This document shows positions 1 to 64,000 of a stretch of 64,000 bases of DNA, in pieces. The position numbers and the translations under genes are program-made. Below the pieces are notes generated by a model. The model made no database searches and had not been told where the DNA came from. It saw only the letters and a list, made by a program, of their open reading frames with translations. Location: positions 3,270,001 to 3,334,000 of the forward strand of contig NZ_LT629689.1 in the NCBI RefSeq assembly GCF_900102035.1, read 5' to 3'. The first letter of the stretch is position 1; each line of letters begins with the position of its first letter. The DNA comes from Pseudomonas extremaustralis (GTDB lineage Bacteria > Pseudomonadota > Gammaproteobacteria > Pseudomonadales > Pseudomonadaceae).

Positions 1-500
1 ACGTTGCGGTCGACGATGGCCATTTTCACGTGGCGGGTTTCGTCGGTGATGATGCAGAAGCGGGTCATCTCGCTGGCGGTGCCGGCGGTGGTGTTGATAG
101 CCACCAGGGGCAGTTGCGGCTTGCTCGATTGGTCGACGCCTTCATAGTCGCCGATGTGCCCGCCGTTGGTGGCGCACAGCGCGATACCCTTGGCACAGTC
201 ATGAGGCGAACCGCCGCCCAGGGACACGACAAAATCACAGGCGCTCTGCTTGAGCAGTGCCAGGCCTTTCTCGACGTTTTCCACATTCGGGTTGGGCTTG
301 GCGCCGTCGTAGATCACCGAGTCGATGTCCTGCATCGCCAGTTTCTCGGCGATCATACTGGCCACGCCCGCCTTGGCCATGCCGGCGTCGGTGACGATCA
401 GGGCCTTGCGAAAACCGTAGTTGCGAATGGCGACCATCGCTTCGTCGAGGCAGTCGGTGCCCATGATGTTAACGGCGGGAATGAAGAAGGTACTGCTCAT
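1..500 (-). CDS. Iron-containing alcohol dehydrogenase, N-terminal part (cut by window start)
   Basis: The reverse strand reads from an ATG at 500 without a stop to the window edge (about 166 residues): [14 protein letters not shown] then a Rossmann-like half with [25 protein letters not shown] and the glycine-rich [15 protein letters not shown] motif, followed by [19 protein letters not shown]. These are hallmarks of group III Fe-dependent alcohol dehydrogenases (YiaY/ErcA type), cytosolic NAD-dependent enzymes interconverting primary alcohols and aldehydes. The metal-binding histidines lie in the missing C-terminal half. A perfect ANR/FNR box sits about 60 bp upstream, suggesting induction under low oxygen. 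The substrate cannot be told from this part. Confidence 0.93.
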
Positions 501-556
501 GAAAAATCCTCGGAGGCGTTATGTCGACAGCATCCACCTGCATCGCTTGATCCGTC

Positions 557-570
557 TTGATCAGGATCAA
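557..570. promoter_or_regulatory. ANR/FNR box between adh and the DUF4917 gene
   Basis: TTGATCAGGATCAA is an exact match to the ANR/FNR consensus TTGAT-N4-ATCAA. Its centre is 63 bp upstream of the dehydrogenase ATG (minus strand) and 60 bp upstream of the DUF4917 ATG (plus strand). A class II activator position (-41.5) would put the dehydrogenase start site about 22 bp before its ATG. Which side it serves, or both, is inference. Confidence 0.75.
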
Positions 571-623
571 GCCACGCCCGTGATAAAGTCATCCCCCAGC
601 CGATTTCGAGTAGACCCGCCGCA

Positions 624-1640
624 ATGAAGGATTTCCAGGATATTGACGCCCACCTTGAAGACTGGAGCGCACTGCGCAGCGGCATCGCCTTCAGCGCGAT
701 TCTGATCGGCAACGGCGCCAGCCGGGCGATTTGGGAAGACTTTGCCTACGACTCGCTGTTCGAAAACGCACGCACCGTCGAAGAAAAACCCCTCAGCCAA
801 TCTGAACTCAGCGTGTTCGACGCCCTACAGACCCGCAGCTTCGAGCAGGCCCTCGGTGCGCTGAAGACCACCAGCCGGGTCAACAAGGCCCTGGCCGTCA
901 GCTCGGCGGCGCCGCGCAATCGCTACTACGCGATCAAGGAAGCGCTGATCAATACCATCCACACCGTGCACATCCCCTGGCGCCTGGTGCAGCCGTCGAC
1001 GCTGGCGACGATCAATGCCGAGCTGGCCCGGTACGCCACGGTATTCACCACCAATTACGACCTGCTCAACTACTGGGCGATCCTGCACACGCCCGGCATC
1101 GACGACCTGTTCCGCAGCGCCGACGCCAGCTTCGACCTGCGCAACACACGCACCGAGGCCACGCGCATCCTCTACCTGCACGGCGGCCTGCACCTGGTGC
1201 GCAACCTGGACGGCACCGCGCGTAAATTGCCGAGCACCGACAGCACCCTGCTCAGCAGTTTCGCGATCAACAACACGATCAAGACCCTGGACGATGTGCC
1301 GCTGTTCGTCAGCGAAGGCAAGGTGGAGGAAAAGCTCAAGACCATCCGCAGCTCGGATTACCTGTCGTTCTGCTATGAGCAGTTGCTGACCCATCAAGGC
1401 GCGCTGTGCCTCTTCGGCCATGACCTGGGCACGCAGGACAGGCACTTGGTGGACGCGATTCGCCAGGCCAGGCCGTCAACCCTGGCGATCTCGGTATCGG
1501 GCCGCAGCGACGGTTTCATTCGCCAGCAGAAACGCCGCTATTCAGAGCTGTTCGATGGCAGCGGCGTGGTGCTGAAGTTTTTTGCGGCGCGCACCCATCC
1601 CCTGGGTAATCCGGCGCTGTCGGTGCCGGTCGAACATTGA
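624..1640 (+). CDS. DUF4917 family protein with SIR2-like motifs
   Basis: 338 aa, no signal peptide or membrane segment. Motif order resembles SIR2-like (NAD-binding) domains: LIGNGASRAIW at residues 27-37 near the N-terminus, VFTTNYDLLNYW at 140-151, LYLHGGLHLV at 183-192 and LCLFGHDLGTQDRHLVDAI at 261-279 (compare the TNYD, LHG and iGhSl.D.H signatures of SIR2_2 domains). I recognise the overall protein as DUF4917, a family without an assigned function. It is a single gene, divergent from the Fe-alcohol dehydrogenase and 12 bp from a convergent regulator. SIR2-like domains often hydrolyse NAD or ADP-ribose and some act in phage defence, but nothing here proves catalysis. Confidence 0.8.
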   Translation: MKDFQDIDAHLEDWSALRSGIAFSAILIGNGASRAIWEDFAYDSLFENARTVEEKPLSQSELSVFDALQTRSFEQALGALKTTSRVNKALAVSSAAPRNRYYAIKEALINTIHTVHIPWRLVQPSTLATINAELARYATVFTTNYDLLNYWAILHTPGIDDLFRSADASFDLRNTRTEATRILYLHGGLHLVRNLDGTARKLPSTDSTLLSSFAINNTIKTLDDVPLFVSEGKVEEKLKTIRSSDYLSFCYEQLLTHQGALCLFGHDLGTQDRHLVDAIRQARPSTLAISVSGRSDGFIRQQKRRYSELFDGSGVVLKFFAARTHPLGNPALSVPVEH

Positions 1641-1652
1641 CGGCATTCGCGG

Positions 1653-2180
1653 TCATTCTTCCGAGCTGTGTACCACCACTAACAGCTGCGCCTGCACCGA
1701 CCCTACCGAACGCAACCGATGGGGCTTCTGCGCATTGAAGTACAGCGCATCTCCGCGTTCCAGAGTCACCCGCTCAGTCATGAAATCCACTTCCACCTGG
1801 CCTTCATGCACGAACAGGAATTCCTCCCCCACGTGTTCCTTGAAGGTCTTGTCGGTGAACTCCGTCGGCGGGTAGATGATGAACGGCAGCAGGCTGCGCT
1901 CGCTGACTTGATGGGCGAGCACCGCATAGCCGGATGGGGTACCGGGCCGCTCGTGGCTGCGCACCAGGCTGTAGCTGTCCAGGCTGACGCGCTCTTCGCT
2001 GAACAGTTCCTCGACCTTCACGTTCAACGCCTTGGCCAGTTTCAGCGCGGCGGCGATCGACGGCGTGTTGAGCCCGCGCTCGACCTTGGACAGATAACTC
2101 TTGGTCATCCCGGACTTTTCCGCCAGGGCCTCCAATGTCACGCCAAGTTTTTTTCTCAATAATTTCAAACGGATAGACAT
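1653..2180 (-). CDS. XRE-family regulator with C-terminal cupin domain
   Basis: 175 aa. Residues 5-60 form an HTH_3 domain (LRKKLGVTLEALAEKSGMTKSYLSKVERG), and residues about 95-172 a cupin_2 barrel (EEFLFVHEGQVEVDF, GDALYFNAQKPHRLRSVG). This architecture (PuuR/SutR type) is used by regulators that sense a small catabolic ligand in the cupin. The gene is divergent from a class II aldolase / DapA-like pair, and a perfect palindrome lies in the shared 160-bp gap, so it probably regulates that pair and itself. The ligand is unknown. Confidence 0.9.
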   Translation of the reverse strand: MSIRLKLLRKKLGVTLEALAEKSGMTKSYLSKVERGLNTPSIAAALKLAKALNVKVEELFSEERVSLDSYSLVRSHERPGTPSGYAVLAHQVSERSLLPFIIYPPTEFTDKTFKEHVGEEFLFVHEGQVEVDFMTERVTLERGDALYFNAQKPHRLRSVGSVQAQLLVVVHSSEE

Positions 2181-2226
2181 GTTCCGCGGTTAATCCAGAC
2201 AGGAAGCGATGAGTTGTGCTTGCTAA

Positions 2227-2260
2227 TGACACAAAGTGTCATATAGCATAATTAGTGTCA
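2227..2260. promoter_or_regulatory. Candidate operator of the XRE-cupin regulator
   Basis: A perfect 15-bp palindrome TGACACAAAGTGTCA (2227-2241) is followed by a third half-site AGTGTCA at 2254-2260, in an AT-rich stretch (ATATAGCATAATT) that can hold the -10 elements of both divergent genes. It lies 47 bp from the regulator ATG. Binding by this regulator is inferred from position. Confidence 0.6.
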
Positions 2261-2340
2261 TTTGCGTTCACCCAACGACCTTGCGAGCAGCGGGAGATCA
2301 GCAAATCCGACGTCCATTGAATCACCCAAAGGACACCGAT

Positions 2341-3123
2341 ATGGCCAAGACATTAGCACTCCCCAAAGACCAACTGGTCAAGCAAGCGCTGATCCAGATG
2401 CAAAACACCCTGGCGGATAATACGTGGACCGTGCGGCAAAAGCTGGCGCTGACCTGCCGCATCCTGTTCGAGAACGGCCATGACTCCGGACTCGCCGGGC
2501 AAATCACCGCGCGCGGGGCTCAACCCGGCACGTATTACACCCAGCAACTGGGCCTGGGTTTCGATGAGATCACCGCCAGCAACCTGCTGCTGGTCAACGA
2601 GGATCTGGAGGTACTGGAAGGCCATGGCATCCCCAACCCGGCCAACCGTTTTCACAGCTGGGTGTACCGGGGGCGGCCGGATGTGAACTGCATCATTCAT
2701 ACGCACCCCACGCATGTCGCTGCGCTGTCGATGCTGGAAGTGCCGCTGCAGGTGTCCCACATGGACCTCTGCCCGCTGTACGAAGACTGCGCGTTCCTGG
2801 AAGCCTGGCCGGGGGTGCCGGTGGGCAATGAAGAAGGCGAAATCATCACCACGGCCCTGGGCGACAAGCGCGCGATCCTGCTCTCGCACCACGGCCAGTT
2901 GTCGACCGGTGCCAGTGTCGAGGAAGCCTGCGTGATCGCACAGTTGATCGAACGTGCGGCCAAGTTGCAGTTGCTGGCCATGGCGGCCGGGACGATCAAG
3001 CCGATCCTGCCGCAACTGGGCCGCGAAGCCCATGACTGGATTTCCCGACCCAAGCGCCATGGCGCCGCGTTCGATTACTACGTCCGCCAGAACCTGCGCC
3101 AACACGCCGATTGCCTGAGCTGA
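2341..3123 (+). CDS. Class II aldolase/adducin family protein
   Basis: 260 aa from the ATG at 2341, preceded by AAAGGA; an upstream extension in frame lacks family similarity. The aldolase_II fold carries the metal-binding IIHTHPTHVAAL (His120, His122) and a third histidine in LLSHHGQLSTG (about 183-184). Such proteins are Zn-dependent aldolases, epimerases or decarboxylases of sugar phosphates and 2-keto-3-deoxy acids; many subfamily members have other or unknown roles. It is followed 28 bp later by a DapA-like lyase and is probably co-transcribed with it under the divergent XRE-cupin regulator. The substrate is not assignable. Confidence 0.9.
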   Translation: MAKTLALPKDQLVKQALIQMQNTLADNTWTVRQKLALTCRILFENGHDSGLAGQITARGAQPGTYYTQQLGLGFDEITASNLLLVNEDLEVLEGHGIPNPANRFHSWVYRGRPDVNCIIHTHPTHVAALSMLEVPLQVSHMDLCPLYEDCAFLEAWPGVPVGNEEGEIITTALGDKRAILLSHHGQLSTGASVEEACVIAQLIERAAKLQLLAMAAGTIKPILPQLGREAHDWISRPKRHGAAFDYYVRQNLRQHADCLS

Positions 3124-3151
3124 TCCACCCTTTTCCGACAGGAGACTTTCC

Positions 3152-4024
3152 ATGCCAACCCCCAACATTCACGGCATCATCGGCTACACCATCACGCCAT
3201 TCAGCGCCGACGGCCAGCGCGTGGACCTCGACGCCCTGGGCCGCTCCATCGACCGTTTGATCGACAGCGGTGTGCACGCCATCGCACCACTGGGCAGTAC
3301 CGGCGAAGGTGCTTACTTGAGCGATGCCGAGTGGGATGACGTCAGCGCCTACAGCCTGGAGAAAGTCGGCAAACGGGTGCCGACCATTGTCAGCGTGTCC
3401 GACCTGACCACCGCCAAAGCCGTGCGCCGCGCACGTTACGCCGAAGCCCATGGCGCCGACGCGGTGATGGTGCTGCCGGCGTCTTACTGGAAGCTCAGCG
3501 AGGCCGAGATACTCGCCCACTACGCAGCCATCGGCGACAGCATCGGTGTGCCGATCATGCTCTACAACAACCCGGCTACCAGCGGCACGGACATGTCGGT
3601 GGACCTGATCCTACGCATCGTCAAGCACGTGGAAAACGTGACGATGGTCAAAGAAAGCACTGGGGATATTCAACGCATGCACCAATTACGGCGCCACAGC
3701 GATGTGCCGTTCTACAACGGCTGCAACCCGCTGGCACTGGAAGCATTCGCGGCCGGGGCGAAGGGGTGGTGCACGGCGGCGCCGAACCTGATCCCGCAGC
3801 TCAACCTGGATTTGTACGAGGCGGCGCTGGCCAATGATCTGACCCTGGCGCGCGAACTGTTCTATCGCCAGTTGCCGTTGCTGGAATTCATCCTCAAGGG
3901 CGGGTTGCCGGCGACGATCAAGGCCGGGTTGCGTCTGACCGGGTTGGAGGTGGGCGATCCAAGGTTGCCGGTTTTTCCGTTGGGTGACGCCGGGATCGAG
4001 CAACTGAAGACACTGCTGCAGTAG
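3152..4024 (+). CDS. Dihydrodipicolinate synthase / N-acetylneuraminate lyase family protein
   Basis: 290 aa TIM-barrel class I aldolase. GSTGEG near residue 50, the catalytic-site tyrosine in MLYNNPATSG (Tyr138) and the Schiff-base lysine in VTMVKESTGD (Lys167) are all present, so the enzyme should be active in pyruvate-type aldol condensation or cleavage. It has a good Shine-Dalgarno (CAGGAGA) before ATG 3152. It is unlikely to be the housekeeping DapA, because it sits in a two-gene catabolic-looking unit with a class II aldolase and a ligand-sensing regulator. A role in degrading a keto acid or hydroxyproline-like compound is possible, unproven. Confidence 0.9.
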   Translation: MPTPNIHGIIGYTITPFSADGQRVDLDALGRSIDRLIDSGVHAIAPLGSTGEGAYLSDAEWDDVSAYSLEKVGKRVPTIVSVSDLTTAKAVRRARYAEAHGADAVMVLPASYWKLSEAEILAHYAAIGDSIGVPIMLYNNPATSGTDMSVDLILRIVKHVENVTMVKESTGDIQRMHQLRRHSDVPFYNGCNPLALEAFAAGAKGWCTAAPNLIPQLNLDLYEAALANDLTLARELFYRQLPLLEFILKGGLPATIKAGLRLTGLEVGDPRLPVFPLGDAGIEQLKTLLQ

Positions 4025-4037
4025 CACGATGATCGAA

Positions 4038-4184
4038 TGTGGGAGGGGGCTTGCGCCCTCCCACAATTGACTGCATTCCATTGTTGGATCGGTGAGGTTA
4101 GTGGCATTTGCTGGAGATTGCCAAACCCACAAACGCCTGCCTGAGCACGCTCAAAAAATGTGGGAGGGGGCTTGCTCCCGATGG
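4038..4184. repeat. Two REP copies of the GTGGGAGGGGGCTTGC family
   Basis: 4038-4065 is a near-perfect stem (TGTGGGAGGG / CCCTCCCACA) just after the lyase stop codon, and 4159-4184 carries GTGGGAGGGGGCTTGCTCCC followed by GATGG. The same core recurs at 6437, 6501, 59354 and 59419. The first stem may also stop transcription of the upstream operon, though it lacks a long T run. Confidence 0.85.
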
Positions 4185-4250
4185 CAACGCCCCTCACCTT
4201 CCTGACACCCCGCTCGACATCATTTGCACCTTGCTACAGCGTGCTTGATC

Positions 4251-4355
4251 AACAAGGCGTTGAAAGAAGTCCTCGCCGAACGCTCGCTCCGCTGGCAAGA
4301 AGCCCCTATGCTGCACCGCTATGAAGGCCCGAGCCAGACGCACATCGCCAGCGAC
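4251..4355 (+). pseudogene. Remnant of an ECF sigma factor (region 4)
   Basis: Frame +3 upstream of fecR reads NKALKEVLAERSLRWQEAP then MLHRYEGPSQTHIASD. This closely resembles the start of sigma region 4 in iron-starvation ECF sigma factors, where a family pattern like AL..LPER.RQ.F.LHRYEG.SQ..IA is usual. No start codon, region 2 or recognition helix survives, and the match ends at about 4355. The FecI-FecR gene order places a sigma gene exactly here, 35 bp before fecR, so I read this as a decayed fecI-like gene. Inference from pattern only. Confidence 0.5.
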
Positions 4356-4389
4356 GCCTTCAACCCGAACCCGGCATGGAGCAGCCAGA

Positions 4390-5358
4390 ATGAACCGCCT
4401 GAGCGACATCGACGCCCTGGAGATCGAGGAGAGCGACGCCATCGATGCCCAAGCCGCCAGTTGGTTTGCCCGCAACCGCAGCGACACGGCCCGCGCCGAC
4501 CGCAAGGCCTTTGCCGAGTGGCAAGCGGTGCCGGCCCACGCCCGCGCCTATGCCGAGTTCGAACAACTGTGGGCCGACCTGGCCCAATTGCAGCAACTGA
4601 ATAAACCCGTGGCGCTGCCCAAGCGCAAACCGTCGGTGTGGCGCCCAGCCCTGGCCGTGGCCGCCGCGTTGCTGTGTGCGGTGCTGACCACGCCCGTGGG
4701 TGCGCCCCGCGAGCTGTATCACACCCAGGTGGCCGCCCACGTCAAGGGCATGCGCACGCTGCACCTGCCCGACGGCAGCACGCTGTATGTGAACGCCCAT
4801 TCCCGCCTGCGCGTGGATTTCACCGCGTACCAGCGCATCGTGCATCTGGACAAGGGCCAGGTGTATATCGAAGTGGCCGCCGACAAGGAACGACCACTGT
4901 TCGTGCAGGCGGGCGAAGCCAATGTGCGGGTGGTCGGCACCGGCTTCGATGTGCGGCGCAGCCAGCAGCAACTGGTGGTCAGCGTCGCCCATGGCCAAGT
5001 GGCGTTCGAGCCGGGCCCAAGAAGCCCGGTGGCCCTGCTCGGCGCCCAGCAACGCGCCAGCTACAACTACGCCAAGGGCACCTTGCAGCAGCAAACCCTC
5101 ATCGACGAAGAAGTGGCCGACTGGCGCAGCGGAAACCTGGCATTTCGCAACCGCGACCTGGCCAGCCTGATCGACGAACTGAGCCTGTACCGGCCCCAGG
5201 CCCCGTTGCAGGTGAGCAGCGCGGTGGCGCAACTGAAAGTCTCGGGCAATCTGGATGTGAACGACCCCGACGCCCTGCTCAACGCCCTGCCCGCCCTGCT
5301 GCCGGTGAAAACCGTGGCCTCGGCCGACGGCATCATCAGGATCGAACCTCGCGAATGA
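4390..5358 (+). CDS. FecR-family anti-sigma / signal transducer, orphan
   Basis: 322 aa from ATG 4390. An N-terminal DUF4880 segment (residues 8-60: AASWFARNRSDTARADRKAFAEWQAVPAHARAYAEFEQLW), one inner-membrane helix (about 80-100), a periplasmic FecR domain (about 105-205: LHLPDGSTLYVNAHSRLRVDF) and a C-terminal DUF4974-like part (LDVNDPDALLNALPALLPV). FecR proteins relay the state of a TonB-dependent receptor to an ECF sigma factor. Neither an intact sigma gene nor a receptor is adjacent; only a sigma remnant precedes it. It may serve a distant sigma factor or be on the way to loss, although its frame is intact. Confidence 0.85.
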   Translation: MNRLSDIDALEIEESDAIDAQAASWFARNRSDTARADRKAFAEWQAVPAHARAYAEFEQLWADLAQLQQLNKPVALPKRKPSVWRPALAVAAALLCAVLTTPVGAPRELYHTQVAAHVKGMRTLHLPDGSTLYVNAHSRLRVDFTAYQRIVHLDKGQVYIEVAADKERPLFVQAGEANVRVVGTGFDVRRSQQQLVVSVAHGQVAFEPGPRSPVALLGAQQRASYNYAKGTLQQQTLIDEEVADWRSGNLAFRNRDLASLIDELSLYRPQAPLQVSSAVAQLKVSGNLDVNDPDALLNALPALLPVKTVASADGIIRIEPRE

Positions 5359-5534
5359 TCTGCGAGGCCCAGACGCGAGTGTCCTGATCCCCTCATTCCC
5401 TGAGCGATTTTTCGCCAGTCAGCTCGCGCCTGCAAACTGTACGGATAAATCCGCACCCAGCTGTAGGCCCGCGTTTGGCGGGGGTTGTGGCTAGATGGGT
5501 TTCCCTTGAAACCTTCTAGTTGTCGGTCCCCATC

Positions 5535-6434
5535 ATGAGTTCGCGCGAAAACACCGGCATGGCCCTCGGCCTGCTGGGCGTCATCATCTTCAGCCTGACC
5601 CTGCCCTTCACCCGCATCGTGGTGCAGGAAATCCATCCGTTACTCAACGGCCTGGGTCGCGCGTTGTTCGCGGCGATCCCGGCGGCGGCGCTGTTGCTGT
5701 GGCGCCGCGAGCGCTGGCCCAGCTGGCGCCAGGTGCGCGGGCTGGGCCTGGTGATCGCCGGGGTGATCCTCGGTTTTCCGGTGCTGTCGGCCTGGGCCAT
5801 GCAGACCCTGCCGGCGTCCCATGGCGCGCTGGTCAACGGCCTGCAACCGCTGTGTGTGGCGCTGTATGCGGCGTGGCTGTCCCATGAACGGCCATCCAAA
5901 GCCTTCTGGGCCTGCGCCGCGTTGGGCAGTGGGTTGGTGCTCGGATATGCGCTGATCACCGGCGCCGGCAGTATCCAGGCGGGCGATCTGTTGATGCTCG
6001 GTGCGATTGCCGTCGGTGGCCTGGGGTATGCCGAAGGCGGGCGACTGGCCAAGGAGATGGGCGGCTGGCAAGTGATCTGCTGGGCGCTGGTGCTGTCCAC
6101 GCCGGTGTTGATCGGCCCGGTGTGGTACCTGGCGGCGCAGCATCAAGGCGCGATCTCCATGCGCACCTGGTGGGCGTTCGGCTATGTGTCGCTGTTCTCG
6201 CAGTTCCTCGGATTCTTTGCCTGGTATGCCGGCCTGGCCATGGGCGGCATCGCGCGGGTCAGCCAGATTCAACTGCTGCAGATCTTCTTCACCATCGCGT
6301 TTTCGGCGTTGTTCTTTGGCGAACACATCGAGCCGATCACCTGGCTGTTTGCATGCGGGGTAATCATCACGGTGATGCTGGGGCGCAAGACTGCGGTGCA
6401 GGCTGCGCCCATCTCGAAGGCCAATGCGATTTAA
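5535..6434 (+). CDS. EamA/DMT-family transporter
   Basis: 299 aa with about ten hydrophobic helices in two EamA repeats (first from LGLLGVIIFSLTLPFTRIVV, second from GDLLMLGAIAVGGLGYAEGG). Members of this drug/metabolite transporter family usually export amino acids or other metabolites across the inner membrane. ATG 5535 is chosen over an in-frame TTG five codons upstream; no strong Shine-Dalgarno distinguishes them. The 175-bp upstream gap shows no clear regulator site I can name, and no regulator gene is adjacent. Substrate unknown. Confidence 0.88.
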   Translation: MSSRENTGMALGLLGVIIFSLTLPFTRIVVQEIHPLLNGLGRALFAAIPAAALLLWRRERWPSWRQVRGLGLVIAGVILGFPVLSAWAMQTLPASHGALVNGLQPLCVALYAAWLSHERPSKAFWACAALGSGLVLGYALITGAGSIQAGDLLMLGAIAVGGLGYAEGGRLAKEMGGWQVICWALVLSTPVLIGPVWYLAAQHQGAISMRTWWAFGYVSLFSQFLGFFAWYAGLAMGGIARVSQIQLLQIFFTIAFSALFFGEHIEPITWLFACGVIITVMLGRKTAVQAAPISKANAI

Positions 6435-6436
6435 CG

Positions 6437-6523
6437 GTGGGAGGGGGCTTGCTCCCGATAGGGGCTTATCAGTCGATGCATATGTGACTGAACCGCCGCA
6501 ATCGGGAGCAAGCCCCCTCCCCC
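6437..6523. repeat. REPIN (two inverted REPs, GTGGGAGGGGG family)
   Basis: GTGGGAGGGGGCTTGCTCCC plus GAT at 6437-6459 is mirrored by ATC plus GGGAGCAAGCCCCCTCCC at 6500-6521, separated by a 40-bp spacer. It fills the gap between the convergent EamA and methyltransferase genes and may act as a bidirectional transcription barrier. Confidence 0.9.
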
Positions 6524-6536
6524 ATTGGCTTCGTGT

Positions 6537-7754
6537 TCAGCCGAGGTAGTCATCCTCGCGCAGCAAGGTTTCCAGGCAGTGCTCGGTGATGTGATAGAAG
6601 TCCTTGAGTTGCTGGATCTTGTCCAGTAACGGCGCGTTGTCCAGCGGCTCCGCACGCTTGACCGCGAGGATCATCTTGTTCTTGTTGGTGTGTTCCAGGG
6701 AGATGAACTCGAACACCTTGGTCTCATAGCCGCAGGCCTCGAGGAACAAGGCGCGCAGGCTGTCGGTGACCATTTCCGCCTGCTGGCCCAGGTGCAGGCC
6801 GTATTGCAGCATCGGTTTCAACAGCAGCGGGCTCTGGATCTGCAGGCGAATCTGTTTGTGGCAGCACGGCGAGCACATGATGATCGCCGCGCCGGAGCGG
6901 ATACCGGTGTGGATCGCATAATCGGTGGCCACATCGCAGGCATGCAGCGCGATCATCACGTCCAGTTCGCTCGGCGCCACGCTGCGCACGTCGCCGCATT
7001 TGAACGTCAGCCCCGGGTGTTCCAGGCGCGCGGCGGCGGCGTTGCACAAGGTCACCATGTCTTCACGCAGTTCGACGCCGGTGACTTCGGCTTCGACATT
7101 GAGGGTGTTGCGCAGGTAGTCGTGGATGGCGAAGGTCAAGTAGCCCTTGCCCGAGCCGAAGTCGGCGACGCGCATCGGCAGGTCCAGCCTCAGGGGCGAT
7201 GCGATCAGCGCATGGCTGAACACTTCGATGAACTTGTTGATCTGCTTCCATTTGCGCGACATCGACGGGATCAGCGCATGCTTGGCATCGGTCACGCCCA
7301 GGTCGACAAGGAACGGTCGGTTGAGGTCGAGGAAGCGATGCTTCTCGCGGTTATGCTCGGCCGAGGGCGCCTCGCGCAGTTGCTGCGGCTTGCTTTTGAA
7401 CAGCGAGCTTTTGTTCTTCTTGCTGTATTCCAACTGGGCTTCGTCGGTCAGCGCCAGCAAGTGTGCGTTCTTGAACGAAGCCGGCAGCAGCTCGGCAATC
7501 GCCGCCACGCCATCGGCCACGGGCAGGTTCTTGGTGATATCGCGGGTCTTGTAGCGGTAGACGAAGGACAGGCACGCCTGCTCCTTGACCGTCACCGGCT
7601 TGATGATCAGCCGTTGCAGCTCGACGTCCTCACCCACGTACTTGGCCAGCACCAACTTGATGAAGGCGCTGTGTGCGAGGCTGGTGTTCAGGAGTTCGAT
7701 GAACTGGGCGTGATGATCCGGCGCAAGGCTGGCAGGTTGAGCGGTGACGGACAT
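6537..7754 (-). CDS. SAM-dependent methyltransferase (METTL25-like, Methyltransf_32 type)
   Basis: 405 aa from ATG 7754 (a TTG two codons upstream is possible). The SAM-binding motif I is VADFGSGKGYLTFAIHDYL near residue 198, followed by VTGVELREDMV, and later MIALHACDVATDYAI and IIMCSPCCHKQIR. The HACD and CSPCCHK signatures are typical of the METTL25/RRNAD1-like group, thought to modify protein or RNA; the substrate of bacterial members is not established to my knowledge. The gene stands alone between a REPIN and a palindromic terminator-like element. A basic linker (EYSKKNKSSLFKSKPQQ) precedes the methyltransferase domain. Confidence 0.85.
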   Translation of the reverse strand: MSVTAQPASLAPDHHAQFIELLNTSLAHSAFIKLVLAKYVGEDVELQRLIIKPVTVKEQACLSFVYRYKTRDITKNLPVADGVAAIAELLPASFKNAHLLALTDEAQLEYSKKNKSSLFKSKPQQLREAPSAEHNREKHRFLDLNRPFLVDLGVTDAKHALIPSMSRKWKQINKFIEVFSHALIASPLRLDLPMRVADFGSGKGYLTFAIHDYLRNTLNVEAEVTGVELREDMVTLCNAAAARLEHPGLTFKCGDVRSVAPSELDVMIALHACDVATDYAIHTGIRSGAAIIMCSPCCHKQIRLQIQSPLLLKPMLQYGLHLGQQAEMVTDSLRALFLEACGYETKVFEFISLEHTNKNKMILAVKRAEPLDNAPLLDKIQQLKDFYHITEHCLETLLREDDYLG

Positions 7755-7847
7755 GAACAAAACGCCTCGGGCTGGGAATGCCGGGCATTTTAGGGGGGAT
7801 AGCCCACCAGGGCACGGAGTTATTTGACCAGTGGTCGGCGCCGATTC

Positions 7848-7880
7848 AAATGTGGGAGCAAATCCCCTCCCACATTTTTT
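7848..7880. terminator. REP-derived hairpin with T run
   Basis: AAATGTGGGAG (7848-7858) pairs with CTCCCACATTT (7867-7877), followed by TTT. The position, 18 bp past the stop of the minus-strand TPM gene at 7898 but oriented with its T run on the plus strand, and the shared TGTGGGAG core suggest a shortened REP that can also act as a terminator. Confidence 0.55.
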
Positions 7881-7897
7881 GCTCGGGGGAGCCTGGA

Positions 7898-8515
7898 CTA
7901 TTCGAGTACCACCAGGCGATTGGGCAGTTCGTTACGCGCCTGCGTCACCGGCACATGCGCCTTGAGCAACTCACCGCAGGCCTCGATGCAGGCAATGAAC
8001 CCGGCCAGCGTTTGCCCCTGCTTCACTTGCTGGGTGAACGCCTTGACGATGCCATCCCAATGGCTGTCGTCCAGGCGCTTGGAAATCCCGTCATCCACCA
8101 GAATCTCCACATAGCGTTCCGCCTCGCTGACGAAAATCAGCACCCCGGTGCTGCCTATGGTGCGGTGCAGGTTCTGCTCCAGGAACTGTCGGCGCGCCAG
8201 GTTCGACGCGCGCCAATGGCGCACCGAACGGGGGATCAACCGCGTGGTGACCCTGGGCAAGCGAAACACCAGGCACAGCAAGATGAACGTCACCCATTGC
8301 GCCAGCAGCAAGGTGTACATGGTCAGGTAGCCCGACAGGTAATGCACCACACCGGGCACCACCAGAGCGATGAGGCTGGCCCACAGCAACGGGATATAGG
8401 CGTAGTCATCCGCACGGGCAGCCAGCACCGTCACCAGTTCGGCGTCGGTCTGTTGCTCGACCCGGGCAATCGCCTCGGCGACCTGGCGCTGCTCGTGTTC
8501 ACTCAGTAATGCCAT
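7898..8515 (-). CDS. TPM-domain membrane protein
   Basis: 205 aa from ATG 8515. Residues 1-40 and 125-205 carry a TPM_phosphatase-like fold (VAEAIARVEQQTDAELVTVLAARADDY; STGVLIFVSEAERYVEILVDDGISKRLDDSHWDGIVKAFTQQVKQG) with two central membrane helices (about 42-62 and 68-90). It is the last gene of a lemA-TPM-TPM operon, 31 bp after its neighbour. TPM proteins occur in photosystem repair in plants and in uncharacterised bacterial envelope modules; this one seems to be the membrane-anchored partner. The exact role is unknown. Confidence 0.85.
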   Translation of the reverse strand: MALLSEHEQRQVAEAIARVEQQTDAELVTVLAARADDYAYIPLLWASLIALVVPGVVHYLSGYLTMYTLLLAQWVTFILLCLVFRLPRVTTRLIPRSVRHWRASNLARRQFLEQNLHRTIGSTGVLIFVSEAERYVEILVDDGISKRLDDSHWDGIVKAFTQQVKQGQTLAGFIACIEACGELLKAHVPVTQARNELPNRLVVLE

Positions 8516-8546
8516 GGTTGTAGATGCTCTTTTCTCGTTATTGTCA

Positions 8547-9284
8547 TTACCAGCCGCCCGACGCCCCGCCGCCACCAAAGCCGCCACCGCCGCCCCGGAA
8601 ACCACCGCCGCCACCGCCTCCGTCATTGCCGCCACGGCCACTGCTGCTGAGGATCGCCAACAGGATCGCCCACACCGGCAGGCCCAGGCGATTGCACAGC
8701 CACAACACGCCGATCAACAGGATGAACAAGCCGATGGAAAACCCCGGATTATCCTTGGCGAAGTTGGCATCCGCCACATGGGCCGGCACCGCCAGGGGCT
8801 CGCCGCCCACCACCTGGATCATCGCCGCCACGCCATCGCTGATGCCCTGGCTGAAATTACCCGCCTTGAACTTGGGCGTGATTACCTGGTTGATGATCAC
8901 CCACGACTGCGCATCGGTGAGCACACCTTCCAGGCCATAGCCGACTTCGATGCGCAACCTGCGCTCATCGCGGGCGACGATCAACAGCGCGCCGTTGTCC
9001 TTGCCCTTCTGGCCGATGCCCCAGTGGCGGCCCAGTTGATAACCGTAGTCTTCAATGGGCACGCCCTGCAGGTCGGGCACGGTGACCACCACGATCTGGT
9101 CGCCACTGCTTTGCTCCAGCGCCTGCAACTGCTGGGTGATGTGCTCGCGTACCTCCGGGTCGATCATCTGGGCGGTGTCCACCACCCGTCCGGTCAACGC
9201 CGGGAACGTCAACGCCGCCTGGGCCAGACCCACGCAAGCCAACAGCCACAGCGCCAGGCTTATCCTTAATAAACGCATCGACAC
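8547..9284 (-). CDS. TPM-domain protein with signal peptide and glycine-rich tail (YgcG-like)
   Basis: 245 aa. An N-terminal signal peptide (LRISLALWLLACVGLAQA), then the TPM domain (FPALTGRVVDTAQMIDPEVREHITQQLQALEQSSGDQIVVVTVPDL in short segments; VGYGLEGVLTDAQSWVIINQVITPKFKAGNFSQGI), a membrane helix (about 190-220) and a tail made almost only of glycine and phenylalanine (about 225-245). The domain should face the periplasm. It lies 12 bp downstream of lemA. The combination lemA plus one or two TPM genes is recurrent in proteobacteria; its biochemical activity is not settled. Confidence 0.88.
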   Translation of the reverse strand: MSMRLLRISLALWLLACVGLAQAALTFPALTGRVVDTAQMIDPEVREHITQQLQALEQSSGDQIVVVTVPDLQGVPIEDYGYQLGRHWGIGQKGKDNGALLIVARDERRLRIEVGYGLEGVLTDAQSWVIINQVITPKFKAGNFSQGISDGVAAMIQVVGGEPLAVPAHVADANFAKDNPGFSIGLFILLIGVLWLCNRLGLPVWAILLAILSSSGRGGNDGGGGGGGFRGGGGGFGGGGASGGW

Positions 9285-9296
9285 CTCAATGAAGCC

Positions 9297-9908
9297 TTAT
9301 TTGAACTTCACTTGCGGCGCTTTATCAGCATCGGCGCTGGTGGCTTCGAACGTGGCGCGGATCGGCAGATCGCTGTACATCACGCTGTGCCACAGGCGGC
9401 CGGGGAACGTGCGGATCTCGGTGTTATAGGCCTGTACGGCCTGGATGAAATCGCGGCGAGCCACGGCGATGCGGTTTTCCGTGCCTTCAAGCTGCGACTG
9501 CAGGGCCAGAAAATTCTGATTGGCCTTCAGGTCCGGATAGCGCTCGGACACCACCATCAAACGGCTCAGGGCACCGCTCAAGCCATCCTGGGCTTGCTGG
9601 TACTGCTTGAGTTTTTCCGGGTTGTCGAGAGTGCTGGCATCGACCTGGATCGACGTCGCCTTGGCCCGCGCCTCGATCACGGCGGTGAGGGTGTCCTGCT
9701 CATGGGCCGCGTAGCCCTTGACCACTTCCACCAGGTTGGGAATCAGGTCGGCCCGGCGTTGATACTGGTTCTGCACCTGGCCCCAGGCCGCCTTGGCCTG
9801 TTCATCCAGGGTCGGAATAGTGTTGATGCCACAACCGCTCAGGACTGTGCTGATCAATAGCAAAGCCGCGGCTTTCAAGCCCCAGCGGTAACCTTGTGCT
9901 GCTTGCAT
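9297..9908 (-). CDS. LemA-family lipoprotein
   Basis: 203 aa from ATG 9908. A lipobox (LLLISTVLSGC, Cys26) predicts lipid anchoring, followed by the LemA four-helix domain: WGQVQNQYQRRADLIPNLVEVVKGYAAHEQ, then VIEARAKATS and ALSRLMVVSERYPDLKANQNF. It is first in the lemA-TPM-TPM operon on the minus strand and divergent from bglX with a 241-bp gap. LemA proteins are envelope-associated helical proteins of unclear function; the pairing with TPM genes suggests a common envelope quality-control or protease-accessory role, which is inference. Confidence 0.92.
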   Translation of the reverse strand: MQAAQGYRWGLKAAALLLISTVLSGCGINTIPTLDEQAKAAWGQVQNQYQRRADLIPNLVEVVKGYAAHEQDTLTAVIEARAKATSIQVDASTLDNPEKLKQYQQAQDGLSGALSRLMVVSERYPDLKANQNFLALQSQLEGTENRIAVARRDFIQAVQAYNTEIRTFPGRLWHSVMYSDLPIRATFEATSADADKAPQVKFK

Positions 9909-10149
9909 GGTGTTTCTCCTGCCCAACCTTTAAGGAATTTGACGACTCGCCCTATAAACCACGCGCATGGGGCATAATCCGCCCCCATCACTGGAATGCA
10001 TCGAGCCAATCAGCTAAAAAGATGCCCAGCGCGATAAAGAGTTCAGAGTGTGCGGCATTTATCTGAACGACACCCGAATAACAATAGACGCTCCCCACAT
10101 TTTGGCCGACCAGCCTAACCGCTGTGCAGTGCGCCGAAAAAGGATATTC

Positions 10150-12441
10150 ATGAAGAAGCTGTGTTTGCTCGGCCTTGTTGCCACTTTGGCTACCCAACCC
10201 GTCTGGGCAGAAACAAAGCCTGCTGCGCTTAAAGACAAGGACGCCTTCGTCAGCGACCTGCTCGGACAGATGACCCTCGATGAAAAGATCGGCCAATTGC
10301 GCCTGATCAGCATCGGCCCGGAAATGCCCCGCGAGCTGATCCGCAAGGAAATCGCCGCCGGCCGCATCGGTGGCACGTTCAACTCCATCACCCGCCCGGA
10401 AAACCGTCCGATGCAGGACGCGGCCATGCGCAGCCGCTTGAAGATCCCGATGTTCTTCGCCTATGACGTGATCCACGGCCACCGCACGATCTTTCCGATC
10501 AGCCTGGCCCTGGCCTCCAGCTGGGACCTGGACGCCATCGGCCGCTCCGGGCGCATCGCCGCCCAGGAAGCCGCCGCCGACAGCCTCGATCTCACCTTCG
10601 CGCCGATGGTCGACATCTCCCGCGATCCGCGCTGGGGCCGGACGTCCGAAGGCTTCGGCGAAGACACCTACCTGGTGTCGCGCATCGCCGAAGTGATGGT
10701 CAAGGCCTTCCAGGGCACCAGCCCCGCGAATGCCGACAGCATCATGGCCAGCGTCAAGCACTTTGCCCTGTACGGCGCGGTGGAAGGCGGTCGCGACTAC
10801 AACGTGGTCGACATGAGCCCGGTCAAGATGTACCAGGACTACCTGCCGCCCTACCACGCGGCGATCAAGGCCGGTTCCGGCGGTGTGATGGTGGCGCTCA
10901 ACTCGATCAACGGCGTGCCCGCCACCGCCAACACCTGGCTGATGAACGACCTGCTGCGCAAGGACTGGGGCTTCAAGGGCCTGGCTGTCAGCGACCACGG
11001 CGCGATCTTCGAGCTGATCAAGCACGGCGTGGCCAAGGACGGGCGTGAAGCCGCCAAGCTGGCGATCAAGGCCGGCATCGACATGAGCATGAACGACTCG
11101 CTGTATGGCAAGGAATTGCCAGGGCTGCTCAAATCCGGCGAGATCGAGCAGAGCGATATCGACAACGCCGTGCGCGAAGTGCTCGGCGCCAAATACGACA
11201 TGGGCCTGTTCAAAGACCCGTACCTGCGCATCGGCAAGGCCGAGGACGACCCCGCCGACACCTACGCCGAAAACCGCCTGCACCGTGCCGAAGCCCGTGA
11301 TGTCGCACGCCGCAGCCTGGTGCTGCTGAAGAACCAGAACGACACCCTGCCGCTGAAAAAATCCGCGACCATCGCGCTCGTGGGCCCGCTGGCCAAGGCG
11401 CCAATCGACATGATGGGCAGTTGGGCCGCCGCCGGTAAGCCTGCGCAATCGGTCACGCTGCTCGACGGCCTCAACGCGGCCATCGGCGGGAAAGGCAAGA
11501 TCATCTACGCCCGTGGCGCCAATATCACCAACGACAAGGCCGTGGTCGATTACCTCAACTTCCTCAACTTCGATGCCCCGGAAGTGGTGGATGACACCCG
11601 CCCGGCCCAGGAAATGATCGACGAGGCCGTCAAGGCCGCCAAGGATGCCGACGTGGTGGTCGCCGCCGTGGGCGAGTCCCGTGGCATGTCCCATGAATCG
11701 TCCAGCCGCACCGACCTGAACATTCCGCAAAGCCAGCGCGACCTGATCAAAGCCCTCAAAGCCACGGGCAAACCGCTGGTGCTGGTGCTGATGAACGGCC
11801 GTCCGCTGTCGATCCTGGACGAGAAGCAACAGGCCGATGCGATCCTGGAAACCTGGTTCGCCGGCACCGAAGGCGGCAACGCCATCGCCGACGTGCTGTT
11901 CGGTGACTACAACCCGTCGGGCAAGCTGCCGATCACCTTCCCACGCTCGGTGGGGCAGATTCCGACCTATTACAACCACCTGACCATCGGCCGGCCGTTC
12001 ACCCCAGGCAAGCCGGGCAACTACACCTCACAATACTTCGATGACATCACCGGGCCGCTGTTCCCGTTTGGTTATGGCCTGAGCTACACCACGTTCAGCC
12101 TCTCGGACATGGCGCTGTCGTCCACCACCCTGAACAAGACCGGCAAGCTCGACGCCAGCGTCACCGTGAAAAACACCGGCAAGGTGGACGGCGAAACCGT
12201 GGTGCAGCTGTATATCCAGGACGTGGCGGGTTCGATGATCCGGCCGATCAAGGAGCTGAAGAACTTCCAGAAGGTCATGCTCAAGGCTGGCGAAGAACGC
12301 ACCTTGCACTTCACCATCACCGAGGACGACTTGAAGTTCTATAACACCCAACTCAAGTACGCAGCCGAACCGGGCCAGTTCAATGTGCAGATCGGGCTGG
12401 ATTCCCAGGATGTGCAGCAGCAAACCTTCGAGCTGCTCTGA
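10150..12441 (+). CDS. bglX: Periplasmic beta-glucosidase, GH3 family
   Basis: 763 aa from ATG 10150 (a longer in-frame extension lacks a signal sequence). Residues 1-20 form a signal peptide (MKKLCLLGLVATLATQPVWA). The GH3 N-terminal barrel shows GTFNSITRPENRPMQD, FAYDVIHGHRTIFPISLA, FAPMVDISRDPRWGRTSEGFGED and the nucleophile region LAVSDHGAI with Asp282; the C-terminal GH3 domain shows SHESSSRTDLNIP and ETWFAGTEGGNAIADVLFG, and a fibronectin III-like domain closes the protein. Length and order match E. coli BglX. It should hydrolyse beta-linked glucosides in the periplasm. A single-gene unit ending at a REPIN. Confidence 0.95.
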   Translation: MKKLCLLGLVATLATQPVWAETKPAALKDKDAFVSDLLGQMTLDEKIGQLRLISIGPEMPRELIRKEIAAGRIGGTFNSITRPENRPMQDAAMRSRLKIPMFFAYDVIHGHRTIFPISLALASSWDLDAIGRSGRIAAQEAAADSLDLTFAPMVDISRDPRWGRTSEGFGEDTYLVSRIAEVMVKAFQGTSPANADSIMASVKHFALYGAVEGGRDYNVVDMSPVKMYQDYLPPYHAAIKAGSGGVMVALNSINGVPATANTWLMNDLLRKDWGFKGLAVSDHGAIFELIKHGVAKDGREAAKLAIKAGIDMSMNDSLYGKELPGLLKSGEIEQSDIDNAVREVLGAKYDMGLFKDPYLRIGKAEDDPADTYAENRLHRAEARDVARRSLVLLKNQNDTLPLKKSATIALVGPLAKAPIDMMGSWAAAGKPAQSVTLLDGLNAAIGGKGKIIYARGANITNDKAVVDYLNFLNFDAPEVVDDTRPAQEMIDEAVKAAKDADVVVAAVGESRGMSHESSSRTDLNIPQSQRDLIKALKATGKPLVLVLMNGRPLSILDEKQQADAILETWFAGTEGGNAIADVLFGDYNPSGKLPITFPRSVGQIPTYYNHLTIGRPFTPGKPGNYTSQYFDDITGPLFPFGYGLSYTTFSLSDMALSSTTLNKTGKLDASVTVKNTGKVDGETVVQLYIQDVAGSMIRPIKELKNFQKVMLKAGEERTLHFTITEDDLKFYNTQLKYAAEPGQFNVQIGLDSQDVQQQTFELL

Positions 12442-12460
12442 CACCCGCCCCCATCCTCTA

Positions 12461-12558
12461 TAGGAGCGAGCTTGCTCGCGAAGACCGTTAACGATGACGC
12501 GCTCATGCTGAATGAACGCGTCGTTCTCAGGTTTTTCGCGAGCAAGCTCGCTCCTACA
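12461..12558. repeat. REPIN (TAGGAGCGAGCTTGCTCGCG family)
   Basis: TAGGAGCGAGCTTGCTCGCG at 12461 is mirrored by CGCGAGCAAGCTCGCTCCTA at 12538-12557 around a 58-bp spacer that itself is partly palindromic (AACGATGACGCG / CGCGTCGTT). It separates convergent bglX and clsB. The family recurs at 17539, 36680 and 63019. Confidence 0.9.
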
Positions 12559-12586
12559 ATTGAGCGCGTTAAGCGAGTTGGGCGGG

Positions 12587-13744
12587 TCAGCCGCGTCGGT
12601 TGAGCAGGTTCACCACCAACCGATCGATCCACCCCCACACCCGCTGCTTCACCCGCCGCCACAATGGCCGCGACTTCCACGCCTCCAGGCTCACCGCCTG
12701 GCTCTGGGCGAAATCCCGCTCGAAACTGCCCGCCACGGCCAGCGTCAGCTCAGGGTCCAACGCTTCCAGGTTGGCTTCCAGGTTGAAGCGCAGGTTCCAG
12801 TGGTCGAAGTTGCATGAGCCGATGCTGACCCAATCGTCCACCAACACCATCTTCAGGTGCAGGAAGCACGGCTGGTACTCGAAAATCTGCACGCCCGAGC
12901 GCAGCAAGCGCGGGTAATAACGGTGCCCGGCGTAGCGCACGGACGGGTGATCGGTGCGCGGGCCGGTCAGCAGCAAACGCACGTCCACGCCGCGCCCCGC
13001 TGCCCGGCGCAAGGCCCGGCGCACGCCCCAGGTGGGCAGGAAATATGGGGTCGCCAACCAGATGCGCTGGCGGCTGCTGCTCAGCGCGCGGATCAACGAG
13101 TGCAGAATGTCGCGGTGCTGGCGCGCATCGGCATAGGCGACGCGGCCAAGCCCAGGCCCGGTCGCCGGCACTTTGGGCAAGCGCGGCAGGCCGAAATGGG
13201 TGGCCGGTTTCCAGGCGCGCCGGTCGTCGTTGGCCAGCCATTGGCGGTCGAACAGCGCTTGCCAATCCAGCACCAGCGGGCCGTCGATCTGCACCATCAC
13301 TTCATGCCAGTCGGCGGTGTCCTGTCCCGGCGTCCAGAATTCATCGGTGACGCCAGTCCCCCCGACCACGGCGACATCCTGGTCGATCAGCAACAGCTTG
13401 CGGTGATCGCGGTACAGGTTGCGCATCCAACGACGCCAGTTCAGGCGGTTGTAAAACCGCAGTTGCACACCGGCGTCGGTCAAGCGCTTGCGCAGCCCGA
13501 GGGTAAACGCCAGGCTGCCGTAATCATCGAACAGACAACGCACCCGCGCGCCCCGCTCGGCCGCCAGCACCAGCGCCTGCACCATGGCTTCGGCACAGGC
13601 TCCGGCTTCCACCAGGTACAACTCCAGATCCACCTGTCGCTGTGCACGGGTAATGCCTGCCAGCATCCGCGGGAAAAAATCCGGGCCGTCGATCAGCAAC
13701 TCGAACCGGTTGGCGCTGCGCCACGGGAACACCGCGCCGCTCAC
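12587..13744 (-). CDS. clsB: Cardiolipin synthase B (phospholipase D superfamily)
   Basis: 385 aa starting at a GTG (13744), one base after the stop of the upstream yceI-like gene. Two complete HKD motifs are seen: DHRKLLLIDQDVAVVGG (His114, Lys116, Asp121) and FLHLKMVLVDDWVSIGS (His296, Lys298, Asp303). ClsB lacks the N-terminal membrane helices of ClsA, as here, and joins phosphatidyl groups to make cardiolipin at the inner membrane. The C-terminus is basic and amphipathic (RPLWRRVKQRVWGWIDRLVVNLL), a likely membrane-binding segment. The tight coupling to a YceI gene is noted. Confidence 0.9.
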   Translation of the reverse strand: MSGAVFPWRSANRFELLIDGPDFFPRMLAGITRAQRQVDLELYLVEAGACAEAMVQALVLAAERGARVRCLFDDYGSLAFTLGLRKRLTDAGVQLRFYNRLNWRRWMRNLYRDHRKLLLIDQDVAVVGGTGVTDEFWTPGQDTADWHEVMVQIDGPLVLDWQALFDRQWLANDDRRAWKPATHFGLPRLPKVPATGPGLGRVAYADARQHRDILHSLIRALSSSRQRIWLATPYFLPTWGVRRALRRAAGRGVDVRLLLTGPRTDHPSVRYAGHRYYPRLLRSGVQIFEYQPCFLHLKMVLVDDWVSIGSCNFDHWNLRFNLEANLEALDPELTLAVAGSFERDFAQSQAVSLEAWKSRPLWRRVKQRVWGWIDRLVVNLLNRRG

Positions 13745-13745
13745 G

Positions 13746-14327
13746 TCAGCGCGCCGTAAAGATCAGTACCGCACCCACCGGCACCGACAAACTGATCGAC
13801 TTGAGCCCCGCCGCTTCGCGCAACGCCGCCACACCCGGCGCCAGGTCGAAATCCTCGGCATGCAGCACCAACGGTTCGAGGGTCACCACCTGGAAACGCC
13901 GGTCATCCAGGCGCGTGGCCAACAGCTCGGCGTTGTAGGTCTGGGTCTTGCCGTGCAAGGTGACGCTCAGCGGCAGGCGCAATTCCAGCTGCGCGCCGGG
14001 GGCCAGGTCGTTGATGGGCTGCAGGTTGATCTGCGCGTTGATCAACGCTTCGGGGAATGTCTTTATCTCGAACAGCGCATTGCGCATGCGTTGATCGCGC
14101 AACGGGATGCCACTGTTGACCGACTCCAGCTCCACTTCCACGGTTGCCGCGCCCTGGCTGTCGACCTTGCCGTGCAACACCAGGAAGCGCTGCACCTCGG
14201 CGATCTCGGTGTTTTTGGTGGTGACGAAGGACAAGCGCGAGGATTCGTTATCCAGGTACCAGTCGGCGTGGGCGGGCAAGGCGGCACAGGTCAGCAGCGT
14301 GAAGACCAGCGGTTTGACATTGAACAT
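13746..14327 (-). CDS. YceI-family periplasmic protein
   Basis: 193 aa with a signal peptide (MFNVKPLVFTLLTCAALPAHA) and a YceI lipocalin-like domain: WYLDNESSRLSFVTTKN, VEVELESVNSGIPLRDQRMRN, FPEALINAQINL, LSVTLHGKTQTYNAELLATRL. YceI proteins bind isoprenoid lipids such as polyprenyl chains in the periplasm. It overlaps the transcription unit with clsB (one-base gap), so the two are probably co-translated. The final residues FTAR are encoded right at the clsB start. Confidence 0.92.
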   Translation of the reverse strand: MFNVKPLVFTLLTCAALPAHADWYLDNESSRLSFVTTKNTEIAEVQRFLVLHGKVDSQGAATVEVELESVNSGIPLRDQRMRNALFEIKTFPEALINAQINLQPINDLAPGAQLELRLPLSVTLHGKTQTYNAELLATRLDDRRFQVVTLEPLVLHAEDFDLAPGVAALREAAGLKSISLSVPVGAVLIFTAR

Positions 14328-14402
14328 AAAGACTCATGGGGCAAAAAACCTGCACGAACCTTAAGCGCAATGTCACAAACCGCGCAAATCCAATGTGGCA
14401 GG

Positions 14403-14717
14403 TCAGGGATTGAGGCGACAGCCCTGACGATCACCCAGCCACCGCGCCGTGTGCGTACGCCCCAACCCGCTGGCCGTCACTTCACTGCGCTGCGGGTCAT
14501 CGGCAAGCGCACTGGTGGGCACGTACTGCTTCACATATCCCCGGCAATACTCCGCCGGGTTATTCGCCACATACCGACACGAGCAATATTCCTTGGCCGT
14601 ATACGCCGCGATGATGTCCGGGAAGGCTTGCAGGTTGACGCGCTCATGCCAGACCCAGCCAATCAGGGCGAGCAACAGTAAGAGGAACAGGCTGGTCAAC
14701 GGCCGACGACGGATCAT
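14403..14717 (-). CDS. Small cysteine-rich membrane-anchored protein
   Basis: 104 aa. An N-terminal membrane helix (residues 7-24: LTSLFLLLLLALIGWVWH) is followed by a probably periplasmic domain with four cysteines (EYCSCRYV, EYCRGY, DRQGCRL). It overlaps the upstream serine hydrolase stop by ATGA (14714-14717), so the two are translationally coupled, and relatives are, as far as I recall, often next to such hydrolases in Pseudomonas, sometimes labelled amidase without visible support. No catalytic motif is visible. Function unknown. Confidence 0.75.
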   Translation of the reverse strand: MIRRRPLTSLFLLLLLALIGWVWHERVNLQAFPDIIAAYTAKEYCSCRYVANNPAEYCRGYVKQYVPTSALADDPQRSEVTASGLGRTHTARWLGDRQGCRLNP

Positions 14718-15796
14718 GGCTGCACCGCCGCGAGCACACGCTTGAGCAGTTCGTTATGGCGGTAACTGCCGTCGCGATCGTCGCCATAGCGCACGATCAC
14801 CAGGTGTTCGTCGGGCAGCACATACAGCGCCTGTCCCCAGTGACCAAGGGCGGCGAAGGTGTCGGCGGGGGCGTCCGGCCAAGGTCGCGCAGCGCCCTGC
14901 ACTTCGCGGTTGAGCCACCAGTGGCCGCCGGGCACGGCTTCGTCCTGGCCGGCTTTATATGCATCGAAGGGTTGGCGATTGAAGTCGACCCAGGCCTTGG
15001 GCAGCAACTGCTGCGCGCCCCAGCGTCCATCGCGCGCCATCAACAGGCCGACCCGCGCCAAATCGCGGGCGGTGAGGTAGGCGTAGGACGAAGCGACGAA
15101 GGTTTCGTCGGCGTCGGTTTCCCAGGTGGCGTGGTGAATACCCAGCGGCTTGAACAGCGCGTCCCACGGGTAACTCATGTAGGCCTTGTGGCCGAGCATG
15201 CCTTTAAGGGCGGCGGACAATAGATTGCTGTCGCCACTGGAATAGCGAAAGGCCTTGCCCGGTGCACTGAAGCTGTCGGTGTCCGCCGCGAACTCGGCCA
15301 TATCGTGACGGCCACGGGTGTACAGCATCGCGACGACCGAGGATTTCAACGGCGCGACTTCGTAACTTTCCTGCCAATCCAATCCCGACGCCCAATGCAA
15401 CAGGTCAGCCATGGTCACCGCGGGGTGTTGCTTCATGGGCGGGTAGAAGCATGCCACCGGGTCCGTCAATTTGAAGCGATTGTCGCCGTAGGCCACGCCG
15501 AGCACGCTGGCCATCAGGCTTTTGCTGATGGACCAGGTCAGGTGCGGCGTGCGGGCAGTGGTCGGTGCAGCGTAGCGTTCATAGATGATCTCGCCGTCAC
15601 GAATCACCAGTAGCGCATCGGTGCGGATGCCCTGGCGGGTAGCGTCGTCACGCGTTGGGAAAGCGTAGGTGTTGAGGGCGTCGACAGCGGGGCCTTCGAT
15701 CGGTGTGCCCTTGGCCCAGTCCTTGTCGGGCCAGGTTTCGGCGCGGGAGGTGAAGGTGACGAACAGCAGCGCAGCACACAACAGGCCTCTGACCAT
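14714..15796 (-). CDS. Serine hydrolase, beta-lactamase/DD-peptidase fold
   Basis: 360 aa from ATG 15796 (GTG two codons earlier is an alternative). A signal peptide (MVRGLLCAALLFVTFTSRA) precedes the class C beta-lactamase-like domain with the SxxK motif TWSISKSLMASVLG (Ser89, Lys92), the Y-S-S motif FRYSSGDSN and, near the C-terminus, GHWGQALYVLPDEHLVIVRYGDD. It should be a periplasmic esterase or peptidase of the AmpC/EstB-like superfamily; 6-aminohexanoate hydrolase-like proteins share this pattern. It is transcribed with the 104-aa gene downstream and divergent from olsB. Confidence 0.88.
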   Translation of the reverse strand: MVRGLLCAALLFVTFTSRAETWPDKDWAKGTPIEGPAVDALNTYAFPTRDDATRQGIRTDALLVIRDGEIIYERYAAPTTARTPHLTWSISKSLMASVLGVAYGDNRFKLTDPVACFYPPMKQHPAVTMADLLHWASGLDWQESYEVAPLKSSVVAMLYTRGRHDMAEFAADTDSFSAPGKAFRYSSGDSNLLSAALKGMLGHKAYMSYPWDALFKPLGIHHATWETDADETFVASSYAYLTARDLARVGLLMARDGRWGAQQLLPKAWVDFNRQPFDAYKAGQDEAVPGGHWWLNREVQGAARPWPDAPADTFAALGHWGQALYVLPDEHLVIVRYGDDRDGSYRHNELLKRVLAAVQP

Positions 15797-15869
15797 GGAC
15801 ACAGACTCAAGGGGGCATTCAAGCCCGCGAGCCTAGCCGAGACCGATGACAGATTGGCGACATCGGCGC

Positions 15870-15898
15870 CTGTCATCCAAGCGTCACCGTAACTTCAT
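15870..15898 (+). promoter_or_regulatory. Pho box with three direct repeats upstream of olsBA
   Basis: CTGTCAT (15870-15876), GCGTCAC (15881-15887) and ACTTCAT (15892-15898) are spaced by 11 bp, matching the PhoB consensus of 7-bp direct repeats with 4-bp spacers. The first two repeats fit almost perfectly. The box ends 83 bp before the olsB ATG. It agrees with the known induction of ornithine lipid synthesis by phosphate limitation. Confidence 0.75.
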
Positions 15899-15981
15899 GG
15901 AGATGACACCGGGGCTACATAGCCTGACTTTGGACAAACAAGTCGACCGGCCGAACGATGGCCGGCACTCGGAGATTCGCC

Positions 15982-16737
15982 ATGACTCAGATCGCCCGCA
16001 TCAGCGACACCGGCAATGAACGCCGTCTGCAAGCCGAACGCCTGATCGGCGCCCAGGCTTTGCAGGAAGCCCAGGCCCTGCGATTCAACGTCTTCAGCGG
16101 CGAGTTCAACGCCAAGCTCAAAGGCGCGGAACTGGGCCTGGACATGGATGACTATGATGTTCACTGCAGCCACATCGGTGTGCGGGACTTGAACAGCGGT
16201 CGACTGGTGGCCACCACCCGCTTGCTCGATCACCAGGCCGCCAACACCCTGGGTCGGTTCTACAGCGAAGAAGAATTCAGCCTGCATGGGTTGCTGCACT
16301 TGCAGGGCCCGATCCTGGAAATCGGCCGCACCTGCGTCGACCCGGCCTACCGCAACGGCGGCACCATCGCGGTGCTGTGGGGCGAGTTGGCCGAAGTGCT
16401 CAACCAGGGCAGCTACAGCTACCTGATGGGCTGCGCGAGCATCCCGATGCATGACGGCGGCATCCAGGCCCACGCGATCATGCAGCGCCTGCGCGAACGC
16501 TATCTGTGCAACGAACACCTGCGCGCCGAACCGAAAAAGCCGCTGCCGGCACTGGACCTGCCGTCCAACGTGATCGCGGAAATGCCGCCACTGCTCAAGG
16601 CCTATATGCGCCTGGGCGCGAAGATCTGCGGCGAACCGTGCTGGGATGAAGATTTCCAGGTGGCCGACGTGTTCATCCTGCTCAAGCGCGATGAACTGTG
16701 CCCGCGTTACGCCCGCCACTTCAAGGCGGCCATGTGA
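15982..16737 (+). CDS. olsB: L-ornithine N(alpha)-acyltransferase
   Basis: 251 aa from ATG 15982. The GNAT-like OlsB domain is visible: [74 protein letters not shown] and [14 protein letters not shown]. OlsB transfers a 3-hydroxyacyl group from acyl-carrier protein to ornithine, giving lyso-ornithine lipid in the cytoplasm. Its stop codon overlaps the olsA start by one base. A Pho box upstream suggests control by PhoBR. Confidence 0.93.
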
Positions 16738-17525
16738 TGGGCCGCCTGCGCGTATACGGGCGCATCGCCCGCGTGTTGCTGGTGGTGGCGCTGGGCCTGA
16801 GCATGGCCAGTGTGTTTGGCGTGTTCGAGCGGATGGGCGTGGCCAACTCCATGGTGCGCCGTCAACGCTGGTCGCGGTTCTTTATGGCACGGCTGACCAA
16901 TGCCCTGCCCTTCCGGGTGACGGTGCACGGTGAGGTGCCGACGCAGCCGATGCTGTGGGTGAGCAATCACGTGTCCTGGACCGATATTCCGCTGCTGGGC
17001 GCGGTGGCACCGATGTCGTTTCTGTCCAAGGCCGAAGTGCGCACCTGGCCGGTGGCCGGCTGGTTGGCGGCCAAGGCTGGCAGTCTGTTCATTCGTCGCG
17101 GTGCTGGCGACAGCCAGTTGATCCGCAAACAGATGACCCGCCATCTGGAGCAACAACACCCGCTGCTGATGTTCCCCGAAGGCACCACCACCGACGGGCG
17201 CAGCCTGCGCACCTTTCACGGGCGCTTGTTGGCCAGCGCGATCGATGCGGATGTGTCGCTGCAACCGGTGGCGATCCGTTATCTGCGCAATGGTGAGGTG
17301 GACCCGTTGGCACCATTCATTGGCGATGACGATTTGCTCTCGCACCTGATGCGCCTGTTTGCCCATGACCAGGGCGATGTGGAAGTCCACGTGCTCACGC
17401 CGATTGCCTGCGCCGGGCAGGAACGCGCGGCGCTGGCGTTCCAGGCGCAGCAGGCGGTGCAGAAGGCGTTGTTCGGTGACGTGGTGCAAGCGGCTGAACC
17501 GCGTGGCGCATTGATTGCGGCTTGA
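16737..17525 (+). CDS. olsA: Lyso-ornithine lipid O-acyltransferase
   Basis: 262 aa from ATG 16737, chosen because it overlaps the olsB stop (TGATG) and begins just before the N-terminal membrane helix (ARVLLVVALGLSMASVFGVF). PlsC-family motifs: SNHVSWTD (His78, Asp83), LFIRRGAGD and LMFPEGTTTDG (Glu148), then SLQPVAIRY. OlsA completes ornithine lipid by esterifying the hydroxyl of lyso-ornithine lipid at the inner membrane. Some OlsA proteins also acylate lysophosphatidic acid. Ends before a REPIN. Confidence 0.92.
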   Translation: MGRLRVYGRIARVLLVVALGLSMASVFGVFERMGVANSMVRRQRWSRFFMARLTNALPFRVTVHGEVPTQPMLWVSNHVSWTDIPLLGAVAPMSFLSKAEVRTWPVAGWLAAKAGSLFIRRGAGDSQLIRKQMTRHLEQQHPLLMFPEGTTTDGRSLRTFHGRLLASAIDADVSLQPVAIRYLRNGEVDPLAPFIGDDDLLSHLMRLFAHDQGDVEVHVLTPIACAGQERAALAFQAQQAVQKALFGDVVQAAEPRGALIAA

Positions 17526-17538
17526 TCGCTGAACCCGG

Positions 17539-17637
17539 CAGGAGCGAACTTGTTCGCGAAAAACGAATGGGCGACTCGGGCTAGCAGATAGCCCGGCGTA
17601 ATCGTTAACGACCTTCGCGAGCAAGTTCGCGCCTACA
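17539..17637. repeat. REPIN overlapping the end of acpH
   Basis: GCAGGAGCGAACTTGTTCGCG at 17538-17558 (variant of the TAGGAGCGAGCTTGCTCGCG family) is mirrored by CGCGAGCAAGTTCGCGCC near 17616-17633. The right-hand copy lies inside the 3' end of the acpH frame, so it encodes the last ten residues of that protein. Confidence 0.85.
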
Positions 17638-18192
17638 GAAGTCTTGCAACAGCGGGTAGAAAACGCTGAAGTCTTCACTTAGCGGCTCGTATAGCATCCG
17701 CAACTCCTGCATGGCATGGCCCAATTCCCCAGGCTGTGTCAGGCGCCGCGAGATCCCCCGCAACACCGGCTCCATCACCGCGAACTCACGGTATGAACCC
17801 AGCCAATCATCCGCCGCCATGTACGGCGCAATCTGCGCCAGCCGCCCCGGCAATTGCGGTTCGGCCGCCAGCACGCGGTACACCTGCGAGGTGAAATGCT
17901 CCAGGGGCTGCTCGGCATACAGCGCCCAATCCCGTGCCAGACAGTGATCGAAGAACACATCGAGGACGATCCCGGCATAGCGCCTGCGGGTCAGGCTGAA
18001 GCGCGACAACGCCTGCCCTACCAGCGGGTGGCTGTCGGTGAAACGGTCGATGGAACGATGCAGCTGGATCGCCGCTTCGATAGACGGACTGAACTGGCCC
18101 TGCAGGCGGCCTTTGACGAAGTCGCCATACAGGCTGCCCAGCAGTTGCGCAGGAAGTTGGCCGCCCAGGTGCAGATGTGCGAGATAATTCAT
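17605..18192 (-). CDS. acpH: Acyl carrier protein phosphodiesterase
   Basis: 195 aa beginning MNYLAHLHLGGQLPAQLLGSLYGDFVKG, followed by IQLHRSIDRFTDSHP and VLDVFFDHCLARDW. These His and Asp clusters identify the HD-like AcpH family, which removes the 4'-phosphopantetheine arm from ACP. The length fits the family. Its last residues (CRRELAREGR) are encoded by a REP element, implying that the original stop codon was replaced or the tail extended by REP insertion. Confidence 0.9.
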   Translation of the reverse strand: MNYLAHLHLGGQLPAQLLGSLYGDFVKGRLQGQFSPSIEAAIQLHRSIDRFTDSHPLVGQALSRFSLTRRRYAGIVLDVFFDHCLARDWALYAEQPLEHFTSQVYRVLAAEPQLPGRLAQIAPYMAADDWLGSYREFAVMEPVLRGISRRLTQPGELGHAMQELRMLYEPLSEDFSVFYPLLQDFCRRELAREGR

Positions 18193-18223
18193 GCCGCGCA
18201 GTTTATCACTGCCGCCAACGTAT

Positions 18224-18323
18224 CGTTATAACCCGATATACCGATTTAGCCTGTGCTCAGAGCGAAATCATATTGGTATATCGGGATATACCGATTTAAA
18301 GTTCGCCTCATCGCGATATAACG
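18224..18323. promoter_or_regulatory. Repeated GATATACC operator sites of the ArsR-like regulator
   Basis: A perfect 18-bp palindrome GGTATATCGGGATATACC lies at 18275-18292. CCGATATACCGATTTA at 18233-18248 and GATATACCGATTTA at 18285-18298 repeat, and CGTTATAACCCGATATACC (18224-18242) plus TCGCGATATAACG (18311-18323) are variants. The cluster covers the promoter region of the regulator-MFS unit and also the acpH start. Autoregulation is inferred. Confidence 0.65.
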
Positions 18324-18346
18324 CTTTACGACACCGAGCACCTGCC

Positions 18347-18661
18347 ATGTCCATCGACCTCGACGAGATAATAAAAGCCCTGGCGCACCCAGTACGGCGA
18401 GACATCCTCAACTGGCTGAAAGACCCGAAAGTGCAATTCCCCGAGCAACTGCACAACCACGAATACGGCATCTGCGCCGGGCAGATCGACCAGCGCTGCG
18501 GCTTGTCCCAGTCGACCGTGTCGGCCCACCTGGCCACCTTGCAACGGGCGGGATTGATCAGCAGCCAGAAGGCCGGGCAGTGGCACTTTTTCAAACGCAA
18601 CGAGGAAACGATCCAAGCCTTCCTCGCTGCGCTCATCACTGAACTCAGCACACCGCTGTAA
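18347..18661 (+). CDS. ArsR-family winged-helix repressor
   Basis: 104 aa from ATG 18347. The HTH_20/ArsR domain fills the protein: LDEIIKALAHPVRRDILNWLKDP, CAGQIDQRCGLSQSTVSAHLATLQRAGLISSQKAGQWHFFKRNEE. Isolated cysteines (Cys41 and Cys49 area) do not form the classic ELCVCDL metal site, so the effector is probably not arsenic. It is 13 bp upstream of an MFS exporter and xenB follows, forming a likely three-gene unit that responds to some toxic compound. Palindromic operators precede it. Confidence 0.88.
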   Translation: MSIDLDEIIKALAHPVRRDILNWLKDPKVQFPEQLHNHEYGICAGQIDQRCGLSQSTVSAHLATLQRAGLISSQKAGQWHFFKRNEETIQAFLAALITELSTPL

Positions 18662-18674
18662 CAAGGACACCCAC

Positions 18675-19841
18675 ATGCCCCTCTCGCTACTCATCCTGGC
18701 CCTGAGCGCCTTCGCCATCGGCACCACCGAGTTCGTCATCATGGGCCTGTTGCCTGATGTGGCGGCGGACCTGGGCGTGTCGATTCCCGGCGCCGGCTGG
18801 CTGGTGACTGGCTACGCATTGGGCGTGGCCATCGGCGCGCCCTTCATGGCACTGGCCACCTCCAGGCTGCCGCGCAAGGCCGCTCTGGTCGCGCTGATGG
18901 GCATTTTCATTATCGGCAACCTGCTTTGTGCCCTGGCCAGCGACTACAACGTGCTGATGTTTGCCCGCGTGGTCACTGCGCTGTGCCACGGCGCCTTCTT
19001 CGGGATCGGTTCGGTGGTCGCCGCCAACCTGGTACCGGCCAACAAACGCGCATCGGCCGTGGCCTTGATGTTCACCGGCTTGACCCTGGCCAATGTGCTC
19101 GGCGTACCGCTGGGAACCGCGTTGGGCCAGGAAGCCGGCTGGCGCTCGACCTTCTGGGCGGTGACCGTGATCGGCGTGATCGCGTTGATCGGCCTGATTC
19201 GCTTCCTGCCGGCCAAGCGCGACGAAGAAAAACTCGACATGCGCGCCGAACTGGCCGCCCTCAAGGGCGCCGGCATCTGGTTGTCGCTGACCATGACCGC
19301 ACTGTTCGCGGCCTCCATGTTCACCCTCTTCACTTATGTCGCCCCCCTGCTCGGCGACGTCACCGGCGTGTCGCCCAAAGGCGTGACCTGGACCTTGCTG
19401 CTGATCGGCCTGGGCCTCACCGTCGGCAACATCATTGGCGGCAAGCTGGCGGACAAACGCCTGGCTGCCACCCTGGTCGGCGTGTTCATCAGTATGGCGG
19501 TGGTCTCCACGGCGCTGACCTGGACCAGCATCGCGGTGATTCCGACCGAAATCACCCTGTTCCTGTGGGCCACCGCGTCGTTCGCCGCTGTGCCCGCGCT
19601 GCAGATCAACGTAGTGACCTTCGGCAAGGCCGCGCCAAACCTGGTGTCGACCCTGAACATCGGCGCCTTCAACATCGGCAACGCCCTCGGTGCCTGGGTC
19701 GGCGGCAGTGTGATAGCCCACGGTTTCGGCCTGACCAGCGTGCCTTTGGCGGCGGCAGCCCTGGCGATCCTCGCGCTGCTGGTGACCTTGATTACTTTCC
19801 GCCAGAGCGGCGATGCCGACCTGGCCCCTGCGACCAACTGA
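18675..19841 (+). CDS. MFS exporter (AraJ/YdhP-like DHA1 family)
   Basis: 388 aa with twelve hydrophobic helices. MPLSLLILALSAFAIGTTEFVIMGLLPDVA at the N-terminus, GWLVTGYALGVAIGAP and the loop SRLPRKAAL are typical of the DHA1 group that includes AraJ and YdhP. It probably exports a drug-like or sugar-like compound. It follows the ArsR-like repressor by 13 bp and precedes xenB by 27 bp, suggesting repressor-controlled export and reduction of the same class of compounds (inference). Confidence 0.9.
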   Translation: MPLSLLILALSAFAIGTTEFVIMGLLPDVAADLGVSIPGAGWLVTGYALGVAIGAPFMALATSRLPRKAALVALMGIFIIGNLLCALASDYNVLMFARVVTALCHGAFFGIGSVVAANLVPANKRASAVALMFTGLTLANVLGVPLGTALGQEAGWRSTFWAVTVIGVIALIGLIRFLPAKRDEEKLDMRAELAALKGAGIWLSLTMTALFAASMFTLFTYVAPLLGDVTGVSPKGVTWTLLLIGLGLTVGNIIGGKLADKRLAATLVGVFISMAVVSTALTWTSIAVIPTEITLFLWATASFAAVPALQINVVTFGKAAPNLVSTLNIGAFNIGNALGAWVGGSVIAHGFGLTSVPLAAAALAILALLVTLITFRQSGDADLAPATN

Positions 19842-19868
19842 TCAACTTAAAGAGAAAGGTGTTATCCC

Positions 19869-20924
19869 ATGACGACTATTTTCGATCCGATCACACTGGG
19901 CGACCTGGAACTGTCGAACCGCATCATCATGGCGCCGCTGACCCGCTGCCGTGCCGACGCCGGCCGCGTCCCCAACGCGCTGATGGCCGAGTACTACGTG
20001 CAACGCGCCTCTGCCGGGCTGATCCTCAGCGAAGCCACCTCGGTGACGCCTATGGGCGTGGGCTACCCGGACACGCCGGGGATCTGGTCCAACGACCAGG
20101 TGCGCGGCTGGGCCAATGTCACCAAGGCTGTGCATGGCGCAGGCGGCAAGATCTTCCTGCAACTGTGGCATGTGGGCCGGATTTCCCATCCGTCGTACCT
20201 GAACGGCGAAATGCCGGTGGCACCCAGCGCGATCCAGGCTAAAGGCCACGTCAGCCTGGTCCGCCCACTCGCCGAGTACCCTACCCCACGCGCCCTGGAA
20301 ACCGCTGAAATCGCCGACATCGTCGACGCTTACCGCACCGGCGCCGAGAACGCCAAGGCTGCCGGCTTCGACGGCGTGGAAATCCACGGGGCCAACGGCT
20401 ACCTACTCGACCAGTTCCTGCAAAGCAGCACCAACAAGCGCACCGACCAGTACGGCGGTTCCCTGGAAAACCGTGCGCGCCTGCTGCTGGAAGTGACCGA
20501 CGCCGCTATCGAAGTCTGGGGCGCCGGCCGCGTAGGCGTGCACCTGGCACCCCGGGCCGACGCCCACGACATGGGCGACGACAACCTGGCGGAAACCTTC
20601 ACCTACGTCGCCAGCGAGTTGGGCAAGCGCGGCATCGCGTTCATCTGCGCCCGTGAAAAGGAAGGCGCGGACAGCCTCGGCCCACAACTGAAAAAAGCCT
20701 TCGGCGGCCCATACATCGCCAACGAGCGCTTCACCAAGGACAGCGCCAATGCCTGGCTCGCAGCGGGCAAGGCGGATGCGGTGGCGTTTGGCATTCCGTT
20801 CATTGCCAACCCGGACCTGCCAGCGCGCCTGAAGGCCGATGCACCGCTCAATGAAGCGCACCCGGAAACGTTCTACGGTAAAGGTCCGGTCGGTTACATC
20901 GATTACCCAACGCTGGCGCTGTGA
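19869..20924 (+). CDS. xenB: Old yellow enzyme family alkene/nitro reductase
   Basis: 351 aa FMN-dependent TIM barrel: FDPITLGDLELSNRIIMAPLTRCRA, LILSEATSVTPMGVGYP, KIFLQLWHVGRISHPS, FDGVEIHGANGYLLDQFLQ and TDQYGGSLENRARLL. The sequence is very close to what I recall for P. fluorescens XenB (xenobiotic reductase B), which reduces nitroglycerin, nitroaromatics and activated alkenes with NADPH. It closes the arsR-MFS-xenB unit and is followed by a strong bidirectional terminator. Confidence 0.9.
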   Translation: MTTIFDPITLGDLELSNRIIMAPLTRCRADAGRVPNALMAEYYVQRASAGLILSEATSVTPMGVGYPDTPGIWSNDQVRGWANVTKAVHGAGGKIFLQLWHVGRISHPSYLNGEMPVAPSAIQAKGHVSLVRPLAEYPTPRALETAEIADIVDAYRTGAENAKAAGFDGVEIHGANGYLLDQFLQSSTNKRTDQYGGSLENRARLLLEVTDAAIEVWGAGRVGVHLAPRADAHDMGDDNLAETFTYVASELGKRGIAFICAREKEGADSLGPQLKKAFGGPYIANERFTKDSANAWLAAGKADAVAFGIPFIANPDLPARLKADAPLNEAHPETFYGKGPVGYIDYPTLAL

Positions 20925-20941
20925 TGTAAGGCGCTGAAACG

Positions 20942-20975
20942 AAAAAGCCCCGACTCACAGGAGTCGGGGCTTTTT
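20942..20975. terminator. Bidirectional intrinsic terminator after xenB
   Basis: AAAAAGCCCCGACTC pairs exactly with GAGTCGGGGCTTTTT around an ACAG loop. Between it and the emhR stop (20976-21158) is an AT-rich stretch with no gene; GCAATTA (21141) and TAATTGC (21160) form a weak hairpin across the emhR stop codon. Confidence 0.92.
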
Positions 20976-21158
20976 CGTCAACGCAAGGACACATTCCTTC
21001 ACAGCCTTGCAACAAAATCCCTACAAAATACTTAGGCGGCTACCTATCAACTCCCCACCCGCCCGTATATAAAGTCATCCCACGAACAAGTCAGAAGGAC
21101 GATTGCGCATCCTTGGGCTTTACTGTTGACATAATTTGAAGCAATTACACATTTTGAC

Positions 21159-21791
21159 TTAATTGCGCAGACTAGGGCTCAAGCGCAGCATGTCCAGCCC
21201 CGCATCAACCCAGCGCTCGGCTTCCTGATGCAGCTCGAAACTGTCAGGTACGAGCAGCCACTGGCCCAGCAAGCCGTTGATGTAGGCATGAATGCAGACC
21301 GCTGCACGCGTGGTATCGAGGTTTTCCGGAAGTTGCCCGCGATGGACGGCGTTACGCAAGGTCAGGCTGATACGCAGGTTGCACTCCAGGCTATGGGTCT
21401 GGCGCTGGCGGCGCATGTCACACATTTCATCGGTGAACTCGCACTTATGGAACAGGATTTCGTTGATGCGCCGGGTTTTCGGGTCAAGGACGACTTGATG
21501 AAAAAGATGAATCAACAGCTTGCGCATACACCCCAGCGGGTCGACTTCGTCCTCGCTTTCACTGGCCCTGGCCAGTTCGTCCAGGGGTTCGTGCAGGGTG
21601 TCGAGCAATGCCTGCAACAGGTCGGACTTATTGCTGAAGTGCCAGTAGATGGCGCCGCGGGTTACGCCCGCCAGCGCGGCGATGTCCGCCAGCGTGGTCC
21701 GCGCGACGCCGCGCTCATAAAAGGCTTGCTCGGCGGCTTCGAGAATTTGGCTTCGCGTTTCCTGAGCTTCCTCTTTGGTGCGACGAACCAT
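21159..21791 (-). CDS. emhR: TetR-family repressor of the Emh efflux pump
   Basis: 210 aa. The TetR HTH (residues 10-57: [47 protein letters not shown]) is followed by the TtgR-type ligand domain ([50 protein letters not shown]). It closely resembles TtgR of P. putida and EmhR of P. fluorescens, which bind plant phenolics, antibiotics and solvents and release the pump operator. Divergent from emhABC with a matching operator in the gap. Confidence 0.93.
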
Positions 21792-21957
21792 GGCAGTAAA
21801 ACCTCAATCAGAACACGTGGGACTATCGGTAACGCGGCTTTAATAGGCGGTAACGATGATTTGCATCATTGTGGGACGACACCGTCATGGGCGCCGAACG
21901 TACTAAAATCGAGGCTTGGCGCGTTGCTTTGTAAGCAATCCGCCAAGCCTGTCAAGA

Positions 21958-21984
21958 GTTTACAAACAGCCATGAACGTAAGTA
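21958..21984. promoter_or_regulatory. TtgR/EmhR operator between emhR and emhABC
   Basis: The stretch TTTACAAACAGCCATGAACG followed by TAAGTA is nearly the same as the TtgR operator I recall (core TTACAAACA-N4-TGAATGTAAGTA). The imperfect palindrome TTTACAAACA / TGAACGTAAGTA sits in the divergent promoter region, 94 bp before the emhA start. The remainder of the gap holds both promoters. Confidence 0.75.
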
Positions 21985-22077
21985 TATTGCGTAGCAAGCT
22001 ACTTATCTACTCACAGCTTGTTTTTTACCCTTCCACCCTTCTTGTGCGCACTCTGCGTGCCTGACCCGAGGATCTTC

Positions 22078-23226
22078 ATGCAACTTAAGCCAGCTGTTAC
22101 CGCTCTGGTCACTGCCGTCGCCCTGGCATCGCTGCTCAGCGGATGCAAAAAGGAAGAGGCGGCTCCGCCCGCTCAAGCTCCTCTGGTCGGCGTGGTAACC
22201 CTTCAACCGCAAGCCTTTACCCTGACGTCCGACCTGCCAGGCCGCACCACCGCCTACCGCATCGCGGAAGTCCGTCCTCAGGTCAATGGCATCATCCTCA
22301 AGCGCCTGTTCAAGGAAGGCGCGGATGTAAAAGAAGGCCAGCAGCTCTATCAGATCGATCCGTCGGTCTATGACGCCACCCTGAAAAGCGCCCAGGCCAG
22401 CCTGTCCCAGACCAAGTCGATCTCCGACCGCTACAAGCAGTTGGTCGATGAGCAGGCCGTCAGTCGCCAGGAATACGACACCGCCGTCGCCAATCGCATG
22501 ACGGCAGAAGCAAACGTTCAAACCGCCCAGATCAACGTGCGCTACACCAAAGTATTCGCGCCAATCTCCGGGCGTATCGGGCGTTCCTCGGTCACTGAAG
22601 GCGCGCTGGTCAGCAACGGCCAGGCCGATGCCCTGGCCGTGATCCAGCAACTGGACCCGATCTACGTCGACGTCACGCAGTCTTCGGCTGAAATGCTCAA
22701 ACTGCGCCGCGACCTGGAAAGCGGCCAACTGGAGAAAGCCGGCGCCAATGCCGCCAAAGTCAAGCTGACCCTGGAAGACGGAAGCAGCTATGGCCTGGAC
22801 GGCAAGCTGGAGTTCTCCGAAGTGTCGGTCGACCAGACCACCGGTTCGGTCACCCTGCGCGCCGTGTTCCCCAACCCTGACCACACCCTGCTGCCCGGCA
22901 TGTTCGTACACGCCCAGTTGCAAGCCGGTGTGAACAGCAAGGCGATCCTGGCCCCGCAGCAAGGCGTGACCCGAGACCTCAAGGGCATCCCGACGGCACT
23001 GGTGGTCAACGCAGACAACAAAGTTGAACAGCGTGTCCTGGTCGCCAACCGCACCGCCGGCGCTTACTGGCTGGTGGAAAAAGGCTTGAACGCCGGTGAC
23101 CGCGTGATCACCGAAGGCTTGCAGTACGTCAAGCCAGGCGTCGAGGTCAAGGTCAAGGACGCCGACAACGCCAAGCCCGCCGGTACCGCCGCTCCTGCTG
23201 CCGCTGCAGCTGGCAAAGGGGAGTAA
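22078..23226 (+). CDS. emhA: RND efflux periplasmic adaptor subunit
   Basis: 382 aa from ATG 22078. A lipobox (ALASLLSGC, Cys23) anchors it to the inner membrane. The membrane fusion protein shows the biotinyl-lipoyl and hairpin segments (VRPQVNGIILKRLFKEGADVKEGQQLYQIDPSVYDATLKSAQ in pieces; NVRYTKVFAPISGRIGRSSVTEGALVS). It is a MexA/TtgA orthologue that joins the RND pump to the outer-membrane channel. Three bases separate it from emhB. The C-terminus is Ala-rich. Confidence 0.95.
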   Translation: MQLKPAVTALVTAVALASLLSGCKKEEAAPPAQAPLVGVVTLQPQAFTLTSDLPGRTTAYRIAEVRPQVNGIILKRLFKEGADVKEGQQLYQIDPSVYDATLKSAQASLSQTKSISDRYKQLVDEQAVSRQEYDTAVANRMTAEANVQTAQINVRYTKVFAPISGRIGRSSVTEGALVSNGQADALAVIQQLDPIYVDVTQSSAEMLKLRRDLESGQLEKAGANAAKVKLTLEDGSSYGLDGKLEFSEVSVDQTTGSVTLRAVFPNPDHTLLPGMFVHAQLQAGVNSKAILAPQQGVTRDLKGIPTALVVNADNKVEQRVLVANRTAGAYWLVEKGLNAGDRVITEGLQYVKPGVEVKVKDADNAKPAGTAAPAAAAAGKGE

Positions 23227-23229
23227 CAC

Positions 23230-26200
23230 ATGTCGAAATTTTTTATCGACCGTCCCATTTTCGCCTGGGTAATTGCCCTGGTGATCATGCTGGTCGGGGC
23301 TCTATCGATCCTGAAATTGCCCATCAACCAATACCCGGCGATTGCGCCGACCGCCATTGATATCCAGGTGACCTACCCAGGCGCATCCGCACAGACCGTG
23401 CAGGACACCGTGGTGCAGGTGATCGAGCAACAGCTCAACGGTATCGACAACCTGCGTTATGTGTCATCGGACAGTAACTCCGACGGCAGCATGACCATCA
23501 CCGTGACGTTCAACCAGGGTACCAACCCAGACATCGCCCAGGTCCAGGTTCAGAACAAGCTGAACCTGGCGACCCCGCTGCTGCCGCAAGAAGTGCAGCA
23601 GCAGGGGATCCGCGTGACCAAGTCGGTGAAGAACTTCCTGATGGTGATCGGTCTGGTGTCCCAAGACGGCAGCATGACCAAGGACGACCTGTCCAACTAC
23701 ATCGTGTCCAACATCCAGGACCCGATTTCGCGGACGGCCGGTGTCGGTGACTTCCAGGTGTTCGGTTCGCAGTACGCCATGCGTATCTGGCTCGATCCGG
23801 CCAAGCTGAACAACTACCAGTTGACCCCGGTAGACGTCAGCACCGCGATCTCGGCACAGAACGTACAAGTGGCCACCGGCCAATTGGGCGGCCTGCCTGC
23901 CCTGCCCGGCACCCAATTGAACGCGACCATCATCGGCAAGACCCGCCTGCAGACTACTGAGCAGTTCGGCAACATTCTGATGAAGGTCAACACCGACGGC
24001 TCGCAGGTTCGCTTGAAAGACGTCGCGCGTATCGAGCTGGGCGGCCAGACCTACAGCATCAGCGCGCAGTTCAACGGCGACCCGGCGTCCGGTATGGCAA
24101 TCAAGTTGGCCGCCGGTGCCAACGCCCTGGACACCGCCAAGGCCATCCGTGCCACGATCGCGTCCCTGGAACCGTTCTTCCCGCCAGGCATGAAGGCGGT
24201 GGTGCCGTATGACACCACCCCGGTTGTGACCGAATCGATCTCCGGCGTGGTACACACCCTGGTCGAAGCGATCGTGCTGGTGTTCCTGGTAATGTTCCTG
24301 TTCCTGCAGAACTTCCGCGCCACCATCATCACCACCATGACCGTACCGGTGGTATTGCTGGGTACCTTCGGGATCCTGGCCGCGTTTGGCTTCACCATCA
24401 ACACCCTGACCATGTTCGGCATGATCCTGGCCATCGGCTTGCTGGTGGACGACGCCATCGTCGTGGTGGAAAACGTCGAGCGGGTCATGGCCGAGGAGCA
24501 CCTGTCGCCCAAAGAAGCGACGGTCAAGTCCATGGGCCAGATCCAGGGCGCCCTGGTGGGTATTGCGCTGGTACTGTCGGCGGTACTGTTGCCGATGGCA
24601 TTCTTCGGCGGCTCCACCGGCGTGATCTACAAACAGTTCTCCATCACCATCGTTTCGGCCATGGCGTTGTCGGTACTGGTTGCGTTGATTTTCACCCCGG
24701 CCTTGTGCGCCACCATGCTCAAGCCGATCGATCCCGAGAAGCACGGCCAACCCAAGCGTGGTTTCTTCGGCTGGTTCAACCGCACCTTCGACCGCAGCGT
24801 ACTGAGCTACGAACGCGGCGTGGGTAACATGCTCAGGCACAAGATTCCGGCGTTCCTCGTTTACGCATTGATCTTTGCCGGCATGATCTGGCTGTTCATG
24901 CGCATCCCTGCCGCATTCCTGCCCGACGAAGACCAAGGCGTGATCTTTGCCCAGGTACAGACGCCAGTAGGCTCGACGGCCGAGCGCACGCAGAAAGTCA
25001 TCGACGACATGCGTATCTTCCTGCTCAACGACAAGGAAGGCGAACCGGGCGAAGGCAAGGGCGTGAAATCGGTCTTTACCGTGAACGGCTTCAACTTCGC
25101 CGGTCGTGGTCAAAGCTCGGGCCTGGCATTCGTGATGCTCAAACCGTGGGATGAGCGTGACGCGTCCACATCGGTGTTCGAAATCGCCAAGCGCGCCCAA
25201 GGTTACTTCATGCAGACGTTCCAGGACGCCATGGTGTTCGCCATCGTGCCACCGTCTGTACTGGAGCTGGGTAACGCGACCGGTTTCGACGTGTTCCTGC
25301 AGGACCAGGGCGGCGTTGGCCACGATAAGTTGATGGCCGCGCGCAACCAGTTCCTGGGCATGGCTGCCCAGAGCAAGATCCTGGCGGGTGTACGCCCCAA
25401 CGGCGTGAACGATGAGCCGCAGTACGAGCTCACCGTCGACGACGAAAAAGCCAGCGCCCAAGGCATCACGCTGTCGAACATCAACCAGACCCTGGCCATT
25501 GCCCTGGGTGGCAGCTACGTCAACGACTTCATCGACCGTGGTCGTGTGAAGAAGGTCTATGTGCAAGGTGAAGCCGCCAGCCGGATGTCCCCTGAAGACC
25601 TGAACAAATGGTACGTGCGCAGCGACTCCGGGAAGATGGTGCCGTTGTCGGCCATCGCCTCGGGCAAGTGGATTTACGGTTCGCCGAAACTCTCGCGCTA
25701 TAACGGTGTGGCGGCGATGGAAATCCTCGGTACCCCGGCACCGGGCTACAGTACCGGTGAAGCCATGGCCGAAGTCGAACGCATCGCCAAGCAATTGCCG
25801 GCGGGTGTCGGTTACGCCTGGACGGGCCTGTCGTATGAAGAACGTCTGTCCGGCTCCCAGGCGCCTGCGCTGTACGCCTTGTCGCTGCTGGTGGTGTTCC
25901 TCTGCCTCGCGGCGCTGTACGAAAGCTGGTCGATTCCGATCGCGGTGGTACTCGTTGTGCCGCTGGGTGTGGTGGGTGCGTTGATCGCCACCAGCCTGCG
26001 CGGCCTGTCCAACGACGTGTTCTTCCAGGTGGGCTTGCTGGTGACGGTGGGCCTGGCGGCGAAGAACGCCATCCTGATCGTGGAGTTCGCCAAAGAGCTT
26101 CACGAACAAGGCAAAGGCATCGTCGAATCGGCCATCGAAGCGTCGCGCATGCGTCTGCGACCGATCATCATGACGTCCATGGCGTTCATCCTCGGCGTAC

Positions 26201-26391
26201 TGCCGTTGGCGATCTCCTCGGGCGCCGGCTCAGGCAGCCAGCATGCGATCGGTACCGGCGTGATTGGCGGTATGATCACCGCCACTGTGCTGGCGATCTT
26301 CTGGGTGCCACTGTTCTTTGCAACCGTGTCCGCCATGGGCGAGCGCAAAACGACTGAACCCAAGCAAACTCCTAAAGAGGCTGGCCAATGA
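23230..26391 (+). CDS. emhB: RND efflux transporter, HAE1 family
   Basis: 1053 aa, the usual length for AcrB/MexB/TtgB. Twelve helices with two large periplasmic loops; N-terminus [22 protein letters not shown]; the proton-relay aspartates are in [21 protein letters not shown], and the second relay lysine is in [20 protein letters not shown]. Exports hydrophobic antibiotics and aromatic hydrocarbons using proton motive force. The P. fluorescens homologue EmhB exports polycyclic aromatic compounds such as phenanthrene. Four-base ATGA overlap with emhC. Confidence 0.96.
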
Positions 26392-27845
26392 GCAAGTCGC
26401 TACTTTCCTTAGCCGTCACGGCATTCGTGCTCAGTGGCTGCTCGCTGATACCTGACTATCAGCGCCCCGAAGCGCCAGTGGCTGCGCAGTTCCCGCAGGG
26501 GCCGGCGTATTCGTCGGCCCAGGCGCCGAACCAGGCCGCCGCCGAGCAGGGCTGGAAGCAGTTTTTCCATGACCCTGCCCTGCAACAGCTGATCCAGACC
26601 GCACTGGTGAACAACCGTGACCTGCGCGTGGCGGCCTTGAACATCGACGCCTACGCCGCGCAGTACCAGATCCAGCGCGCCGACCTGTTCCCCGCCGTGT
26701 CGGCCACCGGCAGCGGTAGCCGCCAGCGCGTACCGGCACGCTCGTCGCAAACCGGTAAAGAGGGCATCAGCAGCTCGTACTCGGCCACCCTGGGTATCAG
26801 CTCCTATGAGCTGGACCTGTTCGGTCGCGTACGCAGCTTGAGTGAAGAAGCGCTGCAAAAGTACTTCGCCACCGAAGAAGCCCGTCGCAGCACCCAGATC
26901 AGCCTGGTGGCCAGTGTGGCCAACGCCTACCTGACCTGGCAGGCCGACAAGGAACTGCTCAAGCTGACCCAGGAAACCCTGAACGCCTACGAGCAGAGCT
27001 TCAAGCTCACCTCGCGCAGCAACGAAGTCGGCGTGGCCTCGGCCCTCGACTTGAGCCAGGCACGCACCTCGGTGGAAAACGCCCGGGTGGCACTGGCGCG
27101 CTACACCCGCCAGGTGGCCCAGGACGAAAACAGCCTGACCCTGCTGCTGGGCACCGGCCTGCCGGCCAATCTCGCCAGCAAGCCGCTGTCGGATGACGTG
27201 CTCAGCGAAGTGCCGGCCGGTTTGCCATCCGACCTGCTGCAACGGCGTCCCGACATCCAGCAGGCCGAGTACAACCTCAAGGCGGCCAACGCCAACATCG
27301 GCGCAGCCCGCGCGGCGTTCTTCCCGAGCATCAGCCTGACGGCCAACGCCGGTACCCTGAGCCCGGACCTGGGCGGCCTGTTCAAAGGCGGCTCGGGCAC
27401 CTGGTCGTTCGCCCCGCAGATCAACATCCCGATCTTCAACGCCGGCAGCCTGCGTGCGAGCCTGGACTACTCGAAGATCCAGAAAGAGATCAACGTGGCG
27501 AACTACGAGAAGGCGATCCAGACCGGCTTCCAGGAAGTTTCCGACGGCCTCGCCGCGCGTGAGACCTACAAACAGCAACTGGAGGCCCAACGCGGTTTCG
27601 TCGCCGCCAACCAGGATTACTACCGCCTGGCCGAGCGTCGCTACCGCATTGGTGTCGACAGCAACCTGACCTTCCTCGACGCCCAGCGCCAACTGTTCAG
27701 TGCCCAGCAATCGCTGATCACCGACCGCCTGGCGCAGCTGACCAGCGAGGTCAACCTGTACAAGGCCCTTGGCGGCGGCTGGAATGAGCAGACCGGGAAG
27801 AACGAGCCGTTGAAAGAAGAAGCACCGGCGTTGAAGTTGTTCTGA
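26388..27845 (+). CDS. emhC: RND efflux outer-membrane channel
   Basis: 485 aa OprM/TtgC-type lipoprotein: lipobox TAFVLSGC (Cys18), then [17 protein letters not shown] and two OEP repeats ([77 protein letters not shown] in parts). Forms the trimeric outer-membrane duct of EmhABC. Start overlaps the emhB stop. A strong terminator follows the stop by 16 bp. Confidence 0.95.
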
Positions 27846-27861
27846 TACCTGCGCTGTAGAC

Positions 27862-27893
27862 AAAAACGCCTCCCTTACAGGAGGCGTTTTTTT
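27862..27893 (+). terminator. Intrinsic terminator of emhABC
   Basis: AAAAACGCCTCC pairs with GGAGGCGTTTTT around CTTACA, followed by TT. Ends the emhABC transcript and may also act on the convergent unknown gene. Confidence 0.92.
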
Positions 27894-27922
27894 ATGTGCT
27901 TTTTGGGCCAATGAATGCCAAA

Positions 27923-28369
27923 TCATTCACTGATCTGAAAATGGGTACACCTGAGTTCCATCTCCTCCTGATTCGGTGCAGTGAAATAAATCGAGAAGCT
28001 GCCACTCAAAACAGTCTTGTCATCGGTCTTGGACATTTGCTTGATGGTCACGCTCCCTGAGTAATCCGGCGGGAGAAACTCGAGGTAGCCCTCCCATCCA
28101 AAAGTCGCCTGTACAGCGCATGGTTTCGGGCCCAACGGGTACGTCATACCCGGCCTTAGCTGAAGCTGTCCCGCTTCAAGGGTCAATTCATTTTTGGAGC
28201 CTGGCCTGTGCTCCAGACCCAGGCGAATAAAACAGTAACTGCCTTCGATATAGATCAACTCAAAGGCATCGAAATCCACAGAGTCCTTCTCGTCGCGCTC
28301 ATTGACCAAGTACCCGCTAAATTCATTGTCGGACGGTAAAAAGTTACCCATATCTGATCCAAAGCCCAT
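27923..28369 (-). CDS. Hypothetical protein, 148 aa
   Basis: I do not recognise this protein. ATG 28369 is supported by a good Shine-Dalgarno (GGGGAGA, 8 bp before); a GTG seven codons upstream is less likely. The sequence is acidic (MGFGSDMGNFLPSDNEFSG), has no signal peptide or membrane helix and reads like an all-beta domain (FELIYIEGSYCFIRLGLEHR, GSVTIKQMSKTDDKTVLSGSFSIYFT, EEMELRCTHFQISE). GC is lower than the neighbouring genes, which hints at recent acquisition. A palindrome resembling a lux box lies 74-95 bp upstream of its start. Confidence 0.7.
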   Translation of the reverse strand: MGFGSDMGNFLPSDNEFSGYLVNERDEKDSVDFDAFELIYIEGSYCFIRLGLEHRPGSKNELTLEAGQLQLRPGMTYPLGPKPCAVQATFGWEGYLEFLPPDYSGSVTIKQMSKTDDKTVLSGSFSIYFTAPNQEEMELRCTHFQISE

Positions 28370-28442
28370 GAGATCGTCTCCCCTGAACACCTAAAAAAGA
28401 TACTGCCATCACGGCGAAAATAGGCGCTTGAAACCCGTGAAT

Positions 28443-28464
28443 CTACTGTCAACCCTGACAGTAG
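28443..28464. promoter_or_regulatory. Lux-box-like inverted repeat
   Basis: CTACTGTCA and TGACAGTAG are exact complements around ACCC (9-bp arms, 4-bp spacer). The spacing and the CT/AG positions resemble LuxR-type operators (las/rhl consensus with about two mismatches). It is 74 bp from the start of the 148-aa gene and 157 bp from oprD-like ATG, in a 250-bp gap with nothing else I recognise. Confidence 0.5.
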
Positions 28465-28620
28465 ACAGCGCCCCCCGCCCGCCGGAAGCTGACGAATTAG
28501 CCCCGCACAATTACGTTCGATCATCGCCCACAACCCGCCCTCCCCCGATTGAAGCCCCCCCGCACCACCACGCACCATGGCCGCCACCTGCATAAACCCA
28601 ATAACAACAGGTCCGACACC

Positions 28621-29871
28621 ATGAGCACTTTTCACCCGCGCCGGCTCTTGCTGGCATCCGCTATCGCCAGTCTTGCCCTGCCTGTCGTCGCCGAAGAACA
28701 CGGTTTTCTCGAAGACGCCAGTGCCAACCTCAACCTGCGAAATTTTTTCATCAACCGTAACTTCACCAACCCGACCAAAACCCAGGGCGGTGCGCAGGAG
28801 TGGACGCAAAGCTTCATCCTCGATGCCAAGTCCGGCTTCACCCAGGGCACCGTGGGCTTCGGTGTGGATGTGCTGGGCTTGTACTCGCTCAAACTCGATG
28901 GCGGGCGCGGTACCGGCGGTACGCAGTTACTGCCGCTGGACCACGATGGCCGCCCGGCGGATAACTTCGGGCGGCTCGGTGTGGCATTCAAGACGCGGAT
29001 TTCAAAGACCGAATTGAAAGTCGGCGAATGGATGCCGGTGCTGCCGATCCTGCGTTCGGACGATGGCCGCTCGCTGCCGCAAACCTTGCGCGGCGGGCAG
29101 ATCACCTCGAAGGAAATCGACGGCCTGACCCTTTACGGCGGCCAGTTCCGTGCCAACAGCCCACGGGACGACGGCAGCATGAACGACATGTCGATGACCG
29201 GTAAAGCCGCGTTCACCTCCGACCGTTTCAACTTCCAGGGCGGCGAATACACGTTCAACGACAAGCGCACCCAGGTCGGCCTGTGGAACGCCCAGCTCAA
29301 GGACATCTACCGCCAGCAGTTCGTCAACCTGATCCACACCCAGCCCCTGGGCGACTGGACCCTGGGCGCCAATCTCGGCTTCTTCTATGGCAAGGACGAC
29401 GGCAGCGCTCGCGCAGGCAGCCTGGACAACAGGACCTGGTCCGGCCTGTTCTCGGCCAAATACGGCGGCAACACCTTCTACGTCGGCTTGCAAAAACTCA
29501 CCGGCGACAGTGCGTGGATGCGTGTCAACGGCACCAGCGGCGGCACGCTGGCCAACGACAGCTACAACTCGAGCTACGACAATGCACAGGAAAAGTCCTG
29601 GCAAGTGCGCCACGACTACAACTTCGCCGCCCTCGGCGTACCGGGCCTGACCGTGATGAACCGCTATATCAGCGGCAGCAACGTGCACACCGGTACCGTG
29701 ACCGACGGCAAGGAATGGGGCCGCGAGAGTGAACTGGGCTACACCGTGCAAAGCGGCAGCCTGAAAAACCTCAGCGTGCGCTGGCGTAATTCGAGCATGC
29801 GTCGCGACTACAGCAACAATGAGTTCGACGAAAACCGGTTGATCGTCAGCTACCCGATAAGTCTGCTGTAA
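28621..29871 (+). CDS. OprD-family outer-membrane porin
   Basis: 416 aa from ATG 28621. Signal peptide (RRLLLASAIASLALPVVA), then OprD features: GFLEDASANLNLRNFFINRNF, GGAQEWTQSFILDAKSGFTQGTVGFGVD, PILRSDDGRSLPQTLRGGQIT and a terminal strand ENRLIVSYPISLL ending in a hydrophobic residue as in beta-barrels. OprD porins (OccD/OccK) take up carboxylates or basic amino acids; which one is not visible. Single gene, no catabolic neighbour that fixes the substrate. Confidence 0.92.
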   Translation: MSTFHPRRLLLASAIASLALPVVAEEHGFLEDASANLNLRNFFINRNFTNPTKTQGGAQEWTQSFILDAKSGFTQGTVGFGVDVLGLYSLKLDGGRGTGGTQLLPLDHDGRPADNFGRLGVAFKTRISKTELKVGEWMPVLPILRSDDGRSLPQTLRGGQITSKEIDGLTLYGGQFRANSPRDDGSMNDMSMTGKAAFTSDRFNFQGGEYTFNDKRTQVGLWNAQLKDIYRQQFVNLIHTQPLGDWTLGANLGFFYGKDDGSARAGSLDNRTWSGLFSAKYGGNTFYVGLQKLTGDSAWMRVNGTSGGTLANDSYNSSYDNAQEKSWQVRHDYNFAALGVPGLTVMNRYISGSNVHTGTVTDGKEWGRESELGYTVQSGSLKNLSVRWRNSSMRRDYSNNEFDENRLIVSYPISLL

Positions 29872-29956
29872 ACCGGCGCCGCACTTACGGTATGGTGCGC
29901 GCCTGCCGCCATTGAGCTGACTCAGTGGCGGCCTCCAGACGAGCCCGGCCCATACC

Positions 29957-30856
29957 ATGAAGTCCTTTGCCCTTGCCTCCCTTTTGCTGAGCTTGACCTT
30001 GAGCCTCGGCGGCTGCATCGGCGCGCCTATCGCCCTGACACCGCAGACCGAGCAACGCCTGCACACCCAGGCACCGATCCGCTTTCTGCTGACCTTCGAC
30101 GATGGCCCGAGCGCGTCGGGCTATAACAACCCAACCCGCTCGGTCCTCGCCGACCTGGCGCACAACCCGGTGCTGCCGGGGATCAAGGCGGTGTTTTTCC
30201 TGCAGACCGAAGCGGCGCGTTCCGGCGGCAGTTCCCGCGGGCACAAGACCATGGAGCGTGAATTTGCCGGCGGCCATGTCCTGGCCTTCCACACCGCCAC
30301 GGCCTTTCATACCAACCATCGCTGGCTCAATGACGCCGAACTGGAAAGCACCCTCACCCAAGGCGCGGCCGATATCGCCGCCATCACCGGCGCACCGCCG
30401 GCACTGGTACGCCCACCGTTCTGGAACTACGACCGTCGCACCTTCGCCGCCTACCAGCGCCATGGCATGCAGGTCTTACTGACCGACCTGAGCGCCAATG
30501 ACGGCAAGATCTGGGGATTCAACGCCAGCCCACGGCGTCGCGCCAACCTGTATCGACAACTGTCGGTGGTCCGCGAGCGCATTGCACTGGGAGAGTTGCC
30601 TACGGTGGACGGCGTGATCCCGGTGGTGGTGACCTTCCACGACATCAACCGCTACACCGCACGGCACCTGCAGGAGTACTTGCAGATCCTGATGGACAGC
30701 GCCCGGATCAACGGCGTGAAGACCGCTGCCGAACCGTTCTATACCGACCATGCCACCCTGGAGCGCGCAGCGCTGGCACGCACGGTGAAGGATGTGAACG
30801 AACCGGTGCATCTGCCGGGGGTGTGGAACTGGGTGTGGGATGCTGATGCCCACTAA
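29957..30856 (+). CDS. Polysaccharide deacetylase (NodB domain) lipoprotein
   Basis: 299 aa. Lipobox LSLTLSLGGC (Cys20). NodB motifs: LLTFDDGPSASG (Asp48, Asp49), the metal-site histidines in LAFHTATAFHTNHRWL, RPPFWNYDRRT and TFHDINRY. Members of carbohydrate esterase family 4 remove N-acetyl or O-acetyl groups from glycans; the substrate here could be peptidoglycan or an exopolysaccharide. Stands alone, 85 bp after the porin gene. Confidence 0.88.
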   Translation: MKSFALASLLLSLTLSLGGCIGAPIALTPQTEQRLHTQAPIRFLLTFDDGPSASGYNNPTRSVLADLAHNPVLPGIKAVFFLQTEAARSGGSSRGHKTMEREFAGGHVLAFHTATAFHTNHRWLNDAELESTLTQGAADIAAITGAPPALVRPPFWNYDRRTFAAYQRHGMQVLLTDLSANDGKIWGFNASPRRRANLYRQLSVVRERIALGELPTVDGVIPVVVTFHDINRYTARHLQEYLQILMDSARINGVKTAAEPFYTDHATLERAALARTVKDVNEPVHLPGVWNWVWDADAH

Positions 30857-30990
30857 GCTCACCTTGGCGTAGCGACACCTCTTCCCACTTCTTGCACATT
30901 TCCCCACAGCGCACGATCACACTTTCCTCAAGCCGCAGCGATGCATTCGTGGCCATCGTGGAACTCTTTCGCTCGAATGTTCAACTCACA

Positions 30991-31039
30991 CCCTGCGCCT
31001 ACAATCCTGTCAGCGCAGGGTGCAGAACCCCGGTTCTGC
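30991..31039. promoter_or_regulatory. Two inverted repeats in the promoter of the M91-RTX gene
   Basis: CCCTGCGC (30991-30998) pairs with GCGCAGGG (31013-31020) and encloses a -10-like TACAAT (31000-31005). A second, perfect 18-bp palindrome GCAGAACCCCGGTTCTGC follows at 31022-31039, 31 bp before the ATG. They look like operators or a leader hairpin. I tested for an HrpL-type promoter and did not find one. Confidence 0.45.
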
Positions 31040-31069
31040 TGAAACAGCATTCGAATAGAACGTTCGCCT

Positions 31070-32674
31070 ATGAATACCATCGCCCCACGCGCCCTTACGC
31101 CGGTCCCGTCCTCCCATACCGCCTCGCCGCCCGCAGCGCCCAGCCCATCGACCGAACATCCACCCGCCCCTACGCAGGCCCAGCCTCGAGGACTCCCAGC
31201 CTCATATGAGGTGCATGATCTGGTGCCAACAATCAAAGAGACGAGACTGGTCGATGACGGCAATCTCACTGCGCACAATACCGCGCTGACCTTTCAGTTC
31301 ACGCCCCAGAAAAAGGCCGTGATGGAAGATAGCCTGACGCTTGAAACGGGCGACCGCTCAGACACGATTCATGTCAGTAACGGCGCCGACGGGCGACTGA
31401 ATGTCGAGGTCAATGGCAAGGCTTATGCCTTCAACGTCAGAAGCGAGAAGGAAGGCAACCCCACGCAGCTCTATATCAAAAGCAAGGCCGGTGACGACCG
31501 GATAAAAATCGATGCCGACGTCATGCTTCCCGTCAGCGTTGAAGCCGGTGACGGCAACGATTCCGTCACGGCGGGAGGCGGACCGAGCCGCCTGTTCGGT
31601 GGCAATGGCAATGACCGTCTTCAGCTCGGCAGCGGCCCAGGGTATGCCGAGGGCAATGAGGGTGACGACACAATAATGGGGGGCACTGGCAATGCCATCC
31701 TGTATGGCAACAACGGAAACGACCGCCTGTATGCGGGGCATGGTCCCGCCAACAAAAAAAGCCATTTGGACGGCGGCAGTGGGGCAGATCACCTGTATGC
31801 CGGCAATGGGCACACCGTGATGAATGGTGGCAAGGGTGACGACCTGATGGTGGGCCATGACCGCACCACTTTTTATAGCGCAAAGGGCAAGGACACCATC
31901 CGATCCAATAACCGCACTGATCGTATCTATGGGAAAACCAGCGACAGGGTCATCGCGCCTGCGGGAGCAACCTTCGTCCCGATCACACCCGATGAGTCCG
32001 GTAAAAAAGGAATCAATGTCCAAGGCACACCTGACTTCAAACAGCGTGTGGAAGACGACTTGGACCTTCTGCGCAGCTCACCCGTCGGGCAAAAAATGCT
32101 CGCGGCCTTGGACGACGCAGCAATAAAAAACGGGGCACCGATCAACATCAAATCAGGAGCGAAAGAGCAGTTTGATCTGGACGAACTCCAGAGAGAGAAA
32201 ACGCAGTACGTGGTCGAAGGCGAGCAGGTGGACGACAGCAGCGCGCCACTGGCTCAAGAGGATCCAGAGTCGCCAAAGAATGGCTTTATTCGCAACGGAG
32301 TCCGGGGTACCGCCAACAGGGGTGGCGCTATCTTCTATGACCCCTCGAGCCTGTACGACAACCCCGTACTCAAATCCTCTCCGGTGACAAATTTCTACCA
32401 TGAGATGTCACACGCCTATAACGGCGCAACCGGCTCTTTTCTCCCCGGCAGCACCCCGGAGCAAGTGGGTGACAAACCGGCGGCGGATACGCCGAATGCC
32501 GAACGGCAGGCTGTCGGCCTACCGACGAGCGCCGAACCGTTCGACTTCGACAACGACCCACTGACCCCGCCGACCTCAACCAATCCCACGGCACTCACGG
32601 AAAACGCGATTCGTGAAGAAATGGGCCATGATCGGCGCGATAACTACAGGGTGCAGGCTCGCTCACGGCACTGA
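31070..32674 (+). CDS. RTX-repeat protein with M91-type zinc metallopeptidase domain
   Basis: 534 aa. Residues 1-50 are proline/serine rich without a signal peptide. Residues about 158-290 hold RTX nonapeptides (GGNGNDRLQ, EGNEGDDTI, GNNGNDRLY, GGSGADHLY, GGKGDDLMV), which bind calcium. Residues about 320-534 resemble peptidase M91 (NleD/HopH-like effectors): FYDPSSLYDNPVL, then the zinc motif FYHEMSHAYNG (His444, His448), ANAERQAVGLP (Glu478 as probable third ligand) and TENAIREEMGHDRRDNY. This fusion suggests a secreted toxin or effector; RTX favours type I export, NleD-like domains favour type III, and no secretion genes are adjacent. Base composition is lower in GC than the flanks. Confidence 0.82.
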   Translation: MNTIAPRALTPVPSSHTASPPAAPSPSTEHPPAPTQAQPRGLPASYEVHDLVPTIKETRLVDDGNLTAHNTALTFQFTPQKKAVMEDSLTLETGDRSDTIHVSNGADGRLNVEVNGKAYAFNVRSEKEGNPTQLYIKSKAGDDRIKIDADVMLPVSVEAGDGNDSVTAGGGPSRLFGGNGNDRLQLGSGPGYAEGNEGDDTIMGGTGNAILYGNNGNDRLYAGHGPANKKSHLDGGSGADHLYAGNGHTVMNGGKGDDLMVGHDRTTFYSAKGKDTIRSNNRTDRIYGKTSDRVIAPAGATFVPITPDESGKKGINVQGTPDFKQRVEDDLDLLRSSPVGQKMLAALDDAAIKNGAPINIKSGAKEQFDLDELQREKTQYVVEGEQVDDSSAPLAQEDPESPKNGFIRNGVRGTANRGGAIFYDPSSLYDNPVLKSSPVTNFYHEMSHAYNGATGSFLPGSTPEQVGDKPAADTPNAERQAVGLPTSAEPFDFDNDPLTPPTSTNPTALTENAIREEMGHDRRDNYRVQARSRH

Positions 32675-32696
32675 TCGTTCCCACCCGGAGCGCCGA

Positions 32697-33089
32697 TCAT
32701 TCGCGGGACTCGACCCCCAACTCATCCCACACCGACTCGGCCAGGTGAAACGTCGCGTTGGCCGCCGGAATCCCGCAGTAGATCGCGCTCTGCATCAACA
32801 CTTCCTTGATCTCGGCGCGGGTCACGCCGTTGCTGGCGGCCGCGCGCAGATGCAGCTTGAGTTCGTCGTTGCGGTTCATGCCGATCAGCATGGCGATGGT
32901 GATCAGGCTGCGGGTATGCCGCGGCAGGCCGGGGCGGGTCCAGATGTCACCCCAGGCGTGGCGGGTGATCATTTCCTGGAACTCGCTGTTGAACTCGGTC
33001 AGGGCATTGAGGCTGCGGTCGACGTGGGCATCGCCCAGCACTGCGCGGCGCACTTTCAGGCCATCGGCGTAACGTTGTTTCTCGTCCAC
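32697..33089 (-). CDS. pcaC: 4-carboxymuconolactone decarboxylase
   Basis: 130 aa CMD-family protein: RRAVLGDAHVDRSLN, FNSEFQEMITRHAWGDIWTRPGL, RSLITIAMLIGMNRNDELKLHLRAAASNGV and KEVLMQSAIYCGIPAANATFHLAESV. Converts gamma-carboxymuconolactone to 3-oxoadipate enol-lactone in the protocatechuate branch. Last gene of pcaTBDC, ten bases after pcaD. Confidence 0.95.
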   Translation of the reverse strand: MDEKQRYADGLKVRRAVLGDAHVDRSLNALTEFNSEFQEMITRHAWGDIWTRPGLPRHTRSLITIAMLIGMNRNDELKLHLRAAASNGVTRAEIKEVLMQSAIYCGIPAANATFHLAESVWDELGVESRE

Positions 33090-33099
33090 AAAAGACTCC

Positions 33100-33891
33100 T
33101 CAGCGGGCCAGCAGAAATTGAATCACCCGGTCGCTGAACGCAGCACCGGCCTGGACATTGGACAGGTGCGCGGCATAGAACTCAGCATACTCGGCGCCCT
33201 GCACATGCTCCTGGATAAAGTGGCTGCCGGCCGGCGGAGTGACGGCATCTTCAGTGCCGGCAATTACCAGGGTCGGCACCTGGATCGCGGCCAATTGCTC
33301 ACGGAAATCGGCATCGCGCACCGCCGCGCAGTTGGCCGCATACCCTTGGGGCGACGTGGCCGCGAGCATGTCGGTGATCTGCTTGGCCTGGTGCGGGTTG
33401 GCCTGCGCGAAATCGGCGGTGAACCAGCGTGCAATCGAGGCATCGCGCAACGCGACCATCGCTGCCGCACCGTCGCGCAGGACCATTTCGATACGCGGGT
33501 TCCAGATCTCCGGCGTGCCGATTTTGGCAGCGGTGTTGCACACCACCAGGCGTTGCAGGCGCTCCCCGGCGTTGATGCCGAGCCACTGGCCGATCAGGCC
33601 GCCCATGGACAACCCGCAGAAATGCGCGCGCGGAATATCCAGCGCATCGAGCAGCGCGATCACGTCGCGGCCCAGTTGCTCGATGCTGTAGGGGCCCTCG
33701 GTCACCAGGGATTCACCGTGGCCACGGGTGTCGAACCGCAACACACGAAAATGCTCGGTGAAGGCGGGGATCTGGAGGTCCCACATATGCAGGTCGGTGC
33801 CCAGGGAGTTGGACAGCACCAGCACGGGCGCGCCCACAGGCCCATCCAGTTGGTAATGCAGTTCGCCCTCGGCGAGTTGTACAAAAGCCAC
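33100..33891 (-). CDS. pcaD: 3-oxoadipate enol-lactonase
   Basis: 263 aa alpha/beta hydrolase. Nucleophile elbow FCGLSMGGLIGQWLG (Ser near residue 96), acid TLVIAGTEDAVTPP and the catalytic histidine in AEYAEFYAAHLSNVQAG. Hydrolyses the enol-lactone to 3-oxoadipate. Ten-base gaps to pcaB and pcaC show a compact operon. Confidence 0.95.
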   Translation of the reverse strand: MAFVQLAEGELHYQLDGPVGAPVLVLSNSLGTDLHMWDLQIPAFTEHFRVLRFDTRGHGESLVTEGPYSIEQLGRDVIALLDALDIPRAHFCGLSMGGLIGQWLGINAGERLQRLVVCNTAAKIGTPEIWNPRIEMVLRDGAAAMVALRDASIARWFTADFAQANPHQAKQITDMLAATSPQGYAANCAAVRDADFREQLAAIQVPTLVIAGTEDAVTPPAGSHFIQEHVQGAEYAEFYAAHLSNVQAGAAFSDRVIQFLLAR

Positions 33892-33901
33892 AGCAATCTC
33901 C

Positions 33902-35266
33902 TCAAGCGTTCAATGCAAAGTGTTCGGTCACGGCGCGGGTGACCCAGGTCCGGGCCTGGCCCAGGTAGTGGGCCGGGTCGAGCAGGCGGTCCAGTTCAGT
34001 CGCCGAGAGCTCGGCGGTGATCTGCGGCTCGTCCGCCAGCACCGCCCGCAAATGGCGCCCTTCGGCAACCGCGCGTTTGCAGCAGTGCTCCAACAGGTGG
34101 TGCGCGGTTTCCCGGCCCAGGCGTTGGGCGAGCACGATGCTGACGGCTTCGGCCAGCACCAGGCCCTGGGTCAGGTCGAGGTTGTAGGCCATGCGCCCAG
34201 GATCGACTTCCAACCCTTCGCTCACCAGCAACGCCTGTTGCAACGCCCCGGACACCAAACGACAAATCTCGGGCAAGGTGTCCCATTCGGCATGCCACAG
34301 GCCCAGGCTGCGCTCGTGCTCCTGGGGCATGGCGCTGAACATCGTCGCCACCAACCCTGGCACGCGGGTCGCCGCGCTGATCAACACGGCGGCGCCCACT
34401 GGGTTGCGCTTGTGGGGCATGGTGGATGAACCGCCCTTGCCCGGCGCCGACGGTTCGAACACTTCCGCCGCTTCGGTCTGCATCAGCAGGCTGATGTCGC
34501 GGCCCAATTTGCCGAGGCTGCCGGCGATCAGGCCGAGCACGCTGGCGAACTCCACCAGGCGATCACGCTGGGTGTGCCAGGGTTGTTCGGGCAGGCTCAG
34601 TTGCAGCTCAGCCGCCAGGGCTTCGGCCACCGGTATGGCGTGTTCGCCGAGTGCCGCCAACGTGCCGGACGCACCGCCGAATTGCAGCACCAGAAGGCGC
34701 GGCTTGAGCTCGACCAGACGCTGGCGACTGCGCGTTACCGCGCCCAGCCAACCGGCGATTTTCATGCCCAGGGTGACCGGTGTCGCATGCTGCAACCAGG
34801 TGCGCCCCGCCATCGGCACCTCGGCATACCGCTGCGCCTGGGCGGCCAGGATGTTCCCCAAACGCGCCAGGTCGGTTTCGATCAACGTCACGGCCCGACG
34901 CAGTTGCAGGACCAGGCCGGTGTCCATCACATCCTGACTGGTTGCGCCCAGATGCACGTATCGCTCGGCCCCGGCATCGTCGGCGGCAATCAACTTGCCC
35001 AGCGCCTTCACCAGCGGAATCGCCGAATTGCCCGCAGTGGCAATCGCCACACCGAGGGCATCCACGTCGTACAGCGACGCCAGGCATGCCTGGGCAATCG
35101 GTGCGACGGCGGTCAGGGGGATCAACCCCACCTGAGCCTCGGCGCGGGCCAACCCGGCTTCGAAATCCAGCATGCCCTGCAGGCGTCCCTGGTCGCAGAA
35201 CACCTCGGCCATGCTGTCAGCGGTGAAGTAAGCGTCGAACAGCTGATTGCTCGTGCGCAGTGTCAT
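33902..35266 (-). CDS. pcaB: 3-carboxy-cis,cis-muconate cycloisomerase
   Basis: 454 aa, fumarase/aspartase superfamily. GATSQDVMDTGLVLQLR, RTWLQHATPVTLGMKIAGW and the signature GKGGSSTMPHKRNPVGA are present. Cyclises carboxymuconate from protocatechuate 3,4-cleavage to gamma-carboxymuconolactone. Flanked by pcaT and pcaD at ten-base distances. Confidence 0.96.
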   Translation of the reverse strand: MTLRTSNQLFDAYFTADSMAEVFCDQGRLQGMLDFEAGLARAEAQVGLIPLTAVAPIAQACLASLYDVDALGVAIATAGNSAIPLVKALGKLIAADDAGAERYVHLGATSQDVMDTGLVLQLRRAVTLIETDLARLGNILAAQAQRYAEVPMAGRTWLQHATPVTLGMKIAGWLGAVTRSRQRLVELKPRLLVLQFGGASGTLAALGEHAIPVAEALAAELQLSLPEQPWHTQRDRLVEFASVLGLIAGSLGKLGRDISLLMQTEAAEVFEPSAPGKGGSSTMPHKRNPVGAAVLISAATRVPGLVATMFSAMPQEHERSLGLWHAEWDTLPEICRLVSGALQQALLVSEGLEVDPGRMAYNLDLTQGLVLAEAVSIVLAQRLGRETAHHLLEHCCKRAVAEGRHLRAVLADEPQITAELSATELDRLLDPAHYLGQARTWVTRAVTEHFALNA

Positions 35267-35276
35267 GACTCACCCC

Positions 35277-36572
35277 TTATAGATCGTGATGCAAGTACGC
35301 CGCCTGCTTGGGCAGGCGCAGGCTGAACAGGAAAGCCACCGCCATCATGCCGGTGACGTACCAGTAAAAAGTGTTTTCCATGCCCAGGGACTTGAGGCCC
35401 AACGCCACATATTCGGCCGAGCCGCCAAAGATCGCGTTGGCCACCGCATAGGCCAGGCCTACGCCCAGGGCGCGTACTTGCGGCGGGAACATTTCGGCTT
35501 TCACCAGGCCGCTGATCGAGGTGTAGAAACTCACGATGGCCAGGGCCAGGGTGATCAGCACAAAGGCCAGGAACGGATTGCTGACGGTCTTCAGGCTGAG
35601 CAGGATCGGCACTGTGCACAGGGTCCCCAACGCGCCGAACCAGAGCATCGAGTTACGGCGGCCGATCTTGTCCGCGAGCATGCCGAACAGCGGCTGCATG
35701 CACATGTACAGGAACAGGGCGCCGGTCATGATGTAGCTGGCGGTCTTGGCGTGCATCCCGGCGGTGTTCACCAGGTACTTCTGCATGTAGGTGGTAAAGG
35801 TATAGAAAATCAACGAGCCGCCAGCGGTGTAGCCGAGCACGGTGATAAACGCGGCCTTGTGGTCGCGGAACAGCGCGGCGATGCTGCCGGCGTCCTTGTC
35901 TTCGCGCATTTCCTTGCTGGTGGTTTCCTTGAGGGTACGACGCAGCAGCAGGGAGATCAGCGCCGCGATGGCGCCGATCACGAACGGAATCCGCCAGCCC
36001 CAGGCGCGCAGTTCGTCTTCGCTGAGGATCTGTTGCAGGATCACCACCACCAGCACCGCCAGCAATTGCCCGCCGATCAGGGTCACGTACTGGAACGACG
36101 CGAAAAAGCCGCGCTGGCCCTTGAGTGCCACTTCACTCATGTAGGTCGCAGTGGTGCCATATTCGCCGCCCACCGACAGGCCCTGGAACAGCCGCGCCAC
36201 GAGCAGCAACGCCGGGGCCCAGGCGCCGATGTCTTTGTAGGTGGGCAGGAAGGCGATGACCAGGGAACCGGCGCACATCATCAGCACCGAGATCATCATG
36301 GAATTCTTGCGCCCGTGCTTGTCGGCCACCCGGCCAAACAGCCAGCCACCGATGGGCCGCATCAGAAACCCGGCGGCGAACACACCGGCGGTGTTGAGCA
36401 GTTGGACCGTGGGGTCGTCCGACGGAAAAAACGCCGGGGCAAAGTAAATGGCGCAGAAGGCATAAACGTAGAAGTCGAACCATTCGACGAGGTTGCCGGA
36501 GGAGGCACCGACAATCGCAAAAATCCGTTTGCTGCGTTCTTCTCCGGTGTAGTGACTGGTCGTTGTTGTCAT
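35277..36572 (-). CDS. pcaT: MHS-family dicarboxylate/3-oxoadipate transporter
   Basis: 431 aa from ATG 36572 (a GTG four codons upstream is possible). Twelve-helix metabolite:H+ symporter: [68 protein letters not shown]. PcaT in P. putida is needed for uptake of beta-ketoadipate and related dicarboxylates. It begins the pcaTBDC part of the cluster after a 290-bp gap that contains an inverted repeat, a REPIN and a dioxygenase-like fossil. Confidence 0.9.
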
Positions 36573-36590
36573 GTTTTTTTTCACTCAGTG

Positions 36591-36634
36591 GGAACGGTTA
36601 TTAGCCTAGACATACTTTGCAATAACCATGTTCC
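36591..36634. promoter_or_regulatory. Inverted repeat upstream of pcaT
   Basis: GGTTATT (36596) and AATAACC (36621) are complementary with an 18-bp spacer, and outer GGAAC (36591) pairs with GTTCC (36630). It lies 19-62 bp upstream of the pcaT ATG, so it could be an operator or promoter element giving pcaTBDC its own control. Confidence 0.45.
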
Positions 36635-36679
36635 GCAAGCAGACATTTACAGAGATATCGCCTGCCCCCCATTCCTTGT

Positions 36680-36776
36680 AGGAGCGAGCTTGCTCGCGAA
36701 GTCGTCCAACACACCACGCTCCATCAGGAAACCTGCGTTATCGTTGACGATTTTCGCGAGCAAGCGCGCTCCTACA
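36680..36776. repeat. REPIN (TAGGAGCGAGCTTGCTCGCG family) within the pca cluster
   Basis: TAGGAGCGAGCTTGCTCGCG at 36681 is mirrored by CGCGAGCAAGCGCGCTCCTA at 36756-36775 (one change in the second arm). It splits pcaRKIJF from pcaTBDC and could reduce read-through. Confidence 0.9.
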
Positions 36777-36786
36777 TAGGGGCGCG

Positions 36787-36849
36787 TCAGTCGTTGAAGA
36801 ACACCGCTTTCTTATCTGTGCCCTGCAAAATCACATTCCACTGATGCAC
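36787..36849 (-). pseudogene. Possible C-terminal remnant of an intradiol dioxygenase (PcaG-like)
   Basis: Between the pcaF stop and the REPIN, one minus-strand frame reads VHQWNVILQGTDKKAVFFND and stops (TGA at 36787-36789). This resembles the very C-terminus of protocatechuate 3,4-dioxygenase alpha subunits (patterns like F-D-I-x-L-Q-G-E-x-E-T-V-F-F-D then stop). No upstream part of such a gene is seen because the pcaF end abuts it. It may be a relic of pcaG once located here, or chance. Confidence 0.35.
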
Positions 36850-36862
36850 AAGCGGTCTTCTC

Positions 36863-38068
36863 TTACTCCATGCGTTCAATCGCCAGGGCCAAGCCTTGAC
36901 CGACGCCCACACACATGGTCGCCAGGCCTTTGCGGCCGCCGGTTTTTTCCAATTGATGCAGTGCCGTCAGCACCAGCCGCGCACCGCTCATGCCCAGGGG
37001 ATGGCCGAGGGCGATGGCGCCGCCGTTCGGGTTGACCTGGGGCGCATCGTCAGCGATGCCCAGTTCACGCAGCACCGCCAGGCCTTGGCTGGCGAAAGCT
37101 TCATTGAGTTCGATCACGTCGAAATCGGTGACGGCCAGGCCCAGGCGCTCCACCAGTTTGCGCACCGCCGGCACCGGGCCGATGCCCATCACCCGTGGCG
37201 CGACACCGGCACTGGCCATGCCCAACACGCGGGCGCGGGCGGTCAGGCCGTGTTTTTTCACCGCGTCGGCAGAAGCAAGAATCAGCGCCGCCGCCCCATC
37301 GTTCACGCCCGAGGCATTGCCGGCGGTAACGGTCTTGTCCGGGCCATTGACCGGCTTGAGTCTGGCCAGGGTTTCCAGAGTGGTGTCGGCCCGTGGGTGC
37401 TCATCCTGATCCACCACGGTTTCGCCTTTTTTATGGGCGATGCGCACCGGCACGATCTCTTCGGCGAAGAAACCGGCGGCTTGCGCGGCAGCGGTGCGTT
37501 GCTGGCTACGCAGGGCAAAGGCGTCCTGGTCGGCGCGGGAGACGTTGTAGTCATCGGCGACGTTATCGGCAGTCTGCGGCATCGCGTCCACGCCGTATTG
37601 GGCCTTCATCAACGGGTTGATAAAGCGCCAGCCGATGGTGGTGTCTTCGAGCTTCATATTGCGTGAAAACGCCGCGTCGGCCTTGCCCATCACGAACGGC
37701 GCGCGGGACATCGACTCGACACCGCCGGCAATCGCCAGCTCCATTTCGCCACTGGCGATCGCACGAAACGCCGTGCCGATCGCGTCCATGCCCGAGGCGC
37801 ACAGGCGGTTGAGGGTCACGCCGGGAATACTCTCCGGCAGGCCCGCCAGCAACAGCGCCATACGCGCCACGTTACGGTTGTCTTCACCGGCCTGGTTGGC
37901 ACAGCCGAAGAACACTTCGTCGACCGCTGTCCAGTCCACCGACGGGTTGCGTTCGATCAGCGTCTTGATCGGCAGCGCCGCCAGGTCATCGGCGCGCACG
38001 CTGGACAGGCCACCGCCAAAACGGCCGATGGGGGTGCGGATGGCATCACAGATAAATACTTCGCGCAT
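36863..38068 (-). CDS. pcaF: 3-oxoadipyl-CoA thiolase
   Basis: 401 aa thiolase: active-site cysteine in [17 protein letters not shown] (near residue 90), [22 protein letters not shown] (His) and [17 protein letters not shown] (Cys near 386). [18 protein letters not shown] at the N-terminus fits PcaF. Cleaves 3-oxoadipyl-CoA to succinyl-CoA and acetyl-CoA. Start overlaps the pcaJ stop by one base. Confidence 0.96.
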
Positions 38069-38847
38069 CAGGCTTCTCCCGGTGCTTGGCCATGGGCGGC
38101 GGCGGTGCGTGCTTCCAGATCACGCAAGGCCGTCAGCTCGACCTCGGTCGGCGCCTCGGTGGTGCTCACCTGGTCGGCGAAGCGAACCGCCCAACCGGTG
38201 GCGGCCACCACTTGCTCGCGGGTCACGCCGGGGTGCAGCGCGGTGACCACGAACTCATGGGTACCCTCCTCCGGCTCCATGATGCACAGGTCGGTAATAA
38301 TTCCGACAGGACCGGCACCCGGCAGGCCCAGGCGCTTGCGCGAATCGCCGCCTTCGCCGTGGCCGACCGAGGTGATGAAGTCCAGCTTGTCGACGAACGA
38401 GCGCGACGACTGCTTGAGGATGATCAGTACGCTCTTGGCGGAACCGGCGATTTCCGGCGCACCACCGGCCCCCGGCAGGCGCACTTTGGGCCGGTGATAA
38501 TCGCCGACCACCGTGGTGTTGATGTTGCCGAAACGGTCGACCTGGGCCGCGCCGAGAAAACCGACGTCTATGCGTCCGCCCTGCAACCAGTAGCGAAAAA
38601 TCTCACCGGTCGGCACCACGGTGTCAGCGGTTTCCGCCAGCTCACCGTCACCGATGGACAGCGGCAGTACGCTGGGCTTGGCGCCAATCGGGCCGGATTC
38701 GTAGATCAGCACCACGTCCGGCGACGAGGTCAGGCGCGCCAGGTTGGCGGCCTTGGACGGCAGGCCGATGCCCACAAAACACACCGAGCCGTTCTTGAGG
38801 CGGCGCGCGGCGGCGACGGTCATCATTTCATTGGTCGAGTAGGTCAT
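38068..38847 (-). CDS. pcaJ: 3-oxoadipate CoA-transferase subunit B
   Basis: 259 aa. The glutamate-bearing motif [14 protein letters not shown] (catalytic Glu near residue 51) and [30 protein letters not shown] identify the beta subunit of family I CoA-transferases. With PcaI it transfers CoA from succinyl-CoA to 3-oxoadipate. One-base overlaps at both ends (pcaI stop, pcaF start). Confidence 0.95.
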
Positions 38848-39704
38848 TACTTGGCCCCCTGCGCGGCGGCCAGCTTGGCCTGGAATTCACTGAAATCGGC
38901 GGTGCCGTGGATGTACTCGTCAATCCAGGCGGTAAACGTCCCACGGTCGCGGGCGATTGGGTCCCAGGCCTGGTAGAAGCGGTTATCCCGCTCGTTGTAG
39001 CCGTGGGCGTAGGACGGATGTGCGCCACCGGGTACATGACACACCGCCGTCAGCGCCCAGGTCGGCAGCACGCAGCTGTTCATCGGTGCATTGAGGTCAT
39101 CGACGATTTCCTCGACGGTGACGATGCAGCGCTTGGCCGCCAGGGCCGCTTCCTTCTGCACCCCGAGAATGCCCCAGAGCAGCACGTTGCCCTTGCGGTC
39201 GGCCTTTTGCGCGTGGATCACGCTGACGTCCGGACGCACCGACGGCACCGCCGCCAGCACTTCACCCGTAAACGGGCAGGTGACGGTCTTGATCAGCGGG
39301 TTGACCTTGGGCAAGTCGGAACCGGCGTAGGCCCGCAGCACCGCGAAGGGCAGGCCCGAGGCACCGGCGACGTAGGCATTGGCCAGGTCGGCGTGGCTGT
39401 GTTCTTCGATCTCCAGCGGTTGCGGCCATTGCTTCTCGACCGCGTCGCGCAGGCGGTGCAAGGAACCCACGCCGGGGTTGCCGCCCCAGGAGAAAATCAA
39501 TTTGCGCGCGCAGCCGGCACCGATCAACTGGTCGTAGATCAGGTCAGGCGTCATACGCACCAGCGTCAGGTCTTTCTTGCCCTGACGAATGATTTCATGA
39601 CCCGCAGCTGTAGGGATCAGATGGGTGAAACCTTCCAGTGCGACGGTATCGCCGTCGTTCACGAATTGCTTCACCGCGTCACGCAACGCAAGAATTTCAG
39701 CCAT
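38847..39704 (-). CDS. pcaI: 3-oxoadipate CoA-transferase subunit A
   Basis: 285 aa from ATG 39704 (a longer in-frame extension runs into the promoter and is rejected). MAEILALRDAVKQFVNDGDTVALEGFTHLIPTAAGHEIIRQG, then GCARKLIFSWGGNPGVGSLHRLRDAV. Pairs with PcaJ. Preceded by a perfect PcaR box in the 160-bp gap after pcaK, so pcaIJF has its own inducible promoter. Confidence 0.95.
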   Translation of the reverse strand: MAEILALRDAVKQFVNDGDTVALEGFTHLIPTAAGHEIIRQGKKDLTLVRMTPDLIYDQLIGAGCARKLIFSWGGNPGVGSLHRLRDAVEKQWPQPLEIEEHSHADLANAYVAGASGLPFAVLRAYAGSDLPKVNPLIKTVTCPFTGEVLAAVPSVRPDVSVIHAQKADRKGNVLLWGILGVQKEAALAAKRCIVTVEEIVDDLNAPMNSCVLPTWALTAVCHVPGGAHPSYAHGYNERDNRFYQAWDPIARDRGTFTAWIDEYIHGTADFSEFQAKLAAAQGAK

Positions 39705-39790
39705 GGGGTTGGGCTCCCGGTGTCGATCGAAAAAGGCGCTGAGATGGCGCCGAAGTGCTTGAAGGTTAAGCTGGGGACATGGGCCAAACA

Positions 39791-39824
39791 ATCCGATAAT
39801 CGACTCAGTGTTCGATTATCGAAC
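39791..39824. promoter_or_regulatory. PcaR binding sites upstream of pcaI
   Basis: GTTCGATTATCGAAC (39810-39824) is a perfect 15-bp palindrome that matches the PcaR box known from the P. putida pcaIJ promoter (GTTCGATAATCGCAC). A second related half, ATCCGATAATCGACT, is at 39791-39805. The box is about 105 bp from the pcaI ATG. Confidence 0.8.
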
Positions 39825-39865
39825 GAATTGTTGTCTAGCTAATCTTCCTGTAAGCGGGGTCGCCT

Positions 39866-41206
39866 TCAGGTGGCGTCGGCGTGGCTGACCATGCCTTTGA
39901 TCACCACGGCAGCCGTGGCCAAGGCGGCCGGAATCACCAGCGCCGTGAGCACCTGCTCGAAGTTCCAGCCCAGGCCCAGCAATGTGGCGCCCATCCAGGC
40001 GCCGAGGATCGCACCGAAGCGGCCGATGCCGAGCATCCACGACACACCGGTGGCGCGGCCTTGGGTCGGGTAGAAACGGGCAGCCAGGGACGGCATGGCC
40101 GATTGCGCGCCGTTGACGCACATCCCGGCGATCAGCACCAGGGTTGCCAACAGGGTAATGTTGCCCAGGCTCTGCCCCACCGCGTAGGCAAACACCCCGG
40201 CCAGCAGGTAAAAGGTGCCGATGACCTTGTGGGGATTGAACCGGTCCATCGCCCACCCCACAGCGACCGCGCTTAACACCCCACCAAATTGGAACAACGC
40301 GCCGATGAATGCAGCCTGTTCCATGCTCGCGCCGCTGTCGCGCATCAACGTCGGTAGCCAGCTGGTGAGCAGATACACAATCACCAGGCCCATGAAGTAC
40401 GTGAGCCACAGCAGCAAGGTGCCGGCGCTGTAGGTACCGGAGAAGATCACCGCCAATACGTTGCGCGCCTTGACGGTTTTTTGCTCGGGCACACTGAAAC
40501 CCGTGGCCTGGGCGACGATGCCGGGGTCGATGGGCGACAAGGTTTTGCGCACCTTGTCGGTCCCGCGGTTGCGCACCACCAGAAAGCGCGCCGACTCCGG
40601 CAGCCACGCCAGCAGCACCACCGCCAGAATCAACGGCAGGATGCCGCCGATCATCAACAAGGCATGCCAGCCGAACGCCGGGATCAGCTTGGCTGAGATA
40701 AACCCGCCGCCCGCCATCCCCAGGTTGAAGCCGCAGAACATGCTGGTCACCAACAGCGACTTGTGGCGTTCGGGGGTGTATTCGGAGAGCAAGGTGGTGG
40801 CGTTGGGCATGCCGGCGCCCAGGCCCAGGCCGGTGAGAAAGCGCAGCACCAGCAATTGGTCGACGTTGCTGCTGTAGGCCGAAGCCAGGCTGAAGGCACC
40901 AAACACCAGCACCGCACCAACCAGCACGACCTTGCGCCCGAAGCGGTCAGCCAGCGGGCCGGAACCCAGGGCGCCAAACACCATGCCGATCAGCGCGGCG
41001 CTCATCACCGGACCGAGGCTGGCGCGGTCGATGCCCCAGTCCTGGGACAGCGCCGGCGCGATAAAGCCCATGGCGGCGGTGTCGAGGCCGTCGAGGAAGA
41101 CAATCAGGAAACACAAGATCACGACACGCCACTGGTAGCGTGACAGCGGTTGGGCATTGATGAAGGACTGCACGTCCAGAGTGGTACCGACAGAAGGCTG
41201 ATTCAT
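39866..41206 (-). CDS. pcaK: 4-hydroxybenzoate / protocatechuate MFS transporter
   Basis: 446 aa from ATG 41206. AAHS-family symporter: ILCFLIVFLDGLDTAAMGFIAPAL with the DGxD motif, GPLADRFGRKVVLVG, RFLTGLGLGAGMPNATTLLSEY and LPESARFLVVRNR. PcaK imports 4-hydroxybenzoate and protocatechuate and acts in chemotaxis toward them. Lies between pcaR (142-bp gap, no clear operator found) and pcaI. Confidence 0.94.
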   Translation of the reverse strand: MNQPSVGTTLDVQSFINAQPLSRYQWRVVILCFLIVFLDGLDTAAMGFIAPALSQDWGIDRASLGPVMSAALIGMVFGALGSGPLADRFGRKVVLVGAVLVFGAFSLASAYSSNVDQLLVLRFLTGLGLGAGMPNATTLLSEYTPERHKSLLVTSMFCGFNLGMAGGGFISAKLIPAFGWHALLMIGGILPLILAVVLLAWLPESARFLVVRNRGTDKVRKTLSPIDPGIVAQATGFSVPEQKTVKARNVLAVIFSGTYSAGTLLLWLTYFMGLVIVYLLTSWLPTLMRDSGASMEQAAFIGALFQFGGVLSAVAVGWAMDRFNPHKVIGTFYLLAGVFAYAVGQSLGNITLLATLVLIAGMCVNGAQSAMPSLAARFYPTQGRATGVSWMLGIGRFGAILGAWMGATLLGLGWNFEQVLTALVIPAALATAAVVIKGMVSHADAT

Positions 41207-41348
41207 TATTCTTATTTCCACACCGATGGCGGGCCAACGACCTGGGGTCGTCATTATGGTTGGAGCGCCAGAGCGCTGCCGCACCTTAATGAGCCAGGGG
41301 AAACAGCGTCAATTCATCCGACCCGTATCTGTGCGATCACCGAACAGC

Positions 41349-42191
41349 TTAGGCGAACAGCTGCGCGCTCAGCTCACGGCTGGCACTGAGCATGCTCGGC
41401 AGGAAGCGCTGTTCCAGCTCGCTGCGGCTGACCCGCCCGGCATGGGTGCTGACGTTGAACGCGGCCAGCACCTGGCCCGAGGCGTCATACACCGGCACGG
41501 CGATGGAGCGCAGGCCCTGTTCCAGTTCCTGGTCGACGATGCACCAGCCCTGTTGCCGCACTTGTTGCAGGCATTCGAACAAGGCTTCGGGGGTGGTCAG
41601 CGTACGGCTGGTCTTGGTTTGCAGGTCGGCGTGGTCGAGGTAATCCTGCAACGAAGCGTCGTCCAACGCCGCGAGCAGGATGCGGCCCATGGAGGTGCAA
41701 TACGCCGGCAAGCGTCCGCCCACCGACAAGTCTACGGAAATCAGGCGCTGGGTGGTGGCCGAACGGGCGATATAGAGGATGTCGTCGCCTTCGAGGGTGG
41801 CCATGTTGCAGGCTTCGTGCAGTTGCTCGCTCATGCGGTCCAGGTACGGCTGCGCCGAGACCGCCAGCGGCGTGGACGACAAATAGGCATGACCCAGGGT
41901 CAAGACTTTGGGCAACAGCGAATAAGTGCGCCCATCGGTGGTGGCGTAGCCGAGTTTGATCAGGGTGTGCAGGCAACGGCGCACGGCAGCGCGGGGGATT
42001 TCCGTGCGGTGGCTGATCTGGGCGATGGTGAGGTGGCGCTTGCGTTCCTGGAACGCCTGCACCACGGCGAGGCCACGGGCCAGGGAAGTCATGAAGTCCG
42101 GATCACCGGTAAATGCCTGGATACGCTTGGCCGGTGAGGCAACGATCGGCGGCGCCGCTGACGCAAAAGAGTTGCGCAATTGATCGTTCAT
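41349..42191 (-). CDS. pcaR: IclR-family activator of the pca regulon
   Basis: 280 aa from ATG 42191. A wHTH (LARGLAVVQAFQERKRHLTIAQISHRTEIPRAAVRRCLHTLIKLGYA in pieces, residues about 35-85) and an IclR effector domain (HEACNMATLEGDDILYIARSATT, YCTSMGRILLAALDD, GWCIVDQELEQGLRSIAVPV). PcaR activates pca genes with beta-ketoadipate. PcaR-like boxes lie upstream of its own start, suggesting autoregulation. Confidence 0.95.
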   Translation of the reverse strand: MNDQLRNSFASAAPPIVASPAKRIQAFTGDPDFMTSLARGLAVVQAFQERKRHLTIAQISHRTEIPRAAVRRCLHTLIKLGYATTDGRTYSLLPKVLTLGHAYLSSTPLAVSAQPYLDRMSEQLHEACNMATLEGDDILYIARSATTQRLISVDLSVGGRLPAYCTSMGRILLAALDDASLQDYLDHADLQTKTSRTLTTPEALFECLQQVRQQGWCIVDQELEQGLRSIAVPVYDASGQVLAAFNVSTHAGRVSRSELEQRFLPSMLSASRELSAQLFA

Positions 42192-42288
42192 GTCGGGTTC
42201 CTTTCTCTTATTGTCAACCGCAAGGGAGGTTTGGCCGTCATTACAAGCCGCGTCGACCGGGATGCACAAGGCAAGGCCGGCAACATTG

Positions 42289-42321
42289 TGCGATTATCGG
42301 ACGATCATTCGATAATCGCAA
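42289..42321. promoter_or_regulatory. Two PcaR-like boxes upstream of pcaR
   Basis: GTGCGATTATCGGAC (42289-42303) and ATTCGATAATCGCAA (42307-42321) share the CGATAATCG core with the pcaI box. They lie about 100-130 bp upstream of the pcaR ATG. Autoregulation by PcaR is inferred. Confidence 0.7.
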
Positions 42322-42470
42322 TTTGGCAATCTCACCGCCCGGTGCACCCTATCAGCGCGCGCCTGCAAAGTTTCAGCGCGGTTTTATAACGCCGATAGTT
42401 AGGTGGAACTTATGACGTCAAATTTTCCACCCATACCGACGACCTCGCGTAACAAAACCCTCACACAACG

Positions 42471-42713
42471 TTGACGCTTTTTAACTTTATGCCGATAGTG
42501 TTATTCAAATGCGCCGTTATAATGCACCCTGTGTGTGGGTCCGCCCGGTTTCATCACCGGGACCGAAGCCCACCAGGTGATGCACAGGCTGTGCATGCCG
42601 ATAAAAATAACCGGCTTCGAATGACAGCACTTAACACGTGTTCGCTCGCGCCTAGTTCAAACTTGAACACCGCAAGGGTTCAACTTTGAATAGCCCGAGG
42701 GCGGCATTCGGGC
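42471..42713 (+). promoter_or_regulatory. Promoter and hairpin/operator-rich leader before the 66-aa gene
   Basis: TTGACG (42471) and GATAGT (42494) are 17 bp apart, and a TATAAT is at 42518-42523. Downstream are: GTGGG/CCCAC (42535/42569) enclosing CCCGGT/ACCGGG (42544/42556); ATGCACA/TGTGCAT (42580/42590); two near-identical palindromes GTTCAAACTTGAAC (42655) and GTTCAACTTTGAAT (42678); and GCCCGA/TCGGGC (42693/42708). Such density in 180 bp suggests a structured 5' leader, a small RNA, or tandem operators. I cannot match it to a known RNA family. The rest of the gap back to pcaR holds only the PcaR boxes. Confidence 0.5.
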
Positions 42714-42755
42714 ATAACACTGCAATGTAATTACTCAACTCAATTAGGTAGCAAT

Positions 42756-42956
42756 GTGACGAAAGATGAACTGCGCGCGGAACTTGAGCGCCAGGAGCAA
42801 CGTTACAAGGAAGTTTACGGCGGGGAAGTCACCACCTACGCCGCCCAGCCTGAACCTGAGCGCAAACCATGGCGCAAACGAGCTAGCCTGCTCGACCAGG
42901 CATTCGCCCAGGAAATCCAAAAGATTGAACAGGAACTCAAAACCGAAGAGTCATAA
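42756..42956 (+). CDS. Conserved small hypothetical protein, 66 aa
   Basis: 66 aa starting at GTG 42756 (an ATG two bases earlier is immediately stopped), weak AGGT as Shine-Dalgarno. [30 protein letters not shown] and [25 protein letters not shown] are charged and helical, likely coiled-coil; no membrane segment. I recall similar small proteins upstream of pit in pseudomonads but know no function. The first part looks like a helix for protein interaction. Confidence 0.65.
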
Positions 42957-43269
42957 GCGACTCGGTTGGAGCCCCAAGGTTCGGCCTCGGTTGCTGGCAT
43001 GTAGCTAGCGACCGGCTACCTTGCATTTCACTGCCGTCAGTGAAATTTCATACAAATGTTTCAGAGATGACGTTTGGGTGACAAATTCCTGTCCCTCGCG
43101 CCCTCCGCTTTATAAATCAAAGACTTGCCAAAGCCCCAAAAACCCTGGGATGCACGCCTTTCCTGGCTGTTTTTTCATTGAAGAATGTTACCGATGAGCA
43201 GCTAGTGCATCGATTACCAAGGTTTTCTGGCATAATCGCGCCCCCTTACGACCGGGTCAGAAAACCTTC
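42957..43269. other. Gap between the 66-aa gene and pitA
   Basis: 313 bp without a gene. It holds a 9-bp inverted repeat ATTTCACTG / CAGTGAAAT (43025-43046, 4-bp loop, no T run) that may end the upstream transcript, and a -10-like CATAAT about 36 bp before pitA. No convincing Pho box was found. Confidence 0.5.
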
Positions 43270-44745
43270 ATGATCGATTTATTCAGCGGACTGGATGCTT
43301 GGGTTCTAGTGAGCCTGTTGCTCGCCCTGGCCTTTGTCCTCGCCTTCGAGTTCATCAATGGCTTTCATGACACCGCTAACGCGGTGGCCACAGTCATCTA
43401 TACCAAAGCCATGCCGCCGCACCTGGCCGTGTTCTTCTCCGGGGTATTCAACTTCCTCGGCGTATTGCTCGGTGGTGTCGGTGTCGCCTATGCCATCGTG
43501 CACTTGCTGCCGGTGGAGTTGCTGATCAATGTGAACACCGGCCATGGCCTGGCGATGGTCTTCTCTTTATTGGCCGCGGCGATCACCTGGAACCTGGGCA
43601 CCTGGTACTTCGGTATCCCCGCCTCCAGCTCCCACACCCTGATCGGTTCGATCCTCGGTGTCGGCCTGGCCAATGCACTGATCAACGACATCCCCCTGGC
43701 TGACGGTGTGAACTGGCAGAAAGCGGTCGATATCGGCGCATCCCTGGTCTTCTCACCGATGGCCGGCTTCCTGGTCGCAGCCCTGGTACTGATGGGCCTC
43801 AAGTGGTGGCGTCCGCTGTCGAAGATGCACAAGACCCCGGACCAACGCCGCAAGGTCGACGACAAGAAACACCCGCCGTTCTGGAACCGTCTGGTGCTGG
43901 TGATTTCCGCCATGGCCGTGAGTTTCGTACACGGCTCCAACGATGGTCAGAAAGGTATCGGCCTGATCATGCTGGTGCTGATCGGTATCGTGCCGGCCCA
44001 GTTCGTCCTCGACCTGGGCAGCACCACTTACCAGATCGAACGCACCCGCGACGCCACGGTGCACTTGAACCAGTTCTACCAGCGCAATCACGAAACCCTG
44101 GGCGAGTTCCTGGCCCTGGGCAAAAGCGTAAAGGATGATCTGCCGGGCAAGTTCCGCTGCAACCCGCAGCAGACCGAGCCCACTATCAATGCGCTGGTTG
44201 ACACCCTGAAAGGCGTTTCCGACTACCACTCGCTGAATGCCGACCAACGCATTGAGGTACGCCGCTACCTGCTCTGCCTGGACGACACCGCGAAAAAAGT
44301 CGGCAAATTGCCAGGTCTGGATCCGCGCGAGAAGTCCGACCTCGACAAATTGCGCAAAGACCTGACCGCCACCACCGAATACGCCCCGTTCTGGGTGATT
44401 CTCGCAGTCGCCATGGCCCTGGGCATGGGCACCATGGTGGGCTGGAAGCGTGTGGTACTGACCATCGGTGAGAAAATCGGCAAGCAGGGCATGACCTATG
44501 CCCAAGGCATGTCGGCCCAGATCACCACGGCCAGCATGATCGGCCTGGCCAATATCTTCAGCCTGCCGGTATCGACCACCCACGTACTCTCGTCGGGTGT
44601 GGCCGGCACCATGGTCGCGAACAAAAGCGGCCTGCAAAGCGGCACCGTCAAGACCATCCTGATGGCCTGGGTATTGACCCTGCCGGCGACCGTGGGCCTG
44701 TCGGCCGGGTTGTTCTGGTTGGCATCCACGGCGTTGGGCAACTGA
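43270..44745 (+). CDS. pitA: Low-affinity inorganic phosphate transporter
   Basis: 491 aa PHO4/PiT family. The two signature repeats are FEFINGFHDTANAVATVIYTKAM near residue 30 and FVHGSNDGQKGIGLIMLVLIGI near residue 220; GIPASSSHTLIGSI and LPVSTTHVLSSGVAGTM are the paired inverted-topology motifs. About ten helices and a central cytoplasmic loop. Takes up metal-phosphate complexes with protons. Ends at a strong terminator. Confidence 0.94.
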   Translation: MIDLFSGLDAWVLVSLLLALAFVLAFEFINGFHDTANAVATVIYTKAMPPHLAVFFSGVFNFLGVLLGGVGVAYAIVHLLPVELLINVNTGHGLAMVFSLLAAAITWNLGTWYFGIPASSSHTLIGSILGVGLANALINDIPLADGVNWQKAVDIGASLVFSPMAGFLVAALVLMGLKWWRPLSKMHKTPDQRRKVDDKKHPPFWNRLVLVISAMAVSFVHGSNDGQKGIGLIMLVLIGIVPAQFVLDLGSTTYQIERTRDATVHLNQFYQRNHETLGEFLALGKSVKDDLPGKFRCNPQQTEPTINALVDTLKGVSDYHSLNADQRIEVRRYLLCLDDTAKKVGKLPGLDPREKSDLDKLRKDLTATTEYAPFWVILAVAMALGMGTMVGWKRVVLTIGEKIGKQGMTYAQGMSAQITTASMIGLANIFSLPVSTTHVLSSGVAGTMVANKSGLQSGTVKTILMAWVLTLPATVGLSAGLFWLASTALGN

Positions 44746-44763
44746 CAACCGCGGTTGAATAAC

Positions 44764-44802
44764 AAAAAAGGTGCGGCTTCGATGAAGACCGCACCTTTTT
44801 TT
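44764..44802 (+). terminator. Intrinsic terminator of pitA
   Basis: AAAAAAGGTGCGG pairs with CCGCACCTTTTTT; the loop region CTTCGATGAAGA adds further pairing. Confidence 0.92.
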
Positions 44803-44839
44803 ATGCGCCTGTATTAATGAGCGTCGTTAAATAGCAGGC

Positions 44840-44865
44840 AAAAAAAAGGGCGACCGAAGTCGCCC
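44840..44865 (-). terminator. Terminator of the 38-aa gene, UUCG loop
   Basis: On the minus strand GGGCGAC-TTCG-GTCGCCC is followed by eight T residues. The C(UUCG)G tetraloop makes a very stable hairpin. It lies 35 bp after the stop codon at 44901, supporting the reality of the small gene. Confidence 0.9.
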
Positions 44866-44900
44866 AAAATGCCTTGCGTGCTCATGTAATCTGGAAAAAC

Positions 44901-45017
44901 CTATGGTTTTTTACGCTTGTTCGCGTCTTTCCAGATAAAAAATCCAAACCCTACAAAAAACAACACCATGAGGCCTACAGTCAGCACTCCGGCGAACACC
45001 ACATTGTCGATAAACAT
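44901..45017 (-). CDS. Single-helix membrane miniprotein, candidate CcoM of cbb3 oxidase
   Basis: 38 aa: MFIDNVVFAGVLTVGLM, then VLFFVGFGFFIWKD and a basic end ANKRKKP. A perfect Shine-Dalgarno (AGGAGG, 8 bp before ATG 45017) and a dedicated terminator show a real gene. One membrane helix (residues about 6-29). Size and sequence resemble CcoM, the miniprotein subunit found in Pseudomonas stutzeri cbb3 oxidase, as I recall it. ANR-like boxes 66-128 bp upstream fit an oxygen-regulated respiratory subunit. The cco operon is not in this window, so the identity is inferred. Confidence 0.65.
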   Translation of the reverse strand: MFIDNVVFAGVLTVGLMVLFFVGFGFFIWKDANKRKKP

Positions 45018-45082
45018 GACCGGCCTCCTGGACTTGCCTTGTTGCGATAGGGCTAAGTTAATGGAGAAGGCGGAATGGAAAA

Positions 45083-45145
45083 TTGACGCGGATCAATGTC
45101 GCCAGCAACGTGGCGTAAAGAAGGGCAATAACTGACCTGCATCAA
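45083..45145 (-). promoter_or_regulatory. Two ANR-like boxes upstream of the miniprotein gene
   Basis: TTGACGCGGATCAA (45083-45096) differs from TTGAT-N4-ATCAA at one position, and CTGACCTGCATCAA (45132-45145) at two. The nearer box ends 66 bp upstream of the ATG at 45017. They are 49 bp apart. Confidence 0.6.
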
Positions 45146-45160
45146 TAGATACAGGCTGTT

Positions 45161-45322
45161 TCAACGCTTTTTGGGTTTGTTTTTCGACTTTTTCTTAACT
45201 TTGCCCAGTGGCATCGCTTGCTCAAATGCCTGGCGCACTTCATTCAGGCGCTTGTCATTGAGGTCATGCACACGCTTGGCACGTTCGGCATTCAGGTCGA
45301 TCAGCTTGTCGTCGTCGCTCAT
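45161..45322 (-). CDS. Small hypothetical protein, 53 aa, lysine-rich tail
   Basis: 53 aa from ATG 45322: MSDDDKLIDLNAERAKRVHDLNDKRLNEVRQAFEQAMPLGKVKKK with a basic tail ending NKPKKR. Helical, no membrane segment. Similar small proteins are common in pseudomonads; function unknown. The basic tail could bind nucleic acid. A longer in-frame extension upstream is unlikely to be coding. Confidence 0.65.
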   Translation of the reverse strand: MSDDDKLIDLNAERAKRVHDLNDKRLNEVRQAFEQAMPLGKVKKKSKNKPKKR

Positions 45323-45500
45323 GGCTTGGCTTACTACGTCGTGGCGGGAATGGCTCAATAATGCAACGTCCCCCACTCCACGGCAAATCAGCCGCGGCGA
45401 CACTGCTGCCGAAGCGTTGAACCCAGGAAGTGTCGTTTGCTTTGCTGGCAAGGTCGGGTGAACGTGTCACGGAAACGCTATTGGGCGGGGGATTGCGCGA

Positions 45501-45842
45501 TTAAACCTCGACATCCACCCACAGGCCCTGGCGCGGCGCGTCTTCGATCAACGGCACCACCGGCACGGTATTGTCGGCGTTGAGCACATCGCCAGGAATC
45601 GCCAAGTGCTCCTCCGGGTCTTCATCGGCTTCGCGTCGACGTTTCTGTTGTTCCTGCTGACGGCGTTGTTCTTCACGCAGCAGAAAGGTCGACTGCTCGG
45701 CATCACCCTTTTTCAGATCGATCGTGCTTTCGTTGGAACCCGCCTGAACGGGCACCACGGGCGGGATATCCGGTTTCGGGCGCACCGGATCGAGCTGTGA
45801 GGTGACCGGCACGACGCTCACGGGCAGCATGGGTGGAAACAT
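45501..45842 (-). CDS. Proline-rich small hypothetical protein, 113 aa
   Basis: 113 aa from ATG 45842, with a Shine-Dalgarno (CAGGAG, about 11 bp upstream). Proline-rich N-terminus (MFPPMLPVSVVPVTSQLDPVRPKPDIPPVVPVQAG in part), a charged Gln/Arg/Glu helix (LLREEQRRQQEQQKRRREADEDPEE) and a C-terminal NADNTVPVVPLIED. No enzyme motif. I recall homologues labelled aspartate-semialdehyde dehydrogenase in Pseudomonas, which the sequence does not support. Confidence 0.65.
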   Translation of the reverse strand: MFPPMLPVSVVPVTSQLDPVRPKPDIPPVVPVQAGSNESTIDLKKGDAEQSTFLLREEQRRQQEQQKRRREADEDPEEHLAIPGDVLNADNTVPVVPLIEDAPRQGLWVDVEV

Positions 45843-46060
45843 AATAATTATTCTCCTGATCAACAGGCTGTCGGCGGGTTGCAGGGCGACTTGAGCGCTG
45901 GCTCGCAAACCTGTGACCCAGTCGACACTGACAAGTGCCCGCCACCCGTCGATTCAGCTGTCGAGCGCCCCTGCAAGGCAGTAGTTTTTGTCAGAGTCCT
46001 TGGGCGTGGGGCCTTGTTCCGTTAACATAGTCGGCTTTTTCACGGCGGGAGTCAGGCAGC

Positions 46061-48907
46061 ATGGCGCAGCAGTATCAACCGGGGCAACGCTGGATTAGTG
46101 ACAGCGAAGCAGAGCTGGGGTTAGGCACCGTTCTGGCACAGGACGGTCGCTTGTTGACCGTGCTCTATCCGGCCACTGGCGACACGCGCCAGTATGCGCT
46201 ACGGAATGCGCCCCTCACCCGCGTGAGGTTCTCGCCGGGTGACACCATCACCCATTTCGAAGGTTGGAAAATGACCGTGCAGGAAGTCGACGACGTCGAT
46301 GGCTTGCTGGTGTATCACGGCCTCAATGGACAGAACGAGCAGGTCACCCTGCCGGAAACCCAACTCTCCAACTTCATCCAGTTCCGCCTGGCCAGCGACC
46401 GCCTGTTCGCCGGGCAGATCGACCCGTTGGCCTGGTTTTCGCTGCGTTACCACACCCTGGAACACACCAGCCGTCAGTTGCAGTCCTCGCTGTGGGGCCT
46501 GGGTGGCGTGCGTGCGCAACCGATCGCGCACCAACTGCACATCGCCCGGGAAGTCGCCGACCGTATCGCGCCTCGGGTATTGCTGGCCGACGAAGTGGGC
46601 CTGGGCAAGACCATCGAAGCCGGCCTGGTAATCCATCGCCAACTGCTGTCGGGCCGCGCCAACCGTGTGCTGATCCTGGTGCCGGAAAACCTGCAACACC
46701 AATGGCTGGTGGAAATGCGCCGCCGCTTCAACCTGCAGGTCGCGCTGTTCGACGAAGAACGTTTCATCGAAAGCGATGCCGCCAACCCGTTCGAAGACAC
46801 CCAGTTGGCCCTGGTCGCCCTGGAATGGCTGGTGGACGACGAGAAGGCTCAGGACGCGCTGTTCGCCGCCGGCTGGGACCTGCTGGTGGTCGACGAAGCT
46901 CACCACCTGGTCTGGCATGAAGACAACGTCAGCCCCGAGTATTCGCTGGTCGAGCAACTCGCCGAAGTGATTCCGGGCGTACTGCTGCTCACCGCCACCC
47001 CGGAACAACTCGGCCAGGACAGCCACTTCGCACGCCTGCGCCTGCTGGACCCGAACCGTTTCCACGACCTGCAAGCCTTCCGCGCCGAAAGCGAGAACTA
47101 TCGCCCGGTGGCCGAAGCCGTGCAGGAGCTGCTGGACAAGGGCCGACTGTCGCCTGAAGCGCACAAAACCATTCAGGGCTTCCTCGGCAACGAAGGTGAA
47201 GCGCTGCTGACCGCCGTCAACGATGGCGACACCGAAGCCAGCGCGCGCCTGGTGCGTGAGCTGCTCGATCGCCATGGCACCGGCCGCGTGCTGTTCCGCA
47301 ACACCCGCGCCGCCGTGCAAGGCTTCCCGGAGCGCAAGCTGCACGCCTACCCGCTGCCGAACCCGGACGAATACCTTGAGCTGCCGCTGGGCGAACACGC
47401 CGAGTTATACCCGGAAGTCAGCTTCCAATCGCAGCCGGACATCGAAGAAGACAACCGCTGGTGGCGCTTCGACCCACGGGTCGAGTGGCTGATCGACCAG
47501 CTGAAAATGCTCAAGCGCACCAAGGTTCTGGTGATCTGCGCCCACGCCGAAACCGCCATGGACCTGGAAGACGCCCTGCGCGTGCGCTCCGGCATCCCGG
47601 CCACGGTGTTCCATGAAGGCATGAACATCCTTGAGCGTGACCGCGCCGCCGCCTACTTCGCGGACGAAGAATTCGGCGCCCAAGTGCTGATCTGCTCGGA
47701 AATCGGCAGTGAAGGCCGCAACTTCCAGTTCTCCCATCACCTGGTGCTGTTCGACCTGCCGGCCCACCCCGACCTGCTGGAACAGCGGATCGGCCGTCTG
47801 GACCGGATCGGCCAGAAACATGTGATCGAACTGCACGTGCCCTACCTGGAAACCAGCCCGCAAGAGCGCCTGTTCCAGTGGTACCACGAAGCGCTGAACG
47901 CATTTCTCAACACCTGCCCGACCGGCAACGCCTTGCAGCACCAGTTCGGCCCACGCCTGCTGCCATTGCTGGAAAACGCCGACGACGACGATTGGCAAGC
48001 CCTGATCGACGAAGCCCGTGCCGAGCGCGAGCGTCTGGAGCAGGAACTGCATACCGGTCGCGACCGCCTGCTGGAGCTCAACTCCGGCGGCGCGGGTGAA
48101 GGCGATGCATTGGTTGAAGCGATCCTCGAACAAGACGATCAGTTCGCCCTGCCGATCTACATGGAAACCCTGTTCGACGCCTTTGGCATCGACAGCGAAG
48201 ACCATTCGGAAAACGCCCTGATCCTCAAGCCCAGCGAAAAAATGCTCGACGCCAGCTTCCCCCTGGGCGACGACGAAGGCGTGACCATCACCTACGACCG
48301 TCACCAGGCGCTGTCACGGGAAGACATGCAGTTCATCACCTGGGAACACCCGATGGTGCAGGGCGGCATGGACCTGGTGCTGTCCGGTTCCATGGGCAAC
48401 ACCGCCGTGGCGCTGATCAAGAACAAAGCGCTCAAGCCGGGCACCGTGTTGCTGGAACTGCTGTACGTCAGCGAAGTGGTCGCCCCGCGCTCGCTGCAAC
48501 TGGGCCGCTACCTGCCACCGGCCGCCCTGCGCTGCCTGCTGGATGCCAATGGCAACGACCTGTCCAGCCGCGTGTCGTTCGAAACCCTCAACGACCAACT
48601 GGAAAGCGTACCGCGGGCCAGCGCCAACAAGTTCGTGCAAGCCCAGCGCGATCAACTCACCCCGCGGATCAACGCCGGCGAAGAGAAGATCACCCCGCGC
48701 CACGCCGAGCGCGTGGCCGAGGCGAAACGCCGCCTGGCGGCCGACACCGACGAAGAACTGGCACGCTTGACCGCACTGCAAGCGGTCAACCCGACCGTGC
48801 GCGACAGCGAACTGGTCGCCCTGCGCCAACAACGTGAGCAAGGCCTGGCCATGCTCGACAAGGCCGCGCTGCGACTGGAAGCGATCCGGGTGCTGGTGGC
48901 GGGCTGA
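46061..48907 (+). CDS. rapA: RNA polymerase-associated Swi2/Snf2 ATPase RapA
   Basis: 948 aa, close to the usual 950-970. N-terminal tandem Tudor-like domain ([33 protein letters not shown] in part), then helicase motifs: [20 protein letters not shown] (Walker A, 177-184), VVDEAHHLV (278-284), [24 protein letters not shown], and motif [12 protein letters not shown]. RapA binds RNA polymerase and recycles it after stalling. Single gene with its own terminator. Confidence 0.96.
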
Positions 48908-48925
48908 TTACTGCTCTGCCCTGCT

Positions 48926-48958
48926 AAAAAGAAGGCCCGCGCAATGCGGGCCTTCTTT
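48926..48958. terminator. Bidirectional terminator between rapA and an MFS gene
   Basis: AAAAAGAAGGCCCGC pairs with GCGGGCCTTCTTT around GCAAT. Serves convergent rapA and the MFS gene. Confidence 0.92.
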
Positions 48959-48968
48959 ATTCATGGTT

Positions 48969-50315
48969 TCAAGCCGTCGCAGCAGCAGCCGGCACCTCCA
49001 CCGCCCCCAACCCGTCCTTCATCCGCTTGGCATCGCGCACAAAACTGCGCGACGCCTGGAACAGAAACAGCAGGGTCAAGAACAGCGCCACCGGAATCAG
49101 GTACATGGCGTCATGCAGGCCCACCGCTTTATAAGCCTCGGTCATCTGCTCCGCCCCGGCGGCATACATCGCCGAATGGGCGAAGTGATCGGACAAGCCC
49201 CCCACCACAATCGGCCCCATGCCGCCGCCCAGTAAATACAACCCGGCAAAGAACAGCGCCATGGCCGTGGCCCGCAGGCGCGGTTCCACCACGTCCTGGA
49301 TCGCCGTGTACACGCAGGTATAAAAGTTGTACGCAAACAACCAGCCCACGCTGAACAGCGCCACAAACACACCAATCTCGATACGCCCGGCATGTAAAGC
49401 CCAGGCCGTGGTGACGGTGGAGATAATCAGACTGAACGCAGCGAACAACAGGCGACCGTTGGCCACCCGTTGATGGATCTTGTCGGCCACCCAACCGCCC
49501 AAGGTCAGGCCCACCAGACCGGTCACGCCTACAATCACGCCGGTCGCGACCGCAGCCTCCTGCAACGGCATCAGAAAGTAGCGCTGCAGCATCGGCACCA
49601 GAAACGAGTTGCACGCGTAGGTCGCGAAGTTGAAGCACAGCCCGGCCAGCACCAGCCAGAGGAAGGTCGGCACCGCCAGCACACGACGGATCGGGCGGTC
49701 GACGCGCGCCTGGGCGACCTGCACGGTTTCGGCCGCACCGCGCTTGGGCTCCTTGATATAGAACATGAAGATCGCGAGGATCAGCCCCGGTATGGCGGCA
49801 ATAAAGAACGGCGCGCGCCAACTGTCGAACGCCTTGACCATCGCGCCAATGGTGAAGAACGCAAGCAACAGCCCCAACGGCAGGCCCAGCATGAAAATCC
49901 CCATGGCCCGCGCGCGACGGTGCGCCGGGAACAGGTCGCCGATCAGCGAGTTGGCCGCCGGCGCATAGCTGGCCTCTCCAATGCCGATACCCATGCGCAC
50001 CAGCAGAAAGCTCCAGAAACTGCCGACCAGGCCGTTGATCGCCGTCAGCCCACTCCAGGCGAACAGGCCCCAGCCCATCAGTTTGCTGCGGGAGCCGGTG
50101 TCGGCCAGACGCCCGAGCGGTAAGCCGGCAATGGCATAGACGATGGTGAACGCGGTGCCGATGATGCCGAGCTGGAAGTCGCTCAGGTGCCATTCCATGC
50201 GGATTGGCTCGATGATGATCGCCGGGATCGTGCGGTCGAAAAAGTTGAACAGGTTGGCGAGGAACAGCAGGAACAGAATGCGCCAGGCATTCGCCGCTTG
50301 GGTCGAGTTCTGCAT
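48969..50315 (-). CDS. Spinster-like MFS transporter
   Basis: 448 aa, twelve helices: RILFLLFLANLFNFFDRTIPAIIIEPI at the N-terminus, GLPLGRLADTGSRSKLMGWG, GEASYAPAANSLIGDLFPAHRRARAMGIFMLGLPLG and the central RYFLMPLQEAAVATGVIVG. The pattern fits the Spinster/hexuronate-like MFS group. Substrate unknown. The 245-bp gap upstream contains TACGGGGTTTTTCCTACG (50450-50467), an interrupted direct/inverted motif that might be a regulator site. Confidence 0.88.
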   Translation of the reverse strand: MQNSTQAANAWRILFLLFLANLFNFFDRTIPAIIIEPIRMEWHLSDFQLGIIGTAFTIVYAIAGLPLGRLADTGSRSKLMGWGLFAWSGLTAINGLVGSFWSFLLVRMGIGIGEASYAPAANSLIGDLFPAHRRARAMGIFMLGLPLGLLLAFFTIGAMVKAFDSWRAPFFIAAIPGLILAIFMFYIKEPKRGAAETVQVAQARVDRPIRRVLAVPTFLWLVLAGLCFNFATYACNSFLVPMLQRYFLMPLQEAAVATGVIVGVTGLVGLTLGGWVADKIHQRVANGRLLFAAFSLIISTVTTAWALHAGRIEIGVFVALFSVGWLFAYNFYTCVYTAIQDVVEPRLRATAMALFFAGLYLLGGGMGPIVVGGLSDHFAHSAMYAAGAEQMTEAYKAVGLHDAMYLIPVALFLTLLFLFQASRSFVRDAKRMKDGLGAVEVPAAAATA

Positions 50316-50560
50316 GGGTCCGTCTCTTTTATTGTTATGAGAGCTGCGATGCCCGATGCATCCTGCTCAGGTCCCTGCAACATAGTCAGGCCGGCGGCGG
50401 TTGTCTGTAATGATTCGTAAAGCTGATAGGGCATGATTTCACCCAGAACTACGGGGTTTTTCCTACGAAAAATATAAGTGCGCGCCCCTCTTCCCAACGA
50501 CCACGGCGCGATTAGAATGGCGGGCCTTCCTGTAACAACCCCTCTTACCTTTCTTAATCG

Positions 50561-50938
50561 ATGACGCCCATGTCCGAAGCCAGTCCGTGTCTGAATTGCG
50601 GTGCCTGCTGTTCACACTTTCGTGTGTCTTTCTTCTGGGGTGAGTGCGCCTCCTCGGGTGGCACAGTGCCCGACGACCTGGTGGTGCAGATCAGCCCCTC
50701 TCGTGTGGCGATGATCGGCACCGACCAGAAACCCGCACGCTGCTGCAGCCTGGAGGGCACAGTCGGCCAGGCCACCAGCTGCTCGATCTATGCACAGCGT
50801 TCCAGTGTCTGCCGCGAGTTCGAGTCATCATGGAGCCAGGGCGTGCAGAACATCGATTGCGACACCGCTCGCGCCGCGTTCGGCCTGGCGCCGCTGGAAG
50901 CAGCGCCCTACGAGCTGGAGTTGCCCATCAGCGCCTAG
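50561..50938 (+). CDS. YkgJ-family zinc/iron-chelating cysteine cluster protein
   Basis: 125 aa (ATG 50561; ATG 50570 is equally possible). Cysteines in SPCLNCGACCSHF (positions 10, 13, 16, 17), RCCSLEG, TSCSIYAQRSSVCREFESS and NIDCDTA give the CxxCxxCC...C...C pattern of the CxxCxxCC (YkgJ/UPF0153) family, which binds Zn2+ or an iron-sulfur cluster. Function uncertain. Divergent from the MFS gene. Confidence 0.88.
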   Translation: MTPMSEASPCLNCGACCSHFRVSFFWGECASSGGTVPDDLVVQISPSRVAMIGTDQKPARCCSLEGTVGQATSCSIYAQRSSVCREFESSWSQGVQNIDCDTARAAFGLAPLEAAPYELELPISA

Positions 50939-51285
50939 CATCGATTAGTGACGCGGCTGCACAGGGAGCGCGACCGGCACCCGATCATCGCCCGGCTCAG
51001 CGAAGTGGATCAGGCCCGCGTCGAAACAGCCATTCCATGGTCACGCCCGCACCATCTCGGTCATCAGGCCAATTCGCTGACGCCCAATCTTTGGCATTTC
51101 GCCACTATTTTGCCTAAAGAACGCCGAGAAACGGCCGATTCATCAGAGTCCGGCCAGGTTTTCTCTGGGCATACCAGGGTCAAGCCCGATAGCCCCGGAC
51201 AAGGACGCACTGTAAAGTCGCGAACTCTCATTCCGTGATGGCCACTTGATATCTTTCAGCCATCCGCTCAGGCACTTGGCGCACA
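50939..51285. other. Gap before the FtsZ-like gene
   Basis: 347 bp. A 96-codon open frame at 50948-51238 begins TRLHRERDRHPIIARLSEVDQ and has a somewhat protein-like start, but no Shine-Dalgarno and a disordered end; I do not call it as a gene. No clear terminator or promoter for the FtsZ-like gene was found here. Confidence 0.4.
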
Positions 51286-53463
51286 ATGACTCCTAAAAAT
51301 AATGCTTCCACCGTGGTATCCGACGTGTTGCTCCCAGCTCCTGCGGAAAAGCCCTCAGGTTCGAAGTCATTGAGCACCGCCCGCCCGTTGGCCACTCAGC
51401 AGTACCTTTACTTCACCGAAACCAATACCGATCGCATCCTGGATAACCTGGACGGCTTGCGCGACATGGTGTTCCCGCGCCCGCCCCACACGGAAGGCGA
51501 CGGCGAACTGCGCAGCGAGCAGGAGTTTCCTTCGGTATGCCTGATCGGCCTGGGCCGCTGCGGCTCGAACATCGCGCTGGACGTGGCCGAATTGGTCTAC
51601 AACGCACGCAAGTTCTACCTGAACGAATTCAGTACCGAAGACAAGTCGCTGGACAAGGGCTACAGCCCCGCCCAGTGGATTCGCAACAACCTGCGCCTGG
51701 GCAGCGGCAAGGCCAGCAAACCGGTGTTCCTGGTAGAGCCGCTGGTGATGCTGGGCGACTTGGACAAGGACATCGCCGGGCGCATCCGTTTCTCGCGCAA
51801 GGGCGAAAAAAGCGGTTTCCTGCGCGACTACAGCAAGATGAAAATCATGGACCTGTCGGAAGTCCATGCCGGCGGCGCCGGTAACGCGCCGATCCTGGGC
51901 CAGTACCTGGCCAAGATCATCCTCAACAAAGACACCCAGCGCTTTTCCAGCCCCGACTGGAAGATGATCCACTCGTACCTGATCGACTCCTGCGGCATCA
52001 AGGCCAACCAGTCGCGCCTGTACTTCTCGATCTTCAGCGCCGGCGGCGGCACCGGTTCAGGCATGGCCTCGGAGTTCGGCCTGGCGCAACAGCACTCGTA
52101 CATGAACAAGACGTTCGACACCAAGCCTGCCGACGAGCACGACAGCAAGAGCGGCCACGCCTTTGTCTTCGAGCCGATCTTCACCAGCGGCATCTGCGTG
52201 CTGCCGAATATTTCCGATCACCGCAGCGAAATGTCCGAGGCGCTGCACATCAACGCCGGTCGGCTGCTGTGCAAATACCTGTCGGAAGAGTGGGATTTCT
52301 CATACAACTTCGCCAATGAAGACAGCAGCGAAGCCAGCGTGAAAGGTCGCATCCGACCGTGGAACGCGATGATGCTGATTTCCAATGACATCATGCGCTA
52401 TGCCGAAGAGAGCGATGACGGCAACATCCAGAACATTGACGTCAATGCCATGGAAAAACACGCCAACCAGTACATCTCTCAACAGATCTTCAACATCCTG
52501 ACGGCCCAGGCCGTAACCACCGACTACGACCAGAACTATTTCCGTCGTGCCGGTATCGACATCGGCGAAACCATTCGCCTGGATGCCAATGACCTGTTCA
52601 TGAGCCTGGCCGGCCCGGTGGCGATTGCCTACGCCGAATCCGTGGTCCCGGAAACCCCGGCGCCGTCGAACGACAAGTTCAAGGTGTTCGACAAAGAACC
52701 CCAGCGCCTGAACATCGACGACCTGTTCTTCCGTTCCATCGACCTGCCGCACTTCAACAAGGTCACCCAGGCCATCGAAGGCATCAGCCTGCTGCCGATC
52801 GAATCCAAGCGCTACAAGGCCTCCCTGGAACAGTACAAGAACTCCGGCTACGACGCCGCGGCGCTGCATGACCTGCACTTTTTCAAGAACTGCTCGTCGG
52901 TGGTGTCGATCGTGTCCTTGCCCAAGGACTACAAGCTGTCCTACATGGACCTGAACCGGCTCAAGACCCACCTCAACAGCCTGTTCCCCAACACCACCCT
53001 CAAGCGCTATGCCCTGGTGATCGGCGCTTCGGCGAACCTGTCGCTGACCACCTTGATCGCGAAAAGCCCATGCCTTTCGGATGATTTTCTCACCCTGATC
53101 GTGGCCTTTATCAAGCGCTGCTTCGCGCGCAACCCGTACCGCTTCGACGACACGCTGGACAACTCGATCCTGGATTTCATCATCCACGAGGAATTCGACG
53201 AAGGCCGTATCGATGAGTTGCTCAACGAGTTCGAAAACCCGGCGAAGATCCTCGATACCAACTGGTACGCGATCAAACCAATGTATGAGAAGAAGTACCG
53301 CGAATTGATCAACGACAAAGAGAAGTTCGTGTCGATCAATGACATTCGCCTGTCACGGGATTGCGTGAAGAAGGCGATCAAGTACCTGCGTGAGATCTAC
53401 CGTCACCGCATCGGCAAGACCAAGGTCATTTCGTTGAATAACCATACCGGCAAGACGGCCTAA
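51286..53463 (+). CDS. FtsZ/tubulin-like GTPase-fold protein, 725 aa
   Basis: 725 aa. After about 80 disordered residues comes a Rossmann start VCLIGLGRCGSNIALDVAEL (residues 84-103, compare the FtsZ G-V-G-G-x-G-x-N loop), then FSIFSAGGGTGSGMASEF at 248-265, which contains the tubulin/FtsZ signature GGGTGSG at 253-259, followed by ICVLPNISDHRSEMSEALHINAGRLL, in the place of the tubulin helix that contacts nucleotide. The 460 C-terminal residues match nothing I know. It probably belongs to the proteobacterial FtsZ-like families described by Makarova and Koonin (2010). Stands alone; ends near a REP-like hairpin. Confidence 0.75.
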   Translation: MTPKNNASTVVSDVLLPAPAEKPSGSKSLSTARPLATQQYLYFTETNTDRILDNLDGLRDMVFPRPPHTEGDGELRSEQEFPSVCLIGLGRCGSNIALDVAELVYNARKFYLNEFSTEDKSLDKGYSPAQWIRNNLRLGSGKASKPVFLVEPLVMLGDLDKDIAGRIRFSRKGEKSGFLRDYSKMKIMDLSEVHAGGAGNAPILGQYLAKIILNKDTQRFSSPDWKMIHSYLIDSCGIKANQSRLYFSIFSAGGGTGSGMASEFGLAQQHSYMNKTFDTKPADEHDSKSGHAFVFEPIFTSGICVLPNISDHRSEMSEALHINAGRLLCKYLSEEWDFSYNFANEDSSEASVKGRIRPWNAMMLISNDIMRYAEESDDGNIQNIDVNAMEKHANQYISQQIFNILTAQAVTTDYDQNYFRRAGIDIGETIRLDANDLFMSLAGPVAIAYAESVVPETPAPSNDKFKVFDKEPQRLNIDDLFFRSIDLPHFNKVTQAIEGISLLPIESKRYKASLEQYKNSGYDAAALHDLHFFKNCSSVVSIVSLPKDYKLSYMDLNRLKTHLNSLFPNTTLKRYALVIGASANLSLTTLIAKSPCLSDDFLTLIVAFIKRCFARNPYRFDDTLDNSILDFIIHEEFDEGRIDELLNEFENPAKILDTNWYAIKPMYEKKYRELINDKEKFVSINDIRLSRDCVKKAIKYLREIYRHRIGKTKVISLNNHTGKTA

Positions 53464-53469
53464 GCGTTT

Positions 53470-53497
53470 GTGGCGAGGAAGCACGCTCCCTCGCCAC
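53470..53497. repeat. REP-like palindrome (GTGGCGAGG family)
   Basis: GTGGCGAGG pairs with CCTCGCCAC around AAGCACGCTC. It is a third REP class seen in pseudomonads and lies 6 bp after the FtsZ-like gene, where it may stabilise or end the transcript. Confidence 0.75.
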
Positions 53498-53684
53498 GAC
53501 AACCTGCTTACACCGAGAAACAATTGCTCGCACATTCCCCGTCGCGCAAAACTGTTGCCATGACGCACACGTCACCCTCGCATGTGACCTTTCTCCACGG
53601 CAACGTGCCATCAGGATCCTAGCGGTTACTCCGCTACCCACTTCGTCCCGGACACAACACGCACCATATTGGCGCGTCGCGTTC

Positions 53685-53987
53685 CTACGATGCCCTTTCC
53701 TGGATCAAAATCCACGGTGAAACCACCACCGCCCACAGGCCAGGGTCGCGCTCCACCAGGTCCAATGCCCGCGTCGCAGACACTTCGCCCAGGCTGCCCG
53801 CGGCCAGCCAGGCAGCGACTTTGTCACGGTTATCGTCGGCCATTGCCTCGGCGGCCTCGATCAAATCCAAGCCGGCGTCGACCCACAATAGGGCACCCTT
53901 GGCAAAGAACGGTTCAAGCTCCTTCCAGGAAATTTCGGCGGTTTCACCGAGCAGCTTGGCATAGAGGGTGCTAGGTTCTTGCGTCAT
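53685..53987 (-). CDS. DUF2288 family protein
   Basis: 100 aa: LYAKLLGETAEISWKELEPFFAKGALLWVDAGLDLIEAAEAMADDNRDKVAAWL in parts, then VSATRALDLVERDPGLWAVVVSPWILIQE. Length and order match DUF2288, a small soluble helical family of unknown function widespread in proteobacteria and cyanobacteria. Single gene, ATG 53987. Confidence 0.85.
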   Translation of the reverse strand: MTQEPSTLYAKLLGETAEISWKELEPFFAKGALLWVDAGLDLIEAAEAMADDNRDKVAAWLAAGSLGEVSATRALDLVERDPGLWAVVVSPWILIQERAS

Positions 53988-54209
53988 GGGCGTCTACCTG
54001 AAGAAAAAATCGGCGCAATCATAACGTCGTGCGTCAGGTAGAAAAACCCGGTTGCAAATGAGTCATCGATAGAAAGTGTCAGGAAAGCCAAGGATTGCCT
54101 GAAACGCTGGCATCACCCGCCGCAATTCTGTCTTTTTCTTTCATTAAAGCGACACACCCCGGTTTTGCCCCCAGCAGCCAGCTTTTCAAGCGATCGACCG
54201 GCGCTCTAC

Positions 54210-54260
54210 ACTGTACCGGTACAGTTGCCAGGGCACTGCCGGGGGATATCCGAGATATCC
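54210..54260. promoter_or_regulatory. Two palindromes upstream of braC
   Basis: ACTGTACCGGTACAGT (54210-54225) is a perfect 16-bp palindrome and GGATATC-CGA-GATATCC (54244-54260) a perfect 7-3-7 inverted repeat, 66-117 bp upstream of the braC ATG. The gap 53988-54209 has nothing else recognisable. Which regulator binds is unknown; the first looks like a TetR- or MarR-type site. Confidence 0.55.
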
Positions 54261-54326
54261 GATCCGGTTCTACAGCTCACAAGGCCGCTAGAACTATAAA
54301 AAAGACAACAGTAAGAGTGGAGCACT

Positions 54327-55454
54327 ATGAATAAGGCTACTAAGCAGATTTCCAAACTGTTTGCCGCTATGGTCCTGGCTGGGGTTGCCGGCCATTCGTT
54401 CGCAGCCGACACCATCAAGATCGGCATCGCCGGCCCCAAGACCGGCCCGGTGACCCAATATGGCGACATGCAATTCATGGGTGCCAAGCAGGCCATCGCC
54501 GATATCAACGCCAAGGGCGGCGTCGACGGCAAGATGCTCGAAGCCAAGGAATACGATGACGCTTGCGATCCGAAACAAGCCGTTGCCGTGGCCAACAAAG
54601 TGGTCAACGACGGCGTCAAGTTCGTGGTCGGCCACCTCTGCTCCAGCTCCACCCAGCCAGCGTCCGACATTTATGAAGACGAAGGCGTGATCATGATTAC
54701 CCCGGCCGCCACCAGCCCGGAAATCACCGCGCGTGGCTACAAGCTGGTGTTCCGCACCATCGGTCTGGACAGCGCCCAGGGTCCTGCGGCTGGCAACTAC
54801 ATTGCCAACCACGTGAAGCCGAAAGTCGTTGCCGTCATCCACGACAAACAGCAGTACGGTGAAGGTATCGCCACCGCCGTCAAGCAGACCCTTGAAAGCA
54901 AAGGCGTGAAAGTCGCCCTCTTTGAAGGCATCAACGCTGGCGACAAGGACTTCGGCTCGCTGATCCAGAAACTCAAGCAAGCCAACGTCGACTTCGTCTA
55001 CTACGGCGGCTATCACCCTGAGCTGGGTCTGATCCTGCGCCAAGCCAAGGAAAAAGGCGTGAACGCCAAATTCATGGGCCCAGAAGGCGTCGGCAACGAC
55101 TCCATCTCGCAGATCGCACAGAATGCTTCCGAAGGTCTGCTGGTCACCCTGCCGAAGTCGTTCGACACCGATCCGGCCAACAAAGCCATCGTTGAAGAGT
55201 TCACCAAGAACAAGCAGGACCCTACCGGCCCGTTCGTGTTCCCGGCCTACTCGGCGGTTGAAGTGATTGCCGGCGGTATTGCTGCCGCGAAAAGCGAAGA
55301 CACCGCCAAAGTGGCGGCAGCTATCCACGCGGGTACCTTCAAGACCCCAACCGGCGACCTGAGCTTCGATGCCAAGGGCGACCTGAAGGACTTCAAGTTC
55401 GTGGTCTACGAATGGCACTTCGGCAAGCCGAAAACCGAAGTTTCCCCTCAGTAA
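54327..55454 (+). CDS. braC: Branched-chain amino acid ABC transporter, substrate-binding protein
   Basis: 375 aa. Signal peptide (residues 1-26, ending GHSFA), then the LIVBP domain: IKIGIAGPKTGPVTQYGDMQF, CDPKQAVAVANKVVNDGVKFVVGHLCSSSTQPASDIYEDEG in parts, YGGYHPELGLILRQA and GPFVFPAYSAVEV. A disulfide pair Cys79/Cys104 region is as in LivJ. Periplasmic receptor for Leu, Ile, Val (and Ala, Thr in Pseudomonas). Separated from braD by a hairpin. Confidence 0.95.
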   Translation: MNKATKQISKLFAAMVLAGVAGHSFAADTIKIGIAGPKTGPVTQYGDMQFMGAKQAIADINAKGGVDGKMLEAKEYDDACDPKQAVAVANKVVNDGVKFVVGHLCSSSTQPASDIYEDEGVIMITPAATSPEITARGYKLVFRTIGLDSAQGPAAGNYIANHVKPKVVAVIHDKQQYGEGIATAVKQTLESKGVKVALFEGINAGDKDFGSLIQKLKQANVDFVYYGGYHPELGLILRQAKEKGVNAKFMGPEGVGNDSISQIAQNASEGLLVTLPKSFDTDPANKAIVEEFTKNKQDPTGPFVFPAYSAVEVIAGGIAAAKSEDTAKVAAAIHAGTFKTPTGDLSFDAKGDLKDFKFVVYEWHFGKPKTEVSPQ

Positions 55455-55474
55455 GCCAGGCGTTACTGGTCAAC

Positions 55475-55506
55475 AAGCCCACTGTGAGAGCAGTGGGCTT
55501 TGTTTT
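55475..55506 (+). terminator. Hairpin between braC and braD
   Basis: AAGCCCACTG pairs with CAGTGGGCTT around TGAGAG, followed by TGTTTT. Likely a partial terminator that keeps the receptor more abundant than the membrane parts, or a full one with a braD promoter in the 175 bp that follow. Confidence 0.8.
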
Positions 55507-55680
55507 ACGAGGTTTATGGGCCTGTCACCCGCGATCCGGGCGCTGGCTCACCTGAAAATCTTAAAACCGTCACCAGCGGTTCGCTGGCAAACGCTTCGTG
55601 CAACCTGGCCACAGAACAGGGCACCGAGCCGGAAATGACTCCACCAGTGAAATGCGTATCGGGTTTTTAGGAGCGCTGTA

Positions 55681-56604
55681 ATGCCTGAGATCTATCATTT
55701 TTTCCAAACGCTGGTTAACGGGATGACCGTTGGCAGCACCTATGCCTTGATAGCCATTGGCTACACAATGGTTTACGGCATCATTGGAATGATCAACTTC
55801 GCCCATGGCGAGGTATACATGATTGGTTCCTACGTGGCCTTTATCGCCCTTGCCGGGCTGGCCATGATGGGTATCCACTCCCTGCCGCTGCTGATGACCG
55901 CCGCGTTCCTTGCGTCGATCGTCGTAACCAGTGCCTATGGCTACAGCATCGAACGGGTTGCCTATCGCCCCCTGCGTGGCAGCAACCGTTTGATCCCGCT
56001 GATTTCCGCCATCGGCATGTCGATTTTCCTGCAGAACACCGTATTGCTGTCCCAGGACTCCAAGGACAAGTCCATTCCCAACCTGATCCCGGGGAGCTTC
56101 TCCTTCGGTCCAGGCGGCGCACAAGAAGTGCTGATTTCGTACATGCAGATCCTAGTCTTCGTCGTCACCCTGGTGGCGATGCTCGGCCTGACCCTGTTCA
56201 TCTCCCGCTCTCGTCTGGGCCGCGCCTGCCGGGCCTGCGCCGAAGACATCAAGATGGCCAACCTGTTGGGCATCAATACCAACAACATCATTGCCCTGAC
56301 CTTCGTCATCGGTGCCGCGCTGGCGGCCGTCGCGGCCGTCCTGCTGAGCATGCAGTACGGCGTGATCAACCCCAACGCCGGTTTCCTGGTGGGCCTGAAG
56401 GCCTTTACCGCGGCGGTACTGGGCGGCATCGGCAGCATTCCGGGCGCGATGCTCGGTGGCCTGGTGCTGGGTGTGGCAGAAGCCTTTGGCGCCGATATCT
56501 TCGGCGACCAGTACAAGGACGTCGTGGCGTTCGGCCTGTTGGTTCTGGTGCTGTTGTTCCGTCCGACCGGCATTTTGGGCCGTCCGGAGGTTGAGAAAGT
56601 ATGA
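55681..56604 (+). CDS. braD: Branched-chain amino acid ABC transporter permease
   Basis: 307 aa LivH-type permease: [40 protein letters not shown] and the EAA-like loop [40 protein letters not shown] in parts. Eight or so helices. Overlaps braE by ATGA. Confidence 0.95.
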
Positions 56605-57854
56605 GCAGATATCTTAAATCGGCGTTTTTCAACGCCCTGTTGGTGTGGGCCGTGGCGTTCCCGGTACTCGGTCTCAAACTGAGCATCGTCGGCATCAACC
56701 TGGAAGTGCATGGTACCGGCCCCGTGACCCTGAGCATCATCGCCCTGTGCTCGGTGCTGATGTTCCTGCGCGTGCTGTTCACCCAGCAGGTCGGCGCCTT
56801 GTTCAAGCGCAACCGTGGCCCTCTGGTCTCGCCCAAGGTCAGCCAGTTCCTGACCCTGCCGCGCACCCAGCGCTACATCATCATCGGGCTGATCATCGCC
56901 GCGCTGATCTGGCCGTTCTTCGGCTCGCGCGGTGCGGTCGACATCGCCACCCTGATCCTGATCTACGTGCTGCTGGGCCTGGGCCTGAACATCGTGGTGG
57001 GCCTCGCCGGCCTGCTCGACCTGGGTTATGTGGGTTTCTACGCGGTAGGTGCCTACACCTATGCCCTGCTCTCGCACTACCTGGGCTGGAGCTTCTGGAT
57101 CTGCCTGCCGCTGGCCGGTATGGCGGCAGCCACGTTCGGCTTCCTGCTGGGCTTCCCGGTGCTGCGCTTGCGCGGTGACTACCTGGCGATCGTAACCCTG
57201 GGCTTCGGTGAAATCATCCGCCTGTTCCTGCGTAACCTGACCGACATCACCGGTGGTCCCAACGGCATCAGCAACATCCCCAAGCCAACGTTCTTCGGGC
57301 TGTCGTTCGACCGCACCGCTGCCGAGGGCCTGCAGACCTTCCACGAATACTTCGGGATCGACTACAACCCGGTGAGCAAAGTGGTGTTTCTGTACCTGGT
57401 GGCGCTGTTGCTGGCCTTGGCGGCACTGTTCGTGATCAACCGCCTGCTGCGCATGCCGATCGGCCGCGCCTGGGAAGCGTTGCGCGAAGATGAAATCGCC
57501 TGCCGTGCCCTGGGCCTGAACCCGACCATCATCAAGCTGTCCGCCTTCACCCTCGGTGCTGCATTCGCCGGGTTCGCCGGCAGCTTCTTCGCTGCCCGCC
57601 AAGGCCTGGTGACCCCGGAGTCGTTCACCTTTATCGAATCGGCGATCATCCTCGCCATCGTGGTACTGGGTGGCATGGGCTCGCAACTGGGTGTGATCCT
57701 CGCGGCGATCGTGATGATCCTGCTGCCGGAAATGATGCGTGAGTTCAGCGAATACCGCATGTTGATGTTCGGCGCCATGATGGTGCTGATGATGATCTGG
57801 CGACCTCAAGGCCTGCTGCCCCTGCAACGTCCACACATGGAGCTGCGCAAATGA
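56601..57854 (+). CDS. braE: Branched-chain amino acid ABC transporter permease
   Basis: 417 aa LivM-type permease. An extended N-terminal part with two helices (residues about 8-60), then [57 protein letters not shown] and the loop [24 protein letters not shown]. The N-terminal extension is usual in Pseudomonas BraE. Overlaps braF by ATGA. Confidence 0.95.
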
Positions 57855-58618
57855 GCCGCGAGATCCTGAAAGTCGAAAACTTGAGCATGCGCTTCGGCGG
57901 CTTGCTGGCGGTCAATGGCGTGGCCCTGACCGTTAAAGAGAAACAGGTCGTGGCATTGATCGGCCCGAACGGCGCCGGCAAGACCACGGTGTTCAACTGC
58001 CTCACCGGCTTCTACAAGCCGACCGGCGGTACCATCCTCCTGGATGGCCAACCGATCCAGGGCCTGGCCGGTCACGAAATCGCCCGCAAGGGCGTGGTGC
58101 GGACCTTCCAGAACGTGCGGTTGTTCAAGGACATGACAGCGGTCGAAAACCTGCTGATCGCCCAGCATCGTCACCTGAACACCAACTTCTTCGCGGGTCT
58201 GTTCAAGACCCCGGCGTTCCGCAAGAGTGAGCGCGAGGCCATGGAATACGCGGCCTACTGGCTGGACAAGGTCAACCTCACCGAGTTCGCCAACCGCCCT
58301 GCCGGCACCCTGGCCTATGGGCAGCAACGTCGCCTGGAAATCGCCCGCTGCATGATGACCCGCCCGCGGATCCTCATGCTCGACGAACCGGCGGCCGGCC
58401 TGAACCCCAAGGAAACCGAAGACCTCAAGGCCCTGATCAGCGTATTGCGTGAAGAAAACAACGCCACTGTGCTGTTGATCGAACACGACATGAAACTGGT
58501 CATGAGCATTTCCGACCACATCGTGGTGATCAACCAGGGCACGCCATTGGCGGACGGGACGCCGGAGCAGATCCGCGACAATCCTGAAGTGATCAAAGCC
58601 TATCTGGGGGAAGCGTAA
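57851..58618 (+). CDS. braF: Branched-chain amino acid ABC transporter ATPase
   Basis: 255 aa LivG-type ATPase: Walker [17 protein letters not shown] (about 38-45), Q-loop [12 protein letters not shown], signature [15 protein letters not shown] and Walker [15 protein letters not shown]-loop IEHDMKLVM. Overlaps braE and precedes braG by one base. Confidence 0.95.
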
Positions 58619-58619
58619 A

Positions 58620-59321
58620 ATGCTGCAATTCGAAAACGTTTCCACTTTCTACGGCAAGATCCAGGCTCTGCACAGCGTCAACGTGGAAGTGCGCCAAGGC
58701 GAGATCGTCACGCTGATCGGTGCCAACGGCGCCGGCAAGTCGACGTTGCTGATGACCCTGTGCGGTTCGCCGCAGGCCCACAGCGGCAGCATCCGCTACA
58801 TGGGTGAAGAGCTCGTTGGCCAGCAGTCCTCGCACATCATGCGTAAAAGCATCGCCGTGGTCCCGGAAGGCCGCCGGGTGTTTTCGCGCCTGACCGTGGA
58901 AGAGAACCTGGCCATGGGCGGGTTCTTCACCGACAAGGGCGACTACCAGGAGCAGATGGACAAGGTGCTGCACCTGTTCCCCCGACTCAAGGAACGCTTC
59001 AGCCAGCGCGGCGGCACCATGTCCGGCGGCGAGCAGCAAATGCTCGCCATCGGTCGTGCGCTGATGAGCAAGCCCAAGCTGTTGTTGCTGGACGAACCAT
59101 CCCTGGGCCTAGCACCGATCATCATCCAGCAGATCTTCGACATCATCGAACAGCTGCGCAAGGACGGTGTGACGGTGTTCCTGGTGGAGCAAAACGCCAA
59201 CCAGGCGCTGAAGATCGCCGACCGTGCCTACGTGCTGGAAAACGGCCGGGTGGTGATGCAAGGCTCGGGCGAGCAGTTGCTGACCGATCCTAAGGTGCGC
59301 GAGGCCTACCTGGGCGGTTAA
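58620..59321 (+). CDS. braG: Branched-chain amino acid ABC transporter ATPase
   Basis: 233 aa LivF-type ATPase: Walker A GANGAGKSTLLMTLCG, signature TMSGGEQQMLAIGRALM, Walker B LLLLDEPSLGLAP, H-region VEQNANQALKIAD. Last gene of braDEFG; a REPIN follows. Confidence 0.95.
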   Translation: MLQFENVSTFYGKIQALHSVNVEVRQGEIVTLIGANGAGKSTLLMTLCGSPQAHSGSIRYMGEELVGQQSSHIMRKSIAVVPEGRRVFSRLTVEENLAMGGFFTDKGDYQEQMDKVLHLFPRLKERFSQRGGTMSGGEQQMLAIGRALMSKPKLLLLDEPSLGLAPIIIQQIFDIIEQLRKDGVTVFLVEQNANQALKIADRAYVLENGRVVMQGSGEQLLTDPKVREAYLGG

Positions 59322-59353
59322 AAAAACCGCTGGTTGGATGAACCGGACCTGAA

Positions 59354-59444
59354 TGTGGGAGGGGGCTTGCTCCCGATGGCAAAGTGTCAGTCACCATCAT
59401 TGTTGACTGATTCAGCGCCATCGGGAGCAAGCCCCCTTCCACAT
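59354..59444. repeat. REPIN (GTGGGAGGGGG family) after braG
   Basis: GTGGGAGGGGGCTTGCTCCC (59355) with GATGG is mirrored by CCATC plus GGGAGCAAGCCCCCTTCCAC (59419-59442), then a T run. It may end the bra transcript. Confidence 0.9.
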
Positions 59445-59483
59445 TTTTTTGCGTGGCGCCTGAAGAATTATTTTCGGGCGGCC

Positions 59484-59511
59484 TGTAACGAAATTCGCCA
59501 TACCGCCTCTA
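59484..59511 (+). promoter_or_regulatory. ECF-type promoter of the bufferin operon
   Basis: TGTAAC (59484-59489) and CCTCTA (59506-59511) are 16 bp apart, the layout of ECF sigma promoters with an AAC -35 and a CGTCTA-like -10. Bufferin operons are often driven by ECF sigma factors; no sigma gene is within the window. Confidence 0.55.
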
Positions 59512-59566
59512 GTGGTGTAAGCAGGCACTCAAGCCCGCTCCCTCAACCCACTGCTGGAGATACACC

Positions 59567-59872
59567 ATGACCACCAAAACCCGTTCACTGTCCGCCGCCG
59601 CCCTTGTCCTCTCCCTGGGTTCGGCCCTGAGCCTGTCCGCCCTGAGCACCACCGCCCACGCTGCCGACGACATGCAGAAATGCTTTGGCGTCGCTGAAGC
59701 CGGCAAGAACGATTGCGCCGCCGGCGCCGGTACTTCCTGCGCCGGCACCTCGAAAACCAAAGACCAGGCCGACGCCTGGAAACTGGTCCCGGCCGGCACC
59801 TGCACCCAGACCCCAAGCTCCACCTCGCCGACCGGTTTCGGCCAGGAAGCTGCATTCTCCGCCAAGTCCTGA
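59567..59872 (+). CDS. bufA: Bufferin precursor (DUF2282)
   Basis: 101 aa. Signal peptide (residues about 8-33: [20 protein letters not shown] then THA), then the DUF2282 core with four conserved cysteines: [38 protein letters not shown]. In related bufferins the cysteines are converted by the MNIO enzyme (BufB) to thiooxazole-type groups that bind copper in the periplasm. It is first in a four-gene operon and 23 bp before bufB. Confidence 0.88.
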
Positions 59873-59895
59873 AACCCGGCGCTGCCTGAGTACTG

Positions 59896-60774
59896 ATGAT
59901 GACGCTTTCATCCCTGCAAACGCTCGCACCGGCTCAGGTGCCCGGCCTCCCTTGTCGGGCCGGGCTGGGGCTGAAAAACGAGCACTTCGCCGAAGTGCTC
60001 GAGACTTCTCCCGACATCGGTTTTTTTGAAGTGCACGCCGAAAACTACATGGTGGCCGGCGGGCCGTTTCATCACTACCTGGGTTTGATCCGCGAGCAGT
60101 ACCCGCTGTCGCTGCACGGCGTGGGCCTGTCCATCGGCGGTGAAGGCGAACTCGACCGTCAGCACCTGGCACGGCTGGCGGCACTGCTGGAACGCTATCA
60201 ACCCCAATCCTTTTCCGAACACCTGGCCTGGTCGAGCCACGGCCCGGTGTTTCTCAATGACTTGCTGCCCCTGGCCTACGATTCAGCCACCCTGAAACGG
60301 GTATGCGAACACGTCGACCAGGTACAAAGCACGCTCAAGCGCACGATGCTGCTGGAAAATCCGTCGACATACCTGCAGTTCCAACGCTCCACCCTGGACG
60401 AGACTGACTTCATCGGCGAAGTCATCCGTCGCACCGGTTGCGGCCTGCTACTGGACGTCAACAACGTCTATGTGTCGTGCATCAACCACCAGCGCGACCC
60501 GCTCGCCTATATCGACGCATTGCCGTTACACGCGGTGGGTGAGATTCACCTCGCGGGCTTTGCCGAAGACACCGACAGCCTCGGCGACCGCTTGCTGATC
60601 GATGACCATGGCGCGCCGATCGATAACGCCGTTTGGCAGTTGTACGAACAGGTCCTGTCGCGCATCGGTCCGGTGGCGACGCTGATCGAACGGGATAACC
60701 AGGTGCCGGCTTTCAGCGTGCTGCTGGCCGAAGCCGATCATGCCGAATGGCACTTGTCACAGGCACGCCCATGA
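59896..60774 (+). CDS. bufB: MNIO-family peptide-modifying oxidase (DUF692)
   Basis: 292 aa (ATG 59896; ATG 59899 is also possible). TIM-barrel with DUF692 signatures that hold the iron ligands: [69 protein letters not shown] and [15 protein letters not shown] enzymes use a multinuclear non-heme iron centre and oxygen to modify cysteines in RiPP precursors. Overlaps bufC by ATGA. Confidence 0.9.
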
Positions 60775-61547
60775 GCCTTCAAGAAGCATTTGCCAGTGCC
60801 CTGCTGGCACCTGACCGGGCCTGCCCCGATGGGCTGTTCAGCAGCAACGGTGCCGACCCCGCCAGCCGTTTTGCGGTGTACCGCAACAATGTGCACAGCT
60901 CGTTGATCAATGCATTGGCGACGGCTTATCCGGTGACGGCGCAATTGGTGGGCGACAAGTTCTTTCGCGCCATGGCGGGGCTGTTCGTGCAGACGAATCC
61001 TCCCGGCAACCCGCTGATCAGCGAATATGGCAGCGCTTTCGCCGATTTCATCCAGGGTTTCGAACCGGCGGCCAGCGTGCCCTACCTCGCCGATGTCGCA
61101 CGGCTTGAACGCTTGCGAGTGCGCGCCTATCACGCTGCCGATGCCCAGCCGCTGGACCCGCCAACCGTTGTGCATGCCCTGCAAAACCAAGAGAGCCTGG
61201 GTCAGTTGTGCCTGCAACTGCATCCCTCCCTTGCCACCTTGAATTCCCGCTATGGGGTGGTGGCGGTGTGGGCAGCACATCAGACCGAGGGCGCCATGGC
61301 CACGTTGAATCCCTGGCACGCCCAAGGCGCACTGGTGCTGCGCCAAGGCCTGGGGGTCAAGGTGTTTGCCATCGACAGCGGCTCGGTCGCGTTCATCGAC
61401 AGCCTCAAGCGAGGGGCGGCGCTGGAAACCGCAGTGACTCACGCCCTCGAAGCCTCCACCGAATTCGACCTGCACCAGTGCCTGAACCTACTGATCAGCC
61501 ATGATGCCATTACGCATTTACACCCAGAACAAAAGGTATCGCCATGA
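60771..61547 (+). CDS. bufC: MNIO partner protein (DUF2063)
   Basis: 258 aa from ATG 60771, which overlaps the bufB stop. N-terminal DUF2063 domain: [54 protein letters not shown] in parts, [22 protein letters not shown]. These partners bind the precursor and MNIO enzyme. Overlaps the DoxX gene by ATGA, so translation is coupled. Confidence 0.88.
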
Positions 61548-62029
61548 ACACATCCCCATCGTGCTCGGTTAAACGGGCCATCGTACTTTTCGAGCGTATC
61601 CCCTACAGCGTGATCGCCTTCCTCGCCCGGTTTTCCATTGCCGCGGTGTTCTGGAAGTCCGGACAAACCAAGGTCCAAGGCTTTGCCATTGACCTGATCG
61701 GCGGCACCTTCCAGTTCGGCGAACCGAAGCTGGCAGCCTCCACATTGTTTCTGTTTCGCAACGAATATCGCGTGCCCTTGCTGCCACCGGATGTGGCGGC
61801 GTATATGGCAACGTTTGCCGAACACTTTTTCCCGGTGCTGATCCTGCTGGGCATCGCCACGCGCTTTTCGGCCCTGGCCCTGATCGGCATGACCCTGGTT
61901 ATCCAGTTGTTCATCTACCCCGAAGCCTACCCGACACACGCCACCTGGCTGGCGTTGCTATTGCTGTTGGTCGCCAAGGGCCCCGGACGCCTGTCCATCG
62001 ATCACTTGATCGCCCGTCGCTACCGCTAG
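61544..62029 (+). CDS. DoxX-family membrane protein of the bufferin operon
   Basis: 161 aa, four helices: YSVIAFLARFSIAAVFWKSGQTKVQGFAID, AAYMATFAEHFFPVLILLGIATRFSALALIGMTLVIQLFIYP in parts, WLALLLLLVAKGPGRLSIDH. DoxX proteins often accompany DUF2282-DUF692-DUF2063 operons and may handle redox or copper at the membrane. Convergent with a LysR gene, whose stop it overlaps by four bases. Confidence 0.88.
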   Translation: MNTSPSCSVKRAIVLFERIPYSVIAFLARFSIAAVFWKSGQTKVQGFAIDLIGGTFQFGEPKLAASTLFLFRNEYRVPLLPPDVAAYMATFAEHFFPVLILLGIATRFSALALIGMTLVIQLFIYPEAYPTHATWLALLLLLVAKGPGRLSIDHLIARRYR

Positions 62030-62934
62030 AGTCGATCCAGGGCTTCGCCGCTGCGCTTGAACCAATCCACCAGGTAGTCGGCCAGTACCTGGGTGCGACG
62101 CGGCAGGCCGCCCTGATAGGGATGGACCAGGTACATCGGCATGCTCCGTGTCTGATAATCGCGCAGGAGCCAGCGCAATCGGCCGTCAGCCAGTTCCGCC
62201 GGTAACACGTAGGACGGCAGACGGGCGATACCAGCGCCCACCAAGGCCGCCTTCTTCAATAAGTTGTAGTGGTTGGAGGCGAACGTACCGCTGACCCGTA
62301 CCCGCAACAATTCATGTTGCTGGTGATACAGCCATTCCTCGCGACCGCTGTAATGGCTGTTGAGCAGACAGCGGTGGGCGACCAGGTCCGCAGGGGTCTG
62401 GGGTTCACCGTATTGCTCGAGATAAGCCGGGCTGGCGCAAGTCATCTCGTGCCAGGCCAGCAACGGCTTGGCCACCAGGCGCTCGTTTTCAATGGCGCCG
62501 GAGCGCACCCCCAGGTCAAAACCATCCCGCGCCAAGTCCCGGTAGCGGTTGTTGAGCTCCAGCTCGATCTGCACTTGCGGGTACTGCTTGGAAAACTCCA
62601 GCAACAAACCGTCAAAGAAGGTTTCGCCCAGGGACACCGGAACCGTCATACGCACCGGACCGGCCAGATCATCCTTGAGCCGGGCCAATGCCTGATGGGC
62701 GCGATCCACTTGCACCACCAGCGCCTGGGCCTGGGGCAACAACGCCGCACCGGCGGCGGTCAGGCTGAGCCTGCGCGTGGTGCGATGCAGCAGCACCACC
62801 GAATACCGTGCCTCCAATTGGCTGATGCGCTTGGACAACTGGCCCTTGCTGCAGCCCAGTTGCTCGGCCGCCACGGTAAAACTGCCGGCTTCGATCAGTA
62901 CGGCAAAGGCCGCCAGGTCATCCATCTCGCTCAT
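62026..62934 (-). CDS. LysR-family regulator
   Basis: 302 aa from ATG 62934 with GGAAA upstream. HTH (AFAVLIEAGSFTVAAEQLGCSKGQLSKRISQLEARYSVVLLHRTTRRLSLTAAG in pieces, residues 5-60) and a substrate-binding domain (PVRMTVPVSLGETFFDGLLLEFSKQYPQVQIELELNNRYRDLARDGFDLGVRSG in pieces). Divergent from an SDR gene, its likely target. Confidence 0.92.
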   Translation of the reverse strand: MSEMDDLAAFAVLIEAGSFTVAAEQLGCSKGQLSKRISQLEARYSVVLLHRTTRRLSLTAAGAALLPQAQALVVQVDRAHQALARLKDDLAGPVRMTVPVSLGETFFDGLLLEFSKQYPQVQIELELNNRYRDLARDGFDLGVRSGAIENERLVAKPLLAWHEMTCASPAYLEQYGEPQTPADLVAHRCLLNSHYSGREEWLYHQQHELLRVRVSGTFASNHYNLLKKAALVGAGIARLPSYVLPAELADGRLRWLLRDYQTRSMPMYLVHPYQGGLPRRTQVLADYLVDWFKRSGEALDRL

Positions 62935-63018
62935 GGATTGTTTCCAATTGAAAACCAAAGGTTGCCTATTAGCGCGTTTATCCCATCAAAAAGCCACTCT
63001 AGACTGGCTACCAACCCC

Positions 63019-63118
63019 TGTAGGAGCGAGCTTGCTCGCGAAAATCGCCAACGCTGACGCGGTCAACCGGGTACACCACAGCGCTCTCGAGTTTTTCGCG
63101 GGCGAGCCCGCTCCCACA
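63019..63118. repeat. REPIN (TAGGAGCGAGCTTGCTCGCG family)
   Basis: TGTAGGAGCGAGCTTGCTCG at 63019 is mirrored by TCGCGGGCGAGCCCGCTCCC at 63097-63116 (diverged right arm). It lies in the divergent promoter region of the LysR and SDR genes, which is unusual for REPs. Confidence 0.85.
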
Positions 63119-63147
63119 GCGCCTAACCCCTCTAGAGGAACATCACT

Positions 63148-63747
63148 ATGAAAATCTTATTGATTGGCGCCAATGGCACCGTCGGCTCAGCGGTCAAGGC
63201 AGAACTGGCTCCACGTCACGAGGTGATCAGCATCGGTCGCACCCGCGGCGACTTCCAGGTGGATATCAGCGACAGCGCCTCGATCCGCTCGCTGTTCGAA
63301 CAGACCGGTCAGTTCGACGCATTGATCTGTGCCGCCGGCAGCGTGAACTTCGTGCCGCTGGGCGACATGAGCGCCAGCGATTTTGAATTGGGCTTGCGCG
63401 ACAAGCTGATGGGCCAGGTCAACCTGCTGCTGATCGGCCGCGAGTACGCCAACGATGGTGCCTCGTTCACCTTCACCAGCGGCATTCTCAACCGTGATCC
63501 GATCCGCACCGGCGCTTCGGCCGCACTGGTCAATGGCGCGCTGGATGCCTTCGTCAAAGCCGCTGCAATCGAATTGCCACGCGGCCTGCGCATCAACGCC
63601 GTGAGTCCGACCGTCCTGCTGGAAGCCATGGACAGCTACGCGCCGTACTTCCGCGGCTACAAGCCGGCTCCGGGCGCCGAAGTGGCATTGGCCTACGCCA
63701 AAAGTGTGGAAGGCTTGCAGACAGGTCAGACCTTTATCGTCGGTTGA
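63148..63747 (+). CDS. Short-chain dehydrogenase/reductase, short form
   Basis: 199 aa. NAD(P) motif KILLIGANGTVGSAVKAELA at the N-terminus, then DALICAAGSVNFVPLGDM, SFTFTSGILNRDPI, NGALDAFVKAAAIELPRGLRINAVSPTVL. The YxxxK catalytic pair is not seen in its usual form (position taken by SAALVNGALDAFVK), so catalysis is uncertain. Good Shine-Dalgarno (AGAGGA). Probably controlled by the LysR protein. Confidence 0.85.
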   Translation: MKILLIGANGTVGSAVKAELAPRHEVISIGRTRGDFQVDISDSASIRSLFEQTGQFDALICAAGSVNFVPLGDMSASDFELGLRDKLMGQVNLLLIGREYANDGASFTFTSGILNRDPIRTGASAALVNGALDAFVKAAAIELPRGLRINAVSPTVLLEAMDSYAPYFRGYKPAPGAEVALAYAKSVEGLQTGQTFIVG

Positions 63748-63843
63748 ATCGGGCGTCTGTCAGAATTGCCTGAAGCTGGCACGCGGGGTTGTGATGCGAC
63801 GCCAGCCTGCGTAACGTGGCGGCACTTGTCTGGAGACCCGATA

Positions 63844-64000
63844 ATGCGCGCCGCCCGTACCCTCGTTCTGTTTGCCTTGCTTCCCCTGTTCGCTGCCTGC
63901 CAGATGTTCGAAAGCGAGCCGGCCAAACCGTCCCTCGCCGGCCTGACCCGCATGCAAGGCGAACTCACGGCAGTCGGCGGCAAGCTGCTGTTCCAGCCGT
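63844..64000 (+). CDS. Putative lipoprotein, N-terminal part (cut by window end)
   Basis: 52 residues from ATG 63844. Signal and lipobox RTLVLFALLPLFAAC (Cys18), then QMFESEPAKPSLAGLTRMQGELTAVGGKLLFQP. The start after the lipobox resembles Pseudomonas lipoproteins in which LTRMQGELT...GGKLLFQPC leads to a META-like or NlpE-like domain, but the domain lies outside the window. Confidence 0.75.
   Translation, partial: MRAARTLVLFALLPLFAACQMFESEPAKPSLAGLTRMQGELTAVGGKLLFQP

Follow-up and report, generated by a model that had tools for sequence, protein, structure and literature searches.

A protein fitting the FtsZl2 family in Pseudomonas extremaustralis, with a predicted FtsZ/tubulin-type C-terminal domain

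The gene at 51286..53463 (plus strand, ATG start, stop codon included; taken from the ORF list of the window, i.e., the whole stretch of 64,000 nucleotides that was analysed, and backed by orthologues in related genomes) encodes, as had been read in the first-pass annotation, a protein of 725 aa, which fits the FtsZl2 family of tubulin-like proteins wherever a test was clear, the assignment being made by the family description and not by the sequence of the founding member. Part of its supposedly unknown C-terminal region, moreover, is suggested by modelling to hold the usual tubulin/FtsZ C-terminal domain, a likeness that the paper defining the family (PMC2875224) did not detect. Makarova and Koonin defined FtsZl2 in 2010 from PFL_1302 of P. 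fluorescens Pf-5 (PMC2875224), and the idea of an undescribed system is ruled out, because the protein fits a family that has been in print since then. That paper gives a weak PF00091 match, conserved T1, T4, T6, T7 and H7, a C-terminal region of ~300 aa without known relatives, a range confined to Proteobacteria, no associated genes and no functional clue, the membrane link concerning the sister family FtsZl1; a membrane-remodelling role, which had also been proposed, is thus one tied there to FtsZl1, and no evidence for it was found for FtsZl2. The description of the protein as little-studied stands: sixteen years after the naming, no experiment on FtsZl2 was found among the papers listed by searches of the open-access literature (subscription journals being outside the scope), and in two other papers the string “FtsZl2” refers to the FtsZ mutant L272E and not to this family.

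The first pass was right in seeing an FtsZ/tubulin relative, the relation being, judging by profile matches, a distant one: the proposed profile search did return Pfam Tubulin_2 (PF13809; E 0.0016) and Tubulin (E 0.0034), both below their curated cut-offs (18.2 bits for 27 and 18.1 bits for 33, respectively), and at E <= 1 both match 32/32 aligned sequences. No convincing match came from the NCBIfam search, and PDB sequence searches gave no relative, the one hit being a ribosomal protein at chance level (E 0.97). The alignment of 32 sequences consists of the window protein and 31 relatives (56-98% identical to it; one copy without its first half, L129, was left out of the alignments), and column invariance was computed on the 21 sequences sharing < 90% identity. 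The two signatures first noticed are real (all features given here, unless indicated otherwise, being on the plus strand): the T1-like nucleotide loop GLGRCGSN (residues 88-95, 51547..51570) varies at L89 alone (F in two of the 32 sequences), G88 and G90-N95 being invariant, and the T4 tubulin signature SAGGGTGSG (residues 251-259, 52036..52062), recognised by Pfam as well, is unchanged from S251 to G259 in 32/32, so that its GGGTGSG residues, whose lack of conservation in homologues had been named as a refuting point, are retained throughout. A T3-like loop and helix (residues 193-215, 51862..51930, starting VHAGGAGNAPILGQ) aligns with GAGANPEVGRQ of FtsZ and has 19/23 columns invariant among the 21 sequences, G196-G205 being the same in all 32. 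Among those 21 sequences, invariance is 0.72-0.83 in T1, T3, T4 and T7-H8, 0.60 in residues 536-595 and again in 651-690, and <= 0.14 in the variable N-terminal part (residues 1-79, 51286..51522; 7/79 columns) and in residues 109-145, 276-292, 457-478, 617-650 and 691-725.

Superfamily membership, established by sequence for T1, T3 and T4 and by the model for the C-terminal domain, is probable for the T6, H7 and T7 elements lying between them. These comprise a probable S6-T6 (residues 359-373, WNAMMLISNDIMRYA, 52360..52404), aligned with IPN(E/D) of FtsZ and containing N367 and D368, a probable core helix H7 (residues 386-412, 52441..52521) with N394, and a probable T7 loop (R431 L D433 A N D436) followed by helix H8 (residues 429-456, 52570..52653), with N367, D368, N394 and R431-D436 all invariant in 32/32. 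The assignment is based on an in-order FtsZ alignment, on the hhalign path and on the statement in PMC2875224 that these elements are conserved in the family. In that alignment (40/68 FtsZl2 rows; L187, L189 and L196 left out), T1, T3, T4, T6, H7, T7 and H8, followed by the C-terminal domain, line up in order; in other alignments, including a mixed one of FtsZl2 and FtsZ (A3), the FtsZ register slips after T4, and the placement of T6, H7 and T7 shifts with the aligner and the FtsZ set. The profile-profile comparison by hhalign also aligned the motifs in order, with a score of 30.9 vs 30.9 for reversed FtsZ, and as the first FtsZ set contained three doubtful translations (the same L187, L189 and L196), it was repeated with a cleaner set of annotated ORFs, the outcome being the same (30.6 vs 30.4, i.e., the reversed control was not beaten). 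Nineteen neighbour-family decoys scored 8.8-30.3, the upper value belonging to an unrelated one, and when residues 445-725 were compared by themselves at the profile level, FtsZ was not matched (P 0.32 and 0.25), one decoy family doing better (P 0.004).

The 460 residues after the signatures, which had been called unfamiliar, are so in part: they would include the probable T6, H7 and T7 and a modelled C-terminal domain, whereas the last ~130 are indeed family-specific. The structure prediction suggested in the first pass worked for the C-terminal region, for which AlphaFold2 with FtsZl2 rows alone gave a model with pLDDT 71.2 and pTM 0.64, and failed for the full-length protein (32 rows; pLDDT 40.9, too poor to use), which therefore leaves the GTPase domain without a model. 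When the C-terminal model was compared using VIA-align, 50/50 listed rows were matches to the C-terminal domain of FtsZ, TubZ, CetZ or tubulin, with FtsZ giving the best rows and Z < 8 throughout; Foldseek and BFVD searches with the same model returned nothing at E <= 0.001. The predicted FtsZ/tubulin-type domain comprises residues 472-595 (52699..53070); the rows span model residues 18-141 only, and the last ~130 residues lie outside them. That family-specific extension (residues 596-725, 53071..53460), delimited by alignment and column invariance, carries a conserved PAKILDTNWYAIKPMYEKKYRE motif and a basic amphipathic helix (residues 687-707, 53344..53406), the latter recognised from sequence moment and charge and from the C-terminal model (residues 687-704 have a moment of 0.75 and a net charge of +4; residues 651-725, of +10). 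Ten or so positions of this last helix are kept in 90% of the 32 aligned sequences, and it is not invariant, given the low value for residues 691-725 noted above. By Kyte-Doolittle, no stretch reaches the hydrophobicity of a membrane span, the highest 19-residue mean being 1.4.

In FtsZ, the T7 loop of one subunit completes the GTP site of its neighbour and triggers hydrolysis, and polymer contacts in both FtsZ and tubulin are served by the C-terminal domain and by the pair of Asp residues in T7. The reading we consider the probable one is that FtsZl2 is a GTPase of the FtsZ/tubulin superfamily, distinct from the division FtsZ, which makes a GTP-driven filament of its own and uses the extension as an attachment site. 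As its nucleotide loops are invariant, FtsZl2 would be expected to bind GTP, and since the FtsZ parts are retained, it may polymerise head-to-tail, with the T7 loop (D433, D436) of each subunit complementing the GTP site of the one after it and thereby causing hydrolysis; the extension of ~130 residues, with its motif and basic helix, might then be a built-in attachment site, the target of which could be the membrane, the nucleoid or a partner encoded elsewhere. Nothing in the evidence gathered here favours a division, a DNA or a membrane role over the others. The C-terminal domain match, at any rate, shifts the question from that of an odd GTPase to whether FtsZl2 forms filaments, and of what, and filament formation by one purified FtsZl2 would be a direct test, in a genetically tractable Pseudomonas.

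The same features can be read without polymerisation, FtsZl2 being a GTP-binding switch, or modulating the Z ring as a co-factor or capping partner of FtsZ, and having no filament of its own. We regard this as rather unlikely, though it is the best-placed of the alternatives: the one genome tested also has its own FtsZ, large family-specific insertions relative to FtsZ interrupt the FtsZl2 core in the alignment, and an invariant R431 stands where T7 of FtsZ has Asn, whereas both Asp residues of T7 are kept, as is the C-terminal domain. The separate FtsZ (398 aa; G000:C1:3804068-3804547), the genome's only Pfam Tubulin match at E <= 1, lies elsewhere, beside FtsA, and the first-pass statement that the window protein is not FtsZ and has no dcw neighbours is correct.

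The gene order in the window is RapA, an MFS transporter, a CxxCxxCC protein, FtsZl2, a DUF2288 protein (opposite strand) and a periplasmic binding protein, the gene of which looks like the opening of a branched-chain amino-acid ABC operon; the window neighbours were scanned with Pfam, while the rho- and ppx-like neighbours and the ABC genes after the binding protein carry names that are our own reading. In the fluorescens group the locus is largely fixed, and other loci have different neighbours (there mostly clustered and partly read). The gene had been called stand-alone, and it proved to be so across genera: a same-strand gene lies < 60 bp upstream in 4/110 loci and downstream in 0/110 (110 of 112, as L102 and L107 were dropped, their gene having been missed by a simple gene caller trained on Pseudomonas), and FtsZl2 apparently functions with no operon partner. 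The genome-context survey that had been called for likewise gave no shared obligate partner. The nearest to one, an MHYT-GGDEF-EAL (c-di-GMP) gene, is found near ftsZl2 in 83/112 sequences (the window plus 111 loci): in 34 it lies directly upstream, in 48 upstream but separated by a 3-hydroxyisobutyrate-dehydrogenase-like gene, and in 1 downstream; where adjacent, it is on the same strand, and co-transcription with ftsZl2 is therefore possible in some strains. As an obligate partner it is ruled out, being lost in the window, where a 71-bp remnant (50950..51020) is left of the gene that many relatives carry there, and not found in nine other loci that keep the MFS gene and FtsZl2 (e.g., L007 and L028; in another, L044, a shorter ORF is in its place). 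Promoter and terminator scans near ftsZl2 scored near chance, and a 28-bp near-perfect palindrome just 3' of the stop codon (53470..53497, no strand assigned; the sole window copy at <= 3 mismatches) is possibly a terminator or a Pseudomonas repeat element.

This neighbourhood also bears on whether FtsZl2 belongs to a multi-gene membrane system with partners elsewhere in the genome, of the kind described for FtsZl1 in PMC2875224. The basic amphipathic helix would suit such a system, but the scanned window neighbours include neither a vWA, OmpA or kinase family nor another GTPase family, and the same paper found no genes associated with FtsZl2, which makes this reading improbable. Still less credible is a TubZ/PhuZ-type filament segregating DNA or a replicon and domesticated from a plasmid or phage, as FtsZl2 has no match among 72,556 plasmid records (E 1e-5), 50,697 phage records (E 0.1) or viral contigs, which speaks against such an origin, the place in the chromosome is fixed in the fluorescens group, no repeat array occurs within 50400-54330, and no DNA-binding family adjoins ftsZl2 in the window.

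Distribution was counted at E <= 0.001 in overlapping samples within the phylum, the genus, order, class and phylum samples including the source genome itself. FtsZl2 is present in 98/149 Pseudomonas genomes (97 of the 98 have one match, while G076 has two, both pieces of a single gene) and was not found in 51/149; it occurs in 12/194 and 23/390 genomes of the order samples, 2/321 and 2/369 of the class samples and 6/349 of the phylum sample, as well as in 29/48 genomes of one family represented by a single genus (f26), 2/6 of another (f14) and 1/3 of a further order (that of G373). A contig search gave 576 FtsZl2-encoding stretches, the best 80 of which are all named Pseudomonas, and the genomes sampled agree with a proteobacterial range that includes Pseudomonas; the proteins of the nearest relatives are 98% identical to that of the window. 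As one genome (G068; L129, G068:C18:338700-356700) retains only the second half of ftsZl2 (residues 380-724), the gene can decay in nature, and, judging by such truncation and by absence from some genomes, it seems dispensable in some strains. Compared with the window copies, FtsZl2 is conserved more than the MFS neighbour in 9/9 loci and less than RapA in 9/10 (equal in one), which points to a constraint that is firm and not extreme.

For the filament-forming GTPase, a broader and more tentative picture is that in Pseudomonas and a few relatives a single self-sufficient protein forms a second tubulin cytoskeleton, independent of division, its adaptor fused to it as the C-terminal extension. 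As to FtsZ relatives in mobile elements, 75 viral contigs of IMG/VR (L200-L272) encode them, many as a minimal ORF of ~311 aa that lacks the usual C-terminal tail, mostly 48-52% identical to the query, and a mobilizable Rhodoferax plasmid carries, near a macro-domain gene, a divergent FtsZ-like “hypothetical protein” (L199:247-1356).

FtsZl2, then, is a known family with a new structural clue, a strongly conserved second tubulin-like protein beside FtsZ. The window protein resembles the family as described in PMC2875224 in its taxon, weak PF00091 match, nucleotide loops, long C-terminal region and lack of partners, with no difference in the features tested. It shares with FtsZl1/Tubulin_2 a weak match to PF13809 and differs in staying below that family's cut-off and in having no vWA, GTPase, OmpA or kinase gene among its scanned window neighbours, and according to PMC2875224 FtsZl2 also lacks a coiled coil; the FtsZ-like proteins of Tubulin_2 are placed by a 2023 survey (PMC9871819) outside its main trees, being without FtsZ_C and Tubulin_C domains. 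Unlike FtsZ, the window protein is 725 and not 398 aa long, with insertions and a C-terminal extension, is encoded outside the dcw cluster with no ftsA beside it, stays below the Pfam Tubulin cut-off and has Arg in place of Asn in the probable T7, while the T1, T3 and T4 loops, probably T6, H7 and T7, and the modelled C-terminal fold are held in common. From TubZ, CetZ and tubulin (PhuZ having been considered as well), it is set apart by being chromosomal, partnerless and without plasmid or phage matches, and the predicted fold of its C-terminal domain is what it would share with them.
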